Assembly: GCA_003576975.1 (NCBI GenBank)
Contig: QEVD01000001.1
Coordinates: 1-64,000 of the forward strand
Source of the DNA: Candidatus Zhuqueibacterota bacterium
GTDB lineage: Bacteria > Zhuqueibacterota > Zhuqueibacteria > Zhuqueibacterales > Zhuqueibacteraceae
Direction of reading: 5' to 3'
DNA length: 64,000 nt
Within the stretch, counting starts at the first letter, position 1. Each line of letters starts with the position of its first letter. The position numbers and the translations under genes were made by a program. The notes under the pieces were generated by a model. It ran no database searches and was not told where the DNA came from. It saw only the letters and a program-made list of their open reading frames with translations. Shown in pieces: positions 1-64,000 of the stretch.

Positions 1-1
1 C

Positions 2-346
2 GGCGTCGCGCTGAATCCCGCCACTTCTCTCACCGCCATCGAAGAAATCCTGCATGACATCGATTTGTTGCTGCTCATGACCGTCAATCCCGGTTTTGGT
101 GGACAAACCTTCATCACCAACACCCTGCCGAAAATCCAGCGCGCGCGTCAAATGATTGATGCCAGCCGGCGCGCTATTTTTCTGGAAGTCGACGGCGGCA
201 TTGATCTGCAAACCACGCCCGCAGTTGTCAAAGCCGGCGCTGATGTGCTTGTGGCCGGCACTTCAATCTTCGGCGCGAAAGACATTAGCGCTGCTTGTGC
301 GGCATTGAAAGAAGCCGCCTGGAATGCGACGTTGATGGAGGTATAA
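2..346 (+). CDS. rpe: Ribulose-phosphate 3-epimerase, 5'-truncated by the window edge
   Basis: The C-terminal half of ribulose-phosphate 3-epimerase, which interconverts ribulose 5-phosphate and xylulose 5-phosphate in the pentose phosphate pathway. The frame is open from base 2, so the gene starts outside the window. The signature MTVNPGFGGQTF, including the family catalytic-loop segment, is followed by a VDGGI motif carrying the second catalytic aspartate and by VAGTSIFG, the phosphate-binding end of the TIM barrel. About 114 residues are visible of the usual 215-225. The stop is TAA at 344-346. The next gene downstream is on the opposite strand, so rpe ends its transcription unit here. Confidence 0.95.
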   Translation, partial: GVALNPATSLTAIEEILHDIDLLLLMTVNPGFGGQTFITNTLPKIQRARQMIDASRRAIFLEVDGGIDLQTTPAVVKAGADVLVAGTSIFGAKDISAACAALKEAAWNATLMEV

Positions 347-433
347 AGTGGGACAGAGTAATAGCGTCCCAGTAAGGGAGGCCGCAAGCGACTCGCGAAA
401 TTATCGGTGATGATTCGGATCAACTCAACGAAA

Positions 434-886
434 CTACACCTCTATCCACGCGAGCTGAGATTTATAGTGGCATGCCAGTTCAGCCTCGGTCAAAATATCC
501 TCAAAACCAATAAGGAAAGGCGCGCTGTCATCTTCCATCAAATGCGCCTTGCATTTGATCGCCGAAGAGGTTGTTTGCCGGTCCTTGAAGACCAGGGTAA
601 CCTCACCCAATGTTCCAGAAAGCCCGCCCTGTTCATCGGCACCCAAACCAAAAAGCTTTGTTTTACCCTGAACAAGAGGGCGATATTCTGCCCCACTCCA
701 AATGGAATATGGAATAAGAGAAATGGGATTACCCGTATCAACGATGACTTGAGTTTCTTTCGACCAACCTGCGGGAGTTTTCAACTGCACCGTGCCAAGC
801 AAACGAATTAACCGAAGATGAATACCCTGTGACAAAAACTCCAAATCAATCCTGGTTTGAAAATGGAGATTGACCCGTGTAGACAT
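434..886 (-). CDS. Small retropepsin-like aspartic protease family protein
   Basis: A 150-residue protein with one retropepsin-like half: a hydrophobic strand leading into VDTGNPISLIP (Asp-Thr-Gly active-site type motif near residue 50) and a later hydrophobic Leu-Ile-Gly-Phe-Glu segment at the place where single-domain retropepsins carry their second conserved hydrophobic motif. Such proteins act as homodimers in known families; the substrate here is unknown. The frame is open upstream to 997, but I chose the ATG at 886 because the first 37 residues of the longer version are not protease-like, and a GAGAG stretch lies just upstream. The start lies inside the preceding DUF5678-like gene (41-base overlap), suggesting translational coupling. 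No signal peptide, so probably cytoplasmic. Confidence 0.7.
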   Translation of the reverse strand: MSTRVNLHFQTRIDLEFLSQGIHLRLIRLLGTVQLKTPAGWSKETQVIVDTGNPISLIPYSIWSGAEYRPLVQGKTKLFGLGADEQGGLSGTLGEVTLVFKDRQTTSSAIKCKAHLMEDDSAPFLIGFEDILTEAELACHYKSQLAWIEV

Positions 887-1121
887 GTATACCACTCTCA
901 GCAAATACGACGGGAAAATGCGTTTTGCCGGTTTTTGTCTCAGCCGCTTTGCGAACGTCTGAGATAATCTTTCCAGAGGCGACCACTTGTTTATCAACTA
1001 CTGCCACCCAAAGATTTGGATAGGCTGCGGCAATTTCTGCAATATGCGTGTTTGCCCAATCATTGTCCTCCCAATACTCTCGTGGCGTTGGAGGAACAGG
1101 CGGAAAGGCTTGATTTGGCAT
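846..1121 (-). CDS. DUF5678-like small protein
   Basis: A 91-residue soluble protein whose central and C-terminal part (NLWVAVVDKQVVASGKII, then a basic helix and FPVVFAESGIHVY) resembles the DUF5678 fold family, whose biochemical role is not known. The N-terminal 20 residues are Pro-rich. The frame stays open to 1208, but the ATG at 1121 has a GGGAGA ribosome-binding site seven bases upstream, inside the longer reading, so it is preferred; an ATG at 1136 is the alternative. Its 3' end overlaps the start of the retropepsin-like gene by 41 bases, so the two are very likely co-expressed. Family assignment is by recognition of the core motif only. Confidence 0.65.
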   Translation of the reverse strand: MPNQAFPPVPPTPREYWEDNDWANTHIAEIAAAYPNLWVAVVDKQVVASGKIISDVRKAAETKTGKTHFPVVFAESGIHVYTGQSPFSNQD

Positions 1122-1197
1122 GTTCGTATCTCCCATACTATTTTTCCCGTTTGAACGGACGCAAAGTAAGCATAGACTCGTAACGCTGCAACAAGAA

Positions 1198-3417
1198 TTA
1201 TTGCACAAAATTCAGCTTAATCACTCTGCTGAGCTTCTCCCTCCCATTCGTTTCAGCCAGGATGCGCAAAAAATATTCGCCGCTGGTGACCGCAACTCCG
1301 CCATCATTTTTTCCCTCCCAACTCAAGCTGTGAATGCCTGCCGGATAAACCCGCGCTGGCCATGTGTACACGCGGCGGCCGAGCATGTCAAAAATCTCCA
1401 AATGAACGGAAGCGGTTGCAGGCAAACCGAACCGAATCGTGGTGGAGGGATTGAAAGGATTGGGGTAATTCTGATAAAGAACGAACTCCCTCGGGATATC
1501 CGAAGTTGGATTGCTCGCAACCGCCGTCGCGCCGGGAAAGAAGAATTCCAGCACGCGGCGAAACAGTTCCTGACGAACGCCCGCGCCATTGATCGTTTCA
1601 AACGGAAAACCGAAGTAAACTAGCTTGCCTTCACGATTCCCTTGCGGAAACATGCCTTCGAACTGCACCGCGGCAATTTGATTATTGCCATAGCGCAAGC
1701 AAATCACGCCGCCACCAAAAGGCGCGATGGCATCGGGATAGTCTTCGATGTAAGGCAGGCTGCCGTAAGTGAAATTCAATCCGACAAAAATGACGCCCGC
1801 TTCGCCGCTCAAAGACGTGTTATTTGCGTCATCGGCGACGTAATCAGCTTTGAGATAATCGTGGAGAAATGCTTCGTCGCTGACTGAGCCGCGCGCGCCG
1901 GTATCCAAATCCCATGCGATTTCCGAGCCGGAGACAAACAGTTTGCCGCCGTTTTGCAAATAAGCTTTAACTTTGGCCTGCTCGCTTGTGTTAAACGTTT
2001 CATCTGCGGTTGATTCGTCGCCAAGCAACCAAAACACCGCATCATAATCCTGCAACTCAACTGCGCCGGAAATGACTTGCTCGTTGGCGCAACTTTCGAA
2101 AGCAAAACCGTTTGCCGCGATAGCTTCGCCGTAGTGCGAAACAAAATAGTGCCAGGGCTGCGACCAACTGCCAGAGCCGCCGAAACGATCAAAGCCATCG
2201 ACGATCAAAATGCGCTCGGGCCGGGAAGAAGACGCGAGGCCATAAACATCTGAATGCGGACTCTCGTTGGGCGGCGCAACGGTATCAACTGCGGTGAGGC
2301 GAAAATAAATATCGCTGACAGGCGCGGCAAGATTGATGGAGGTTGCGCCCGGCGGCAGCGTTGACTCATCAATCGCCAGTTGCCAAGAGTTGATGTTTTC
2401 TGCTGAAGAATACAACCGATAACCGCGCAAATCCGTTTCAGTGTTCGCCAGCCAGCGCGCTTCGGCATTCGCAATCGACAACAACAACGGCCGCGCCGGC
2501 GCCAGCAAATCTTTACGCGCGACCCGCACGGCAATAAACGTCTCGCCGGCATTGCCATACGTATCTTCGGCAAAGATCTGCAAGGTATAATTGCCGTCCG
2601 GCAGCAATTCGGTATCCCAATAAGAACGGCTGCTGGCGGTATTGCTGACATAATAAACATGCGCACTGGTGCTGGAATAAGACGGATGAAATGCGAGATG
2701 AACGTCGCCAAGAGGCTTACGGTCGAATTGAAAACGCACGCCGTTGTTGGGCGGCTCGTAAACCACAGAGTCGCGACCAGCATTGAGAATGCGGTAACCG
2801 ACTTTATAAGCTCCGTTGTTGGTCACCGAGCTTGAGCTGCCGGGCGGGCCGCTACGCTCGGAAATGTGCGCCACAATATCAACGCGGCTGCTGACGTTGC
2901 CGCCGGTGAACTCGGTGTTCGTGCCGCTGAGAAAAAGCCGGACGAAATTGAAAACCGGGGGCCAGGTATCGACATAGGGCGTCAAGCCGGTGCCTTTGCG
3001 CAAAGCATTCACTTCGTTGCCGACTTGACCTTCGGTGAGATGCACGTGGCCGAGTCCGTCCAGAATCGTTCCCAAAATGGTTTCGGATTGGAATACCGAA
3101 TCGCCGACACTGAGCGCAGGGTTGGGCGCAATGTGAACGTAGGCGAAGCGCCCGACGCGCACGTAGGCATTGCTGCCGTTGGGATCCAATGAAGTCACTA
3201 TGCCGTCTTCACAGGGATAAACCGGCGAACGATCAGGCTTGGGAATGTCCGTGCCGTTGTGATAATGCGGGGCGGGCGCGGTATCGCGATACTCACAAAA
3301 CGTGCCGGTGATGACGTGGGTTTCATTGAATGGCGTTATGGGCCAGGGAAATTGCGCCTGGGCAAGAGCGGGCAAGCAAATAAGAAGAATCCCCAAGAGA
3401 ATCTTGCGTGATCGCAT
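1198..3417 (-). CDS. Exported M23-type peptidase-like protein with type IX sorting tail
   Basis: A 739-residue exported protein. Residues 1-21 are a Sec signal peptide ending Ala-Gln-Ala. Residues 50-127 carry the M23 (LytM) zinc-peptidase pattern: His53-X3-Asp57, His95 in AYVHI, and His124-X-His126 in LGHVHL, with the expected glycine-rich strand between them. Fibronectin-like and other beta segments follow, then near residues 400-560 a glutamine-amidotransferase-like fold beginning ILIVDGFDRFGG. The C-terminus has YQNYPNPFNPSTTIRFGLP and a final SGEYFLRI strand pattern, the classic Por/type IX sorting domain, so the protein is probably displayed on or released from the outer membrane. The upstream ATG at 3453 is rejected because the signal peptide begins at 3417. 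Peptidoglycan hydrolysis is possible but not shown. Confidence 0.85.
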   Translation of the reverse strand: MRSRKILLGILLICLPALAQAQFPWPITPFNETHVITGTFCEYRDTAPAPHYHNGTDIPKPDRSPVYPCEDGIVTSLDPNGSNAYVRVGRFAYVHIAPNPALSVGDSVFQSETILGTILDGLGHVHLTEGQVGNEVNALRKGTGLTPYVDTWPPVFNFVRLFLSGTNTEFTGGNVSSRVDIVAHISERSGPPGSSSSVTNNGAYKVGYRILNAGRDSVVYEPPNNGVRFQFDRKPLGDVHLAFHPSYSSTSAHVYYVSNTASSRSYWDTELLPDGNYTLQIFAEDTYGNAGETFIAVRVARKDLLAPARPLLLSIANAEARWLANTETDLRGYRLYSSAENINSWQLAIDESTLPPGATSINLAAPVSDIYFRLTAVDTVAPPNESPHSDVYGLASSSRPERILIVDGFDRFGGSGSWSQPWHYFVSHYGEAIAANGFAFESCANEQVISGAVELQDYDAVFWLLGDESTADETFNTSEQAKVKAYLQNGGKLFVSGSEIAWDLDTGARGSVSDEAFLHDYLKADYVADDANNTSLSGEAGVIFVGLNFTYGSLPYIEDYPDAIAPFGGGVICLRYGNNQIAAVQFEGMFPQGNREGKLVYFGFPFETINGAGVRQELFRRVLEFFFPGATAVASNPTSDIPREFVLYQNYPNPFNPSTTIRFGLPATASVHLEIFDMLGRRVYTWPARVYPAGIHSLSWEGKNDGGVAVTSGEYFLRILAETNGREKLSRVIKLNFVQ

Positions 3418-3506
3418 GACAATGTCAAGTTGGAGTGTTGGAGAATGAAGCATGAGATTTTGGTGAAGGGTGACGATGAATTTGTATTTTGACTTTTTAG
3501 TGATTC

Positions 3507-4718
3507 TTAGAAATCGGACCGCGTTCCTTTTTCCTGAATCTTTGCTGCTGTCGTTGTCTGGTAGGTTTGCATGACGCGGTCAGCAGCAAGGGTAAGACGC
3601 CTGCCATCCGGCGAAAGCGCAATGACCGGCTCAATCAAATCGGTTTTGATGACCGTACTTGATTGCTGGCGTCCGCTGGCATTGAATCTGATCAAGCGGG
3701 CTTGCTCAAAAACAAAACGGCCGTTTTTGAAATTGCTCACGGCAGCCAGCGCGAAATGGTTTTCGCCTTTGACATCGGAAGCGATGCCGACAAACATGTC
3801 ATTGCGCTGGGGAAGATGATATTGCCACAACTGTTTCGCGTCCGGCAGGTTGAGGAGACGCAATTGCCGGCGATCCATCAACAACAAACGCTGCCCATTT
3901 TCTGCAAAGTGGGCCTGTCGAAAAAGGCCGTGCAGGGTTGCTCGCAAAGCGCCGCTGCCGTCAAACAAATGCAAAGAGGATTCCACGCGATTGTCACTCG
4001 TCACTTGATAACGGCCCGCCAGAATCCAGTCGCCGTTGGGCGCGACCGCCACACCGCCCGGCGTTCCCGCGGGCAAATCACGCCGCCATTTCTCTTCGCC
4101 GGCTGCACTGAAACAAACAAGTGTGGGCGAATTCACCGGCGTTGGAGTGTTCTGGCTCAATACCCAAAAAGACTGGCCGCCTGCTGCGAGGAACATTGGT
4201 CTCTCATTACTATAAGCAACATTATCGAAAAGTTTCTTATCCCCAAGCATTTGGCCCTCAGCAGCAAGAAACATAACCTGCGCCGAGGTGGATTGTCCCA
4301 GCAGCAAAGCAGAGCCGTTCGCGTCTAGACAAATTTGTGGTAAGGGATCATCTTCATGCCAGGTGAAAACATTACTACCAAGCGACCGGCCATTGCGATC
4401 CTGCCACTGCAATCGCAGCGCGATGCCATCTTTTTCGATTTTTTCCAACGCAGCAATCACCTCGCCGTTTGTGCTAATGGCGTGTTGCAGAAATTGACCA
4501 TTGAGTGCCAGGCGTTTGTTGCCTTGTTGATCTTGCCAGACCAGGCTTTCGGTGCCGCGCCAGACAACCGATTCGCCGAAACGCGCAACACGAGGAGAAC
4601 CCGCAGGGGAAGTGCCCTCGGATTGCAAATGAAGAGAGGCCAGGTTTTGACTCAGGGATAGGTTCGTGAACAACAATACTCCCGCAAAAATCAGAACTCC
4701 GCGAGCGAAACGAAACAT
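3507..4718 (-). CDS. Secreted beta-propeller protein of unknown function
   Basis: A 403-residue protein with a hydrophobic signal sequence (residues 1-25, VLIFAGVLLFTNLSLSQ) followed by repeated blades with patterns such as GGVAVAPNGDWILAGRYQ and IALSPDGRRLTLAADRV, typical of a WD40/PQQ-like beta-propeller. No catalytic motif is recognised. The ATG at 4718 is chosen because AAAGGAGTGA lies just upstream; the longer frame would overlap the preceding gene. The ATP-grasp gene ends six bases upstream, so these two are likely one transcript. The propeller probably acts in the periplasm or at the surface. Confidence 0.75.
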   Translation of the reverse strand: MFRFARGVLIFAGVLLFTNLSLSQNLASLHLQSEGTSPAGSPRVARFGESVVWRGTESLVWQDQQGNKRLALNGQFLQHAISTNGEVIAALEKIEKDGIALRLQWQDRNGRSLGSNVFTWHEDDPLPQICLDANGSALLLGQSTSAQVMFLAAEGQMLGDKKLFDNVAYSNERPMFLAAGGQSFWVLSQNTPTPVNSPTLVCFSAAGEEKWRRDLPAGTPGGVAVAPNGDWILAGRYQVTSDNRVESSLHLFDGSGALRATLHGLFRQAHFAENGQRLLLMDRRQLRLLNLPDAKQLWQYHLPQRNDMFVGIASDVKGENHFALAAVSNFKNGRFVFEQARLIRFNASGRQQSSTVIKTDLIEPVIALSPDGRRLTLAADRVMQTYQTTTAAKIQEKGTRSDF

Positions 4719-4723
4719 GAATG

Positions 4724-5983
4724 TCACTCCTTTCCAGGCGGCCACAAACTCATGCCGACATCAGTGCGATAGTAGCTGCTGAGGCATTTGATCATGCGTA
4801 TATTTTCATAAGCACGCTTGATAGCGCTTTCCAGCGAGTTCGAAAGCGCGACAACGTCAGCGATGCGATGGCCGGTCATCACCAGCCCGCCGGTGGCATC
4901 TTCCGCAACTTCATTCCACCAAATGTCGCAGGTGGGTTCGCCGAGCAAGCGCACGGGCAAGCGCGGACCTTGTATGCTGATGAAAGGATAACCATAACCG
5001 GCAAGAGTCAGGCTGCAGCCGAATTGCAGATCACCATGAAACTGCGGTTCAAGTTTCTCATCGCGCGCGGCCTGATAAATTACTTCAAAAGGATTTTTGA
5101 GCAGGCGCAGAATCATCTGCGTCGAGGTGACGCCCATTCGCACGTTGTATTCCAACACATGCCAGCGGCCCTCGTGCTTGGCAGCAGTGACCTGCACCGG
5201 GCCATGAAATTTGGTTTCACGCAACCAGGGCAGTAGAGGATGCAGCAACTCGCGCGCGAGGCCGTATTTATCTTGCGGATCTTTTTCCACCAATCCGCCC
5301 AGCGGTGCGCCGGCCACGATTCCCATGTTGCCGTCAAAGGCGCGTTTGTACTCTTGATTGGTGGCCAGCGAGTAGATCTCGCCGTTGCTCACCACGGCAA
5401 TGTGTCCGGCTTCCGCGCGTCCCATGTACTCTTGCAAGAAGACACCTTCAGCGTAGTCCAGGCGTTCGAGCCAGTGATGCGTGTCTTCCACGGTTTCACA
5501 GACAATCGTGTGAATCGGGCTGGTCGGCGAGCACAGCGGGTTTTTGATAACATAAGGCCGTGGATCATTTTTCAAAACGGCTTCGGCTTCCAGGCGGTTG
5601 CGCGCGACATAGGCTTTGGGGAAGGCGATGCCGTATTGTTCGCATAATTGGCGGCCCCAGTCGCGCTCGCGCTCCAGGCGCATGGCGTCGCCGAAGGGTG
5701 AGAAAATGGGGAGATTCAGCGAAAGCAATTCTTCCGACCACGGCTGCAAAACCCAGTCAATGGACATGGGTATCAAAAGATCGACTTTTTTATCGCGCAC
5801 GAAGCGCACTGGACTGGGAAAATAAGAGGCGGGATAAACTTCGCCTTCGAGAGACGGGCCGTAGTGGCCATAGCTGCGCGTCAAATAGCAACTCACACGC
5901 GCGCCGTTTTCACGCAGAATGCGCATGACGGCATGCGCGAAAGCGCCGACACCGAGTAACAGGACGTGCGGGGAAGCGGGCAT
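4724..5983 (-). CDS. PurD-like ATP-grasp ligase (phosphoribosylamine-glycine ligase family)
   Basis: A 419-residue protein resembling the GARS (PurD) family: an N-terminal nucleotide-fold beginning HVLLLGVGAFAHAV, a substrate loop region, and an ATP-grasp core with RPYVIKNPLC, FLQEYMGRAEAGHIAVV and VLEYNVRMG (metal-binding Glu-Tyr-Asn-X-Arg strand). True PurD joins 5-phosphoribosylamine to glycine in purine synthesis and has an N-terminal GxGGREHA loop; here the loop reads GVGAFAHAV. No purine genes are nearby. I therefore do not assign purD. It is followed after six bases by a secreted beta-propeller gene. A paralogous carboxylate-amine ligase of unknown substrate is the best reading. Confidence 0.7.
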   Translation of the reverse strand: MPASPHVLLLGVGAFAHAVMRILRENGARVSCYLTRSYGHYGPSLEGEVYPASYFPSPVRFVRDKKVDLLIPMSIDWVLQPWSEELLSLNLPIFSPFGDAMRLERERDWGRQLCEQYGIAFPKAYVARNRLEAEAVLKNDPRPYVIKNPLCSPTSPIHTIVCETVEDTHHWLERLDYAEGVFLQEYMGRAEAGHIAVVSNGEIYSLATNQEYKRAFDGNMGIVAGAPLGGLVEKDPQDKYGLARELLHPLLPWLRETKFHGPVQVTAAKHEGRWHVLEYNVRMGVTSTQMILRLLKNPFEVIYQAARDEKLEPQFHGDLQFGCSLTLAGYGYPFISIQGPRLPVRLLGEPTCDIWWNEVAEDATGGLVMTGHRIADVVALSNSLESAIKRAYENIRMIKCLSSYYRTDVGMSLWPPGKE

Positions 5984-6010
5984 GGTTTATGCTTTGATTG
6001 AAATGCTCGA

Positions 6011-6027
6011 CGACGGCTTGGCCGTCG
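6011..6027. repeat. Short perfect inverted repeat
   Basis: CGACGGC and GCCGTCG separated by three bases form a 7-bp stem directly beside the terminator-like hairpin at 6051-6069. It lacks a T-run and may only add stability to the intergenic transcript end. Confidence 0.4.
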
Positions 6028-6050
6028 GTTTCAGCTTTGCAATTTCAAAA

Positions 6051-6069
6051 GTCAAGGTCAAGCCTTGAC
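6051..6069 (-). terminator. Probable intrinsic terminator after the PfkB-family kinase
   Basis: Read on the minus strand, GTCAAGG-loop-CCTTGAC forms a 7-bp perfect stem with a 5-base loop, followed at once by TTTTG. It begins six bases past the kinase stop codon, the expected place for an intrinsic terminator, and would separate the kinase/lipoprotein unit from the ATP-grasp/beta-propeller unit. Confidence 0.55.
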
Positions 6070-6074
6070 AGATC

Positions 6075-7193
6075 TCATGACGGCCAATTCGAAATAAAAT
6101 CTACAAGCTGATCCACGCTTGGGCTTTGTGCGGTGCGCACATAATGCCCTGAAGTAGAAACGCCTGTCAATAAACACGAAGACAGCGGCAAATTCATCAA
6201 AGCTCCCAAGCAGAAGCCGGCATTGAAATGATCTCCGCCGCCGGTGGAAATAAGAGGCTTCGGGGTAAACGGGCCGGAGACCAACGCCACTTCCTTTTCA
6301 TTCGCGGCAACGGCATACTCGCGCGGATGCACTACCACGGTATCAATCGCCAATTTCGCGCGCATTTCGACGGCGATTTTTTCGATCGTTTCGCGGGTTT
6401 GATATTTCACATGAATGCCCAGCACCTCGGCGAGTTCATAGCTTTCCTTTTCATTCACGCCAAGGATGACGTCAAAATACTGTTGAAATTGCGTGATCAA
6501 CTGCAACGCCGCGAAAATATCCTCCGCCAATCGTTTCTCCGGATCTGCCAAATCAAAAAAGACCAGCGGCCGGGATTGCAAGTGCGGGCAAATGTCGCTC
6601 AGGATATGCTGCCAGATTTCGGACAGATGTGGGATCATGGTCCAGTTCAACAGCCCGAAAAGGTGAGATTCATTTACGAAATCCCGCAACTTCTCCAGGC
6701 CGACGCGCTGCACTAAATTTTCCCAGGTTATGTCGTTGAGCGTTTCGATCTTGCCGAGCAAGAGCTTGCCGTCTTCGAATTCAATGGCATCGGTATGGCC
6801 GGGGTCGGCAATCGAGAACACCTGCGCGCGTTGCGCCAATTCCTGAAAAACCGGGTGAATGGCAGGATAGCCTAGATTCCCGATATATTTCACTTTCATG
6901 CCAAATGCCGCCAGAGCATTGGCCATAATCGGGCCGTTGCCTCCCAGCTTCATTTTTTGTACGATCAACTCCAAATTCGTGCTCTTGCCGGCAGCGTCGG
7001 CGATGCGATCGGCGAACGCCGCAATGCCGGGAACTACGGTGTAACGATCACGCGCTTCACGTTTGTCAACGATACGAACAATTTCGTCCACGAACCCGTC
7101 AAGCCCGAGCAACACCTGCTGGGTGGTTGGGCGAGCCTTGTTTGCTTGCAGCAATACCAGTGTTTGCTGATGCAGCGCCTCGTTCTCTGTCAT
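6075..7193 (-). CDS. PfkB/ribokinase-family sugar (or nucleoside) kinase, divergent
   Basis: A 372-residue kinase-like protein. The N-terminal part has VLLGLDGFVDEIVRIV, then GGNGPIMANALAAFGMKVKYIG, which matches the substrate-binding region of PfkB kinases, and the C-terminal signature GGGDHFNAGF at residues 318-327 holds the anion hole and catalytic Asp of the family (usually GAGDxFxxG). It would phosphorylate a hydroxyl of a sugar or sugar-like substrate with ATP; the substrate cannot be told. It is longer than typical PfkB enzymes (about 300-330) and follows the cytochrome/beta-propeller lipoprotein gene by 30 bases. A terminator-like hairpin follows it. Confidence 0.75.
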   Translation of the reverse strand: MTENEALHQQTLVLLQANKARPTTQQVLLGLDGFVDEIVRIVDKREARDRYTVVPGIAAFADRIADAAGKSTNLELIVQKMKLGGNGPIMANALAAFGMKVKYIGNLGYPAIHPVFQELAQRAQVFSIADPGHTDAIEFEDGKLLLGKIETLNDITWENLVQRVGLEKLRDFVNESHLFGLLNWTMIPHLSEIWQHILSDICPHLQSRPLVFFDLADPEKRLAEDIFAALQLITQFQQYFDVILGVNEKESYELAEVLGIHVKYQTRETIEKIAVEMRAKLAIDTVVVHPREYAVAANEKEVALVSGPFTPKPLISTGGGDHFNAGFCLGALMNLPLSSCLLTGVSTSGHYVRTAQSPSVDQLVDFISNWPS

Positions 7194-7223
7194 AGCTAGC
7201 TTCCTCGTCTTGTAAATTTTTGC

Positions 7224-8666
7224 TCACGGTCGCGGCAACACGACGACGCCAGTGGGATCTGCCTCGACTTCAATGGTTTTCGCCACTTGAAACGTTCGGG
7301 TATCAATCACCTGAACGGTGCCGGGATTGCCGCCCTGCGAGGTGGGATGATGGCCGGTGTAAGAACCATCGAGATTTTCGTTCGTGACATACGCAAAGAA
7401 GCCGTCACGCGTGAACGCAACGCCGTGCGGATTCGCAAACCCGGGCGCGCTGATCGTCGTCTCGACTTGATTGTCCGCAACACGAATAACAGAAATGTCG
7501 TTCGAACCTTGATTGCAAACATAAACATGCTTGCCGTCAGGCGTCACTTCAAGCAGGAACGGCCGCTTCCCCACGCGCACGCTATCGATCACCGTTCGTG
7601 AGGAGGTGTCGATCACGCGCACTTGATCGGCGCTGAAGCAGGTAACATATGCAAAACGATCATCCGGCGTGAGCGCGACCTGCAAGGGTTGATATATCGA
7701 CGAGCGCACCGGGTTGACGTCCGGCGCCAGCAGCACCGGGCCAAGTTCTTGATACGTATCGGCGCGCAGAATCGAAATACTGTCGGAGAGATAGTTTGTG
7801 ATATAAATAAGCTGACCGTCTCGGCTAAACGCGATGCCGTGAGGCGCGAAGCCCACACGCAATTCGCGTATGACCGTCATGGTATTCGTATCGATCACTT
7901 GCGCCGCGCGACCGTCGCTGAAGATTTCCCAATTCGTCACAAACGCTTTGCTGCCATCGGGACTGATGACGACATTGGCCGGTGAGCGCCCGGCTTGTGC
8001 TTTGCCAACCAGGGTGTCTGTTGCCACATCGAATTTCCAAACTTGTCCCTGCTCGATCAACGTGACATACCAATATTTACTCTGGGCATCAACAATAATG
8101 TTGTGTGGCACATCCAGGCGCGGCGAATCGCCCACCGGAATCAAGCGCGTCACCAGATTGTTTTGTGTTGCAATCACCGCTACAAGATCTTCGCCTTGAT
8201 TGGTGACATAGGCCTTCTCTGTAATGCCTTCATATGGCCGCTCACCGGCATCATTGCGCGCGCCTTCATCAATCCAGCGCGCGACAAAGTTAATGACCTT
8301 ATCCGAAAGGGGATTTCGGCCAAGAGGCATGCGGGGCGTGGAGACGCCGCGCATATGCTCGATCATGTGGCTGTGTTGCGCGGTTCCAGAGATGATGGCT
8401 TCACCGAAACTCGAACCACGCACGACACTCTCCCAGGAATCGAGTTGCAGGCCGGCGGCGCGATCAACCGAGTTATGGCAACTCGCGGACATGCACTTTT
8501 GATTGAAGATCGGCTGAATGTGTTGCGAGTAAACGATCGGATTAATGGCCGAATAATCGAGGTTTTCAATATCAGGATCCGATGCCACGATGTCGTGACG
8601 GCAACTTATGATGATCAGGCAACACAAAGCTAAACAGGCGGCCCGGCCGGCGCGAATAGGTAACAT
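7224..8666 (-). CDS. Lipoprotein with c-type-cytochrome-like domain and YncE-like beta-propeller
   Basis: A 480-residue exported lipoprotein. Residues 1-22 form a signal peptide with a lipobox ending IISC22. Residues 40-125 are cytochrome-c-like: PIFNQKCMSASCHN has Cys58 and Cys63-His64, a CX4CH spacing rather than CX2CH, and RMP (Met113) could be the distal ligand. Residues 150-480 are a beta-propeller with YVTN-type repeats (KAFVTNWEIF, IYITNYLSDSISIL, VYVCNQGSNDISVI, FAYVTNENLDG) as in YncE/NHL-like surface proteins. The frame is open to 8786 but the ATG at 8666 starts the signal peptide. Likely outer-membrane or periplasmic; electron transfer is inferred only from the heme-like motif. Confidence 0.75.
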   Translation of the reverse strand: MLPIRAGRAACLALCCLIIISCRHDIVASDPDIENLDYSAINPIVYSQHIQPIFNQKCMSASCHNSVDRAAGLQLDSWESVVRGSSFGEAIISGTAQHSHMIEHMRGVSTPRMPLGRNPLSDKVINFVARWIDEGARNDAGERPYEGITEKAYVTNQGEDLVAVIATQNNLVTRLIPVGDSPRLDVPHNIIVDAQSKYWYVTLIEQGQVWKFDVATDTLVGKAQAGRSPANVVISPDGSKAFVTNWEIFSDGRAAQVIDTNTMTVIRELRVGFAPHGIAFSRDGQLIYITNYLSDSISILRADTYQELGPVLLAPDVNPVRSSIYQPLQVALTPDDRFAYVTCFSADQVRVIDTSSRTVIDSVRVGKRPFLLEVTPDGKHVYVCNQGSNDISVIRVADNQVETTISAPGFANPHGVAFTRDGFFAYVTNENLDGSYTGHHPTSQGGNPGTVQVIDTRTFQVAKTIEVEADPTGVVVLPRP

Positions 8667-8766
8667 GAAATGCTTTCTCAAATTTTCTTCAGACGATTCG
8701 AAGCCCATAGCAACGTTGCAGCGATTCTTAGGAGCGACGATTAAATAACTTGCCCCAATCTCCAAC

Positions 8767-8794
8767 CGCGAATAGACGCGAATCATCGCGAATT
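8767..8794. repeat. Three 10-bp-phased CGCGAAT repeats
   Basis: CGCGAAT occurs at 8767, 8777 and 8787, exactly ten bases apart, in the divergent intergenic region. The helical phasing is what a row of bound regulator molecules would use, but no regulator is known for it. It could equally be a low-complexity fragment. Confidence 0.5.
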
Positions 8795-9014
8795 AAAAAG
8801 CATGAGCCGCTATTCGTGCTGATGAGCGGTTTAACGAAAATGAGTATGTTATTCAAATGACGATCCTTCGTGATGAAACGCGCTGTTTTTGAAGATCAAA
8901 TGGCAAGGCTAACGCACTCCTGCGGTTTTGAATTGCAATTATTGTTGAAACAAGGTAACGCGTCTTTGGCCACAAAGTCAAGGCCGGCCACCCGAGTTTC
9001 TGAAAATTTCATGT

Positions 9015-9042
9015 TTGTGGTGGAAGCTTTCTTGCTTATATT
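9015..9042 (+). promoter_or_regulatory. Possible sigma70-like promoter of the M20-carrier operon
   Basis: TTGTGG at 9015-9020 and TATATT at 9037-9042 are separated by 16 bases and lie 29 bases ahead of the chosen M20 start at 9071. The -10 is good, the -35 poor. If real it excludes the upstream ATG at 8870 as start. Confidence 0.35.
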
Positions 9043-9070
9043 GCCGCCACAAATTTACTTGAGCCTGCTC

Positions 9071-10291
9071 ATGAAAATGAACACCTCTGCCCTGCTGCAA
9101 GCTTTGCAAGCGCATGTGCCCGCGCTCGGCGTCATCGATTTATTGCGCGCGCTTATTCAAGCGCCGAGTTATACCGGCTTGCCGCGCCAGGAAGAACAGG
9201 TCGTGAATGTATTGCGGCACTATTTCGATAACCACGGCATTGTCACAGAGATCTCCCAAGTTCAGCCTGGCCGCCCGAATTTGCTTGCGCGTATTTCAGG
9301 CAATGCTCCCGGCAAGCGCTTGTTGCTTTGCGGTCACACCGACACGGTCCCGCCCAACAAAATCACGGCGACAGATCCTTTTGCCGCGAAAATTCGTGAG
9401 AATCGCATTCATGGCCGCGGCGCCGTGGACATGAAAGGCGCGGTTGCCGCAATGGCAGCGGCGCTGGTTGCTTTGGAAAATCTAAACGCATTGCAGCGCG
9501 GTGAAGTTATTCTCGCAGCGGTGATTGATGAAGAGATGGAAAGCCGAGGCGCGGAAGCCTTGATCAACTCGGGCTTCATAGCAGATGCGGCAATCATCGG
9601 CGAACCCACGAGCAATCAAATTGCCATTGGCCACAAGGGACTCGAATGGTTGGAAGTTGAATTTCTCGGCAAGGCCACGCACGGCGGCACGCCGGACAAG
9701 GGGATTAACGCCATTGCCGCGGCCGCGCGCTTTGTGAGCATCGTTGAAGACGAGCTGGCGCCCGCATTACTAGCGCGCACGCATGCCGTTCTCGGCGCAC
9801 CCACGATCAATATGGGCACGATTCACGGCGGCGATCAGCCTAGCACGGTTGCCGCACGCTGCACCATCCAACTTGATCGACGCTGGGCGCCGGGCGAAAG
9901 CGTCGAGCAAGTATTTGCAGAGTTGGAAGATATTCTCACACGTGTGCGCGCTTGCATGCCCGGTTTACGGACGGCCCTCCGCCGCGTGCCGGGCGGCATG
10001 GCAACCATGATTCACGGGCCTTTAGAAATTGCGATAAATCATCATCTCGTCATTGCTGCGCAAAACGCGCGTGAGCACGTTTGCGGCGCGCCCGGTGAGT
10101 TGACGGCGTTTCCCGCCTGGACCGATGCGGCATTGCTTTCGCGCGAGGCAAAGATTCCCAGCCTGGTGTGCGGCCCGGGAGATTTATCGCTCGCGCATGC
10201 GCCGGAAGAATCGATTGCAATCACAGAAGTTGAAGAGGCTCTGAAGTTGTTTGCGCTAACCGCCGTTCACTTTCTGAACGAATCTCAATGA
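9071..10291 (+). CDS. M20-family metallo-amidohydrolase (ArgE/DapE-like)
   Basis: A 406-residue cytoplasmic dizinc hydrolase of the ArgE/DapE/ACY1 family, which removes acyl groups from amino acids or cleaves small peptides. Metal and catalytic motifs are complete: CGHTDT (His89, Asp91), GRGAVDMKG (bridging Asp120), IDEEMES (general base Glu154 and ligand Glu155) and IIGEPTS, with HGGTPDKG in the dimerisation lid. The substrate cannot be decided between N-acyl amino acids such as acetylornithine or succinyl-diaminopimelate and peptides. The start at 9071 is chosen because conserved sequence begins there. Its stop overlaps the ATG of the YfcC-family carrier (ATGA), so the product of uptake is probably its substrate. 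Confidence 0.85.
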   Translation: MKMNTSALLQALQAHVPALGVIDLLRALIQAPSYTGLPRQEEQVVNVLRHYFDNHGIVTEISQVQPGRPNLLARISGNAPGKRLLLCGHTDTVPPNKITATDPFAAKIRENRIHGRGAVDMKGAVAAMAAALVALENLNALQRGEVILAAVIDEEMESRGAEALINSGFIADAAIIGEPTSNQIAIGHKGLEWLEVEFLGKATHGGTPDKGINAIAAAARFVSIVEDELAPALLARTHAVLGAPTINMGTIHGGDQPSTVAARCTIQLDRRWAPGESVEQVFAELEDILTRVRACMPGLRTALRRVPGGMATMIHGPLEIAINHHLVIAAQNAREHVCGAPGELTAFPAWTDAALLSREAKIPSLVCGPGDLSLAHAPEESIAITEVEEALKLFALTAVHFLNESQ

Positions 10292-11673
10292 AACTCCGTG
10301 TTCCGCACACCTACGTGCTGCTTTTCAGTCTGCTTCTGCTCGCGGCTGCCTCTACTTATGTGATTCCCGCAGGCCAGTTCGATTATATCGAAAAAGACGG
10401 CCGCCGCGTCGTTGACGCCAGCTCGTATCATGCGGTACCGACGAATCCCGCCGGACTTGATGATCTGCTCATGGCGTTTCCCCTGGGTTTAATGACACCG
10501 GAAGTGGCGCGCATCATTTTTTATATCTTCATCGTGGGCGGCGCGTTCGGCGTGATTGCCGCCACCGGCGCGATTGAGGCCGGGATTCATTTGCTCGTGC
10601 GCCGTGCCGGCAAATATCAACAAGCCGTCATTCCGGCACTGACGTTTTTGTTCGCGTTTGGCGGCGGCACGTTTGGCATGGCGGAAGAAACGCTGCCATT
10701 TCTCCCGGCATTGGTTTTGTTATGCCGTTCACTTGGTTACGATTCGCTCACCGCAGGCGCCGTAGCCCTGGTGGGCGCAAATGCCGGTTTTGCCGCCGCG
10801 TTTCTCAATCCGTTTACAATTATCGTTGCGCAAGACATTGCCGGTTTGCCGGCCTACTCCGGCTTGGAATTTCGTCTTGCCGTGTGGGCGATGATCACCA
10901 CCGCGACGGTTATTTATGTCGCGCGCTACGCCGCCAGGATCAAACGCGCGCCAGAGGCCAGTCCGGTGTATGCCATCGATCAACAACGGCCTGCGCTAGC
11001 GGCTAATTTGAATCACGTGCGCTTGACGGCGCGTCAGGCGTTTGTGTTGTTGCTGTTTGCAGCCGCATTTGTCATGCTGATTTTGGGTGCGTTGCGGTTT
11101 GAGTGGGGCATTCTTGAACTTTCCGCGCTTTTCTTTGCATTGGCAATTGTGGCCGGGCCGGTGGGTGGACTTTCATTCAATCTCACTGCCGAAAAGTTCA
11201 TCGAAGGCGCCGCGTCACTCACCGGCGGCGCATTAGTTGTTGGACTCGCACGCGCGACTTTGGTAGTGCTCTCGCAAGCGCATGTGATCGACACGATCAT
11301 GATGGGGCTTTCAGATTTGGTGCGGCATCTGCCCAGCGAGATCAGCGTGATTGGAATCTATCTCGTACAAGTACTGCTCAGTGTCATCGTGCCCTCGGCC
11401 AGCGGCCAGGCGGCGCTCTCGATTCCGATTCTCGCGCCGCTATCAGATTTGGTCGGCGTCACGCGGCAAACGATGGTATTGGCCTACCAATTCGGCGATG
11501 GCTTCACCAATATTTTCACGCCGACACAAGGGTATTTCATGGCCGGCCTGGCGCTGCTCAAAATTCCGTGGAATGTCTGGGTGCGCTGGCTCATGCCGCT
11601 TTTGCTGATGTGGTTGGCAATCGGATTGGGCGCGTTGTTGCTCGCGCATGCGATAAAATTTGGGCCGTTCTGA
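10288..11673 (+). CDS. YfcC-family membrane carrier
   Basis: A 461-residue integral membrane protein of the YfcC/DcuC-like superfamily, with about 12 hydrophobic segments and the family stretches YVIPAGQFDY near the N-terminus, FGGGTFGMAEETLPF in the middle (two re-entrant-loop style Gly-rich motifs) and VPSASGQAALSIPILAPL near the C-terminus. Members are proposed secondary transporters for dicarboxylates, amino acids or peptides; substrate is not determined for most. It begins inside the stop codon of the M20 hydrolase gene, so the two are translationally coupled. The likely job is import of an acyl-amino acid or dipeptide for hydrolysis, an inference from context. Confidence 0.85.
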   Translation: MKLRVPHTYVLLFSLLLLAAASTYVIPAGQFDYIEKDGRRVVDASSYHAVPTNPAGLDDLLMAFPLGLMTPEVARIIFYIFIVGGAFGVIAATGAIEAGIHLLVRRAGKYQQAVIPALTFLFAFGGGTFGMAEETLPFLPALVLLCRSLGYDSLTAGAVALVGANAGFAAAFLNPFTIIVAQDIAGLPAYSGLEFRLAVWAMITTATVIYVARYAARIKRAPEASPVYAIDQQRPALAANLNHVRLTARQAFVLLLFAAAFVMLILGALRFEWGILELSALFFALAIVAGPVGGLSFNLTAEKFIEGAASLTGGALVVGLARATLVVLSQAHVIDTIMMGLSDLVRHLPSEISVIGIYLVQVLLSVIVPSASGQAALSIPILAPLSDLVGVTRQTMVLAYQFGDGFTNIFTPTQGYFMAGLALLKIPWNVWVRWLMPLLLMWLAIGLGALLLAHAIKFGPF

Positions 11674-11683
11674 AATCGAATGT

Positions 11684-11723
11684 TGGATTGATGGTCCCAT
11701 TAATCCATCGATCCATCAATCCA
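11684..11723. repeat. Inverted repeat between carrier and deacetylase genes
   Basis: TGGATTGATGG (11684-11694) and CCATCAATCCA (11713-11723) are perfect 11-base inverted arms with an 18-base loop that itself holds more ATCCAT units. It starts 10 bases after the carrier stop and ends just before the deacetylase start. There is no T-run, so it may be a pause, a processing site or an operator rather than a full terminator. Confidence 0.6.
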
Positions 11724-11731
11724 GCCACTCT

Positions 11732-12589
11732 ATGGTTTTTTTAACGCTTTTTCTGTTGATCATGCTTCCCATCGTCTTAGCTTACCACCAGGTCGGCGGC
11801 CGCAAGACCCTCGGCATTACGTGGATTACCTCGGCGCAATTCGAGCGTCAAATGATCTGGCTTGCCGAGGCTGGTTATCGCACAAGTTCTCTAACAGATT
11901 ATTTGAACAACAACCACGCGATTGCCGGGAAAAAAATTGTACTCACTTTTGATGACGGCTTTCGCGCGCTGGCGAAAAATGCCCTGCCGGTTCTCCAGCG
12001 CTTTGGGTTTACCGCGACGGTCTATCCGGTGGCAGACTATGTCGGCCGGGAAAACCGCTGGGATGTAAATTTCTTTGGCCGGCGTACGATGCATCTTGAT
12101 TGGGACGAGTTGCGCGATATGCTCGCAGCGGGCTGGGAAATCGGCAGCCATTCGCTACGCCATGCTTATTTGCCCTCTCTCTCAGAAGCAGAACTGTATG
12201 ACGATTTGCGCCGCTCGCGCGAAATACTCGAGGATCATCTGAATATTCCCATCCGGCATCTTTCGCTGCCGTTCGGGCGAGGGAATCATCGTGTGTTTGA
12301 AGCTGCCCGGCAAGCGGGTTACCACACGGTTGCGACACTGGGACAACGGCAGGATAACCTCGCCGGACAAATACCATCTGCGGAAAGGCGGGGATTGATG
12401 ATTGTCCCTCGTCGTGGAATTTATTTGCATGACACATTAAACAGCTTTCAACGCCGTGTCGAAACGGGAGGAGATTCCAAGCGTGAATACCTGCGCCAAC
12501 GCGCCATCAGTTTCTTTTCCACCGGCACGATTGTGGTTAAAGCGTTCGGCAAGTTAGGCGGCGCTGTGAAAAAACGGCTTGAAATTTAA
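11732..12589 (+). CDS. Polysaccharide deacetylase (NodB-homology, CE4-like)
   Basis: A 285-residue protein with a hydrophobic N-terminus (residues 1-16) then LAYHQVGG, the NodB-domain motif 1 KIVLTFDDGFRA (catalytic base and metal Asp), motif 2 GSHSLRHAYL (metal His pair) and LSLPFGRGN (motif 3). Family members deacetylate N-acetylated sugars of peptidoglycan or exopolysaccharide with a divalent metal. The start at 11732 gives a hydrophobic leader that could anchor it or be a signal; ATG 11762 is the alternative. It is followed by a hairpin and then the MerR-type gene. It may serve the exopolysaccharide genes further downstream, but the distance makes that weak. Confidence 0.85.
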   Translation: MVFLTLFLLIMLPIVLAYHQVGGRKTLGITWITSAQFERQMIWLAEAGYRTSSLTDYLNNNHAIAGKKIVLTFDDGFRALAKNALPVLQRFGFTATVYPVADYVGRENRWDVNFFGRRTMHLDWDELRDMLAAGWEIGSHSLRHAYLPSLSEAELYDDLRRSREILEDHLNIPIRHLSLPFGRGNHRVFEAARQAGYHTVATLGQRQDNLAGQIPSAERRGLMIVPRRGIYLHDTLNSFQRRVETGGDSKREYLRQRAISFFSTGTIVVKAFGKLGGAVKKRLEI

Positions 12590-12633
12590 GAGAAAGGTCG
12601 CTATTTTTTTCCGCGAAATAAAATACGGCCTGA

Positions 12634-12658
12634 ATCCCAAGCGATTTGCGCTTGGGAT
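12634..12658 (+). terminator. Perfect hairpin after the deacetylase gene
   Basis: ATCCCAAGCG and CGCTTGGGAT form a 10-bp perfect stem with a 5-base loop, 45 bases past the deacetylase stop. No T-run follows, so termination would be weak or Rho-assisted; an operator role for the following MerR-type regulator is another reading. Confidence 0.5.
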
Positions 12659-12721
12659 AACAAGTTTCCTGACGTTAACGGTGGAATCTGATTCTCAATT
12701 GCTCAGGCAGACGCGATTCTA

Positions 12722-13228
12722 ATGCCTTCGCGCAAGACGCAAAAAGTCCAATATTCCATTCGCGAGGTAAGCCGCATCACCTCATTGAAGCCGTACGTCT
12801 TGCGCTATTGGGAAACGGAATTCTCTGAGTTGCATCCCAGGAAAGATCGCAGCGGCAACCGCATCTACCGCTTGGAGGACATCAAGCTCATCTTTCTTAT
12901 CAAAAAATTGCTGTACCAGGAAAAATACACCATTGCGGGTGCGCGGCAGCGCTTGAAGGCAATGAAACAAAGCAGCCCGCAAATGGCGCTTTCGTTTGAG
13001 GACTTGCGCAGCGAGGACACGTTATTCGAAATCAAAAAAGAGCTGGAAAATCTCCTGACGCTGTTTGAGCCTTCCAAATCGCCGGCCAAGCTCCGCCATG
13101 GGTTTGCGCCCAAGAAAAATAAAAATGGAAGCTTGCCCGGCTCAATGGAGGCCGTTCCAAGCCCACCCCCGGCAGCAAATCTTTCAGAGCCGGCCTCTTC
13201 TTCACCGCCCGATCAAATTCCCGACTGA
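12722..13228 (+). CDS. MerR-family transcriptional regulator
   Basis: A 168-residue DNA-binding protein. Residues 10-78 form a MerR winged helix: YSIREVSRITSLKPYVLRYW, then the wing RSGNRIYRLEDIKLIFLIKK and the helix TIAGARQRLKAM. This N-terminal form with KPYVLRYWETEF is the one widespread in diverse bacteria beside translation or housekeeping genes. Residues 90-120 are a coiled-coil-like dimerisation segment, and the tail is Pro/Ser-rich and probably disordered. No effector-binding Cys residues are present, so it is not a metal sensor of the MerR/CueR type. Target unknown; it follows a perfect hairpin by 63 bases. Confidence 0.85.
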   Translation: MPSRKTQKVQYSIREVSRITSLKPYVLRYWETEFSELHPRKDRSGNRIYRLEDIKLIFLIKKLLYQEKYTIAGARQRLKAMKQSSPQMALSFEDLRSEDTLFEIKKELENLLTLFEPSKSPAKLRHGFAPKKNKNGSLPGSMEAVPSPPPAANLSEPASSSPPDQIPD

Positions 13229-13338
13229 TTGTAACCTGTGTCCTTAGGTATCATCTCTCTCCTGCGTAAGTGAGAGCGCAGCAGTATTATTTTTTGAATT
13301 GGCAAAAATCTTTCTTTTTATCTAGGCTGGAGCGCAGT

Positions 13339-16300
13339 ATGAAAAAAGCAAATCGGCTTTGGACATGGTCATTATTCGCGATGCTGGCCGCAAGCGTTGC
13401 TCGACCCGCGTCAGCGCAGGATCTCGGATTGCCTTCGACCACACAAAAATTGAACAGCCGCACGGTTATCATCAAAGACGGCTGGTCTTGTGATTTTGCG
13501 CTCAAAAGACCCGGGCAAGCAATTGCATCGCTGCAAATCTACTCCGCCACCAACTGGGAGGATTCAACCGTGCCGGGTCTGGTGCTGGGCGTGGCCGTGG
13601 ACGGCAAACTGCGTTCGCATGTCGTAACCTTTCGCGGCGGAGAATTTCATCATTATGAAGTGCATTTGGGTTTCATCGATGCGGGCGAACACACGCTGGA
13701 ATTGCTGCGCGCCGACTCCTCTGCGCTTGAACGGCAGCGCGATTTGAAACTTGTCAACCTTCGCCTGGAGATCTATCATGCCGATCATCCGCAATATCCG
13801 ATTTTAGCGCATGCCCCGCTGTTGTTTGGCCGCCGGGACGGTCGCGCCTCGGATATTCCTCTGCTGCTCGCTTATCAAACCAAAGAAGATCCCTCGCGTG
13901 GCCTGCAAGAAATCACTTATTCCGTTATCTACAGCAACGAAGACGGCGGTACACCTGCCCTGGGGTTGCTGCATCGTTGGGGACGCTACACCGACATTGA
14001 ATGGACGTATCGCGTCGAGCTTGAACCAAACGGCGAGCGCAGACGCGCCTTTTATCAAGGCCGTGAGCACAAAACCGTCGAATTTCGCGGCGGCCTTGAA
14101 AACAACCAACCGGCGCTGCAAGTAGCGACGCAGAATAATATGCTGTCCGACACGCTGGCAAGCCGGTTGCGTTTTGCCTTGGCGCCACGGCGGGAATTGC
14201 CTGTTGGAGAAGCGCGTGAACGCTTGATGTTGGCCGAGCCCTGGATTTGGCAAGTGAGCGCAGCAGAAGCGCGCCGCGAGCAGCGGCTTGCAACATTTGC
14301 GCAGCACGATCCGCCGATTAACGATCTGCAGCGATACTTGTTCGTGGAATTCTCGGCGCAACCCCGCCGCGGCGGGGCCAGCGACACTTGCGGCGGATTT
14401 TTTCTGGCAAAATACCGCGGACAAGCAGGCGAGTACGCTTCCCACGTATGGTCGCCACGACTTGTAATCACTTCCACCTCACCATATGCGCGACAAACGG
14501 CGATTCCTTTGCCTACAGGCGCAGTCGCAGATGATCTCGTGTGGCTGGATTTCGTGGCCGATCCGAATCACGGCAGCATCGTGCTCACGGGCGTCAATCA
14601 CTTGTTCGCGCTTGATGCGCAGGATTTGCCGCGTTTTTGGCCGCCAAGCTGGAACGGCCGCGTCGAGCTGCGGCCGGGCGAACGTGTGCGTTTTCACATC
14701 GAGGGTTTTCAGATGAAACGCTCGCGGTTTTGGGCGCTGCATGAAGGTGATTGGTCATACAAGCCGGATCCCTGGCGGCAGGGCGGGCCTGATCGTTGGG
14801 GCGAGGGCAAAATTCACGAGCAGCTTTGGCCCAAACTGCGCAACGGCGATGCCTGGACAGAACAAAGCTTTGAGGGTGTGACGTGGTATCGCCAGCTTTT
14901 TGCGCTCGATCGTAGTTGGCGCGGTGAAAAAATGTGGTTGCTGCTGGGCAAAATTGCTGGCAATTCCCAAATGTGGTTAAACAATAAACCACTGGCGTTC
15001 TCGGATACAACCGGCGCGGCTATCGAGCAAAATCAGCAAGCCCTCGATGTCTCGTCTTCAGTCAAATTCGACCGCGAGAATTCACTGGTCGTGCGCGTAG
15101 AGGGCGGGAGCTCGCTGCCTGGCATGTTGCGCGGCCCCATCGGGATCGGCAACACGCCCAATGCTGCCTCGGAGATTGACTTAAGAGCCACGGTCGATCC
15201 CGCGATCGATCAACAAGAGCTGTTTGAGTACTTGCGCCAGCCGTGGGCGATGATCGGCAGCCGTGCGAGCGGCGTTGCGACACAGATCACGCCGGAAGGC
15301 TTCTTGTTTACAGGCGCGGCGGAGATCATGTTTTATGGTGGGACTGATATGCAGCCACTCATGAGCCGCACGAAAACGTTGCGTAAGGGCTACTTGCCAA
15401 TTTTGAATTACACTGCACAACGCGGCCATATACAATATAGTTTCGAGACATTCGCCGTGGCGGAGCAGCATACTTCACCAACGCCGGTGAATTATGTACA
15501 AGTTGAGATCAAAAATCTCGGCAGCACGCCGCAACCCGCAGCGTTCGGCCTCGGCGTGCGGTTTCGCGGTGAAGCGCGGCGCTTCCCGAATCGAGTTGCC
15601 TTCAGTGACAATTGGCAATATCGCATCGCCGGAAGACAACTCCTGCGGGATGATGAGATCATTTGCCGATTGCCGGACACGCCCGCCAATCGTATTGAAT
15701 TGCCGCCTCGCTCGCAGCGGCAAGCCCACGAACCGGCGGGAATGATACTCTACAATTTCAACCTGGCTTCGGGCGCAGCACAACGACTGACTTTCGCATT
15801 GCCTACAACACCCCTGCCAACAACCAGCGCGATTACCGCAAGCCCGACCGACGACGAGGCCGCCAACTCTCGCAAGCAAACGGAACAATTATGGGAAAAT
15901 TTTCTAGGTGAAGGTGCGCAATTTTCTTTTCCGGAATCCAAAGTTACACAAGCGCTGCAGGCCCATTTGATCTATAACGCAATTCTGTTTGGCGGAACGC
16001 AACCCTTACCGAAGCGATACGCCGGACTCGCAGCAGAAGCCGCGCGAGCTTTCGATGTGATGGGGCATCATAATCTGGCGGAACACATTCTGCGACAACT
16101 TCTTCCGCATTGGCAGGAAGCCGCCCTCGCCCGTACGCGCGAAAGTCAAGGTACCGAGGCATCGTGGGAAATGGACGGTCAAATTTGTTGGGCTGTGCGG
16201 CAACACCTTGAGCTGACTCATGATTTCGCGCTGGGCCGCGACTTCATGCCCATCTTAAAAAATGTGGCAGAAGAAATCAAACATCTCGCTGACCGACCAG

Positions 16301-17259
16301 GGACGAGCAATGCCCAATACGAGGCAATAGCGATCTTGCAGCACGCTGTAGAAATCGCACAGATGCTGGAGGCGCAGGCGGAGTTCGAACAGTTTTCGCG
16401 CGAGCTGGCGGCACTACAAAAAAATCTCGAAATTGTGCATGCGACGACTACACCAGCGCTAACCAGCCGCCAACTCTTCGGCGAGGCCTGGCCTGTAAGC
16501 TTGCCGGTCGCCTCCTTGGCGCCTCAATCTTTGCCGGAGCATAACCGGCTCTCCGCTGTTTTACGTGATTGGCGCGGTCACGGCGAGGAAGGACTATTTA
16601 CGAACGCACAAGACGGCGGGCTAGCCCCGAATGCCACTTTCGCTTCGGCCTACGCAGCGTTGTTACGCAACGATGCGGAAACGGTGGTAAAGAATCTTTA
16701 CGCACTATTGCTGCATACGAGTGCGAGCCACCATGTCATTGGCGAGCGCGTGACGCCTTGGGGCGATCGCCAGGAACACGGCGACGTTACACCGTTCACG
16801 CCCTTCGGCTCAAGATTAATTGCCTTGCTGCGCGACATACTCATCCGCGAGGAAGGGCGCGACCTGCATTTATTCTCCGCCGTATCACCCGCGTGGCTGA
16901 AACCCGGCGACGAAATCGCGCTCAGCAACGCAGACACCAAATTTGGCCGCCTTTCATTTAAAGCGACTGTACACTCAGACCGGCTCGTCATCGAAATCAA
17001 CCAGCACTGGCATAATGTGCCGCGTTTCCTGAGTTTTCACGTGCCGGCTTATGTGCAAGTCCAAAGCGTGTTAAGCGATCGCCAGGAAATTGCAGCGCAA
17101 GGAGATGTCATCCAGCTCTCGCCGCATGCCAGCCGGGTCGAGATCATCTGGAAAAACGAAGCCGAACGTCAGCGATTGAACCTGAATTCGACGATTACAG
17201 ATTTCAAGAATGAATATCAGGGCCGCTATCATTTATGGCGGGCGCAAATCACACAGTAA
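13339..17259 (+). CDS. Very large secreted protein with six-hairpin-glycosidase-like region
   Basis: A 1306-residue exported protein. Residues 1-27 are a signal peptide ending Arg-Pro-Ala-Ser-Ala. The first 470 residues are beta-rich and unassigned. Around residues 515-600, TWYRQLFALDRSWRGEKMWL and SQMWLNNKPLAF resemble the sugar-binding jelly-roll of GH2-type enzymes. Residues about 860-1200 are helical and resemble an (alpha/alpha)6 six-hairpin glycosidase barrel (AHLIYNAILFGG, then MDGQICWAVRQHLELTHD, later GEEGLFTNAQDGGLAPN), and a beta-sandwich ends the protein. A carbohydrate-active enzyme or binding protein is likely; the catalytic residues are not identified. The start at 13339 has GGAG upstream and the signal peptide; the frame is open to 13270. 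Confidence 0.65.
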   Translation: MKKANRLWTWSLFAMLAASVARPASAQDLGLPSTTQKLNSRTVIIKDGWSCDFALKRPGQAIASLQIYSATNWEDSTVPGLVLGVAVDGKLRSHVVTFRGGEFHHYEVHLGFIDAGEHTLELLRADSSALERQRDLKLVNLRLEIYHADHPQYPILAHAPLLFGRRDGRASDIPLLLAYQTKEDPSRGLQEITYSVIYSNEDGGTPALGLLHRWGRYTDIEWTYRVELEPNGERRRAFYQGREHKTVEFRGGLENNQPALQVATQNNMLSDTLASRLRFALAPRRELPVGEARERLMLAEPWIWQVSAAEARREQRLATFAQHDPPINDLQRYLFVEFSAQPRRGGASDTCGGFFLAKYRGQAGEYASHVWSPRLVITSTSPYARQTAIPLPTGAVADDLVWLDFVADPNHGSIVLTGVNHLFALDAQDLPRFWPPSWNGRVELRPGERVRFHIEGFQMKRSRFWALHEGDWSYKPDPWRQGGPDRWGEGKIHEQLWPKLRNGDAWTEQSFEGVTWYRQLFALDRSWRGEKMWLLLGKIAGNSQMWLNNKPLAFSDTTGAAIEQNQQALDVSSSVKFDRENSLVVRVEGGSSLPGMLRGPIGIGNTPNAASEIDLRATVDPAIDQQELFEYLRQPWAMIGSRASGVATQITPEGFLFTGAAEIMFYGGTDMQPLMSRTKTLRKGYLPILNYTAQRGHIQYSFETFAVAEQHTSPTPVNYVQVEIKNLGSTPQPAAFGLGVRFRGEARRFPNRVAFSDNWQYRIAGRQLLRDDEIICRLPDTPANRIELPPRSQRQAHEPAGMILYNFNLASGAAQRLTFALPTTPLPTTSAITASPTDDEAANSRKQTEQLWENFLGEGAQFSFPESKVTQALQAHLIYNAILFGGTQPLPKRYAGLAAEAARAFDVMGHHNLAEHILRQLLPHWQEAALARTRESQGTEASWEMDGQICWAVRQHLELTHDFALGRDFMPILKNVAEEIKHLADRPGTSNAQYEAIAILQHAVEIAQMLEAQAEFEQFSRELAALQKNLEIVHATTTPALTSRQLFGEAWPVSLPVASLAPQSLPEHNRLSAVLRDWRGHGEEGLFTNAQDGGLAPNATFASAYAALLRNDAETVVKNLYALLLHTSASHHVIGERVTPWGDRQEHGDVTPFTPFGSRLIALLRDILIREEGRDLHLFSAVSPAWLKPGDEIALSNADTKFGRLSFKATVHSDRLVIEINQHWHNVPRFLSFHVPAYVQVQSVLSDRQEIAAQGDVIQLSPHASRVEIIWKNEAERQRLNLNSTITDFKNEYQGRYHLWRAQITQ

Positions 17260-17498
17260 ATGTCTACGCACGATTGGTAACGTGTAACACCAACCGCTCT
17301 ACGACAACGAATATGCTGCGGCACGTGCCGAGAACGTCAAGCCGAATTTTCCACTTGCAATTGGTAATTGTAAAAACTATGTTCGCTCGCAAAATGAAAT
17401 ACCTCTGCGGCATCTAACCTGCTCTGCTCCATGAAATCGCGCATGGCGCCACTGTCTCGCTGACATAAACGCCGATCGTTCATGAAACTGACATCCGT

Positions 17499-18143
17499 AT
17501 GCCGAAAGAAAAGCCTATGAAAAAGCACAAGGCTGGTGGTGGCAGGGGAAAAGACAACACATTATTCGATTGGGAAGCTTGCCTAGCGAGCGCCAAAGCC
17601 GGCGATGCGCATGCGTTGGCTGAACTGTGCGAACGCGTGCTGCGGCGATCGGAGAAATATGCACAGCATGAAGGCCTGCCGAAGAATTATTCATCCGAAG
17701 ACTTTGCCCAAGACGTCGTTCAACGATTCCTGCTGCAATTGCCGGGCATCCATTTTCTGAGAAGCTGGCTGGCGGGCGTTTGTGTTTACGCGCGCGCGGA
17801 TCTTTTTCGTCAATACGCGCTGAGGCGTTGCTCCTCGCTGGAACAAGACACAGCAAGAACCCGCGGCGCTGCGCTCGGGCAAATCGAGTTTTCCTCGCGA
17901 GATGACGAAGAAATTGAGGGCCGCGTGAATTTCGATTTTCTATTGGGGAACCTTACCAAAATTCAACGCGATATTATCGTTCTGCGCCTGGTCGACGGTT
18001 TGCCGTATGCCGAAATCGCAAAGATCTTAAATAAAAGTGAGCTTGCCGTTCGGGCGAGCTTTGTGCGCAGCAAGAAACGCTTGCGCGCAATCGTTGCTCC
18101 CAAGCCTGGGGAGGGTTACTCACATGGACTTGACTCAAGATGA
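17499..18143 (+). CDS. Sigma-70-family RNA polymerase sigma factor (ECF-like)
   Basis: A 214-residue sigma factor. Region 2 lies about residues 20-105 (EDFAQDVVQRFLLQLPGIHF and a core-binding segment FLRSWLAGVCVYARADLF), and region 4 lies about residues 145-200, with LTKIQRDIIVLRLVDGLPYA followed by the helix-turn-helix IAKILNKSELAVRASFVRSK. Region 3 is absent, as in extracytoplasmic-function sigmas. The first 25 residues are Lys/Gly-rich. Its stop overlaps the start of the next gene by 20 bases, an arrangement typical of sigma/anti-sigma pairs, and that next gene has two zinc-finger anti-sigma-like motifs. It is likely the regulator of a surface stress or polysaccharide regulon, inferred from context. 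Confidence 0.85.
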   Translation: MPKEKPMKKHKAGGGRGKDNTLFDWEACLASAKAGDAHALAELCERVLRRSEKYAQHEGLPKNYSSEDFAQDVVQRFLLQLPGIHFLRSWLAGVCVYARADLFRQYALRRCSSLEQDTARTRGAALGQIEFSSRDDEEIEGRVNFDFLLGNLTKIQRDIIVLRLVDGLPYAEIAKILNKSELAVRASFVRSKKRLRAIVAPKPGEGYSHGLDSR

Positions 18144-19164
18144 GCACAAAAGCTTGATGAGGGCATTGCGCAATGCACAACCCATTACCAACACACGATT
18201 CGTAAAGCATCTGCGGCGCTGCAAGCGTTGTCAAGAGATTATCCGCCAAACCTCACAGTGGCACAGCGCGGTGGATTATCTCCGTTCTTACCATGTCTCT
18301 GTCGAACAATTGCTGCGCTACATTACAGAGGTCAAACAATCCGAATACAGCCCGCATACCGTTTCTCCTGAAGCAAACACGCGAGAAGTCCTATCACATT
18401 TGCAAGAATGCAGCTTGTGCCGCAAGCGGCTAACCTACTACCGGCGCAAGTTTGACTCCGCTGAAAAGATTCTCATCGAGCCTGCACCCGTGGCAAGCGA
18501 GCAGGCTGTTGCGTCATCGCCGGCGCGCCCCGGCACTGGATTTTTCAGGCCACGCAGGCTGTTGTTCGGCGGGGGTGTTTTTGCGGCCCTGCTCCTGGTC
18601 GGGGTGATCACAGTTCACTGGCAGACTTTTGCTTCATATTTGCAATCGCCCGAGCAGCTCCGGGCCACCGTGGCGTATGATAATTTTGACTATTTGTCGG
18701 CGGATCGCAGAAGCAGCAAGCCGCCAATTTTTTCCGCACATGACATAAAAGATTTGCTAAAAAACGCTGAGTATGCCAAAGCACAATCGAAAGCACAGGC
18801 TGCCTTTGCCCAGACCGGCCTGTCCGAAGATGAACTTCTGCAGGCGCATTTGTATGATTTGATGGCAACGCTTAAATTAGCGCAACGCAAAAAGTTCTTT
18901 TTTATGCTCGACGGTTTCGATACCACCAGCGTAGCTCTGGCAGTTGACCGCTGCGAGAAAGTCCTGGCAAACATTGCTTCAGATTCAGAGGTATTTGGAA
19001 CAAGCGAATATGGACTATTGTGTTACTATTTAGGGAAAGCTTCCTATATTTCAGGCACAATTCCAGAAGCCCAAAAATATTTTGACCAAGCGATAAAAAT
19101 TTCAAACCCCCGCCTAAGCGAAGCGCGCCGATTACGGGAAAAAACCAAACACACAACAGATTAA
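18124..19164 (+). CDS. Putative anti-sigma factor: two HX3CX2C motifs, one membrane segment, TPR-like tail
   Basis: A 346-residue protein. The cytoplasmic N-terminal part holds two zinc-binding-like motifs, His29-X3-Cys33-X2-Cys36 and His92-X3-Cys96-X2-Cys99; each matches the core of the zinc anti-sigma (ZAS) domain, and normally there is one. Residues 147-165 are a single membrane segment. The C-terminal 150 residues are helical, ending in a TPR-like unit (YLGKASYISGTIPEAQKYFDQAIKI), presumably periplasmic. The ATG at 18124 has GGGGAGGG nine bases upstream and overlaps the sigma gene by 20 bases; an earlier in-frame start at 18037 is rejected. Function as anti-sigma factor is inferred from motif plus overlap. 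Confidence 0.7.
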   Translation: MDLTQDEHKSLMRALRNAQPITNTRFVKHLRRCKRCQEIIRQTSQWHSAVDYLRSYHVSVEQLLRYITEVKQSEYSPHTVSPEANTREVLSHLQECSLCRKRLTYYRRKFDSAEKILIEPAPVASEQAVASSPARPGTGFFRPRRLLFGGGVFAALLLVGVITVHWQTFASYLQSPEQLRATVAYDNFDYLSADRRSSKPPIFSAHDIKDLLKNAEYAKAQSKAQAAFAQTGLSEDELLQAHLYDLMATLKLAQRKKFFFMLDGFDTTSVALAVDRCEKVLANIASDSEVFGTSEYGLLCYYLGKASYISGTIPEAQKYFDQAIKISNPRLSEARRLREKTKHTTD

Positions 19165-19215
19165 AGAACACTTTTTCCGCCCGATCTCCCCGAAAGAAAC
19201 TTGGCCACCTGCTGA

Positions 19216-20460
19216 ATGTCACAATCAATTGAAGCAAAGCTTTTGGAGCAATGGCTTTTCTACACCCAGGCAATCGCCCTCTTTGCCCTTGCCGCATTTG
19301 TCAATTTCTCCATTGCCGGCGCTCACATTAGTTTGGGATTGCTGACGCTGGCCGTTAGCTTGCAACTGTTGCTAACCAAACGTCGCCAGCCAGCCGCGCG
19401 CGCCGCGCTTATGCTTGGTTTTGAATGGCCGGTTATGGCGTTTACCGGCGCCTGCCTGATCGCCACCCTGCTTTCAGACTCTCCCCGCGAAAGTTTTCAC
19501 AATATGCGCCATCTTTTGACGATTTTGGGCGCATATGGCGTCGCCTACACGTTGCGTCAACATCATGACTGGCGCACGCCGTTGCTCTGGACGTATATCG
19601 CAGTGGCGAGCGCGGCTGCACTTTATGGCCTGGCTAAATTTGCGCTGGGCGATCATATAAAAGTCATGAGTACGCAATCAACCACTATGACTTGGGGCGC
19701 GCTAGCAACCATGTTTGCGTTAATCACAACGCAGGTCGCGCTTTCGGGCGAAACCCGGCGCGCCCGCTGGCTTGCGCGGCTCTTGCTCGCGCCGCAATTA
19801 CTCGCGCTGTTATTCAGTTTGGTGCGCGGCGCCTACGTCGGTTATTTTGCCGGGCTGGCATATTTGCTGATCAATCAATGGCGTCGCGCCTTGCCGGCCG
19901 CGTTATTCGCTATCATCCTGCTGGTCTTCATCGCGCCGGATTCATTACAGCAACGCGTGCTCAGCATTTTTGATCTCTCGATAATGACGACGCAGGTTCG
20001 TTTCGAACAATGGCGCTATGCCGTGCAGATTTTTACTGATCATCCCTTCTTTGGCGTCGGATGGCGCGATTTGGCGGCCCTTACCCGCAGCTACGCCCCT
20101 CCCGGCACAAACATGTCAGAAGGCGTTGCCTTCGATGTTTTTCACATCGGCCACTATCACAGCATTTATGTTACCTTACTGGTTTGTGTTGGGTTGGTGG
20201 GATTGTCGGCATTTCTCTGGTTAATGTTCGCCGTTTGGCGAAAGCTTGGCATGGCCATGCGTGAAACGTCTGCGCCTCCTCGCCAGGTCGTGAAAGCGGC
20301 GCGCGCCGCCATGGTGGGTTTTCTGGTTGCGGGATTGTTTGATTGGACATTCGGCGACGCGGAGGTGGTGACGATGTTCTGGTTTGTGATCGGGATGGGA
20401 CTGGGACAACACTTGCAACACAAGGTTCCGCCATCCGCTGTGAGTTTTCCTGCCACATGA
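19216..20460 (+). CDS. O-antigen ligase/polymerase (Wzy_C/WaaL-type)
   Basis: A 414-residue multi-pass membrane protein with about 11 hydrophobic segments. The large conserved region matches the Wzy_C domain: SLVRGAYVGYFAGLAYLL and, after it, RFEQWRYAVQIFTDHPFFG with GVGWRDLAALTRSY, the Arg-rich and Gly-rich signature of O-antigen ligases and polymerases. It would transfer undecaprenyl-linked polysaccharide to an acceptor, or polymerise repeat units, on the periplasmic face. Its stop codon overlaps the start of the flippase gene (ATGA), so the two are translated together. Confidence 0.85.
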   Translation: MSQSIEAKLLEQWLFYTQAIALFALAAFVNFSIAGAHISLGLLTLAVSLQLLLTKRRQPAARAALMLGFEWPVMAFTGACLIATLLSDSPRESFHNMRHLLTILGAYGVAYTLRQHHDWRTPLLWTYIAVASAAALYGLAKFALGDHIKVMSTQSTTMTWGALATMFALITTQVALSGETRRARWLARLLLAPQLLALLFSLVRGAYVGYFAGLAYLLINQWRRALPAALFAIILLVFIAPDSLQQRVLSIFDLSIMTTQVRFEQWRYAVQIFTDHPFFGVGWRDLAALTRSYAPPGTNMSEGVAFDVFHIGHYHSIYVTLLVCVGLVGLSAFLWLMFAVWRKLGMAMRETSAPPRQVVKAARAAMVGFLVAGLFDWTFGDAEVVTMFWFVIGMGLGQHLQHKVPPSAVSFPAT

Positions 20461-21746
20461 GCTTTCTGCGCAAAAGCTCGTTGACCCTGGCAACGCGCCT
20501 GGGCGTCATCTTTTTCGGCTTCATAATATCGGCCTGGACTGCGCGCGTGTTGGGGCCGGAAGGCAAGGGTGTATATGCGCTTTTGACTCTTATTCCGATG
20601 CTGGCCGCGCAATTCGCCTGTCTCGGTCTGACGAATGCCAACATATTCTTGATTGGGCAGGGCCGCACCGCGCCAAAACCCGCAGCAGAGAACACCCTGC
20701 TCTTTGCGATTGCCGCGAGCTTCGTAGTGCTGGGACTTTATTGGCTTCTGCGTGCGTGGCTCGACCCTCTGCTTTTCAAAAATATTTCCCCGGGATTGAA
20801 AATTCTAACGGTTTGGTCAATACCGTTTTACCTCATTTTTTTGTTATTTAATTACCTCGCACTCGCGGTTGATGATTTTCCGGCCTTCAATCTGCCGAAT
20901 TTGGGCCGGCAGGTTCTCGTGCTGCTGGGTTTTGGGGTGATTGCGCTCTGGCAGCAGACAACGCTGTTTCATGCAATGCTGCTGTGGAGCATTGTCAATG
21001 TTGTGATTGCCTGGCACAGTTGGTGGCTAATCTATCGGCGGGAACGTTTTCGCCTGGCCTGGCATCCGGCTCTTTTCCGGGAAACTCTCGGTTATGGTTT
21101 GAAAACGTATATTGGCGTTGTCCTTTACTTGTTGAATTGGCGGCTCGATTTTATTTTGTGCAATTTTTATCTCGACGCCGCGGCCGTGGGTTACTACTCG
21201 ACTTCCGCCACGATCGGCGAAATGCTGTGGTTTATCCCACAAACGTTATCCGTCGTCTTGCTGCCGCAAGTGGCGCGAGTTTCAGCAAGCGAGGCCCGGC
21301 ATTTGACCTCGCGTGTCTGCCGGTCTACAATCTGGCTCTCGCTGATTGCTGCGCTCGTTTTGGCGGCATTGGCAAAGCCGATTATCGCCCTGGTCTTTGG
21401 CGCAGAATTTTTGCCGGCGGCCCCTGCGCTGTTGTTGTTATTGCCGGGAATCGTGTTCTATTGCGTTACCAATCTCATAACCAGCTACGTCGTGGGGCGC
21501 GGGCATCCGCAAGAGAATAATCGCGCCCTGGCGCTGGCATTTCTCACGAATCTGCTGGCAAATTTATATGTCATTCCGCGCTGGGGAATCCTCGGAGCGG
21601 CTTTTGCCAGCACGCTGTCGTACACGCTGGCTACGGTTTATTTGCTACTGGCGTATCAACGCATCAGCGGCGCATCGTGGCGCGAAATCGTTTGGCTGCA
21701 ACGCCAGGATTTGCACTTTTCAAAAAATAAAACCAATCACGGATAA
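20457..21746 (+). CDS. Polysaccharide flippase (Wzx/MATE-like)
   Basis: A 429-residue integral membrane protein of the MOP superfamily polysaccharide-transporter type, with about 12 hydrophobic helices. The N-terminus (LTLATRLGVIFFGFIISAWT, then ARVLGPEGKGVYAL) matches the flippase family exactly. It would move lipid-linked oligosaccharide across the inner membrane for the ligase/polymerase encoded just before. The start at 20457 overlaps the ligase stop; the longer frame from 20343 is rejected as it lies within that gene. The methyltransferase gene follows after two bases. Confidence 0.85.
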   Translation: MSFLRKSSLTLATRLGVIFFGFIISAWTARVLGPEGKGVYALLTLIPMLAAQFACLGLTNANIFLIGQGRTAPKPAAENTLLFAIAASFVVLGLYWLLRAWLDPLLFKNISPGLKILTVWSIPFYLIFLLFNYLALAVDDFPAFNLPNLGRQVLVLLGFGVIALWQQTTLFHAMLLWSIVNVVIAWHSWWLIYRRERFRLAWHPALFRETLGYGLKTYIGVVLYLLNWRLDFILCNFYLDAAAVGYYSTSATIGEMLWFIPQTLSVVLLPQVARVSASEARHLTSRVCRSTIWLSLIAALVLAALAKPIIALVFGAEFLPAAPALLLLLPGIVFYCVTNLITSYVVGRGHPQENNRALALAFLTNLLANLYVIPRWGILGAAFASTLSYTLATVYLLLAYQRISGASWREIVWLQRQDLHFSKNKTNHG

Positions 21747-21748
21747 AA

Positions 21749-22417
21749 ATGAAAACCTTCACTCCGCCAACGGACTCGCCAACCTCTGTTTACGACGAAG
21801 CCGTCAAGCAAGAGGGCTTCTCGGAGACGCATCGTTATCTGCTGCAACACATTCCCGCGCACAGCACGGTTTTAGAGCTGGGCCCGGCCTCGGGCTATAT
21901 GACAAAAATAATGGCCAGGCGCGGCTGCCTGGTCGATGCCATCGAACTCAATGCGCAAGATGCGCAGAAGGCTGCGCCGTATTGCCGCAAAATCTTTGTC
22001 GGCTCGGTGGAGGACGAAGAAATTTTTTCTTCATTAACCGGCCCCTATCAAATTGCGCTTATGGCTGATGTGCTGGAACATTTGCGTCGCCCGGAAAGCG
22101 TGTTAAACCGGGTGCGGAAACTGCTGGCACCCGGAGGATCGGCGCTGGTATCGCTTCCCAATGTCGTATACTGGCGCATGCGGCTGGAATACTTGCGCGG
22201 GCGTTTCGATTACACGGACATGGGCATTCTGGATCGCACGCATTTACGCTTCTTCACGCTGAAAACAGCCGTGGCAATGTTCGAGGCATGCGGCTTTCGC
22301 GTTGAAACCATCGCATGCCCGACGCCAATAGACGCCTCCTTCCGCAAAACCAAGCAATGGCTGAGAAAAATCTCGCCCTCACTGTTCGCGTTTAATTTTG
22401 TATTTCACCTGAAATAA
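21749..22417 (+). CDS. Class I SAM-dependent methyltransferase
   Basis: A 222-residue protein of the Methyltransf_11/23 type. Motif I VLELGPASGYMTKIM binds S-adenosylmethionine, VDAIELN carries the acidic residue for the ribose, and IALMADVLEHLRRPESVL with LLAPGGSALVSLPN are motifs II and III. The form with NVVYWRMRLEYLRGRFDY and DRTHLRFFT is common in surface-polysaccharide clusters, where it methylates sugars or acts near glycosyltransferases. It ends the short polysaccharide unit, and a terminator hairpin follows four bases later. Confidence 0.85.
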   Translation: MKTFTPPTDSPTSVYDEAVKQEGFSETHRYLLQHIPAHSTVLELGPASGYMTKIMARRGCLVDAIELNAQDAQKAAPYCRKIFVGSVEDEEIFSSLTGPYQIALMADVLEHLRRPESVLNRVRKLLAPGGSALVSLPNVVYWRMRLEYLRGRFDYTDMGILDRTHLRFFTLKTAVAMFEACGFRVETIACPTPIDASFRKTKQWLRKISPSLFAFNFVFHLK

Positions 22418-22420
22418 AAA

Positions 22421-22448
22421 AGGCCACTCTTCTCAAGAAAAGTGGCCT
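22421..22448. terminator. Bidirectional intrinsic terminator
   Basis: AGGCCACT and AGTGGCCT form an 8-bp perfect stem, with a partial TTC/GAA extension inside the loop, located between convergent genes. On the minus strand the stem is followed by TTTTTTATTTC, an excellent intrinsic terminator for the outer-membrane protein gene; on the plus strand it stops the methyltransferase transcript. Confidence 0.8.
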
Positions 22449-22484
22449 CGCGTTATCGCCAAAAAGGGCTGATTCGTTACTCTT

Positions 22485-23696
22485 CTAATTTCTCCGGCGG
22501 CGCTGAAACCAACGCTCGCTTCCGCTCACCGAGGCGGAAAACCTGAAAACATTTTCCCGCGCCAAGCCGGTGGCCTCTGTTCCGCGCTGGCCATATTCAA
22601 CCGCAAAATCAATACGGCTCAGGCCGCGGTTGAACGGCACGCCAATACCTCCGGTCAACATCCACTCTGACAACTCCCTTCCGCCCACTTCCTGATACGG
22701 CAACTGGTTCTGATGAAAGCCGAGTCGGTATTGCATTTTTTTAAAAAAAACATCGAGCGGATCGAAACTGGGAATCAACTCAACTCCCAAGCCGAATTGA
22801 TTGACATTCACGCCTTCGGCGCCAAGCAGTTTTTCAGAGCTGACCGAACCCCATTGTTGTCTGCGCCATTGCGCGCCCACCAGCCAATGACGATCGGGAT
22901 GATAGCCCACCCCCACGCCGTACCACGCCGGCAGCTTGAGCTCGCGCGACTCCAGTGTGATTTTATTGTCGTAACTTGGGTGCAAGCTAATCTCGCTGCT
23001 CAAATCAACAGGCGCCGCAGCCGCCGCGCCCACTTCCCAATTGCCCAATTGCGCCTGCACGCCGCCGTGCAAACCAAAGCCGCGAACCTTCGTTGAAACG
23101 GCGTCTTCCGTATCCGACAAAAGAGAATTCGAGAATCTGACGCTCCAGGTCCGCTCAATCAATCCAAAATAAAAGTCGCTCGCGAGGCCGAAACGAACCT
23201 GACCCACGGTTCCGCTCAATGCAATATACACATTGTCAACGCCGCCGGAACCGATCAAGGATTCGACGAAGTTGGTGGAATCGGTTGCGCCGGATCCGCT
23301 GAAGGAATAATCGACGCGGCTGTACGGTTGCAGGCCGAACGCCAGCGCATAGCCGCGTTTGATCGGCAATAACAAGCTCACGCTGTTGACGTTGGCTTCT
23401 TGAAATCTCAAGTCAGCGCCCTGTTGCGAAAAGGATGTCCGATCATACAAAAAACCGCCTTGAATGTGGGTGGTGCTCACGCTGGCCATCGTCGCCGGAT
23501 TCAAGAAAAAGATCGAAACGCTGTCCGAGATCGCCAAACTGACGCCGCCCATGCTGATCGCTTTCACGTCATCGCGATAACGAATCAGGCCGAGGCCGCG
23601 GCGTGAATAGATCGACTGCGCCTGCAACAGCAACGGCAGCAGGGAAAGCGCGAGCACAGCAAACAACGTTTTATTGCCAGACCATTTTAGTTTCAT
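22485..23696 (-). CDS. Outer-membrane beta-barrel protein (FadL/PorV-like)
   Basis: A 403-residue exported protein with a signal peptide (residues 1-26, ending Leu-Leu-Gln-Ala-Gln) and a strand-rich body of alternating aromatic/aliphatic residues. The start of the mature part, YRDDVKAISMGGVSLAISD and FFLNPATMA, is the pattern of FadL/OMPP1-like barrel proteins common in the Calditrichota/Bacteroidota side of the FCB group, some of which (PorV, PorQ) serve type IX secretion. It ends with a basic tail. Function is not certain; either small-molecule uptake or secretion assembly is possible. It follows the DNRLRE-type lipoprotein gene by 50 bases. Confidence 0.7.
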   Translation of the reverse strand: MKLKWSGNKTLFAVLALSLLPLLLQAQSIYSRRGLGLIRYRDDVKAISMGGVSLAISDSVSIFFLNPATMASVSTTHIQGGFLYDRTSFSQQGADLRFQEANVNSVSLLLPIKRGYALAFGLQPYSRVDYSFSGSGATDSTNFVESLIGSGGVDNVYIALSGTVGQVRFGLASDFYFGLIERTWSVRFSNSLLSDTEDAVSTKVRGFGLHGGVQAQLGNWEVGAAAAAPVDLSSEISLHPSYDNKITLESRELKLPAWYGVGVGYHPDRHWLVGAQWRRQQWGSVSSEKLLGAEGVNVNQFGLGVELIPSFDPLDVFFKKMQYRLGFHQNQLPYQEVGGRELSEWMLTGGIGVPFNRGLSRIDFAVEYGQRGTEATGLARENVFRFSASVSGSERWFQRRRRN

Positions 23697-23746
23697 AGCG
23701 ATTCAGAGCAAAGGTTATCGTGATGAATGATCATGCTTGCACCCTC

Positions 23747-24895
23747 TCACCTTCCTTGAGGCGGCAAGGAATAATACACCAGCAACTGCGGGGCGCGGGT
23801 CAAATCTGTCTCCCGGGAATAAAATGTGACGTAACTGCGATCCAACAACGTGCCCGGGGACTGCAAAACAAATCCATGCCAGCCCTCGTTGTTAACGGCA
23901 TATTGCAACATATCCGTAACCGTGTATTCCAACTGCGAAGTCGTCTTGTTGGCAAGCGAAAGAACATACGGCGCGGCGCTATCCGCGCGCGCACTGACCG
24001 GATTGAGCTGAGGTTCTTTCAAGAGAAAAAATTCCAGCGTTACCGGACTGCGTTGCAAGGCGGAGGACAAGGTATCGATTTGCGCCTTGAAAATGGCGCG
24101 ATTAATCGTGGCGCCTTTGGGAATTGAATCCAGGTTAAAATAAAACGTTGATTGGTACTTTTTTTCCTGACCGACGTAATTGCCAACGTAAACCGGGCCA
24201 TTCACCAAATCCGGACCCGAGGCCGGGCGAAAGATCAACGTGTCGCTGGAAGCGGCTTGCGTGATCACATTTTTGTTTTTAAAGTTTAATTGCAATCGTG
24301 GCTTGCTGATTTCCATGCCGACGCCCAATGGCAGCACATCAATGAGCAAGCCGTAGTTGGATTGCGGCTGGCGTCGCCACGCATTCACCAAGCTTGTGTC
24401 AATCGTGAACGAGTATGCCGTTGCCCCGCGCGATCCCAGGCTCGTCGCAATTGGTTGCGGATCGAATTTATCCGGGGTAAAATTGTCCCACGATACCGTT
24501 TTTTCATCCCACGCGGCAGTCACTTTGTAAGCCTGCAGCAAAATATAAGTGGAATTGATGTCATTGGCATTGCGGGTGACGTTCACGAACAATTTCGCCG
24601 TCGAGTCGATCGGTGTACTGAGTGAGGCGAGCGTGTCGAATTTTATCAAAACCCGGCTTTGAATTTCATCGAGATTCGCCACCAGAAGATAATTCGCTGC
24701 GATGGGAATCGCCTTCGCGGCAACGCTGTCCAGAGCGGCTGGCGCCGGCCCCAATTGCTGCGCCGCGAGGCCGCGCTGTCCGGGAATGACGAGAGCAGAG
24801 TTGATGTCCAGGGGGGAATCATTGCTGCAACCGGCCAGCAACACCATTAAAAAAACATGAATACCCGCAAGTTTCGTTTTGCATTGCAGCTTCAT
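23747..24895 (-). CDS. DNRLRE-type surface lipoprotein
   Basis: A 382-residue lipoprotein with a signal peptide and lipobox LLAGC23. The body has two related beta-sandwich units with the DNRLRE pattern (KVTAAWDEKTVSWDNFTP, then NAWRRQPQSNYGLLIDV in the first; LQYAVNNEGWHGFVLQ in the second). DNRLRE domains are found in secreted adhesins and polysaccharide enzymes but lack a known catalytic role. It lies immediately upstream of the barrel protein and nine bases after the stop of hutI, so co-expression with the barrel is likely. Probably anchored in the outer membrane. Confidence 0.7.
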   Translation of the reverse strand: MKLQCKTKLAGIHVFLMVLLAGCSNDSPLDINSALVIPGQRGLAAQQLGPAPAALDSVAAKAIPIAANYLLVANLDEIQSRVLIKFDTLASLSTPIDSTAKLFVNVTRNANDINSTYILLQAYKVTAAWDEKTVSWDNFTPDKFDPQPIATSLGSRGATAYSFTIDTSLVNAWRRQPQSNYGLLIDVLPLGVGMEISKPRLQLNFKNKNVITQAASSDTLIFRPASGPDLVNGPVYVGNYVGQEKKYQSTFYFNLDSIPKGATINRAIFKAQIDTLSSALQRSPVTLEFFLLKEPQLNPVSARADSAAPYVLSLANKTTSQLEYTVTDMLQYAVNNEGWHGFVLQSPGTLLDRSYVTFYSRETDLTRAPQLLVYYSLPPQGR

Positions 24896-24904
24896 AAAAG
24901 TAGC

Positions 24905-26182
24905 TCAGAATATGAAATTTTTCTTGTCGAATTCTCGCAACGGCGCATGACGCTCCACCACCACGCGGCCTTTTTTGATGACGGCATGAACCAGGTTGAT
25001 GCCAAAGTGATACGGAATCTCATTCACCGAGTCGGCATCCCAGAGCACGGCGTCGGCTTGTTTGCCAACTTCAAGCGAGCCGATTTGGTTCCCGAGCGCG
25101 AGCGCGCGCGCCGCGTGCAGCGTTGCAGCGATCAGGGTTTGCGCCGGCGTCATTTGCAGATGCAAGCACGCTAGCGTCATGATCATCGGCAAGCTTTCCG
25201 TCATGCAGGAGCCGGGATTGAAGTCCGTGGAAATCGCCACGGGCAAACCGGCGGCGATCATGGCGCGCGCATCGGCGTATTTTTTTGCGCGGATAAAAAA
25301 GTCCGCGCCCGGCAGCAACACCGGCACGATGCCGGCTTCACGAAAAGGCGCATAAAGCGCGGGCGGCATGTACTCCAAATGATCAGCAGACACCGCTTGC
25401 GCCGCGATCGCGACCTGCGCTCCGCCGCTTTCGGATAATTGATCCGCGTGAATCTTTGCACGCAAACCGAAGCGCGCGGCTGTCTGCAAAACTTGCAGGG
25501 CTGCGGTTCTGCCGAACACATGCTCTTCACAAAACACGTCGGCGAAACGCGCTAAATTCTGCGCGGCGACCGCCGGAATCATCTCGTGCAAAATCAAATT
25601 CAGATACTGCTCGCGCTGGGTGCGGTATTCATCCGGAACTTCATGCGCGCCCAAAAAAGTCGGGACAATTTCAACCGGATGCTCGCGCGCCGCCTCCTGC
25701 AAAACTCTCAGCGACAGCAATTCATGTTCTAGGCTCAAGCCGTAGCCGCTTTTGGCTTCAATCGTCGTCGTGCCATATTTCAAAAAAACATCCAGGCGTT
25801 GCAGCACACGTTGGCGCAAATCGTCTTCCGCTGCCGCGCGCAAATCACGCACGCTGTAACGAATGCCACCGCCGCCCGCCGCGATTTCCTGATAGGTTGT
25901 GCCTTGGGTGCGCTGCACAAACTCGTGCGCACGATGATTGAAAAAAACCGGATGTGTGTGGCAATCGACTAAACCCGGCGTGAGCACGCGGCCGCCGGCG
26001 TCAATCTCGTCACACGCGGGCAATTCTTCAAGCACACGATCCTGCTCGCCAACGCGGACGATGCAATCGTCTTCGCAATAAAGTGCGGCAGGATATAATT
26101 CACGAAATTCCCAAGCCGGCGCGCCGGCGTCATTCGAAATCGGGGTCACGAGGCGCGCATTGTGAATCAACAACGCACTCAT
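24905..26182 (-). CDS. hutI: Imidazolonepropionase
   Basis: A 425-residue amidohydrolase that opens the ring of 4-imidazolone-5-propanoate in histidine breakdown to glutamate. The metal motif [17 protein letters not shown] near residues 73-90, [11 protein letters not shown] (the substrate-binding Arg region), EAKSGYGLS with the catalytic Glu/Lys pair, [19 protein letters not shown] and ISTDFNPGS (final metal Asp) are all characteristic. It starts four bases inside the end of hutU (ATGA), so the two are translationally coupled. No hutH, hutF or hutG is in the window. Confidence 0.95.
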
Positions 26183-27843
26183 GACGGCATCATCGGGATT
26201 TTTATATCGCGCGTGCGCGCGACCTGTTGTGCGATGTCATAGCCCGCGTCGACATGCCGGGCCACGCCGATTCCCGGATCATTGGTGAGCACACGTTCGA
26301 GCCGGCGGGCGGCTTCCGCCGTGCCATCCGCCACAATCACCTGTCCGGCATGCAGCGAGTAGCCAATGCCGACGCCGCCGCCGTGATGCACGGAAACCCA
26401 GGAGGCGCCGGAGGCGGTATTCAACAAAGCATTTAGTATCGGCCAATCTGCAATGGCATCGGAGCCATCCAACATGGCCTCGGTCTCGCGATTCGGCGAA
26501 GCGACCGAGCCGCAATCAAGATGATCGCGGCCAATCACAATCGGGGCTTTGATTTTGCCCGACGCAACCAGCGCATTGAGCGCAAGCCCGAATTGCGCGC
26601 GTTCGCCGTAGCCGAGCCAGCAAATGCGCGCCGGCAAGCCTTGAAACGCGACGCGTTCACGCGCCATTTCAATCCAGCGGCGCAGCGCCTGGTTGTGCGG
26701 AAATAACTGCAAAACCAAATCGTCCGTTACTGCAATATCGTGCGGATCACCCGAAAGCGCGGCCCAGCGAAACGGCCCCTTGCCTTCACAAAACAAAGGG
26801 CGAACATATGCCGGCACAAAACCCGGGAAGTCAAATGCGTTCGTGACGCCGGCTTTTTGCGCCTGCGCCCGCAAGTTGTTGCCGTAATCGAACGTCACGG
26901 CGCCGCGTCTCTGCAAATCCAGCATCGCCCGCACATGCGTTGCCATCGCCTCGTAAGCGTGTTTGATATATTCCGCCGGGTTACGCTGACGTAACGCCAG
27001 CGCCTCGGCGTAAGGCATGCCGTTCGGCACATAGCCGTTCAATTCATCGTGCGCAGAGGTTTGATCTGTCAAAATATCGGGTACGATATTCCGGCGCACC
27101 AACTCGGGTAAAACATCTGCGCAATTTCCAACGAGTCCTACCGACAGCGCTTTTTTGTTCTGCTTCGCTTCGTTCAACATCTGCAGCGCTGCCTCCAAAT
27201 TATCTGCCAGCCGATCGCAATAGCGATGTTGAATCCGCCGTTCAATGCGCTGGCGATCGACTTCCACCACCAGGCAGGCCGCGCCATTCATGGTTGCCGC
27301 CAACGGTTGCGCCCCGCCCATTCCGCCCATGCCGCCGGTCACCACCAGCCGTCCGGCGAGTGAGCCGCCAAAATGTTGCGCTGCGGCGGCTGCAAATGTC
27401 TCGTACGTGCCTTGCAGAATTCCCTGCGTGCCGATATAAATCCAACTGCCGGCCGTCATCTGACCGTACATAATCAACCCGCGATCTTCCAACTCGCGAA
27501 AATAAGCGGCATTCGCCCAGGCCGGCACCAAAAGCGAATTGGCAATCAACACGCGCGGCGCATCGCTGTGTGTTTTGAAAATCCCAACCGGCTTTCCGGA
27601 TTGCACCAGCAGCGTTTCATCATTCTCAAGCTGGCGCAAGCTGCGCACGATCGCATCGAAGCAGTCCCAGTTGCGCGCGGCTTTGCCGCGGCCGCCGTAC
27701 ACCACCAACGCCTCCGGCATCTCCGCCACTTCGGGATCGAGATTGTTCATCAGCATGCGCAACGCCGCTTCCTGCACCCAGCCTTTGCAGCTCAGGGCGG
27801 TGCCGCGCGGCGCTTTCATCTCACGGCTTGTCGGTGATGGCAT
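26179..27843 (-). CDS. hutU: Urocanate hydratase
   Basis: A 554-residue NAD-dependent urocanase, which hydrates urocanate to imidazolonepropionate, the second step of histidine degradation. The N-terminal [20 protein letters not shown] is the family start, followed by [32 protein letters not shown] (NAD-binding), [12 protein letters not shown] and the C-terminal [12 protein letters not shown] with the signature cysteine and [11 protein letters not shown]. The length matches the usual 550-560. It is transcribed away from rplQ after a terminator. The upstream site is a weak GGAAAAC, so expression may not be high. Confidence 0.95.
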
Positions 27844-27883
27844 GTCTGTTGTTTTCCGTTCGCCAATTCATGAAAACGAAAAA

Positions 27884-27929
27884 GCCAGGTATGATCTACC
27901 TTTTCGATTCGAGGTAGGATCAGCCTGGC
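27884..27929 (-). terminator. Strong intrinsic terminator at the end of the ribosomal supercluster
   Basis: Read on the minus strand, an 18-base arm beginning GCCAGGCTGATC pairs, with small bulges, to an arm ending ACCTGGC; the loop is about 10 bases and TTTTTCGTTTTC follows at once. It begins about 45 bases beyond the rplQ stop and precedes hutU, so it closes the long expression unit. Confidence 0.8.
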
Positions 27930-27974
27930 GATTGCAGGTTTTTATGCAAGCATCATGAAAAAATTTCAACTAAA

Positions 27975-28460
27975 TCATTCTTCTTTTTCGGATTTTTCCA
28001 TTTTAGCTTCGCGCTCAGCTTCGGATTTGATCTCTTCCTGTTTGCGTTTCTTGCGCTCCGCGCGCTTTTCCGCCGCTGCTTGCTGCTTTTCAAGCTGCAC
28101 GCCTTCATAGCCGACCAACTCGAGAATGGAAATCTCAGCGCCATCGCCCTGCCGGCGGCCGATTTTCAGCACGCGCGTATAGCCGCCGTTGCGCGTGGCA
28201 TACTTCGGAGCGATATCATCAAACAGGCTTTTCACAATGTCCCGGCGGCGCAAATGGCTGAATACCAAACGGCGGGCTGCCACCGTGTTTTTCTTCGCAT
28301 GTGTGATCATGCGATCGACGACGCGGCGCGCTTCTTTCGCCTTGACGGTGGTGGTGCGAACGTGTTTATGCTCGATTACGGATGAGACCAGGTTCGAAAG
28401 CATCGCTTTGCGATGGCTGGAAGTGCGTCCGAGCTTTTTTGTGTCTTTGCGATGTCGCAT
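27975..28460 (-). CDS. rplQ: 50S ribosomal protein L17
   Basis: A 161-residue L17, the last gene of the alpha operon. The N-terminal MRHRKDTKKLGRTSSHRKAM and the RRDIVKSLFDDIAPKYATRN region match the family, which lines the exit tunnel region of the large subunit. After the conserved 120 residues a 40-residue Lys/Glu-rich tail is added (EKRAERKKRKQEEIKSEAER), probably a mobile helix; many L17 proteins end near 120. It follows rpoA by 15 bases and is followed by a strong terminator. Confidence 0.97.
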   Translation of the reverse strand: MRHRKDTKKLGRTSSHRKAMLSNLVSSVIEHKHVRTTTVKAKEARRVVDRMITHAKKNTVAARRLVFSHLRRRDIVKSLFDDIAPKYATRNGGYTRVLKIGRRQGDGAEISILELVGYEGVQLEKQQAAAEKRAERKKRKQEEIKSEAEREAKMEKSEKEE

Positions 28461-28475
28461 ATGCTTCCTTGAGTT

Positions 28476-29462
28476 CTATTCGTTATCAGCGCGCAGATAC
28501 TTGTCGACGTCCATGCCGAACTGCAGGCCCTTTTCTTCAAGAATCTGCGTCAGCTCTTGCAGGGATTTGCGCCCGAAATTCCGGAACTTTAACATTTCTT
28601 GTTCGTCGCGGCGCACGAGATCGCCGATGGTTTTGATATTCGCCGCCATCAAGCAATTGTAAGAACGTACTGACAATTCCAACTCATCAACCGGCATCTT
28701 CAACAATTTGCGAATCTTCAAGGACTCTTCGTCGACTTCCGAAGGCTCCTCATCTTCCGGCTCAATATCAAAATTGATGAACAGATTGATATGATCACGC
28801 AGGATCTTGCCGGCATAGGTCAGGCTGTCATCGGGCGTGATACTGCCATCGGTGGTAATTTCGAGAATCAATTTTTCATAGTCGATGCGCTGCTGCACGC
28901 GCGTGTTTTCCACGCGGAAGCTCACGTTTTTGATCGGCGTGTAAATTGCGTCGATCGGAATGGCGCCAATCGGTTGATCCGGCAACTTATTTTCTTCTGC
29001 CGGAATATAGCCGTGGCCGCGGCCAATGCGCAATTCGACTTTGAAGTTTGCGCCTTTGTTCAGCGTGGCAATATGATGATCGGGATTCAGAATCTCGAAA
29101 TCCGTCGTGCCGTTTTGAATGTCACCGGCGGTGAATTCTTTTGGCCCGCTCAACTCCAAAGTAACTTTATCCGGCTTCTTGTTGATCAATTTGAAGCGCA
29201 CTTCCTTGAGATTCAAAATGATCTGCGTTACGTCTTCTACGACGCCAGGAATCGACGAGAACTCGTGCAAGACGCCGTCGATCTTGACCATCGTGATGGC
29301 AGCTCCCGGCAGTGAAGACAGGAGCACGCGGCGCAGGGCATTTCCGATTGTCGTTCCAAAGCCGCGTTCCAAGGGTTGTATGATAAATCTGCCAAATGTG
29401 CTCGAGTAGCTCGCTTCTTCAAGCTCCACGCCTTCCGGCATTTGTAAATACGGCCAATTCAT
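28476..29462 (-). CDS. rpoA: RNA polymerase alpha subunit
   Basis: A 328-residue alpha subunit. The N-terminal dimerisation domain has IQPLERGFGTTIGNALRRVL, and the C-terminal domain, after an acidic linker rich in Glu (residues about 238-255), holds the helix pattern IGDLVRRDEQEMLKFRNFGR and KSLQELTQILEEKGLQFGMD that contacts UP elements and activators. It lies in the usual alpha-operon place between rpsD and rplQ, but 145 bases separate it from rpsD, more than most gaps in this cluster. Confidence 0.98.
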   Translation of the reverse strand: MNWPYLQMPEGVELEEASYSSTFGRFIIQPLERGFGTTIGNALRRVLLSSLPGAAITMVKIDGVLHEFSSIPGVVEDVTQIILNLKEVRFKLINKKPDKVTLELSGPKEFTAGDIQNGTTDFEILNPDHHIATLNKGANFKVELRIGRGHGYIPAEENKLPDQPIGAIPIDAIYTPIKNVSFRVENTRVQQRIDYEKLILEITTDGSITPDDSLTYAGKILRDHINLFINFDIEPEDEEPSEVDEESLKIRKLLKMPVDELELSVRSYNCLMAANIKTIGDLVRRDEQEMLKFRNFGRKSLQELTQILEEKGLQFGMDVDKYLRADNE

Positions 29463-29607
29463 CTTAACAGGTCTCCGCTTTTATGTGAACTCTCGATTAT
29501 CCTGAAGGATCGAAAGCATGCAAGGTTATTTCTGAAACATGGTCGTAAAACGATATGCTTCACGAGAGGCAGCCATCCAGGCCATCATACCCATCCGAAA
29601 GTTCACC

Positions 29608-30237
29608 TTACTTCGAATACAATTCAACAATCAACGCTTCATTCACTTCGGTCGGAATATCCGCACGACCGGGAATTTCAAGAACAGTTCCCGTCATATT
29701 GGCTTTGTTCAAATCCAGCCAGGGCAGGGCCTTGCCTTCGCGCATCCGCCGCATCGAGGCGTGAATGATCTCAAGTTTGCGGCTTTTCTCGCGCACTTTG
29801 ATCACGTCGCCGCTTTTGACGAGATAAGAGGGAATATCGACCAAGCGATCATTCACCATAAAATGGCGATGGCGCACAAGCTGGCGCGCCGCATTGCGCG
29901 ACGGCGCAAAGCCGAGGCGATAGACGATGTTATCCAGGCGCCTTTCCAGCAAGCGCAACAAATTCTCACCCGTAACACCCTTGACGCGCAACGCCTTTTT
30001 GTAGGTATTGTGGAATTGCTTTTCCAAAAGACCATAGATGCGGCGCATTTTCTGTTTTTCACGCAATTGCACGCCGTATTCCGAAACTTTGAACCGGCGA
30101 TTCTTGCCGTGCTGGCCGGGCGGAAAATTTCTTTTCTCGATCGGGCATTTCGGCGAAGTGCATTTCGCGCCTTTTAGAAAAAGCTTCTTCTCTTCGCGAC
30201 GGCAGAGTTTGCAAACGGGACCAATATATCTAGCCAT
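29608..30237 (-). CDS. rpsD: 30S ribosomal protein S4, zinc-binding form
   Basis: A 209-residue S4, a primary 16S rRNA-binding protein. It starts [20 protein letters not shown] with Cys9, Cys12, Cys26 and Cys31 in the zinc-knuckle spacing known from Thermus, so this is the zinc form. The S4 RNA-binding region ([20 protein letters not shown] by family alignment, with [12 protein letters not shown] visible) is near residue 100. S4 is the usual translational repressor of the alpha operon in enterobacteria; no such site is claimed here. Spacing to rpsK is 24 bases. Confidence 0.97.
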
Positions 30238-30261
30238 ATTTTTCTATTCCTCCAGCGACCT

Positions 30262-30651
30262 TTAGACTCGACGACGTTTGGGTGGGCGACAGCCGTTATG
30301 CGGAATCGGCGTCACGTCTTTAATGGCGGAAATTTCCAAGCCCGCCGCCTGCAGTGAACGCACCGCCGCCTCACGGCCGGAGCCTGGACCATTCACCAGA
30401 ACTTCGACGCGCCGCAAGCCCATGTCCATCGCCGTGCGAGCAGCGTTCTCCGCCGCCACCTGCGCCGCGAACGGCGTGCTTTTGCGGGAGCCTTTGAATC
30501 CGACTTTGCCGGCGGAGGCCCAGGAAATGACGTTGCCATACACGTCGGTTAAGGCCACAATCGTGTTGTTAAATGTGGCCTGAATATGCGCTAAGCCGCT
30601 GGCATCAACCTTTTCTTTTTTCTTAACGCGTTTTTTCTTTGGATTTGCCAA
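30262..30651 (-). CDS. rpsK: 30S ribosomal protein S11
   Basis: A 129-residue S11 of the platform of the small subunit. The core has [20 protein letters not shown] and the nearly invariant [20 protein letters not shown], then [16 protein letters not shown] at the end. The N-terminus has a Lys-rich leader ([12 protein letters not shown]). It follows rpsM by 60 bases. Confidence 0.98.
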
Positions 30652-30711
30652 CGCAACTCTCCTTCAGATGAACGGGAAATAAAAACTCGTTTCTACTATT
30701 TCAAATTGACG

Positions 30712-31107
30712 TTATCGTTTTGCCCCACCCTTGCCGCTCGCGGCGGGCTTGGCGCCGACAACGCGGCGGCGTCCGCGGCGCGTGCGTGCATTCGTGTGCG
30801 TGCGCTGGCCCCTCACCGGCAAGCCGCGGCGATGCCGCAGGCCGCGATAGCAACCGATATCCATCAAGCGCTTGATGTTCATGGAAACATCGGCGCGCAA
30901 CGCGCCTTCCACCTTGTATCCGGCAGAAATCGCGGAACGAATCTTTGCCACATCGTCCGTCGATAAATCCTTCACGCGCGTCGCCGGGTTTACGCCGGCG
31001 TCAGCAATGATAGATCTCGCATTGTTCCGGCCGATGCCGAAGATGTACGTCAAAGCGATATCGACTCTTTTTTCACGAGGTAAATCAACACCGGCGATAC
31101 GAGCCAC
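30712..31107 (-). CDS. rpsM: 30S ribosomal protein S13
   Basis: A 131-residue S13, which contacts the P-site tRNA and 50S bridge. It has [20 protein letters not shown], then [11 protein letters not shown] (helix-turn-helix) and the family end [20 protein letters not shown] with a Lys/Arg-rich tail. It follows rpmJ by 69 bases and starts the alpha-operon set rpsM-rpsK-rpsD-rpoA-rplQ. Confidence 0.98.
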
Positions 31108-31176
31108 CGTGCGCCTCCAATCAAACTGATTCTATTTGTTTCTTTGACAATTTTGGGGTTGAATAATCCGGAAAAC

Positions 31177-31293
31177 TCATCCCTGACGCTGTTTATGCTT
31201 GGGATTGGCCGGGCAAATCACCAGGATTTTCCCTTTGCGCCGGATGATCTTGCATTTTTCGCAGATTTTTTTGATCGATGAACGAACCTTCAT
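31177..31293 (-). CDS. rpmJ: 50S ribosomal protein L36, zinc-binding form
   Basis: A 38-residue L36, too short to be seen as an ordinary open frame, read directly from the sequence. It begins [20 protein letters not shown] and ends NPKHKQRQG. Cys11, Cys14, Cys27 and His33 form the zinc ribbon of the C+ type. Its place between infA (49 bases before) and rpsM (69 bases after) is the one conserved across bacteria. Confidence 0.97.
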
Positions 31294-31342
31294 CACAGCA
31301 TCTCCAATTTATCGCAAACAACTCATGCAGCCTAAAGCGCGA

Positions 31343-31561
31343 TTATTTGTATCTGTATGTAATCCGCCCACGGGAAAGATCGTAGGGCGACAATTCGACG
31401 GTCACCTTATCGCCCGGAAGAATTTTGATGAAGTGCATCCGCATCTTTCCGGAGATATGCGCCAATACTTTGTGGCCATTCTCCAACTCCACACGAAAAG
31501 AAGCGTTGGGCAATGTTTCGATGATCGTACCGTCGACCTTAATCCCTTCTTCTTTGGGCAT
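31343..31561 (-). CDS. infA: Translation initiation factor IF-1
   Basis: A 72-residue IF-1, a single OB-fold protein occupying the ribosomal A site during initiation. The sequence has [20 protein letters not shown] and then [20 protein letters not shown], with the expected Arg/Lys ends. It starts five bases after the stop of map, in the standard spc-operon tail order adk-map-infA-rpmJ. Confidence 0.98.
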
Positions 31562-31566
31562 AAAAA

Positions 31567-32337
31567 TTACAAACCTATCGTTAAAATCTCGGCTTCACCT
31601 TCACGTACCACAACGGTATGCTCGAAATGCGCGGAAGGCCGTCCATCTTTGGTGACGACGGTCCATCCGTCTGAAGTCGTTTTGACCTCGGCGCCGCCGG
31701 CGTTCACCATCGGCTCGATGGCGAATACCATTCCAGACTTCAAACGCGGCCCGCGGTTGGGGTTGCCGTAATTCGGAATTTGTGGATCTTCGTGCAACTT
31801 GCGTCCGACGCCGTGGCCGACCAGATCACGGACGATCGCAAAACGCGCGCTTTCCACATGAACTTGAATCGCGTATGAGATATCCGACAAACGATTGCCG
31901 CTCACCGCGCGCTGAATTCCCTGATAGAGAGACTCCAGGGTGACGCGCATCAACTGTTCCCGCTCTTCATCGACTTTGCCAATGGCGTAAGTCTTCGCCG
32001 CGTCACCAAAAAAACCGTTATACTCGACTCCGACATCTATGCTGACAATCTCGCCTGCCCGCAACTTGCGCTGCTTGTTGGGAATCCCGTGCACCACTTC
32101 GCTCTCGATCGAGATGCAACTGCTGGCCGGGAAGGGCGAAACGTTTTTGCCGATTTTATATCCTTTGAATGCGGGCTTGCCCCCGTGCTCCCGTATATGC
32201 GCCTCGATAATGTGATCAAGGTCGTGCGTGGTTATGCCCTCGCAGATGACCTTATCGACTTTATTAAACGTATCAACCGTGAGACGGCAGCTTTCCCGAA
32301 TTCGTGCAATTTCTCGTTCACTCTTAATATGAATCAT
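31567..32337 (-). CDS. map: Type I methionine aminopeptidase
   Basis: A 256-residue dimetal enzyme that removes the initiator methionine. The sequence has [12 protein letters not shown] (His of the active site), [19 protein letters not shown] (first two metal Asp residues), [19 protein letters not shown] (metal His) and FAIEPMV (metal Glu). No extra N-terminal zinc-finger is present, so it is the short bacterial type. It lies 14 bases after adk. Confidence 0.97.
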
Positions 32338-32351
32338 GCAGCCAACGCCGA

Positions 32352-33011
32352 CTAACTGATTCCGGGCAGTTCGTTCAGCCGTTTCACAATATCGGCGTGA
32401 ACCTTATGAATGCTCAAGCTCCCATCGATTTGGAGCAGCTTGCCTTGCGCGCCATAATAATCCTTCAACGGGCGCGTCAACTCTTCGTAAACTTCCATGC
32501 GATGCAAAACCGTTTCCGGTTTGTCATCGGAACGCTGGTAAATCTTTCCGCCGCAGTGATCACAGCGATTCGAAGCAGGCGGCGGCTCCGTGGTCAAATT
32601 AAAGAGCTTGCCGCAATTTTCACAGACCCGGCGGCTCGTCAGGCGCTCAATCACTTTCTTTTTCTCGATCTCCAGGCTGATCACCGCGGTTAACTGCTTT
32701 TTGAGATCAAGAAAAACGCGATCCAATTCATGCGCCTGATTGATGGTGCGCGGAAAACCGTCCAGAATGTATCCCCGCGCCGAATCCGGTTCATTGATGC
32801 GTTGAACCACCAAACCGATCATGATTTGATCGGGCGCCAACTCGCCCCGATCCATGTATTTCTTGGCCTGCACCCCGAGCTGCGTCTGCGCTTGTACGGC
32901 CGCTCGCAGGATATCGCCCGTGGAAATTTTCGGTATCTTATGGATTTCACTCAGCAGAGTGGCCTGGGTTCCTTTTCCAGATCCGGGATAGCCGAGGAAA
33001 ACGAGCTCCAT
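32352..33011 (-). CDS. adk: Adenylate kinase, zinc-LID form
   Basis: A 219-residue adenylate kinase (ATP + AMP to 2 ADP). The P-loop GYPGSGKGTQA is at residues 8-17, ISTGDILRA and LDGFPRT are the AMP-binding segments, and the LID domain has Cys130-X2-Cys133 and Cys150-X2-Cys153, the four-cysteine structural zinc site of the long-LID type. It is placed 86 bases after secY in the standard order secY-adk-map. Confidence 0.97.
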   Translation of the reverse strand: MELVFLGYPGSGKGTQATLLSEIHKIPKISTGDILRAAVQAQTQLGVQAKKYMDRGELAPDQIMIGLVVQRINEPDSARGYILDGFPRTINQAHELDRVFLDLKKQLTAVISLEIEKKKVIERLTSRRVCENCGKLFNLTTEPPPASNRCDHCGGKIYQRSDDKPETVLHRMEVYEELTRPLKDYYGAQGKLLQIDGSLSIHKVHADIVKRLNELPGIS

Positions 33012-33097
33012 AGAATCTTATGCTCCAAGATGAGGGATGGTTTGGGATCCAGGCTTGCAAACTGTTAAAAGTCAGCAACGGCTCATGCTCCCCTTGA

Positions 33098-34438
33098 CTA
33101 GGAGGCATAACGTCTTCCTCGAATGCGGCCGCCCTTCATGAACCCATCGTAATGCCGCATCAAGAGATGGGATTCCAACTGCTGCAGAAAATCCAAGGCA
33201 ACGCCGACGATAATCAAAAGCGAGGTGCCGCCAAAAAACGAGGCGAAATTCAACGACACGTTCATCGCCTTGTGCAAGAAATACGGGAATATGGCAATCA
33301 GCGCCAGGAAAATCGATCCCGGCAACGTGATCCGCGAGAGGATGTTATCAATAAACTCTGCCGTTTTCTTGCCGGGGCGCACACCGGGAATGAAGCCGCC
33401 GTATTTCTTCATGTTATCGGCCACATCCACCGGATTGAATGCGATAGCGGTGTAAAAATACGTAAAGAAAACGATCAACAACGCTTCCATGACCCAGTAA
33501 ACCGCGGAGGTAATATCAAAATACCTCACGATATTCATGATCACTTCATTATTGGGAAAGAACGTGCCGATAGTCGAGGGAATGAACATGATCGACTGCG
33601 CGAAAATAATCGGCATGACGCCCGCGGTGTTCACCCGCAACGGCAAATGCGTGCTCTGGCCGCCGTACACTTTTCGGCCCACGACACGCTTGGCATATTG
33701 CACCGGTATTTTTCGCGTACCCTGCGTCAGCAGAACCACCACCGCCACCGTAACAACCATCAAGGCGAGCAGGAAAAGCTCGGTCAAAATTTCGCGATTA
33801 CCGGCAGACACTTGCTGATATTCGTCAATAAGCGCATCCGGAAAGCGCGCAATAATTCCGATAAAAATAATCAACGAAATGCCGTTGCCGATGCCGCGCT
33901 CGGTGATCTGTTCGCCAAACCACATGATCAAAACCGTGCCCGCGGTCAACGTCATCATCGTCAGCAGGCGAAAACTCCAGCCGGGATCCGGCACCACCAG
34001 CAAGCCGTCCTGCAGCGACTGAATGTTTTCCAAATAGATGCTGACGCCATAAGCCTGCATGAATGCGATCAAAACGGTGCCGTAGCGGGTGTATTGCGTA
34101 ATTTTTTTGCGCCCTTCTTCACCCTCTTTTTGCAGGCGTTGAAAATAAGGCATCACGGCCCCAAGCAACTGCAAAATGATCGAGGCGGAAATATAAGGCA
34201 TGATGCCCAGCGCAAAAATGGTGGCGCGGCTGAAGGCGCCGCCCGCAAACAAATCATAAAGCTGCAGGATGCCGCCGCCTTGCGCTGTCTGCAAATAGGC
34301 CAGCAAGGCCTGGCTATTAATGCCCGGCACGGGAATATGTGTGCCGATACGCTCGACCAACAGCAAAAGCAACGTGAAGATGACACGTTTCTTCAGCTCA
34401 GGGATCTTGAAAATGTTCTTGAAACTGCTGAGGATCAT
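33098..34438 (-). CDS. secY: Protein translocase subunit SecY
   Basis: A 446-residue membrane protein with ten transmembrane helices, the channel core of the Sec translocon. It has LLLVERIGTHIPVPGINSQA near the first helix, GIMPYISASIILQLL for the second, TERGIGNGISLIIFIGI in the middle and the long cytoplasmic C5 loop with FYTAIAFNPVDVADNMKKYG. It follows rplO by six bases. Its partner secE is near the other end of the cluster; secG is not in the window. Confidence 0.98.
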   Translation of the reverse strand: MILSSFKNIFKIPELKKRVIFTLLLLLVERIGTHIPVPGINSQALLAYLQTAQGGGILQLYDLFAGGAFSRATIFALGIMPYISASIILQLLGAVMPYFQRLQKEGEEGRKKITQYTRYGTVLIAFMQAYGVSIYLENIQSLQDGLLVVPDPGWSFRLLTMMTLTAGTVLIMWFGEQITERGIGNGISLIIFIGIIARFPDALIDEYQQVSAGNREILTELFLLALMVVTVAVVVLLTQGTRKIPVQYAKRVVGRKVYGGQSTHLPLRVNTAGVMPIIFAQSIMFIPSTIGTFFPNNEVIMNIVRYFDITSAVYWVMEALLIVFFTYFYTAIAFNPVDVADNMKKYGGFIPGVRPGKKTAEFIDNILSRITLPGSIFLALIAIFPYFLHKAMNVSLNFASFFGGTSLLIIVGVALDFLQQLESHLLMRHYDGFMKGGRIRGRRYAS

Positions 34439-34444
34439 AAGAAC

Positions 34445-34921
34445 TTATTGTCCGGTTTTCGCAGACCCAGCGGCCGGCGGTTGAATGACGATCGCTTTGC
34501 CTCCGGCTTTTTCAATTTTTTCCTGGGCGCTGCGGCTAAATCCGTGCGCGTGTACTTCAACCGCCCGGCTGATTTCGCCCGTCCCGAGAACCTTGATAGG
34601 CACGTTTTTCTTGCGAATCAAACGTTTTTCCAACAGCACCTCGGGGGTGATTTGCGCAATGCCGTCAAGCGTGTTCAACCGTTCCAAATTGATGGACTGA
34701 TAAACGGTTCTGAAAATGTTGTTAAAGCCTCGTTTGGGAATGCGGCGTTGCAGCGGCATCTGCCCGCCTTCAAACCACGGCCTTCTTTTCGAACCGGAAC
34801 GTGAATATTGCCCTTTATGGCCGCGTGTCGAGGTGCCGCCATGCCCGGAGCCTTCGCCGCGCCCGACTCGTTTGGCTTTTTTGTGTGAGCCTTTGGCGTA
34901 TGTCAAATTGGATAAATTCAT
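34445..34921 (-). CDS. rplO: 50S ribosomal protein L15
   Basis: A 158-residue L15 with the flexible Gly/Arg-rich N-terminus (KGSHKKAKRVGRGEGSGHGG) that threads through the 23S rRNA, then GGQMPLQRRIPKRGFNN and a C-terminal globular part. The C-terminal Ala/Gly/Thr tail is a little longer than usual. It lies between rpmD and secY as in most bacteria. Confidence 0.97.
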   Translation of the reverse strand: MNLSNLTYAKGSHKKAKRVGRGEGSGHGGTSTRGHKGQYSRSGSKRRPWFEGGQMPLQRRIPKRGFNNIFRTVYQSINLERLNTLDGIAQITPEVLLEKRLIRKKNVPIKVLGTGEISRAVEVHAHGFSRSAQEKIEKAGGKAIVIQPPAAGSAKTGQ

Positions 34922-34951
34922 GACTGCTCGCTTGTGCTAAATGAGTCGTGA

Positions 34952-35140
34952 CTAAGCTTGCTCAATTTTGACCAGATGTTTCACTTTGTCCAGCATACCG
35001 CGAATCTGCGGCGTGTCTTGATGAACCACCGAATGCCGGATGCGCCTCAAACCCAGGGCTTTCATGGTCAGCTTCTGCTTTTGCAGATGGCCGATGACGC
35101 TGCGCACTTGGGTGACTTTTAATTTCTTTTCCGTGCTCAT
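34952..35140 (-). CDS. rpmD: 50S ribosomal protein L30
   Basis: A 62-residue L30 with the characteristic [20 protein letters not shown] start and the [20 protein letters not shown] middle. L30 is missing from some lineages, so its presence is informative. It overlaps the stop of rpsE by four bases (ATGA) and is followed by rplO after 30 bases. Confidence 0.96.
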
Positions 35141-35679
35141 GATATTACTTCACCGTCTTCGCTCATGGTGCGGGTAAACATTTCACGAACGCTCAATCCC
35201 CGGCGCCGCGCAACTTCCGAAGCATCGACAATATTGCTCAACGCATTCATCGTCGCTTTGACGACATTGTGAGGATTGGCCGAGCCTAATGATTTCGAGA
35301 GTACGTTTTGAATGCCGGCTGCTTCCATGATGGCGCGCACCGCGCCGCCGGCAATCACGCCGGTGCCGGGAGAAGCGGGTTTCAAAAAGACTTTGCCTGC
35401 GCCATATTTGCCCTGCGTCTCGTGGGGCAGAGTGCCGTTCAACACCGGCACGCGCACGAGATTTTTCTTTGCATCTTCAGCGCCTTTGGAGATGGCGTCG
35501 GTAACTTCCTTGGCCTTGCCCAAGCCGCAGCCGACATGCCCTCTGCCGTCGCCCACCACAACGATCGCATTGAAACCGAAACGCCGTCCACCCTTGACGA
35601 CTTTCGCCGTGCGATTCACGGCGACGACATGCTCTTTCAGTTCCAACTCACCCGAGCTGATTTTTTCTTTACGTACCAT
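35137..35679 (-). CDS. rpsE: 30S ribosomal protein S5
   Basis: A 180-residue S5. It has the double-stranded RNA-binding-like start with [20 protein letters not shown] and [20 protein letters not shown], then the C-terminal [20 protein letters not shown] and [16 protein letters not shown]5 lines the mRNA entrance and affects decoding accuracy. It follows rplR by nine bases and overlaps rpmD by four. Confidence 0.98.
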
Positions 35680-35688
35680 AGTTCTCCG

Positions 35689-36069
35689 TTAAAAGTGTAG
35701 CCCGCCTTGCCGGGCGCCATCAGCGAGAGCTTTCACACGGCCATGATAGACATAACCGCTGCGATCAAATACGACGCTTTTGATATTCATCTCTTGCGCC
35801 TTCTGCGCCAGGGCGCGGCCAACAATATTGGCGGCTTGCACTTTTGTTTCGGCCTTCTTGATGTCTTCTCGAATTTCCTTGCTGACGGTGGACACCGTCG
35901 TTATCGTCTTCTTCGCATTGTCATCAATCAACTGCGCATAAATATTCTTCAGACTGCGAAAAACAACCAAGCGGGGGCGTCCCGGCGTGCCGTAAACTTT
36001 CTTACGGAAGCGGAACGTTTTTCTTTTTTTATCCCGCCGCATACGAGGGGCGATACGCTTGAATCCCAT
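35689..36069 (-). CDS. rplR: 50S ribosomal protein L18
   Basis: A 126-residue L18, which binds 5S rRNA. The basic N-terminus [19 protein letters not shown] precedes the family core [19 protein letters not shown] and the end [20 protein letters not shown]. It is separated from rplF by 103 bases with no obvious gene, longer than typical. Confidence 0.97.
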
Positions 36070-36172
36070 GACCTCTCCCAGATGAGTTTCATCAGTTTGT
36101 CAATTAACTTTGGGCAAACACCATGTTTCACCCGACAATCAGCCCGTTCACTACAAACTGAAGCGAAATCAA

Positions 36173-36709
36173 TTATGCCGCCGTTTTACCGGCTTTCCGA
36201 CGTACCACTTCGTCGATATACTTGATTCCTTTTCCTTTGTATGGCTCTGGCGGCCTAAACGAGCGAATCTTTGCAGCAACTTGTCCCACCAAGCCTTTAT
36301 CTATGCCGCTGACTTTGATGCTATTCGGCGTCTCGCATGTAATCGTCACGCCCTCGGGGGGCAGAAACAGAATCGCATGGCCGTAGCCGATTTGCAGCAG
36401 CAATCGTTTACTTTTCATTTCGGCGCGATACCCGACGCCCACGATTTCTAACTTCTTTTCGAAGCCGGTCGTCACGCCGAGAACCATATTGTTGATCAAC
36501 GCCCGATACAAACCGTGCATCGCCTTGAACATTTTTTCATCATTCGGGCGGCTCACGCTGAGGGTGGAATCCTCAATGCGCACACCGATCTGCGGATGAA
36601 AATCGCAAGACAATTCGCCCTTGGGGCCTTTGACCTTGACGGAATGGCCGTCAACCGAAACCTTGACGCCGGCCGGTATCTGAATGATTTTCTTGCCTAC
36701 GCGCGACAC
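36173..36709 (-). CDS. rplF: 50S ribosomal protein L6, GTG start
   Basis: A 178-residue L6. The family begins with the SRVGKK motif, and here the codon before it is GTG at 36707-36709 with AAAAGGGATT eight bases upstream, so GTG is the true start rather than the ATG at 36778 that would overlap rpsH. The two L6 repeats are visible, with GLYRALINNMVLGVTTGFEK and the C-terminal GKGIKYIDEVVRRKAGKTAA. It follows rpsH by 19 bases. Confidence 0.94.
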   Translation of the reverse strand: MSRVGKKIIQIPAGVKVSVDGHSVKVKGPKGELSCDFHPQIGVRIEDSTLSVSRPNDEKMFKAMHGLYRALINNMVLGVTTGFEKKLEIVGVGYRAEMKSKRLLLQIGYGHAILFLPPEGVTITCETPNSIKVSGIDKGLVGQVAAKIRSFRPPEPYKGKGIKYIDEVVRRKAGKTAA

Positions 36710-36728
36710 GGATAATCCCTTTTCGTTT

Positions 36729-37124
36729 TTACCACACGTAACATAAAACTTCGCCGCCCACGTGATGCTTTCTGGCATCCCGGTCAGTGATGATGCCTTT
36801 CGGCGTTGAAAGTATGGCGAGACCGTAATTGTTGAACACTCTCGGAAAACTCCTGACGCTCACATACTTGCGCAAACCCGGCACACTGATCCGGCGCAAA
36901 CCGCGAATCACATGCTTTTCCTGTTCGTCATACTTGAGAAAAATCCGTATGACGTTTTGCTTGTCGTCTTCAATGATGAGATAATCGTTAACGTAGCCGT
37001 AACGATGGAGAATTTTTGTAATGCTGATTTTTGCACGCGAGGCGGGAACATCCACCCTGGCGTGTTTCGCCTTGCCGGCGTTGCGAATTCTCGTTAAAAA
37101 ATCGGAAATAGGATCAGTCTGCAT
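36729..37124 (-). CDS. rpsH: 30S ribosomal protein S8
   Basis: A 131-residue S8, a primary 16S binder in the central domain. It starts MQTDPISDFLTRIRNAGKAK and ends GLAILSTPKGIITDRDARKH with a final GGEVLCYVW, all typical. S8 is the translational repressor of the spc operon in enterobacteria through a site near rplE; no such site is claimed here. It follows rpsZ by 29 bases. Confidence 0.98.
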   Translation of the reverse strand: MQTDPISDFLTRIRNAGKAKHARVDVPASRAKISITKILHRYGYVNDYLIIEDDKQNVIRIFLKYDEQEKHVIRGLRRISVPGLRKYVSVRSFPRVFNNYGLAILSTPKGIITDRDARKHHVGGEVLCYVW

Positions 37125-37153
37125 AATTCTTGCTCTTGTTCTCGCAGTATGAC

Positions 37154-37345
37154 TTACCAGCTCGCCTTCGTGACGCCCGGAATTTTACCGTCGAGCGCCA
37201 AGGATCGAAAACAGATACGGCACAGGCCGAACCGGCGATAATACGCGCGCGGCCGGCCGCATTGCATGCACCGATTATAACGCCGGGTGGAAAATTTGGG
37301 CGTGCGCTGCTGCTTCGCCCGCATGGACTTTTTTGCCACGTTCAA
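37154..37345 (-). CDS. rpsZ: 30S ribosomal protein S14, type Z (zinc-binding)
   Basis: A 63-residue short S14 with two CX2C pairs, Cys26-X2-Cys29 and Cys42-X2-Cys45, in [20 protein letters not shown] and [11 protein letters not shown], which bind zinc. This type Z form replaces the longer zinc-free rpsN. It lies between rplE and rpsH, its conserved place. Confidence 0.96.
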
Positions 37346-37369
37346 TCCCTAACTTAAGAAGGTCAATTT

Positions 37370-38050
37370 TTACTTTCTACGGAACGGCATCCCGAAACCG
37401 GCGAGCAGCTCAAAAGCCTCTTCGTCGCTTTTCGCAGTCGTCACGAATGTAATGTTCATGCCGCGAATCTTCGTCACCTTGTCATAATTGATTTCAGGAA
37501 AGATGATCTGCTCCTTGACGCCGATGGTGTAATTGCCGAAACCATCAAAGGCCTTGTCGGGCAGCCCGCGAAAATCGCGGATACGCGGCACGGCTATCGA
37601 AATAAAGCGTTCGAGAAATTCATACATGCGCCAGCGGCGCAGCGTGACCATGCAGCCAATCGGCATGTTCTCACGCAACTTAAAATTCGAGATCGATTTC
37701 TTCGCCCGCGTAATAATTGGCTTCTGGCCGGTGATGATTTCCATATCAGTCGCCGCCGCATCCAGATATTTTTGATCATCCACCGCATCGCCCACGCCCA
37801 TGTTGATGATGATCTTCGCGAGCCGGGGCACTTGCATCTTATTGCGGTAATTGAAGCGCTTGATCAATCCTGGAACAATTTCGTTGCGGTACATGGCAAA
37901 CAATTGCGGAAGGTAGTCAGCGGGCAGCGCTTCTTTTTTATCCTTTTCTACTTTCGCCTCGCTGGCCGGGGCCGCCTTTTTGCCGGCCGGCGCCGAACCT
38001 GCGCTCTTGGATTTACCCTTCTGGGCGTTTTCTTTGGACTTCTCGGCCAT
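37370..38050 (-). CDS. rplE: 50S ribosomal protein L5 with a Lys/Ala-rich N-terminal extension
   Basis: A 226-residue L5, a 5S rRNA binder. Residues 44-226 are the family core ([20 protein letters not shown], then [19 protein letters not shown] and [20 protein letters not shown]). The first 43 residues, rich in Lys, Ala and Glu ([20 protein letters not shown]), are an addition not present in typical 180-residue L5. Its ATG overlaps the rplX stop by one base (TAATG), which fixes the start and argues that the extension is translated. Confidence 0.95.
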
Positions 38051-38391
38051 TACTTCACCCTACTTTCAACGATAATCTCGCCGCTTTTTTTCGCGACACG
38101 CACACGGTTTCTCGAGGTTTTATCGGAATTTTTAATCATTTGGACGCCAACACGCGTCGGAATGCCCTGCTTGGGATCGACCAACATGACGTTCGACACA
38201 TGCACCGGCCCTTCTTTTTCAATGATGCCGCCTTGCTGATTTTTTTGGCTGGGGCGCGTGTGCCGCTTGATCAGATTCACACCTTCAACGATCACCCGGT
38301 TCTTCTCCGGAAAAACCTTCAGCACTCGTCCTTGCCGGCCGCGTTGATCGCCGCTAATCACGACCACCATATCATTTTTGCGTATTCTCAT
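38050..38391 (-). CDS. rplX: 50S ribosomal protein L24
   Basis: A 113-residue L24, an assembly initiator of the large subunit. It has the KOW motif near the start ([20 protein letters not shown], then [20 protein letters not shown]) and the [18 protein letters not shown] segment. It overlaps rplE by one base and follows rplN by 29. Confidence 0.97.
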
Positions 38392-38420
38392 GAGCTTTAT
38401 TCCTTACCGCAATGCCTTGA

Positions 38421-38789
38421 TTATAATACTTCCGGAGCCAGAGAAATGATTTTCATGTATTGTTTATCGCGCAACTCGCGCGCGACCGGGCCAAAGATGC
38501 GGGTGCCTTTGGGCTCTTTTTCTTCGTTGATCAACACCGCGGCATTCTCATCAAACCGGATGTAAGAACCGTCTTTCCGGCGCACTTCGCGTTTGGTGCG
38601 CACGATCACGGCGTGACTGATGTCGCCCTTCTTAATGGTGCCGCCCGGAGCCGCAGATTTAACGGCCACGACGATAATATCTCCCACCGAGCCGTACCGG
38701 CGCTTGCTGCCGCCCATCACGCGGATGCACATGACCTTTTTAGCCCCGGTATTGTCAGCAACATTCAGTCTTGTATATTCTTGTACCAT
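38421..38789 (-). CDS. rplN: 50S ribosomal protein L14
   Basis: A 122-residue L14. The sequence has [40 protein letters not shown] and the end [17 protein letters not shown], all nearly invariant. It forms inter-subunit bridges and is the binding place of RsfS. It is preceded by a 112-base gap after rpsQ. Confidence 0.98.
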
Positions 38790-38901
38790 TTTTCACTCCC
38801 GTCAATGCTAATGTTACCAGGCTAGCAACTGGCGGTACCTTTCGAGGTTATTCAAATGTGCTCATGCCGAAAAATTCGGCGTCACGCGGTGAAGTCCAAA
38901 C

Positions 38902-39180
38902 TCACTTGGCTTTGTTCAAAATTTCAACCAGCCGCCAGCGCTTGTTCTTGCTGAGCGGGCGGGTCTCCATAATCAAAACCGTGTCGCCAATGCCCGCGGA
39001 ATTTTCTTCATCGTGCGCCATAAACTTGGAGGTTTGCTTGTAATACTTTTTGTACAGCGCATGACGCACCACGCGCTCGACGCTGACGACGACGCTTTTA
39101 TTCATTTTATTGCTGACGACCTTGCCAATTTTTGTTTTACGCTGGCGTCGCGAGGTTTGACCTGTCGCAGTATTTTCCAT
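38902..39180 (-). CDS. rpsQ: 30S ribosomal protein S17
   Basis: A 92-residue S17. The OB-fold core has [20 protein letters not shown] and [20 protein letters not shown], then [17 protein letters not shown]. The same frame stays open upstream to 39711 through rpmC and rplP, but those residues are not S17-like, so the ATG at 39180 is used. The start has a short Asn/Thr/Gln-rich leader. Confidence 0.96.
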
Positions 39181-39206
39181 ATATGGCTCTTCGCTGAACT
39201 GAATGG

Positions 39207-39425
39207 TTACGTGGTTGCTCCGCGCGGGGCGCGCCGGCCTGTGCGATATTCCTGTAAAACCGTTTTCAAGCGCGCAATGTCGCGGCGAATCATGCGCAGC
39301 CGCATGGGATTGTCCAATTGGCGTGTGGCATGCTGAAAACGGAAATTTTGGTACTCTTCCAGGAGATCTTTGAGCTTGTGCTCCAAATCTGCCGGCGTCG
39401 ATTCTTTGATTTCGTGCATCTTCAT
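39207..39425 (-). CDS. rpmC: 50S ribosomal protein L29
   Basis: A 72-residue L29, a two-helix protein at the tunnel exit and part of the docking site of trigger factor and SRP. The sequence [20 protein letters not shown] and then [20 protein letters not shown] with ARLKTVLQE matches the family. The last eight residues, [11 protein letters not shown], are a small basic tail. It lies in its standard place between rplP and rpsQ. Confidence 0.95.
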
Positions 39426-39472
39426 GGCGTACGGCCTGTTCGTTTACAAAGTTAGAAAGCGGGATTCGTGAT

Positions 39473-39892
39473 CTACTTGCCAAAATCGCTGGCGCTGACA
39501 AAGCGCGTCTTGATCGGCAATTTGTGCGCGGCCAGCCGCATCGCTTCTTGCGCGACACTCTTTTCCACACCGCCGATCTCGAACAAAATTCGTCCCGGCT
39601 TAATAACGGCGACCCAATATTCCGGCGTGCCCTTGCCTTTTCCCATGCGGGTTTCCGCCGGTTTTTCGGTGACAGGCTTATCCGGGAAAACGCGAATCCA
39701 AACTTTGCCACCGCGCTTGAGACTGCGCGTCATGGCAACACGGCTGGCTTCCAATTGGCGCGCCGTGATCCAGGCAGGTTCGGTCGCCTTCAGGCCGAAC
39801 TCTCCAAACGCGATTTGACTGCCGCGTTGCGCCGCGCCTTTCATGCGGCCGCGTTGCTGCTTGCGAAATTTGACACGTTTCGGCATTAACAT
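39473..39892 (-). CDS. rplP: 50S ribosomal protein L16
   Basis: A 139-residue L16, which lies near the A site and 23S peptidyl transferase centre. The core has [20 protein letters not shown], then [20 protein letters not shown], with the family start [17 protein letters not shown]. The ATG at 39892 adds two residues (Met-Leu) and has GGAGA nine bases upstream; the ATG at 39886 is the alternative. It follows rpsC by 18 bases. Confidence 0.97.
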
Positions 39893-39910
39893 TGGTTATC
39901 GTCTCCTTGC

Positions 39911-40555
39911 TCACATCCGGCGGTCGCCGATGATCTCACCGCGACAGATCCATACTTTGACCCCGATCGTGCCGTAGGTCGTTTTCGCAGTCGCGCGCGC
40001 AAAATCAATGTCGGCGCGCAGTGTGTGCAGCGGAATGCGGCCTTCTTTATACTGTTCGGTGCGCGCCATTTCCGCGCCGCCTAACCGGCCCGCGCAAAAC
40101 ACACGCACGCCCTCGGCGCCCATGCGCATCGTGCCGGTAATCGCCTTTTTCATCGCGCGCTTGAACGAAATTTTGGCTTCGAGCTGGTGCGCGATATTCT
40201 CCGCCACCAAATACGCGTCCAATTCCGGCCGCTTGATCTCGTTGATGTTCAGTTGAATTTCTTTTTTCGTGACGCGCTGCAGCTCTTCTTTCAGCTTGTC
40301 GACCTCCGAGCCTTTGCGTCCGATCACGATACCCGGGCGGGCCGTGTGAATCGTGACCGTGATTCTCTTGTCGGAGGGATCGCGTTCGATCTGAATCATC
40401 GATACGCCGGCGCGTTGCAACCGGCTGCGCACGTAGCGGCGCAAATGCAAATCTTCTTTCAGCTTCGTTTGAAAATTACGCCCGCCGAACCAATTCGATT
40501 CCCAGTCACGCACGATACCGAGGCGCAGACCGATGGGATTGGTTTTCTGACCCAA
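39911..40555 (-). CDS. rpsC: 30S ribosomal protein S3
   Basis: A 214-residue S3, part of the mRNA entrance helicase site. It starts [20 protein letters not shown], has the KH-type segment with [20 protein letters not shown], and the C-terminal [18 protein letters not shown]. It has no long C-terminal extension. It follows rplV by 15 bases. Confidence 0.98.
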
Positions 40556-40570
40556 AAGACCTCCTAAACT

Positions 40571-40936
40571 CTAGTTGGCTTGCTGTTCAACTGCTTCGCC
40601 GTCGGACACCACGACGGTAATATGGCAAGAACGTTTGCGAATGCGCGAGGCGCGTCCCATCGAGCCGGCACGAAAACGCTTCATGGTGAAGCCGCCGTCG
40701 ACAAACGCCTGCATCACAAACAAATCTTCCGTGTCCGCCTTCTTGGTTTCCGTACCTTCGATATAATTCGCCACCGCAGAACGAATAGTTTTCTCAATCG
40801 GCAGCGCGGCGCGTTTGCGGGTAAAATGCAAAATGTTCAACGCCTCTTCGACGCCTTTGCCGCGGACGAGATCAATGACTCGCCGGACTTTTCGCGGCGA
40901 CATGCGCAAGTAACGTAATTTGGCACGTGCTTCCAT
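40571..40936 (-). CDS. rplV: 50S ribosomal protein L22
   Basis: A 121-residue L22, whose hairpin lines the exit tunnel. It has LRYLRMSPRKVRRVIDLVRG near the start, ALNILHFTRKRAALPIEKTI, and the tunnel loop RFRAGSMGRASRIRKRSCHI, the usual macrolide-contact region. It follows rpsS by 16 bases. Confidence 0.97.
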   Translation of the reverse strand: MEARAKLRYLRMSPRKVRRVIDLVRGKGVEEALNILHFTRKRAALPIEKTIRSAVANYIEGTETKKADTEDLFVMQAFVDGGFTMKRFRAGSMGRASRIRKRSCHITVVVSDGEAVEQQAN

Positions 40937-40952
40937 AACGATCCAATCTCTC

Positions 40953-41264
40953 TTAAGCTGTGGCGCCGGGGGCGGCTTTTACTTTTGCGGTCTTTTCCGT
41001 CGCAGATTTTCCGGCGTGCCCGCGAAACGTACGCGTCAACGCAAATTCACCGAGCTTATGGCCGACCATGTTCTCACTGATGAACACGGGAATGAATTTA
41101 TTGCCATTATGAATGGCCAGAGTATGACCCACGAATTCCGGGCTAATCGTCGAGCGCCGCGCCCACGTTTTGATGACTTTGCGCTCGTTGCGCTTATTCA
41201 TCTCCGTGACGCGCTTCAACAGATTTTGATCGACGTATGGACCTTTTTTGACACTGCGCGGCAT
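40953..41264 (-). CDS. rpsS: 30S ribosomal protein S19
   Basis: A 103-residue S19 from the head of the small subunit. The sequence [20 protein letters not shown] and then [20 protein letters not shown], with [20 protein letters not shown], is classic. The C-terminal Lys/Ala tail ([18 protein letters not shown]) is longer than the usual 90-93 residues. It follows rplB by 13 bases. Confidence 0.98.
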
Positions 41265-41277
41265 GCGATTTCAACCT

Positions 41278-42126
41278 CTATAAAGATTTATTTAAACTCA
41301 AACCCTTGCGTGATTTGATAATGTATTTGCTTGAGGCCTTCTTGCGCGTGCGCGTCTTCAATCCTTTTGCCTTCTGGCCCCAGGGCGAACAAGGGTGCCG
41401 GCCGCCGGAGCTTCGTCCTTCACCGCCGCCCATTGGGTGATCAACCGGATTCATCACCACGCCGCGCACATGCGGACGCCAACCCAACCAGCGCGAGCGC
41501 CCGGCTTTGCCCCACGTAATATTCTCATGATCGGTGTTTCCCACCTGCCCAATCGTCGCGCGATTTTCCACGCGCACCATGCGCACTTCTCCGGAGGGCA
41601 GCTTGATCTGCGCATAATTGCCCTCGCGCGCCACAAGCTGAATCGCGGTGCCCGCGCTGCGGCCCAGTTGGCCGCCCCGGCCCTGGCGCAACTCCACATT
41701 GTGAATCGTGAGGCCCAGAGGAATATTGCTCAAGGGCAGTGAATTTCCCGGACGAATCTCAGCGTTCGGACCGGAAGACACGGTGTCGCCAACATTCAGC
41801 CCAATCGGCGCGAGAATATAACGCTTCTCGCCGTCGGCATAATGCAACAGTGCAATGCGCGCCGAGCGATTCGGATCATATTCAATCGCAACAACCTTGG
41901 CGGGAATGCCGTCTTTTTCGCGCTTGAAATCAATGATGCGATATGCGCGCTTATGGCCGCCGCCGCGGTGCCGGCTCGTCAGCTTGCCCAAATTATTCCG
42001 CCCGCCGGATTTTTTCAGAGGCGCAAGTAGAGACTTTTCCGGCCTCGACTTGGTGATCTCTTCAAACGTGGAAACCGTGCGGTAACGCAAGCTCGGTGTC
42101 AACGGTCTGAATGTTTTGATCGGCAT
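41278..42126 (-). CDS. rplB: 50S ribosomal protein L2
   Basis: A 282-residue L2, one of the largest and most conserved ribosomal proteins and needed for peptidyl transfer and subunit joining. It has [20 protein letters not shown] at the start, [16 protein letters not shown], and the C-terminal [20 protein letters not shown] containing the functionally vital His of the HPMGGG loop. The start at 42126 is used because the family begins there; the frame is open to 42171. Confidence 0.98.
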
Positions 42127-42231
42127 GATGAACCCTAATCTGTTTCTATCGGTTCGCCTCGGCAGAGGCAATTTTCAAAAACCTTTATTGATCGATTAAC
42201 CTTGCCCGCTGCCGGGCAATTTGACTCTTTA

Positions 42232-42564
42232 TCAGGAAGCTGCGCCCGCGTAGAAATCGATTTTCTGGCCTTCCTGAAGCGTGACGAGAGCTTTTTTATA
42301 GTCCCGGCGGCGGCCGAACGTCACGCCGCGCCGCGTGTTCATGCGCTTGCTCTTGCCCTTGATGTTGACGATATTCACATCAACCACATTTACGTTGAAT
42401 TTTTTCTGCACGGCGCGTTTGATTTCAAATTTATTGGCGTCAGCCAGCACTTCGAAGCCGTATTTGTTGCGGTGTTTCTTCTTATCATCGTCCTTTTCCT
42501 CGCTGAGGAGCAGGATTTTTTCCGTCAACAGCGGGCGGCGCAAAATCTCTTCCGGCGTTTTCAT
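42232..42564 (-). CDS. rplW: 50S ribosomal protein L23
   Basis: A 110-residue L23 at the tunnel exit, a docking site for trigger factor and SRP. The sequence ILRRPLLTEKILLLSEEKDD begins it, then KYGFEVLADANKFEIKRAVQ, FNVNVVDVNIVNIKGKSKRM and the end YKKALVTLQEGQKIDFYAGA. It has a charged insertion (EKDDDKKKHRNK) near residue 28. Its start overlaps the rplD stop by four bases. Confidence 0.96.
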   Translation of the reverse strand: MKTPEEILRRPLLTEKILLLSEEKDDDKKKHRNKYGFEVLADANKFEIKRAVQKKFNVNVVDVNIVNIKGKSKRMNTRRGVTFGRRRDYKKALVTLQEGQKIDFYAGAAS

Positions 42565-43190
42565 GCCTGCAACACTCCCGCGATGCGTGACACCGCGCTT
42601 TCTTGAATGAATAATTTCTGGCAGTCGAGCAAATCGAGCGTCGAAGCCTCCGGGCCAACTTGCAATTTCATTTTATAAAGGTTCCGGCTGGCGCGCAACA
42701 ACGAGGAATCCGCTTGCGGAACGAGCAGAACAGATTTGATCTTGTCCGCACCAAAATTTTTGAGAATCGCCGTCATATCCTTCGTCTTGCCGCTCTCCAG
42801 GGTGAAATCCTCCACCACCACAAGTTCACCCGATTGGGCTTTCAACGACAACACGGATTTGCGCGCCAATTTCTTGACTTTCTGATTGATCGATTGGCTG
42901 TAATCACGCGGTTGCGGGCCAAAGACGCGGCCACCGCCCACCCAAAGCGGCGAGCGAATCGAGCCGGCGCGCGCCACACCGCGGCCTTTTTGCTTCCACG
43001 GTTTCTTGCCGCCGCCACTGACTTCCTTGCGCGTTTTGGTCTTGTGCGTGCCCTGCCGTTGATTGGCTTGCTGCGCTTTCACCGCCAGGTAAATCACATG
43101 GCGATTCGGCTCGATACCGAATACCTCATCCGGCAGTGTAATCGTTTTGCCGGATTTTTGGCCGTCTTTTGTATATACCTCGACTTGCAT
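42561..43190 (-). CDS. rplD: 50S ribosomal protein L4
   Basis: A 209-residue L4. The conserved RQGTHKTKTRKEVSGGGKKP, then WKQKGRGVARAGSIRSPLWV with GGGRVFGPQPRDYSQSINQK, form the extended loop that reaches the exit tunnel. The start at 43190 (MQVEVYTKDGQKSGK) is preferred because residues before it have no family similarity and it fits just after the rplC stop (seven-base gap). In enterobacteria L4 is the repressor of the S10 operon; not tested here. Confidence 0.96.
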   Translation of the reverse strand: MQVEVYTKDGQKSGKTITLPDEVFGIEPNRHVIYLAVKAQQANQRQGTHKTKTRKEVSGGGKKPWKQKGRGVARAGSIRSPLWVGGGRVFGPQPRDYSQSINQKVKKLARKSVLSLKAQSGELVVVEDFTLESGKTKDMTAILKNFGADKIKSVLLVPQADSSLLRASRNLYKMKLQVGPEASTLDLLDCQKLFIQESAVSRIAGVLQA

Positions 43191-43197
43191 GTCATTC

Positions 43198-43818
43198 TCA
43201 CTTGGAGATGATAACGATTCCTTGATTCGCGCCTGGAACACTGCCGCGCAGCATCAGAATATTATTCTCAGCATCCACCTTGACGACTTTCAAATTCTTC
43301 GTCGTCACACGATCGCCGCCCATGCGTCCGGCCATGCGCATGCCCTTCCAAACCCTCGAAGGGTAGGAACTGCCGCCCACCGAACCCGGCGCGCGCATGC
43401 GATCACTTTGACCGTGCGTCACGGAGCCGCCGCCGAAATGGTGGCGTTTCACCACGCCTTGAAAACCCTTGCCCTTGCTCACGCCAATCGCTTTCACGAC
43501 ATCGCCGACTTTAAAAAGATCGGCTTTAATGACATCGCCCAGTTTGAAATTGGCGATATCGTCAAAGTCGCGAAATTCTCGCACGTGTTGCGCCACCGGA
43601 ATGTTGGCCTTGGCAAAGTGCCCGGCTTCCGCTTTATTGATTTTCTTCTTGCGTTTTTCTGCAAAACCGAGTTGCAGCGAATCGTAACCATGTTTCTGCT
43701 GGGTACGAATGTCGGAGATGTAGCACGGTCCGGCTTGAATCACCGTCACCGGCACGCTATTTCCTTTATCATCGAAAATACGTGACATCCCTAGTTTTTT
43801 ACCGATCAACCCAGTCAT
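43198..43818 (-). CDS. rplC: 50S ribosomal protein L3
   Basis: A 206-residue L3 near the peptidyl transferase centre. The sequence begins MTGLIGKKLGMSRIFDDKGN and has GVSKGKGFQGVVKRHHFGGG and VTHGQSDRMRAPGSVGGSSY, then RVWKGMRMAGRMGGDRVTTK. The loop around residues 145-160 has SVGGSSYPSRVWKG where many species have IGASSYPSRVFKG. It follows rpsJ by 54 bases. Confidence 0.97.
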   Translation of the reverse strand: MTGLIGKKLGMSRIFDDKGNSVPVTVIQAGPCYISDIRTQQKHGYDSLQLGFAEKRKKKINKAEAGHFAKANIPVAQHVREFRDFDDIANFKLGDVIKADLFKVGDVVKAIGVSKGKGFQGVVKRHHFGGGSVTHGQSDRMRAPGSVGGSSYPSRVWKGMRMAGRMGGDRVTTKNLKVVKVDAENNILMLRGSVPGANQGIVIISK

Positions 43819-43872
43819 AATCGCCTTTGCAAAATTTAACTAACGCCTGCACGACCCTGCGTTCGCGCACGC

Positions 43873-44199
43873 TCAGACTTTGATTTCGACATCGACGCCG
43901 GCGGGCAACTCCAGCTTCATCAGCGCATCAACGGTTTTGGGATTTGAATTGAGAATATCTATCAACCGTTTGTGAATACGCGTTTCGAATTGCTCGCGCG
44001 ATTTTTTGTCAACATGCGGCGAGCGCAAAACCGTGTAAATGGAACGCTTCGTGGGAAGAGGTATCGGCCCAGAAATCGCAGCGCCCGTTTGCTTCGCCGT
44101 TCGAATGATCTTATCTGTCGACTTATCGATCAACCGATGATCGTGCGCCTTCAGCTTGATTCGTATCTTTTGTCCAACCACGACGAACTCACTCCGCAT
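43873..44199 (-). CDS. rpsJ: 30S ribosomal protein S10 (NusE)
   Basis: A 108-residue S10, which is also the transcription antitermination partner NusE. The core [20 protein letters not shown] is followed by [20 protein letters not shown] and the loop [19 protein letters not shown]. The ATG at 44199 makes an extra MRSEFVVV leader; GTG at 44181 with GGAG about ten bases upstream is a reasonable alternative, giving the usual 102 residues. It is preceded by a terminator-like hairpin after tuf. Confidence 0.96.
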
Positions 44200-44252
44200 T
44201 TCAAATGTTCTTCATACCAACAGGATTTCTTGGGCCATCCCAACAAAACAAA

Positions 44253-44277
44253 GGGCATCGCTTGCTGCACGATGCCC
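44253..44277 (-). terminator. Intrinsic-terminator-like hairpin between tuf and rpsJ
   Basis: GGGCATCG and CGATGCCC form a perfect 8-bp stem with a 9-base loop, followed on the minus strand by TTTGTTTTGTT. It lies 36 bases past the tuf stop. It would partially or fully stop transcripts from the str part and allow separate dosing of the S10 part. Confidence 0.7.
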
Positions 44278-44312
44278 AATTTCTTACGCGGGCCACGCTG
44301 TCAGTCTTTTCA

Positions 44313-45515
<1,203 letters not shown>

Positions 45516-45600
45516 GAATCAATCCTCCCGATGGGACTTTGGGATCAATCATTTTTGACAACTTCAGATGGTTGAGCGACCCCGCCGCAGCGGGATCAAT

Positions 45601-47685
45601 TTATTTTTGACTTTTAACACTTTCCGTTAGCGTGTCTGCGATCGACTGCGGCACTTGATCATAATGCGAAAATTGCATGGTATAAATCGCGCGCCCCTGC
45701 GTGATCGAGCGCAACGTTGTGGCATATCCGAACATCTCGCTCAGCGGAACGGTCGCTGCAATCACTTGCGCATCGCTGCGCGGAAACATGCCGCGAATAC
45801 GCCCGCGCCGCGAGTTCAGATCGCCCATGACATCGCCCATGTAGCTTTCCGGCACGACAACTTCCACATCCATAACCGGCTCCAGCAACACCGGCGAGGC
45901 TTTTTTCGCGCCTTCTTTGAAAGCCATGGAACCCGCAATTTTAAAGGCCATTTCCGAAGAATCGACATCGTGATACGAGCCATCGATTAGACTGGCCTTG
46001 ACATCAACCACGGGATAACCGGCTAGCACGCCGTTTTGCAGGGCCTGCTGAATGCCTTCCATCGTCGGCTTGATATATTCACGCGGAATAACACCGCCAA
46101 TGATCTTGTTCTCAAATTCAAAACCTTTGCCGGGCTCATTCGGCTCAAGCTCGATGACAACGTGGCCATATTGGCCGCGACCGCCGCTTTGACGAATGAA
46201 CTTGCCCACCGCTTCCACTTTCTTGCGGATGGTTTCTTTGTAGGCGACTTGCGGCTTGCCAACATTCGCATGAACTTTGAATTCGCGCAGCAGCCGGTCA
46301 ACCAAAATCTCCAGATGCAACTCACCCATACCGGAAATCAAGGTCTGCCCGGTTTCATCGTCCGTACGGACTTTGAAGGTGGGATCCTCTTCCGCAAGTT
46401 TGGCGAGTGACTCACCCAGAGCATCTTGATCGGCCTTGGTTTTTGGTTCGATCGCAACGGAAATCACCGGCTCCGGGAAATGCATCGATTCCAAGATAAT
46501 TTGATTTTTCTCATCACAGAGCGTGTGGCCGGTCCGCGTATTCTTGAGTCCGACCGCCGCGATAATGTCTCCGGCTTGCGCGAACTCGATATCTTCACGT
46601 TTGTTCGCCGACATGAGCAGCAAGCGGCCAACTCGTTCTTTGTGCTTAATCGTGCTGTTGTACACATAACTGCCAACATCGACTTTGCCGGAATAAACGC
46701 GAAAATAGGTAAGCTTGCCGACATAAGGGTCGGTCATAATTTTGAACGCCAGCGCCGAAAAGGGCTCCGAGGGGAGCGGCTTCCGGAATAGTTCATCATT
46801 ATTTTTCGGGTGTGTGCCCTTGGTGTCAGGCATGTCCTTCGGAGAAGGCAAATAAAAAGTAACGGCATCAAGCAGGCGTTGCACACCTTTGTTTTTGAAA
46901 GCGGAACCGCACAAAACCGGAACCATGCCGACATCAATCGTTGCCTTGCGAATGGCCGCGCGAATTTCTTCTTCTCCAATTGGCTCATCGTGCAGGTATT
47001 TAACCAGCAACGAATCGTCGTAATCCGAAACCGCTTCGAGGAGAATCGTGCGATATTCCTTAGCCTTGTCGGCCAGTTCCGCCGGTATATCAAGCTCTTC
47101 CCACTCTTTGCCCAGCGCTTCGTCGGTATACACCACCGCTTTCATGCGAATCAAATCGATCAAGCCTGTAAACAGCTCGCCCTCACCCAGGGGGATTTGC
47201 AGCGGCACGGCGTTGGCGCCCAAACGTTCTTTGATCATTTGAATAGCGCCATAAAAATCTGCGCCGACGCGGTCCATTTTGTTGATGAACGCAATGCGCG
47301 GAACGCGGTAACGGTCGGCTTGACGCCAAACCGTCTCGGATTGCGGCTCCACGCCTCCGACCGCACAAAACAGCGCAACCGCGCCGTCAAGAACGCGCAA
47401 CGAGCGCTCGACTTCGATGGTAAAATCGACGTGACCGGGGGTGTCAATAATATTAATGCGATGATTCTTCCATTGACACGAAATCGCAGCGGAGGTAATG
47501 GTGATACCGCGCTCGCGTTCCTGCTCCATCCAATCCGTCGTAGCCGCGCCGTCATGGACTTCGCCCATGCGGTGAATCTTTCCGGTATAGAAAAGAATAC
47601 GCTCGGTCGTGGTTGTTTTGCCGGCATCAATATGCGCCATGATGCCGATATTTCTGATTTTTGCTAGATCGATATTCATAGACAT
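45601..47685 (-). CDS. fusA: Elongation factor G
   Basis: A 694-residue EF-G, the translocation GTPase. [19 protein letters not shown] is the P-loop, [20 protein letters not shown] switch II and NKMDRVGAD the G4 motif; the later [20 protein letters not shown] and [19 protein letters not shown] are domains III and IV. The ATG at 47685 has GGAG six bases upstream and is preferred over the open frame to 47706. It is the classical EF-G, in the str order rpsL-rpsG-fusA-tuf. Confidence 0.98.
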
Positions 47686-47866
47686 AAAAAACTCCACTTT
47701 ACTCAAGAGAAAACCCGACGTGCTTTTCTCTCAAGGCGAGTGGAGATTGCTCGCAACAGCACACTTCAGGTTATCAACTCAAAACTGCAATGATTCTGAT
47801 CAATTAAGATGAAATCCTTTGGGGATCAAAACTTGAAAAACAGAATACTCACCATTCCCGCGAATC

Positions 47867-48349
<483 letters not shown>

Positions 48350-48733
48350 TTATTTACCCGCGGCTGACTTTCTCTTTGTGCCATACTTCGAGCGCCCTTG
48401 ATTTCGCTCTTGCACACCGGCAGAATCATAGACGCCGCGCACGATATGATAACGCACACCCGGCAAGTCCTTCACACGTCCGCCGCGAATCAATACGATG
48501 GAGTGCTCTTGCAAATTATGCCCTTCACCGGGAATATATGCTGTTACTTCATAGCTATTCGTCAATCTCACGCGCGCCACTTTGCGCAACGCGGAATTCG
48601 GCTTTTTGGGTGTCGTTGTGTATACCCTTGTGCAAACACCACGCCGCTGGGGAGATCCAGTCAATGCAGGAGCGGTCGTCTTACGACCGGTCTTTTTTCG
48701 CCCTAAGCGAACTAATTGATTGATAGTTGGCAA
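48350..48733 (-). CDS. rpsL: 30S ribosomal protein S12, TTG start
   Basis: A 127-residue S12 of the decoding centre. It has the family start [14 protein letters not shown] (start codon TTG at 48731-48733 with AAAGGAG five bases upstream), [20 protein letters not shown] with the Lys of the streptomycin site, and [20 protein letters not shown] with the other site; both are wild type, suggesting streptomycin sensitivity at this locus. The Asp of KDLPG is the site of RimO modification in other bacteria. Confidence 0.97.
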
Positions 48734-48761
48734 GCGTGCTCCTTTTCAATTACAGAAGCCG

Positions 48762-48790
48762 AATATACACAAGAAGCTTTAATAAAGCAA
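48762..48790 (-). promoter_or_regulatory. Possible promoter for the rpsL-rpsG-fusA-tuf unit
   Basis: On the minus strand TTGCTT and TATATT are separated by 17 bases in the 102-base gap between rpoC and rpsL, ending 28 bases ahead of the rpsL start. The -10 is good, the -35 matches at four of six places. It is plausible as an internal promoter that supplements reading-through from the rpoBC side. Confidence 0.4.
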
Positions 48791-48835
48791 TATTTTTTAT
48801 CAGCGATCAAAACAAAGCGGTAAATTTGCAAAAAA

Positions 48836-51800
48836 TTAACCAACGGCGCTTTTGATCGTGGTTTCCAGTTCACCCACCTGGCCGTTCGGAAAAACTCGCA
48901 ACCTCCTGAATTTATTCAAGCCCGTGCCGGCTGGAATGAGATTGCCCATGATGACATTCTCTTTCAAGCCAAGCAAGCGGTCGGTTTTTCCTTCAATCGA
49001 AGCCTCGGTCAAAACGCGGGTGGTTTCCTGGAAGGAGGCCGCGGAAATGAAACTATCCGTAGTCAAAGAAGCCTTGGTAATGCCGAGCAGCAACGGTTGA
49101 AATGTTGCCGGTTTGGCCGGTCGAAATTTGATAGGCTCTTTGCCGGCGCTTTTCAGCTTATCATTCAAGCGATCAACTTCAGCTTGATCGATCAGCATAT
49201 CGGCCGATAGCTTGGAGTCGCCGGGATCGGTTACCACGACGCGCAATTTCATCAACTCGTTCTCGGCCAGAAAGCGAATCTTGTCAACTTGATCGCCTTC
49301 CAGATAAGTGGTGTCGCCGGGATCCTCGATCTTGACTTTCTGCAACATTTGGCGCACAATGACTTCAATATGCTTGTCGTTGATGCGAACGCCCTGCAGA
49401 CGATAAACTTCCTGAATCTCGTTCACCAGGTATTCCTGCACCCGGTTCGGCCCCATGATGTTGAGAATATCCTGCGGGGCAATCGAGCCCTCCGAAAGCT
49501 TTTCGCCGGCTTGCACCCAATCGCCGTCATGCACGAGAACGTGCTTGCCATACGGGATTTGGTAAACCTTTTCGTCTTTGCCATCGCGGGAGGCAATCGT
49601 AATTTTACGAACACCGCGGCGAATCTCGCCAAATTTCACCTGCCCGTCAATCTCGCTCACAATGGCAGGCTCTTTCGGGCGCCGGGCTTCGAACAATTCC
49701 GCGACGCGCGGCAAGCCGCCGGTAATGTCGCGCGTTTTTGCAATTTCGCGTGGAATCTTTACCAGCACATCGCCGGCTGTCACGTGCTGACCGTCGTGCA
49801 CTTGCAAGTGAGACCGCGTCGGCAGAATGTACGTGCTCAGCTTCCGGTCGCCGTCCATGATGTGAATTTGCGGACTCAGATTGCGCAGGCGCGTTTCAAT
49901 AATAACGCGCTGCTTGAGGCCGGTGGTTTCATCAAGCTCCTCGCGCAGCGTGATATTTTCACGAATGTCGACGAATTTGATGGTGCCGTCATGATTTGCC
50001 AGAATGCTCGCGGTGTAGGGATCCCAGCGGAACAGAACTTTTCCGCGCTTGACGCTTTCATCTTCTTTCACCAACAAATTAGCGCCGTAGGGAATAATAT
50101 ATTGCGCAACGGTGCGATTGTTCTCGTCAATGACTTTCAACTTGCCGTTGCGGCCGACAGCGATCGTCGTGCCATCGCTGTGCATGACGGATTTCAGATT
50201 CTCGAACTTGACCATACCGTCGTTCTTAGCGCTCAATTGCGACTGCGCCGCAATACGCGAAGCGGTACCGCCAATGTGGAATGTACGCAAGGTTAACTGC
50301 GTGCCCGGCTCGCCGATTGATTGCGCCGCCATCACGCCCACGGCCTCACCAATGTTGACCATCTTGCCCGTGGCAAGATTGCGGCCGTAGCAGCGCGCAC
50401 ACACGCCGCGTTCCGCTTCGCAAGTTAATACCGAGCGAATTAACACGGTTTCCAAACCAATGATGGAAATCAGATCGGCCTTGTCTTCGTCGATCAAATC
50501 GCCGGCCGCGCAGATGATATCGCCCGAATCCGGATTATAGACATCCTCTTGCGCCACACGGCCGAGAATGCGGTCCCGCAGCGGCTCGATCACTTCTTCG
50601 CCTTCTTTCAAATCGCCGATGCGCAGACCGAGAATCGTGCCGCAATCATCTTGTGAAATGATGACGTCTTGCGCCACATCGACGAGACGGCGGGTGAGAT
50701 AACCGGCGTCTGCGGTTTTCAGCGCGGTATCCGCCAAACCTTTGCGCGCGCCGTGCGTGGAGATGAAGTACTCCAACACCGAGAGACCTTCTCGGAAGTT
50801 CGCCGTGATCGGGTTCTCGATGATTTCGCCCATCTGGCCCGTCATCTTCTTCTGCGGTTTTGCCATCAAGCCGCGCATACCGGCAAGCTGGCGAATCTGT
50901 TCTTTGGAACCGCGCGCTCCGGAGTCGGCCATCATAAAAATCGGGTTAAACCCCTGCCGATCTCCCTGCAAGCGATCGAACATCTTCTCCGCCACGTCGC
51001 TCGTGGTGTGCGTCCAGATGTCGATGATCTGATTATAGCGTTCGCCGTCGGTGATCACACCCTTTTCATATTGGTTTTGAATGGTGTGAACTTTGCGAAA
51101 AGCGTCGTCGAGATATTTCTGCTTCTCTTCCGGAATGATAACGTCTTTGACGCCGACGGTCACGCCCGAGAGCATGGCGTGTTGAAAGCCGAGCAGCTTC
51201 AATTCATCGAGAAACATCGCGGTTCTGAAATTGCCGAGCTGCTTGTACACTTGCGAAGTCAACTCTTCTAGACGCTTTTTGGTGAGCAATTCATTCACAA
51301 AACCCACTTCGCGCGGCACAATGCGATTGAGAATAACACGGCCAACGGTGGTTTCGATAATTTTATCGTCGATGCGAACTTTGATCTTGGTGTGCAGCGC
51401 AATCTGCTTGGTGTTGTAGGCGATATTGACTTCATCAACATTGGCAAACACCTTGCCTTCACCCGGCAATCCGCTTCTGGCCTTGGTCAGGTAATAAATG
51501 CCAAGCACGATATCCTGGCTCGGAATCGCCAACGGGCGACCGGAGGCTGGCGACAGGATATTATGACTCGAGAGCATCAACAAACGCGTCTCGGTTTGAG
51601 CGTAATAGCTCAACGGCACATGTACCGCCATCTGATCGCCGTCAAAATCGGCATTGAATGCCGCGCACACCAGCGGATGAATTTGCAGCGCCTTGCCTTC
51701 GATCAAAATCGGTTGAAACGCCTGAATGCCCAAACGGTGCAACGTCGGCGCGCGGTTCAACAAAATGGGATGATCGTCGATGATTTCTTCTAAAATATCC

Positions 51801-53050
51801 CAAACGCTGGCGTCGCGGCGGTCAACCATTTTTTTGGCGCTTTTCACGGTTTTGGCGATTGACCGCTCGACCAGCTTGCGGATCACAAATGGCTTGAACA
51901 ATTCCAGCGCCATTTCTTTCGGCAAGCCGCATTCGTGCAAGCGCAACTCCGGGCCTACCACAATCACCGAACGGCCGGAATAATCGATACGCTTACCCAG
52001 CAGGTTCTGGCGGAAACGCCCTTGCTTGCCGCGCAACATATCGGACAACGATTTCAGTGGGCGATTGCCATCGCCGCGCACCGCAGCCGTTTTACGGCCG
52101 TTATCAAACAGCGCATCGACGGCTTCTTGCAGCATGCGTTTTTCATTGCGCAAGATGACTTCCGGCGCCTTGATCTCCATCAACTTCTTAAGGCGGTTAT
52201 TACGAATGATGACGCGGCGATAGAGATCATTCAGATCAGAGGTGGCAAAACGGCCGCCTTCCAACGGCACCAAGGGGCGCAATTCCGGCGGAATCACCGG
52301 AATGACGGACAACACCATCCACTCCGGCCGATTCTGGCTGCGCTTGATTGCTTCAATGACTTTCAACCGCTTCAACGCTTCGGTCTTGCGCTGGAAGGAG
52401 GTTTCGGTTTTGACTTGATGGCGCAACTCGGTCGACAGCAAGCTCGGATCGGAACGGCGCAATAATTCGAGAACAGCTTCACCGCCGATCTTGGCGACGA
52501 ACTGCTCGGACTCGTTTCCGGCGCTGCCTTCGCTTGCGCCCATCTCGGAGGTGATGCGGAAATAATCATCTTCCGTCAGCAACTCTTTCGGGCGAAGGCC
52601 GCTGCGGCCGGGCTGAATTACGACATACGATTCGTAATAAATGACTTTTTCCAGATCCTTGCCGCTCATGCCGAGAATATATCCGATCTTCGAGGGCAAA
52701 GCCTTCCAATACCAAATATGAACCACCGGCACGGCAAGCGTGATATGCCCCATGCGCTCACGCCGCACCGATTTTGTGGTCACTTCAACGCCGCAACGGT
52801 CGCAGACAATGCCTTTGTAGCGAATACGTTTGTATTTGCCGCAATGGCATTCCCAATCACGCACGGGGCCGAAAATTTTCTCGCAAAAAAGCCCGTCCTT
52901 TTCCGGCTTAAATGAACGGTAATTGATCGTCTCCGGCTTGGTTACTTCACCGTGTGACCGTTCGAGAATTTTATCCGGCGACGCCAGGCTAATGGCGATT
53001 GCGCTGAAATTGCGGCGTGCTGCGGTATCTTGTTTCGGAAAGTAAGTCAA
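48836..53050 (-). CDS. rpoC: RNA polymerase beta' subunit
   Basis: A 1404-residue beta' subunit. The N-terminal zinc site has Cys68, Cys70, Cys83 and Cys86 ([20 protein letters not shown]), the catalytic Mg motif [14 protein letters not shown] is near residue 470, and a second zinc site is in [19 protein letters not shown] near residue 885. The bridge helix and trigger loop segments ([20 protein letters not shown]) are present. It follows rpoB by 71 bases. No rpoB-rpoC fusion and no very long insertion are seen. Confidence 0.98.
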
Positions 53051-53121
53051 AGCTCACCTCCACTGAATCACAGTGGTTATATTAAAATACTGATGTTCTT
53101 AACAACTTTTGTTGTGGCCGG

Positions 53122-56100
53122 CTAGTTCGATTTGCCGTTTTCAGAATCGTCGACCAACTCGACGTCGAGACCCAAGCCCTGCAACTCTCGAATGAGAACG
53201 TTGAAGGATTCAGGTAAACCAGGCTCCGGCAAATTATCGCCTTTCACGATGGCTTCATAAACCTTCGACCGCCCCCGCACATCGTCTGATTTGACGGTCA
53301 AAATTTCCTGCAGTGTATAGGCCGCGCCATAAGCTTCCAGCGCCCAAACTTCCATTTCACCGAAACGCTGGCCGCCGAATTGCGCCTTGCCGCCCAACGG
53401 CTGTTGCGTGATCAAGGAATACGGGCCGATCGAGCGCGCGTGAATCTTGTCTTCGACCAAATGCGACAGCTTCAACATATAGATCTGGCCGACGGTCACG
53501 CGCTCGTTGAACAACTCGCCGGTCCGGCCATCGAACAACTGCACTTTGCCATCTTCCGGAATGCCGGCTTTTTTCATCTCATTGATGACTTCCTGCTCGC
53601 TTGCGCCGTCGAATACCGGCGTGGCGAATTTTACACCGAGCTTGGAAGCAGCCCAGCCCAGAGTCGTCTCAAAAATCTGGCCCAGGTTCATGCGCGAAGG
53701 CACGCCCAGCGGATTAAGCACGATGTCAACCGGCGTACCGTCTTCAAGATAAGGCATATCTTCGATCGGAACGATTTTGGCGACGACGCCCTTGTTGCCG
53801 TGGCGGCCTGCCATCTTATCGCCGACCATCAATTTGCGCTTTTTCGCAACATAAACCTTGGCAAGCTGAACGATGCCAGGAGGCAATTCATCGCCGACGA
53901 TGATTTTGAGCTTGCGCCGTTCATACTCTTCTTCGGTGTCTTGCACTTTGCGCTCATAGGTCGAAAATACCAAATCGACCAACTCGTTGATGCGCCTTTT
54001 CTCGGTCCAGCCTTCGCTGCGGTCGAGTTTCTCAAAATCAAGTTCGGACAAGCGTTCTTCAGTCAACTCCGTGCTGGCACGCACCACGACTTTCCCGTGC
54101 GTGTCGCGAATGGTCGCGGACGTTTCGCCCGAAAGCAAATTGATCAACTTTTCGCTGCGCAGTTTCTTGAGACGCGCCAACTCGCGAGTATGCCATTCTT
54201 CAATCTCGTCGACCTTCTTTTTCTCCTGGCGCTTCGACTTGGAGTCTTTCTTCTTGCGGGAGAAAAGCTTGGTGTCGATCACAATGCCCTTTAATCCGGG
54301 CGGCGCTTTCAATGAAGCATCTTTCACATCGCCGGCCTTTTCGCCGAAGATTGCTTTCAGCAATTTCTCTTCAGGCGTCGGATCCGTTTCGCCCTTGGGC
54401 GTGACTTTGCCAACCAGGATATCGCCGGCCACCACTTCTGCGCCGGTGCGAATGATGCCATTTTCGTCGAGATCTTTGGTGGACTCTTCAGAAACGTTTG
54501 GAATTTCGCGCGTCAACTCTTCTTCGCCGCGCTTGGTGTCGCGCACCTGCAACTCAAATTCTTCAATGTGGAGCGAGGTATAAATATCCTTCTGCACGAC
54601 GCGCTCAGAAATGACGATGGCGTCTTCGAAGTTGTAGCCGCGCCACGGCATGAATGCCACCAAAACGTTGCGCCCTAATGCAAGCTCACCGCCTTGCGTC
54701 GCGCAACCGTCAGCCAACACCTGGCCTTTCTTCACCCGATCGCCGACGTTCACAATGGGGCGCTGATTGATGCAAGTATCCTGGTTCGTGCGCATGAATT
54801 TGGTGCAGCGATAAGACACCAAATCGGTTTCCTCAAAATTCAATAACGCCTCGACCTCGATTTTCTTGCCGCGCCCCGAGGGCATGTCTTTACGAATGAT
54901 GATTTTGTCCGTTTCCACGTGTTCGACCACGCCGTCAAAATCGGAAATAATCATCGCGCGGGAATCATGCGCCACTTTTGCTTCAAAACCGGTGCCGACC
55001 AACGGCGCTTCCGGAACCAAAAGCGGCACGGCCTGGCGCTGCATGTTGGAACCCATCAACGCGCGGTTGGCGTCATCGTGCTCCAGGAACGGGATCAATG
55101 CCGCGGCGGCAGAGACGATCTGATTCGGCGACACATCCATATAATGGAGTTCTTCGGGCGGCACCACGGGAAACTCGCCCTTGATGCGGGCCTTCACGCG
55201 ATCGTTCAGGTAATGGCCGCGATTGTCAATCGGCGCGTTCGCTTGTGCAATGACATATTGATCTTCATCGTCGGCGGAGAGATATTCGATATCCGTCGAC
55301 ACGCGGCCGTTTTTCACGCGGCGATAGGGCGTTTCGATGAAGCCGAAATCGTTGATGCGCGCAAATGTGGTTAATGATGAAATGAGACCAATGTTCGGAC
55401 CTTCTGGCGTTTCAATCGGACACAGACGGCCATAATGCGTGTAATGCACGTCGCGTACTTCGAAACCGGCGCGCTCGCGCGTCAAACCACCAGGTCCGAG
55501 AGCGGAGAGACGGCGTTTGTGGGTCAATTCCGCCAGCGGGTTGGTTTGATCCATGAATTGCGAGAGCTGGCTGGTGCCGAAAAACGTGTTGATCACGGAA
55601 ATGATCGTGCGCGCGTTGACGAGATCCTGCGGGGTCAATTTCTCGCTGTCGCGCAAATTCATCCGCTCTTTGATCGTGCGCGCCATGCGCGACAAGCCGA
55701 CGCTCATCTGCTGCGAAAGCTGCTCGCCCACGGTGCGAATGCGGCGATTGCCCAAATGGTCGATGTCATCCGCCGTGCGATGGCCGTTGCGCATATCGAG
55801 CAGATACTTGATGATCGTGATAATATCATTTTCGGTAAGAACCGTCGTGGACACCGGCGTATCCAACCCGAGCTTCTTGTTGAGGCGATAACGCCCGACT
55901 TCGCCCAAATCGTAACGTTTGGGATTGAAGAACATGCGCTCGAGAAATTGTTTGGCGGTATCCAGATCCGGCGGCTCGCCCGAGCGGAGCTGGCGGTAAA
56001 TGGCTTCCAGGGCGTCTTGCTGCGAATGTGCGGCGTCGCGCTTAAGCGTGTTCGAAATCACTTCCGGGCCAAAGGCGCTATCCGAACGCAACAATCGCAC

Positions 56101-56928
56101 GGTCGTAATTTTCGCTTTTTTCAAGCGATCGATTGCTTCTTCCGTCAGTTCTGCATCTTTTTCAAGCAGAATTTCGCCGGTTTCACGATCGACGATATCG
56201 CCGATTGACTGCCGTCCGAGAAATTGCTTGACTTTCGAATCCGACAACTTGATTTCGTCAATGAGATCGAAAAGCTGCAGCACTTCTTTATCGGAGGAAT
56301 AACCAATCGCGCGCAACAGCGTGGTGACCGGAAATTTCTTGCGGCGATCGATGTAGACATACATCACATCGCTGATGTCGGTAAGAAATTCGACCCACGA
56401 ACCGCGCAGCGGAATGATGCGCGCCGAAAAGAGCTTGGTGCCGTTGGGATGCTTCAATTCATCGAAGAACACGCCGGGAGAGCGATGAAGCTGGCTCACC
56501 ACGATGCGCTCGGCGCCATTAATAATGAAGGTGCCGCGCGTGGTCATGAAGGGAATATTTCCCAAGTAGACGACTTGTTCGGTCGTTTCACCGAAGTTGC
56601 CGCTTTCCTCATCTTTTACCGACAGGCGGAGTTTGGCCTTGAGCGGAACCGAGTAGGTTACACCGCGCTCCTGGCACTCATCCATGTCGTACTTGGGTTT
56701 TTCGATATAAAATTCAACAAAATCCAGGCAAAAATTTTCCCGGCTGTCGTAAATCGGAAAAATGCTCTTGAATACGGCCTGCATTCCTTGGTTGTCGCGC
56801 TTGGAAGGCTCGACATCGAGCTGCATGAATTCGTTGAACGACTTGAGCTGAATATCCAACAAATCCGGCAAATCGATCACGGTACTCAGTTTTGAAAACG
56901 AGTACCGTTTTCCGTTTGTATTCTCCAT
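53122..56928 (-). CDS. rpoB: RNA polymerase beta subunit
   Basis: A 1268-residue beta subunit. The rifampicin region [20 protein letters not shown] with [20 protein letters not shown] keeps the residues at which Rif-resistance changes occur (Gln, Phe, Asp, His, Arg, Ser), so sensitivity is expected. [20 protein letters not shown] and [20 protein letters not shown] are conserved nucleotide-contact regions, and [20 protein letters not shown] is the C-terminal clamp motif. A Lys/Arg-rich stretch follows residue 880 ([18 protein letters not shown]). A hairpin attenuator precedes it. Confidence 0.98.
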
Positions 56929-56950
56929 GAAAGGGGCACCTATAAAACAA

Positions 56951-56978
56951 CAACCTCTTTCTGGCTGAAAGAGGGTTG
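56951..56978 (-). terminator. Attenuator-like hairpin between rplL and rpoB
   Basis: On the minus strand CAACCCTCTTTC and GAAAGAGGTTG pair with one bulged base around a 5-base loop and are followed by TTGTTTTA, inside the 75-base rplL-rpoB gap. Enterobacteria have a partial terminator at the same place, which lowers rpoBC relative to L7/L12; this hairpin probably does the same. Confidence 0.7.
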
Positions 56979-57003
56979 AGTCAAAAGGGTTGGCTTACTT
57001 CAT

Positions 57004-57384
57004 TTATTTGATTTCGACGGTGGCGCCAGCTTCTTCCAACTGCGCTTTAATCTTCTGTGCTTCTTCCTTGTTCACCGCCTCTTTCAACGTCTTGGGCGCG
57101 CTGTCCACCAAATCTTTGGCTTCTTTCAAACCCAAACTGGTGAGGGTACGCACGACTTTGATGACGTTAATCTTGTTGGCGCCGGCGCTGGCTAGCACCA
57201 CGTCAAATTCGGTTTTCTCTTCGACTTGGGCTTGCGCCGGCATTGCACCGCCAGCTTGCGGCATCATCGCCACGGCCGGGGCTGCAGCAGACACGCCAAA
57301 CCGGTCTTCAATTGCCTTGACCAAATTTGATAGCTCAAGAACACTCATGTTCTCGATCGCCTGAATAAAATCATTCGTAGACAC
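57004..57384 (-). CDS. rplL: 50S ribosomal protein L7/L12
   Basis: A 126-residue stalk protein, present in several copies per ribosome, which recruits translation GTPases. The N-terminal dimer domain is [20 protein letters not shown], a Pro/Ala/Met-rich hinge follows ([20 protein letters not shown]), and the C-terminal domain has [20 protein letters not shown], then [20 protein letters not shown] and the end [20 protein letters not shown]. It follows rplJ by 73 bases. Confidence 0.98.
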
Positions 57385-57457
57385 AAAATCCTCCTTAAAA
57401 GAGTGGAAACTTCATGGATTCAACGGCGCCGCAGCGCGAACGGTTCTATGAAATTGA

Positions 57458-58018
57458 TTATTGCACACCCGCAGCTTCTTTTTTCTGATCTGCGACTGCA
57501 TTTAATGCATATGCCATTTTCCGGATGATGCCTTGCAGAGAATTTGCAAGACCCGTGACCGGCGCATTCATGCTGCCGAGCAAACGCGCCAGCAGCTCGT
57601 TGCGGCCCGGCAATTTGGAAATTTCTTCGGCGAATTTGCCGTCATAATACTGGCCCTCGAACACAAAGGCCTTGATTGTCGGTTTTTCACTTTTCTTGGT
57701 GAATTCGAGCAGCACTTTTGCCGGAGCTGCGGGATCACCCAAACCGAACGCAATGGCTGTCGTGCCTTCCAGGTGCGGCACGATGTCTTTCATGCCAACC
57801 TGAGTGGCCGCCAAGCGCGTGAGCGTATTTTTGCTCACAAGATAGTCCACGTTCGACTTGCGTAAATCGCGGCGCAGCCGGGTAATGGCCTCGACGGTCA
57901 AACCGGAATAGTCTGTGACAAAAACACTTTTTGCGGCTGACATCCGCGCGACGAGATCGGTTACGGCTTCTTGCTTCTCTGGCCGAATGGTTCTGGATTC
58001 TAACATGGTCGTGTTCAC
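57458..58018 (-). CDS. rplJ: 50S ribosomal protein L10
   Basis: A 186-residue L10, the base of the ribosomal stalk. It has [20 protein letters not shown] near the start, [17 protein letters not shown] and [20 protein letters not shown]. The start is uncertain: a GTG at 58018 ([15 protein letters not shown]) or an ATG four codons later at 58006; neither has a good ribosome-binding site. It follows rplA by nine bases. Confidence 0.95.
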
Positions 58019-58027
58019 GCCTATACT

Positions 58028-58732
58028 TTATACTTTAAGTTCGCCCATCATCGCATTGCTGTCAATTGGAATGCCAGGGCCCATGGTGCTCGACAACGTG
58101 ATGCTGCGCACATATTGCCCCTTCGAAGAAGCCGGCTTCAACCGCACGACGGTTTCGATAAACATCCGCGCATTTTCCGCAATCTGCTGTTCACTGAAAG
58201 ACGCTTTGCCAATATTCACGTGCAGGATGCCCGACTTGTCGACGCGGAATTCGATTTTACCGGCCTTCACTTCCTTAACCGCCTGCCCCACGTCGAACGT
58301 GACGGTGCCACTCTTGGGATTTGGCATCAAGCCGCGCGGGCCGAGAACTTTACCGAGCTTGCCAACCTCTCCCATGACATCGGGCGTGGCAATGACAACG
58401 TCGAATTCGAACCACCCTTCGTTGATCTTTTTGATAAAGTCATCAAAACCGACATGATCGGCACCCGCGTCGCGCGCCTCCGCCTCTTTCACGGTTTTGC
58501 ACAACACCAACACGCGCACGGTTTTGCCCGTGCCGTGCGGCAACGAGACGGTGCCGCGCACAACCTGATCGGCATGCCGCGGATCAACGCCAAGACGCAT
58601 CGCCACTTCAATCGTTTCGTTGAATTTTGCCGTCGCCGTTTTTTTCAACAACGCCACGGCATCTTCCAACGAATACTCTTTGTTCGGCTCGACCAACTTG
58701 GCAAGTTCACGAAAACGACGACTATGATTCAT
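58028..58732 (-). CDS. rplA: 50S ribosomal protein L1
   Basis: A 234-residue L1 of the mobile stalk by the E site. It has [59 protein letters not shown] and [20 protein letters not shown], all classical. In many bacteria L1 represses its own operon with rplK. It follows rplK by 51 bases. Confidence 0.98.
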
Positions 58733-58783
58733 ACAATTACCTTACCTGGAACCAACGTTGCATTTGATATTGATTTACGGACC

Positions 58784-59206
58784 TCAAGCGACTTCAATGC
58801 CCATGCTGCGCGCCGTGCCTTCGACCATGCGCATCGCAGCCTCAACGTCGTTGGCATTCAAGTCTTCCATTTTTGCTTGCGCGATCTGGCGCACCTGATC
58901 TTTGGTCACCTTGCCGATCTTGTTGCGATTCGGTTCGCCCGAGCCTTTGGGCGCACCCATCGACTTCAAAAGCAGTACTGCGGCGGGCGGTGTTTTCAAG
59001 ACAAACGTAAACGAGCGATCGGAATAAACCGTAATGATAACGGGAATAATCAGTCCCTGACGATCGGAGGTTTTGGCGTTGAAAGCCTTACAGAATTCCA
59101 TAATGTTGACGCCATGCTGGCCCAACGCCGGGCCTACGGGCGGAGCGGGATTTGCCTGCCCGCCGGGGATTTGCAATTTGATTTCCTTAACGACTTTTTT
59201 AGCCAT
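58784..59206 (-). CDS. rplK: 50S ribosomal protein L11
   Basis: A 140-residue L11, part of the GTPase-associated centre and thiostrepton site. It begins [20 protein letters not shown] with [20 protein letters not shown], and later has [20 protein letters not shown]. The Pro-rich thiostrepton contact region is normal. It follows nusG by 21 bases. Confidence 0.98.
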
Positions 59207-59227
59207 GTGTGTCTATCTCCCGTGCGA

Positions 59228-59794
59228 TTATTTTTCTAACTCGATTTGCAGGAAATCCAACTCGACCGGTGTTGATCGGCCAAAAATACTGACCATCACC
59301 TTGGCCTTCTTTTTCTCTTCGTTAATTTCTTCCACAAAACCCGTAAAGTCCAGAAAAGGGCCATCCGTTACACGCACCGGATCGCCGACCTTAAAGGGCA
59401 CAGAAACGATTTCCTTGGATCGGCTTTCCTGCACGCGGCCTAAAATGCGATCGATTTCATCTTGACGGAGAGGCTGGGGTTTGTTTTTGGGGCCGACAAA
59501 ATTGGTAATCCCTGGGGTGTTTAGAATTAAATGCTGCGTGTCCTTGTCCAACACCATTTCGACCAACATGTAGCCAGGAAAGAACGTCTTATTTCGTACC
59601 CGTTTCTTTCCTTCTCTCATTTCGGTAACTTCTTCCGAGGGTATAAGCACGCCCGCCAGCCGGTCGGATAATCCCAAAGCCGCCGCTTCATTTTCCAAAT
59701 AGGCTTTCACCTTGCGCTCATGCCCGGAGAGAACATGAATCGCATACCATCTTTTGGCCGTGCTCTCGGTATTTTTTTCCGTGATATCTTCCAC
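59228..59794 (-). CDS. nusG: Transcription termination/antitermination protein NusG
   Basis: A 188-residue NusG, which binds RNA polymerase and couples it with Rho and with S10 on the leading ribosome. The NGN domain has [20 protein letters not shown] and [20 protein letters not shown] with [17 protein letters not shown], and the C-terminal KOW domain has [20 protein letters not shown] and [14 protein letters not shown]. It lies directly before rplK and 36 bases after secE. Confidence 0.98.
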
Positions 59795-59830
59795 TGGGAT
59801 ATAGTCAGATATTGTAGAATCAACTTTAGG

Positions 59831-60031
59831 TTAACTGATCAGCCCATAGAGCTGTTGCACGCCCCACGAAAGCACGCGGTCGACCGCACCCGTGATAATC
59901 GCAAAGAAAAGAGTGACAACCAAAACCACCATTGTCGATTCTTTCAGGTTTTCGCGGCTGGGCCAGCTCACTTTGGTCATTTCGATTTTAATTTCGTCAA
60001 AAAATGTCTTGACCTTCTGCACTAGATTCAT
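59831..60031 (-). CDS. secE: Preprotein translocase subunit SecE
   Basis: A 66-residue single-membrane-segment subunit of the Sec translocon. The amphipathic helix KTFFDEIKIEMTKVSWPSRE, with the conserved KVSWPSRE motif, comes before the membrane helix VVLVVTLFFAIITGAVDRVL. This is the minimal single-helix form. It follows tRNA-Trp and precedes nusG. Confidence 0.96.
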   Translation of the reverse strand: MNLVQKVKTFFDEIKIEMTKVSWPSRENLKESTMVVLVVTLFFAIITGAVDRVLSWGVQQLYGLIS

Positions 60032-60070
60032 TTGGCGTCTCTCGTATTCAATACATCATTGACCATCAGA

Positions 60071-60147
60071 TGGCAGGCCTGGAGGGAATCGAACCCCCAG
60101 CCTCCGGTTTTGGAGACCGGCGCTCTAGCCAGTTGAGCTACAGGCCT
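60071..60147 (-). tRNA. tRNA-Trp(CCA)
   Basis: The minus-strand sequence folds into a full cloverleaf with a 7-bp acceptor stem AGGCCTG/CAGGCCT. The anticodon loop CTCCAAA between CCGGT and ACCGG gives anticodon CCA. The discriminator base is G and the CCA end appears to be encoded. It lies just ahead of secE, a place known from many genomes. Confidence 0.96.
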
Positions 60148-60158
60148 ACAGAGCACAC

Positions 60159-60308
60159 TTAACGCGATTCTTTGTGCATCGTATGTTTGTTGCAGAACCG
60201 GCAAAACTTTTTGAATTCTGCGCGCGCCGTATGCGTTTTCTTATTCTTCGTCATCGCATAGTTTCGGCGCTTGCACGTGCCGCATTCCAGAGTAATGTTT
60301 TCTCTCAC
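60159..60308 (-). CDS. rpmG: 50S ribosomal protein L33, zinc-binding form, GTG start
   Basis: A 49-residue L33 found by direct reading. GTG at 60306-60308 starts [20 protein letters not shown], and it ends [16 protein letters not shown]. Cys9, Cys12, Cys36 and Cys39 form the zinc ribbon of the C+ type. It lies between tRNA-Thr(GGT) and tRNA-Trp, just upstream of secE, its conserved place. The ribosome-binding site is weak (AAGG about 12 bases ahead). Confidence 0.93.
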
Positions 60309-60353
60309 GACTCTTCACGCCTTTTTGTAATATTCATGCCAAATTTGTTCAAG

Positions 60354-60426
<73 letters not shown>

Positions 60427-60438
60427 CAATCGTGCGAG

Positions 60439-60511
60439 AGCGGGAGACGGGACTTGAACCCGCGACCAACAGCTTGGAAGGCTGTGACTCTACCACCTGA
60501 GTTACTCCCGC
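60439..60511 (-). tRNA. tRNA-Gly(TCC)
   Basis: A 73-base cloverleaf on the minus strand with acceptor stem GCGGGAG/CTCCCGC. The anticodon loop CTTCCAA between ACAGC and GCTGT gives TCC. The CCA end is not encoded. A terminator-like hairpin lies just upstream, between this gene and tRNA-Tyr. Confidence 0.95.
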
Positions 60512-60577
60512 ATGCTTACCAGCATCCGAACTGCCCCTTGCTCACCCCTTTGCGCCACGACACGTGAATCCGTGAAA

Positions 60578-60598
60578 AATCCCGATAGAATCGGGATT
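60578..60598 (-). terminator. Terminator-like hairpin inside the tRNA cluster
   Basis: On the minus strand AATCCCGAT and ATCGGGATT form a perfect 9-bp stem with a 3-base loop, followed by TTTCACG (five consecutive T counting the end of the stem). It lies between tRNA-Tyr and tRNA-Gly. It could be a partial terminator or a processing signal that sets how much transcription reaches the downstream tRNAs and secE-nusG. Confidence 0.55.
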
Positions 60599-60665
60599 CG
60601 TTTGCTTACTTCATTTTTGTTTTCACAAACCATTGGAGCAAGAATGGCTCATGATAACGCACACA

Positions 60666-60747
60666 GTGGGGAGGGAAGGATTCGAACCTCCGAAGGCATA
60701 GCCAGCAGATTTACAGTCTGCCCCATTTGGCCACTCTGGAACCTCCC
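60666..60747 (-). tRNA. tRNA-Tyr(GTA)
   Basis: An 82-base class II tRNA on the minus strand with acceptor stem GGGGAGG/CCTCCCC, discriminator A and a long variable arm. The anticodon loop CTGTAAA between GCAGA and TCTGC gives GTA. The CCA end is not encoded. Confidence 0.95.
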
Positions 60748-60768
60748 CGGCAAAATCTCATTTCGTTG

Positions 60769-60841
60769 AGCCACCAGCAGGAATCGAACCCGCGACTTCC
60801 TCATTACAAGTGAGGCGCTCTACCTTCTGAGCTATGGTGGC
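60769..60841 (-). tRNA. tRNA-Thr(TGT)
   Basis: A cloverleaf of about 73 bases on the minus strand with acceptor stem GCCACCA/TGGTGGC. The anticodon loop CTTGTAA between CCTCA and TGAGG gives TGT. It is the first gene of the tRNA cluster, about 130 bases past the promoter at 60981-61008. The 3' boundary may be off by one base. Confidence 0.95.
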
Positions 60842-60980
60842 TATTAAAGGTCATGCATCGCCTTTGTCAAGAATTAAGACTCGCCACAAAATATCGCTCA
60901 GAACAAAAATATAAAAACTAACACCTTGAATAGGCGATTCCTTAACTTCAGTAAAACCGAATTTTAGGACATAGACTCGT

Positions 60981-61008
60981 AATATATAAAACTAAATGAT
61001 TTTGTCAA
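60981..61008 (-). promoter_or_regulatory. Sigma70-like promoter of the tRNA-secE-nusG-rpl unit
   Basis: On the minus strand TTGACA (61003-61008, full consensus) and TATATT (60981-60986) are separated by 16 bases, within an AT-rich stretch. It would begin transcription near 60974 and cover the whole tRNA cluster and the genes that follow. No other strong promoter candidate was seen upstream of tRNA-Thr. Confidence 0.75.
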
Positions 61009-61037
61009 GAAATATTTTGCCCCGCATTGCCTCGCGC

Positions 61038-61066
61038 ATTGCCTCATAAAAAATGTTACCGAAGGA
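61038..61066. repeat. Degenerate repeat, copy A
   Basis: The 29-base unit has TTGCCTCATAA, then a short spacer, ATGTTACC and AAGGA. It matches copy B at 61083-61112 at nearly all places outside the spacer. The preceding bases also repeat GCATTGCCTC (61024 and 61037). Confidence 0.7.
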
Positions 61067-61082
61067 TTTTGAAAAAAGGGGC

Positions 61083-61112
61083 GTTGCCTCATAATTCATG
61101 TTACCCAAAGGA
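61083..61112. repeat. Degenerate repeat, copy B
   Basis: Second copy: TTGCCTCATAA, spacer, ATGTTACC, AAAGGA; starts 45 bases after copy A. The pair lies 30-100 bases upstream of the promoter -35 box. Confidence 0.7.
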
Positions 61113-61212
61113 GCGGATTGACTTATAAAACGGTTTTAGCGGAAAGGTTTTAAACCAGGGAAGTACTTCTGCATAACTCTGTTACGAAAAATCTAAGTTA
61201 GATTCAATGTGG

Positions 61213-61234
61213 ATTACCTCATAAATGGGTAACA
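61213..61234. repeat. Degenerate repeat, copy C (partial)
   Basis: A shorter and more diverged copy: ATTACCTCATAAATGGGTAAC, which keeps CCTCATAA but has GGTAAC in place of GTTACC, giving a TTACC/GGTAA inverted pair of its own. Confidence 0.5.
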
Positions 61235-61331
61235 AACGATCAGCCCTAAGTCATTTTATTATGACCTATGCAAAATTGATATCAGCGTGCCACAGATAAC
61301 GAATTCTCGACAGAATTGCTTGAAAAAATGT

Positions 61332-61385
61332 TCCCAGCGGAAGAGCAAAATGTATGTTTCAACGAAACGACCTCATCCGCTGGGA
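61332..61385 (-). terminator. Terminator-like hairpin after the TonB receptor gene
   Basis: TCCCAGCGGA and TCCGCTGGGA are perfect 10-base inverted arms, with a 34-base loop that contains its own small hairpin GTTTCAACGAAAC. On the minus strand AACATTTTTTC follows. It starts about 50 bases past the receptor gene stop, so termination is likely though the loop is large. Confidence 0.55.
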
Positions 61386-61437
61386 GAAAATTTATTCAAT
61401 CACTATCGTGGTGATTTCAAAAGCATCAGCTCTAAAA

Positions 61438-63585
61438 TCATCGCCCTACGCCGAGTGTCATGCGAAATTCGCGACCAGGTATAGGATAACCCTCGATCAC
61501 CTGTATGTGTTCATCAGCCAGATTTCGAATTGCACCAGCTAGATAGATTTGATAGCCTCCCGTAAAATCAAACCTGTACGAGCCAAACAAATCAAGCAAA
61601 CGATAGCCCGGCAATGAAAACGAATTGTCTTGCCGTACGAAACGCCGGCTTACGAGCTGATATGTCGCACCCCACGTTCCACCAAAAATCTGTGCAGAAA
61701 AAGTGGCGTCAAATTTGTGATCGGGACGATACAGCAATCGCTTGCCTTGTGTCGCTGCATCATCGCCGTCGTCGATTGCACGCATTTTGGTGTAAGCCAG
61801 ACGAACATTAACCCGATCGCGCAACGAACGCCACGTCAATGCCGGTTCCAAGCCGGCGATTTTGGCGCGCGCAATATTTTGCGGCGAAAAACGGAAATTT
61901 TCATCCGGAATCCAACTAATGAGGTTTTCCAACTGCGTATGGAACACATCCAATGCCAATTGCCAATTTCCCGCGCGATTTGCGCTTTGCACCAACACGC
62001 CTCCATCAAACTGGGTGCCGACTTCCGGCCGCAAATTGGGGTTGCCCGCCGTGTATGGACTACTCGGCCAGAAAAGATCATTCATCGAAGGTACGCGAAA
62101 ACTTTTTCCGGCGCTGGCATGCCAGGAGAGCGTGAAATCTTTCTCCCATTTCCATACCAAGCTGATTTTGGGACTCGTTCGATTGCCGGAATCGCTGAAA
62201 TGATCGTAGCGCAACGCCGGGGTTATAGCCAGACTGATCAATGCGTTGTTGCGCACGCGATGCCAGCGCCATTCCGCTTGTACAAACGCGCTGCGCTGAT
62301 CGCGCTGCGGATTCTCGAGATCCGTGCTCTTGATTTCAAAATGCGCGATCTCCGCGCCGTAAAGAAAATCCCAGACCCCCAGGCGGCTGCGATTGTGCAG
62401 GAGTAACTCGCGTGCATCCACTGTATGGCGGCTGGCGCTGGGAAAAAATGGATCCGGGTTGGTATAGTCCTGCTCGAGATGCTGCAGGCTGCCCTGCACA
62501 TTAAAATTAAAAAGTTCACCCGTTTGCGCGGTGAAGCGCACCGCACTCATACGATTATTATCCTGCTGCTCGGCAGCGCTAGTTGGAAAACTCAGCGATC
62601 CCGCCACTTCGCGATCACTGTCAACGATTTGATGAAAAGCGCTCAGTCCAATGCGTTCGGAAATCGCGAAATCCCCGCGCGCATAAAAATCCTGCTTGTT
62701 GAGATGATTGTTTTGCAGGCGCGGTTGCGCCGCCAGTCCGGTGGGATAGTCGCCCTCCGTGCGCAAACGGCCATAAGCCAGCACACCGGAAATTTTTCCC
62801 ACACGCTGACTCAGCTTGATCCGGGCTGCGCCCGTGCCGTAATTGCCAACAGTATACTCTGCTTGCGGCGAAAAGTGCGCGGCGGGTGAGAGCGTGCGCA
62901 CATGCACGATGCCGCCCACCGCTTCACTGCCGTATTGCGCCGAAGCCCCGCTGCGCAATACTTCGACACTTTCCACCCCGAGCGTCGGCAGCAGATTGAG
63001 ATCGACCCAGCCGCCTTGCGGATTATTGATGCGGAAACCGTCTTGCAACACCAACACCTGACCTTCCGAGGCGCCGCGCAACGACACCGTTTTGATGCCG
63101 CTCAACCCGCCATAATCTTTGACGAGCAGCGATTGCATATGCGTCAATGTTTCGCCCACGTTGTGAGTGGTGAGCAAACGCGGCGTGTCCGTCGTGACCA
63201 GTTCAACCGGCGCCGGGCTATCGGCGGCAACTGCGGCATTACGTTTCGCCGTTACCGTCACTTCGTGAAAAAGCAGGCTGGTTGGGGTGAGTTGGATGCG
63301 GTGATTCCTATTGATTTCAGCAAGCGCCAAACGCTCGGATCGATACCCGATAAATCGAATGAGCAGCGAGTCATTCGGCTGCGTTGCGGATAGCTTGAAT
63401 TTTCCGGCCTCGTTGGTTACCACGCCTTGCCGTGAAGACATTAACAAAACCGTTGCCCCCGCGATCGGTTGCTTCGTCACGGCATCCACGACATTTCCGC
63501 GAATCGCTTCGCTTTGTTGCCCGCGCACAAACGAAGCCCACAGAAATACCGCGAACGTTGCACAACTGCCAGCGCGTTTGAACAT
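61438..63585 (-). CDS. btuB: TonB-dependent outer-membrane receptor, BtuB-like (cobalamin uptake)
   Basis: A 715-residue receptor. After the signal peptide (residues 1-22, ending Val-Arg-Gly) residues 25-105 form a carboxypeptidase-regulatory-like domain (AIRGNVVDAVTKQPIAGATV, then VTNEAGKFKLSA). Residues 110-235 are the plug domain, with VKDYGGLSGIKTVSLRGASE, then LVLQDGFRINNPQGG and EVLRSGASAQYGSEAVGGIV. The rest is a 22-strand barrel ending in a typical aromatic C-terminal pattern (YPIPGREFRMTLGVG). A cobalamin riboswitch in its leader makes B12 or a cobinamide-type corrinoid its likely cargo. GGAG lies just before the ATG at 63585. The symbol is used for function, not as proof of orthology. 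Confidence 0.85.
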   Translation of the reverse strand: MFKRAGSCATFAVFLWASFVRGQQSEAIRGNVVDAVTKQPIAGATVLLMSSRQGVVTNEAGKFKLSATQPNDSLLIRFIGYRSERLALAEINRNHRIQLTPTSLLFHEVTVTAKRNAAVAADSPAPVELVTTDTPRLLTTHNVGETLTHMQSLLVKDYGGLSGIKTVSLRGASEGQVLVLQDGFRINNPQGGWVDLNLLPTLGVESVEVLRSGASAQYGSEAVGGIVHVRTLSPAAHFSPQAEYTVGNYGTGAARIKLSQRVGKISGVLAYGRLRTEGDYPTGLAAQPRLQNNHLNKQDFYARGDFAISERIGLSAFHQIVDSDREVAGSLSFPTSAAEQQDNNRMSAVRFTAQTGELFNFNVQGSLQHLEQDYTNPDPFFPSASRHTVDARELLLHNRSRLGVWDFLYGAEIAHFEIKSTDLENPQRDQRSAFVQAEWRWHRVRNNALISLAITPALRYDHFSDSGNRTSPKISLVWKWEKDFTLSWHASAGKSFRVPSMNDLFWPSSPYTAGNPNLRPEVGTQFDGGVLVQSANRAGNWQLALDVFHTQLENLISWIPDENFRFSPQNIARAKIAGLEPALTWRSLRDRVNVRLAYTKMRAIDDGDDAATQGKRLLYRPDHKFDATFSAQIFGGTWGATYQLVSRRFVRQDNSFSLPGYRLLDLFGSYRFDFTGGYQIYLAGAIRNLADEHIQVIEGYPIPGREFRMTLGVGR

Positions 63586-63640
63586 AAAATCTCCTTACAG
63601 AAGAATTGAGGTTGGGGAGAGACGCGCCGGGAAGGAAATC

Positions 63641-63665
63641 GCGCAGGACGAAAAAATTCCTGCGC
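63641..63665 (-). repeat. Hairpin in the receptor-gene leader
   Basis: GCGCAGGA and TCCTGCGC form a perfect 8-bp stem with a 9-base A-rich loop (T-rich on the minus strand), between the riboswitch and the start codon. No T-run follows, so it may be an extra leader structure affecting translation rather than a terminator. Confidence 0.45.
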
Positions 63666-63731
63666 CTGGCAGGGAGGGATATGAAGCGACTGCTGCAAGC
63701 GCCGGCCTTCCCGCGAAGGCTCTCCGATTCA

Positions 63732-63754
63732 GTGAAGGACGCAATATCCTTCAC
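63732..63754 (-). promoter_or_regulatory. Hairpin directly after the riboswitch (possible expression platform)
   Basis: GTGAAGGA and TCCTTCAC form a perfect 8-bp stem with a 7-base loop immediately past the 3' end of the riboswitch. It has no T-run. It could be part of the switching structure, but the alternative pairing was not worked out. Confidence 0.45.
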
Positions 63755-63765
63755 GGAGATTAATC

Positions 63766-63934
63766 TCACAGGCAGGTCTCCTGACTTGCAGCTCGGCTAG
63801 CTCGATCTCATCTTCCCCTCGTGCTGAGAGTGATGAAATCGCCGAACAACACGCTGCTCACAGTTGCGGGGCAGTTGCCGATTCGCACGGCATTCCCTAT
63901 TCTTTCTGTTTCGCCTCAGCGAAGCAGAACACCC
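63766..63934 (-). promoter_or_regulatory. Cobalamin riboswitch
   Basis: The minus-strand leader holds the hallmarks of the B12 riboswitch: GGGAATGCCGTGCGAATCGG, then CAACTGCCCCGCAACTGTGA, a peripheral region, and near the 3' end the conserved AGTCAGGAGACCTGCC box. These match the consensus order and spacing of the family. It sits between a promoter at 63947-63975 and the BtuB-like receptor gene, which it is expected to repress when adenosylcobalamin or a related corrinoid is abundant. Confidence 0.93.
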
Positions 63935-63946
63935 ATGATGACGTTG

Positions 63947-63975
63947 AATATAGAAAACTCAATCGGACCAAACAA
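63947..63975 (-). promoter_or_regulatory. Promoter ahead of the cobalamin riboswitch
   Basis: On the minus strand TTGTTT (63970-63975) and TATATT (63947-63952) are separated by 17 bases. The start of transcription would be about 63940, just where the riboswitch begins. Confidence 0.6.
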
Positions 63976-64000
63976 CTGGATTTTTTGCTCGTCACGGTTG

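Follow-up and report, generated by a model that had tools for sequence, protein, structure and literature searches.

Genes at the locus

The stretch of DNA analysed here, referred to as the window, comprises 64,000 nucleotides from a Candidatus Zhuqueibacterota bacterium, and on its plus strand it carries a gene for an ECF-type sigma factor of 214 aa (17499..18143) whose end overlaps by 20 nt the gene for a 346-aa membrane protein with two tandem zinc anti-sigma modules and a TPR-like tail (18124..19164), the latter recognised by its motifs, orthologues and homologues. The ATG of the second gene at 18124 is preceded, at a spacing of 8 nt and within the sigma gene, by a strong Shine-Dalgarno sequence, GGGGAGGG (18108..18115, plus strand), which was read directly from the DNA. 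Both the 20-base overlap with an ECF-type sigma gene and the strong ribosome-binding site had been reported in an earlier note on this DNA, and both are borne out by these coordinates (18124 against 18143).

The sigma factor was assigned by a Pfam match to region 4 (Sigma70_r4_2, E 1.5e-11), by the ECF model TIGR02952, which covers residues 30-196 with an E-value of 3.1e-12 but falls short of its curated cut-off, and by its syntenic orthologues, while Pfam sigma region 2 gave no match in this protein at E <= 1. Among 22 paired sigma factors scanned with Pfam, region 2 was found in 17 and region 4 in 16. At 214 aa, the window sigma has the make-up of the ECF group, in which proteins of about 200 aa contain sigma2 and sigma4 domains only. 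Upstream of it, a conserved block in the upstream alignment contains a candidate operon promoter, TTGCAA, a 17-nt spacer and TATGTT (17355..17383, plus strand), which is kept in the window and in two related loci (L028 and L029) and less exactly in a third (L030, genome G004); a generic promoter scan did not call this element. It resembles promoters used by housekeeping, sigma-70-like factors more than those of ECF factors, and there is thus no sign that the ECF sigma regulates its own gene.

The pair is followed on the plus strand by an O-antigen ligase-like gene (19216-20460; Pfam Wzy_C), a flippase gene with its ATG at 20457 (20457-21746; Pfam Polysacc_synt_3/MurJ) and a methyltransferase gene (21749-22417; Pfam Methyltransf_23), all three also supported by synteny, and the terminator scan found no terminator-like site on the plus strand between 19164 and 19216. 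Upstream of the pair lie genes for a MerR-like regulator (12722-13228) and for a protein of 1329 aa that matches Glyco_hydro_2_N weakly (13270-17259), both of which are syntenic in the congeners and in G004.

The same gene pair, in the same place and with both zinc motifs, is present in two congeners (G001 and G002) and in one family member of another genus (G004), where the sigma and anti-sigma genes overlap by 26-35 nt and the neighbouring genes are largely shared. In the two congeners, modules 1 and 2 are more conserved than the linker and the tail. In G004, the anti-sigma and O-antigen ligase genes are separated by a gene (L030:5527-8295) whose 922-aa product carries a CarboxypepD_reg domain and has a FlgD_ig/secretion-tail-like end. 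In the sister genus (G003 and G006), the O-antigen ligase is present without the sigma/anti-sigma pair, and the link to polysaccharide genes is therefore local; the earlier statement that polysaccharide genes follow the pair is right for the window, and the link is seen in two genera, but it does not extend to the sister genus.

Two predicted zinc modules, a membrane helix and a tail

The membrane protein contains two HX3CX2C motifs, at residues 29-36 (HLRRCKRC) and 92-99 (HLQECSLC), exactly the 63 residues apart that the earlier note had counted. As in ChrR, RsrA and RslA, each is accompanied by a further ligand upstream (H8 and H57), so that the signature of a zinc-binding anti-sigma (ZAS) protein, HX3CX2C with an upstream His or Cys, occurs twice, as H8/H29/C33/C36 and as H57/H92/C96/C99. 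Module 1 lies at 18145..18231 and module 2, whose loop is longer than usual, at 18292..18420, both on the plus strand. The ligand columns are conserved in the homologues (H or C at 8, then H29, C33 and C36; H or C at 57, then H92, C96 and C99), and both modules look like complete predicted zinc sites. The Pfam family zf-HC2 gave the window protein 14.7 bits against a cut-off of 22.2, and was matched by 22 of 23 homologues at E <= 0.1. Two trivial explanations for the second motif were rejected: a chance occurrence, because both motifs, on whose conservation the earlier note had placed weight, recur in all the syntenic orthologues and the layout is found in 58 proteins, with the fourth ligand at the expected offset, and an artefact of frame or assembly, because the orthologues agree.

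A single transmembrane helix is predicted at about residues 146-166 (18559..18621, plus strand; hydropathy of 2.48 across the 19 residues that begin at residue 146), and the RPRR sequence before it places the N-terminus inside. The helical tail that follows (18649..19161, plus strand) is probably periplasmic and resembles TPR repeats, as judged from one weak TPR_2 match in the window protein (E 0.0083, below the Pfam cut-off), from TPR_2 matches in 15 of 23 homologues (best 1.5e-13) and from helices in a low-confidence model; the single membrane segment and TPR-like tail proposed earlier thus find support in the hydropathy and, for the tail, more clearly in the homologues than in the protein itself. 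Single-sequence AlphaFold models, one of the full-length protein and one limited to the tandem region, each with pLDDT of about 45, were too weak to use, also for judging the fold of a class I domain, a bundle of three helices with a helix 4 in contact with sigma2; the helices of the tandem-region model (pLDDT 44.7) fall at residues 5-17, 25-32, 34-42, 46-55, 60-69, 82-93 and 97-114. The protein is very probably the anti-sigma factor of the sigma encoded upstream.

Occurrence of the tandem form

Profile searches were made in 82 genomes of the phylum and in a wider set of 388 genomes. Because the search profile came from proteins with two motifs, the results understate the share of variants with one motif; the genome counts are lower bounds. 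The searches returned 58 tandem proteins in all, including a paralogue in the same genome (L034) and a protein of the same class (L033), and tandem proteins occur in at least 26 of the 82 genomes of the phylum and in at least 14 of about 306 genomes outside it; tandem ZAS domains in other genomes, which the earlier note had proposed to look for, are therefore present. The two motifs are 49-79 residues apart in these 58 proteins (median 59.5). The fourth ligand (H or C) lies 24-28 residues upstream in module 1 of 55/58 and in module 2 of 47/58, where 12-14% would be expected by chance as estimated from neighbouring positions, and most of the remaining proteins have it 35-38 residues upstream, like module 2 of the window protein.

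A sigma-like ORF on the same strand within 800 nt upstream accompanies 50 of the 58, overlapping the anti-sigma gene in 11 and lying within 100 nt in 29 (40 together), whereas for the other 8 an adjacent sigma gene was not found. The earlier idea of two zinc anti-sigma modules in a row, partnered with an ECF sigma, is supported. No transmembrane helix is predicted in 16 of the 58. The genome from which the window comes has 2 tandem proteins, a minority beside the roughly one dozen single-motif proteins that it encodes next to sigma genes. Outside the phylum, the tandem module is also found within a 693-aa protein (L117:1900-3981), in a 1191-aa protein (L123:1835-5410) and in a protein with further Cys-pair zinc-ribbon-like motifs (L118:2436-3323), each with a sigma gene upstream.

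The arrangement recurs in 58 proteins and is not singular; that recurrence, together with the alignment of a single-module profile at two places (see below), makes it a widespread variant rather than an oddity. The earlier note's statement that known ZAS proteins have one motif holds for characterised proteins, but in this phylum the tandem form is frequent, and it also occurs beyond the phylum. In literature searches that took in few subscription journals, no account of zinc anti-sigma proteins with tandem modules came up; the two-module form is apparently undescribed, its novelty is provisional, and domain databases may already list two-module architectures. With tails as varied as TPR, Ig-like, carboxypeptidase-regulatory-like and soluble forms, the family offers a testable class of sensors in little-studied bacteria.

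Profile comparisons and natural variants

The family profile matches solved anti-sigma structures, RsiW through module 1 and ChrR, RslA and DdvA through module 2, and the profiles of the two modules align with each other (98.3%). When a profile of 12 single-module anti-sigmas was compared with the tandem profile, it aligned twice, at positions 4-76 (97.9%) and 62-133 (97.8%), so that the end of the first aligned domain overlaps the start of the second. The first alignment puts the last part of the single domain, the expected start of its helix 4, onto the first helix of module 2.

Relatives that lack one module or one zinc site amount to a natural experiment, from which one may learn where the domain touches the sigma and what purpose the zinc has. 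In two of them (L069:2815-3873 and L136:1041-2168) the motif of module 1 is kept and the HX3CX2C of module 2 is lost, with a sigma gene upstream. Others have one module each, again with a sigma gene upstream (L154:1543-2604, L155:706-1740, L015/L035:7186-8175 and L078:2151-3149), and this lone module aligns far better with module 2 of the tandem proteins than with module 1 (160 against 70 for L154). Because some variants retain only module 2 and others have module 1 followed by a module 2 that has lost its zinc site, in each case with the sigma gene adjacent, either module can probably serve, and neither seems to be generally spare. A further protein with one motif and no sigma gene nearby (L031, genome G005) looks like a decayed orphan and was set aside as evidence on one-module forms. 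Correlations between the sigma tree and the module trees were both weak (partial 0.17 and 0.26), partly reflect shared ancestry and are not decisive.

A proposed composite clamp and its alternatives

The explanation that we regard as probable, if only by a little, is that a tandem class I zinc anti-sigma sequesters the ECF sigma translated with it, its two modules forming a composite clamp on one sigma. The sigma would thereby be tethered at the membrane, and each anti-sigma chain would most likely hold a single one. Class I anti-sigmas contact sigma4 through helix 1 and sigma2 through helix 4 in their complexes (PMC7406223). In the tandem protein, the place that helix 4 has in a single domain would be taken by the first helix of module 2; one sigma domain could then be held by module 1, the other by this shared helix or by module 2. 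Release of the sigma would follow from a signal at the periplasmic TPR-like tail, probably relayed by a partner protein or a protease, and the freed sigma may act on the adjoining polysaccharide genes among others. The sequences themselves show the gene pair, both full ligand sets, their conservation and recurrence, and the topology; zinc binding, inhibition, stoichiometry, signal and regulon are in all of this what we infer from them. One-module variants show that the composite clamp is not always needed.

Alternatively, the modules might be independent anti-sigma domains, and one chain might hold two sigma factors, either two copies of the cognate sigma or the cognate and a second one. In favour of this, neither module lacks a zinc ligand, either by itself looks like an entire anti-sigma domain, and natural variants retain either one beside a sigma gene; if two sigmas, possibly different, were held by each chain, a single membrane signal could release both, or the sigmas could compete for release. 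This is nevertheless distinctly improbable, since there is no room for a separate helix 4 of module 1 ahead of module 2 (the helix order being that of the low-confidence model) and since only one sigma gene is adjacent. The coincidence in sequence of module 1 helix 4 with module 2 helix 1, read with the class I contacts, leads us to favour the composite clamp, and a single sigma per chain is also what the relatives that manage with one module, or with one zinc site, speak for.

If instead only one module bound the sigma, the other could act as a stabiliser, mediate dimerisation or dock a partner, for instance a protease, as might be suggested by the loss of the module 2 zinc ligands in L069 and L136, which keep their sigma, and by a TPR-CHAT gene for a possible protease partner after the pair in relatives of the same class. 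In L154, L155, L035 and L078 it is module 2 and not module 1 that has been retained on its own, so that no one module is generally the sigma binder, and in the congeners the two modules are similarly conserved; we consider such a division of labour unlikely, though it keeps some weight. Finally, ChrR-like ligand sets and the 16/58 tandem proteins without a predicted transmembrane helix could point to redox or zinc sensors like RsrA or ChrR, in which oxidation of the Cys sites rather than a periplasmic signal frees the sigma. The window protein and most others are, however, membrane-anchored with large tails of differing kinds, and among class I anti-sigmas anchored in the membrane the zinc motif is regarded as often structural (PMC7406223), which leaves little likelihood for a redox switch.

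Comparison with known systems

One system with related parts is CRISPR type III-E, where Csx29, Csx30 and RpoE are a TPR-CHAT protease, a cleaved regulator and a sigma factor (PMC10028731). The likeness is that in other families of the phylum (L033, L066 and L071) a TPR-CHAT gene follows the sigma/tandem anti-sigma pair, whereas in the window the pair is not followed by a CHAT gene, and the CHAT protein of L033 differs in beginning with a signal-peptide-like stretch. These genes lie at L033:3430-6627 (minus strand; Pfam CHAT E 2.2e-72), L066:4091-6501 (plus strand) and L071:1-2756 (minus strand), and their position suggests a caspase-like partner for the anti-sigma in these families. Residues 7-48 of a solved 991-aa CHAT protein (PDB 8rot/8rw5) match the profile of the anti-sigma zinc module (E 0.0015), perhaps as a direct fusion of a zinc module to a CHAT protein.

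The closest known relatives are the zinc-binding class I anti-sigmas (ChrR, RsrA, RslA, RsiW and DdvA; zf-HC2), with which the window protein has in common the H/C ... HX3CX2C ligands, a gene directly downstream of and overlapping that of an ECF sigma, an N-terminal cytoplasmic module and, as is often the case in that class, a single transmembrane helix with a sensor tail. A survey of the class gives one HX3CX2C signature per domain and does not mention a tandem in its text (PMC7406223). The window family differs in having two modules in tandem, while the matches in the PDB span one module each; anti-sigma domains have been treated as single modules with one zinc motif, and the two-module form recurs.
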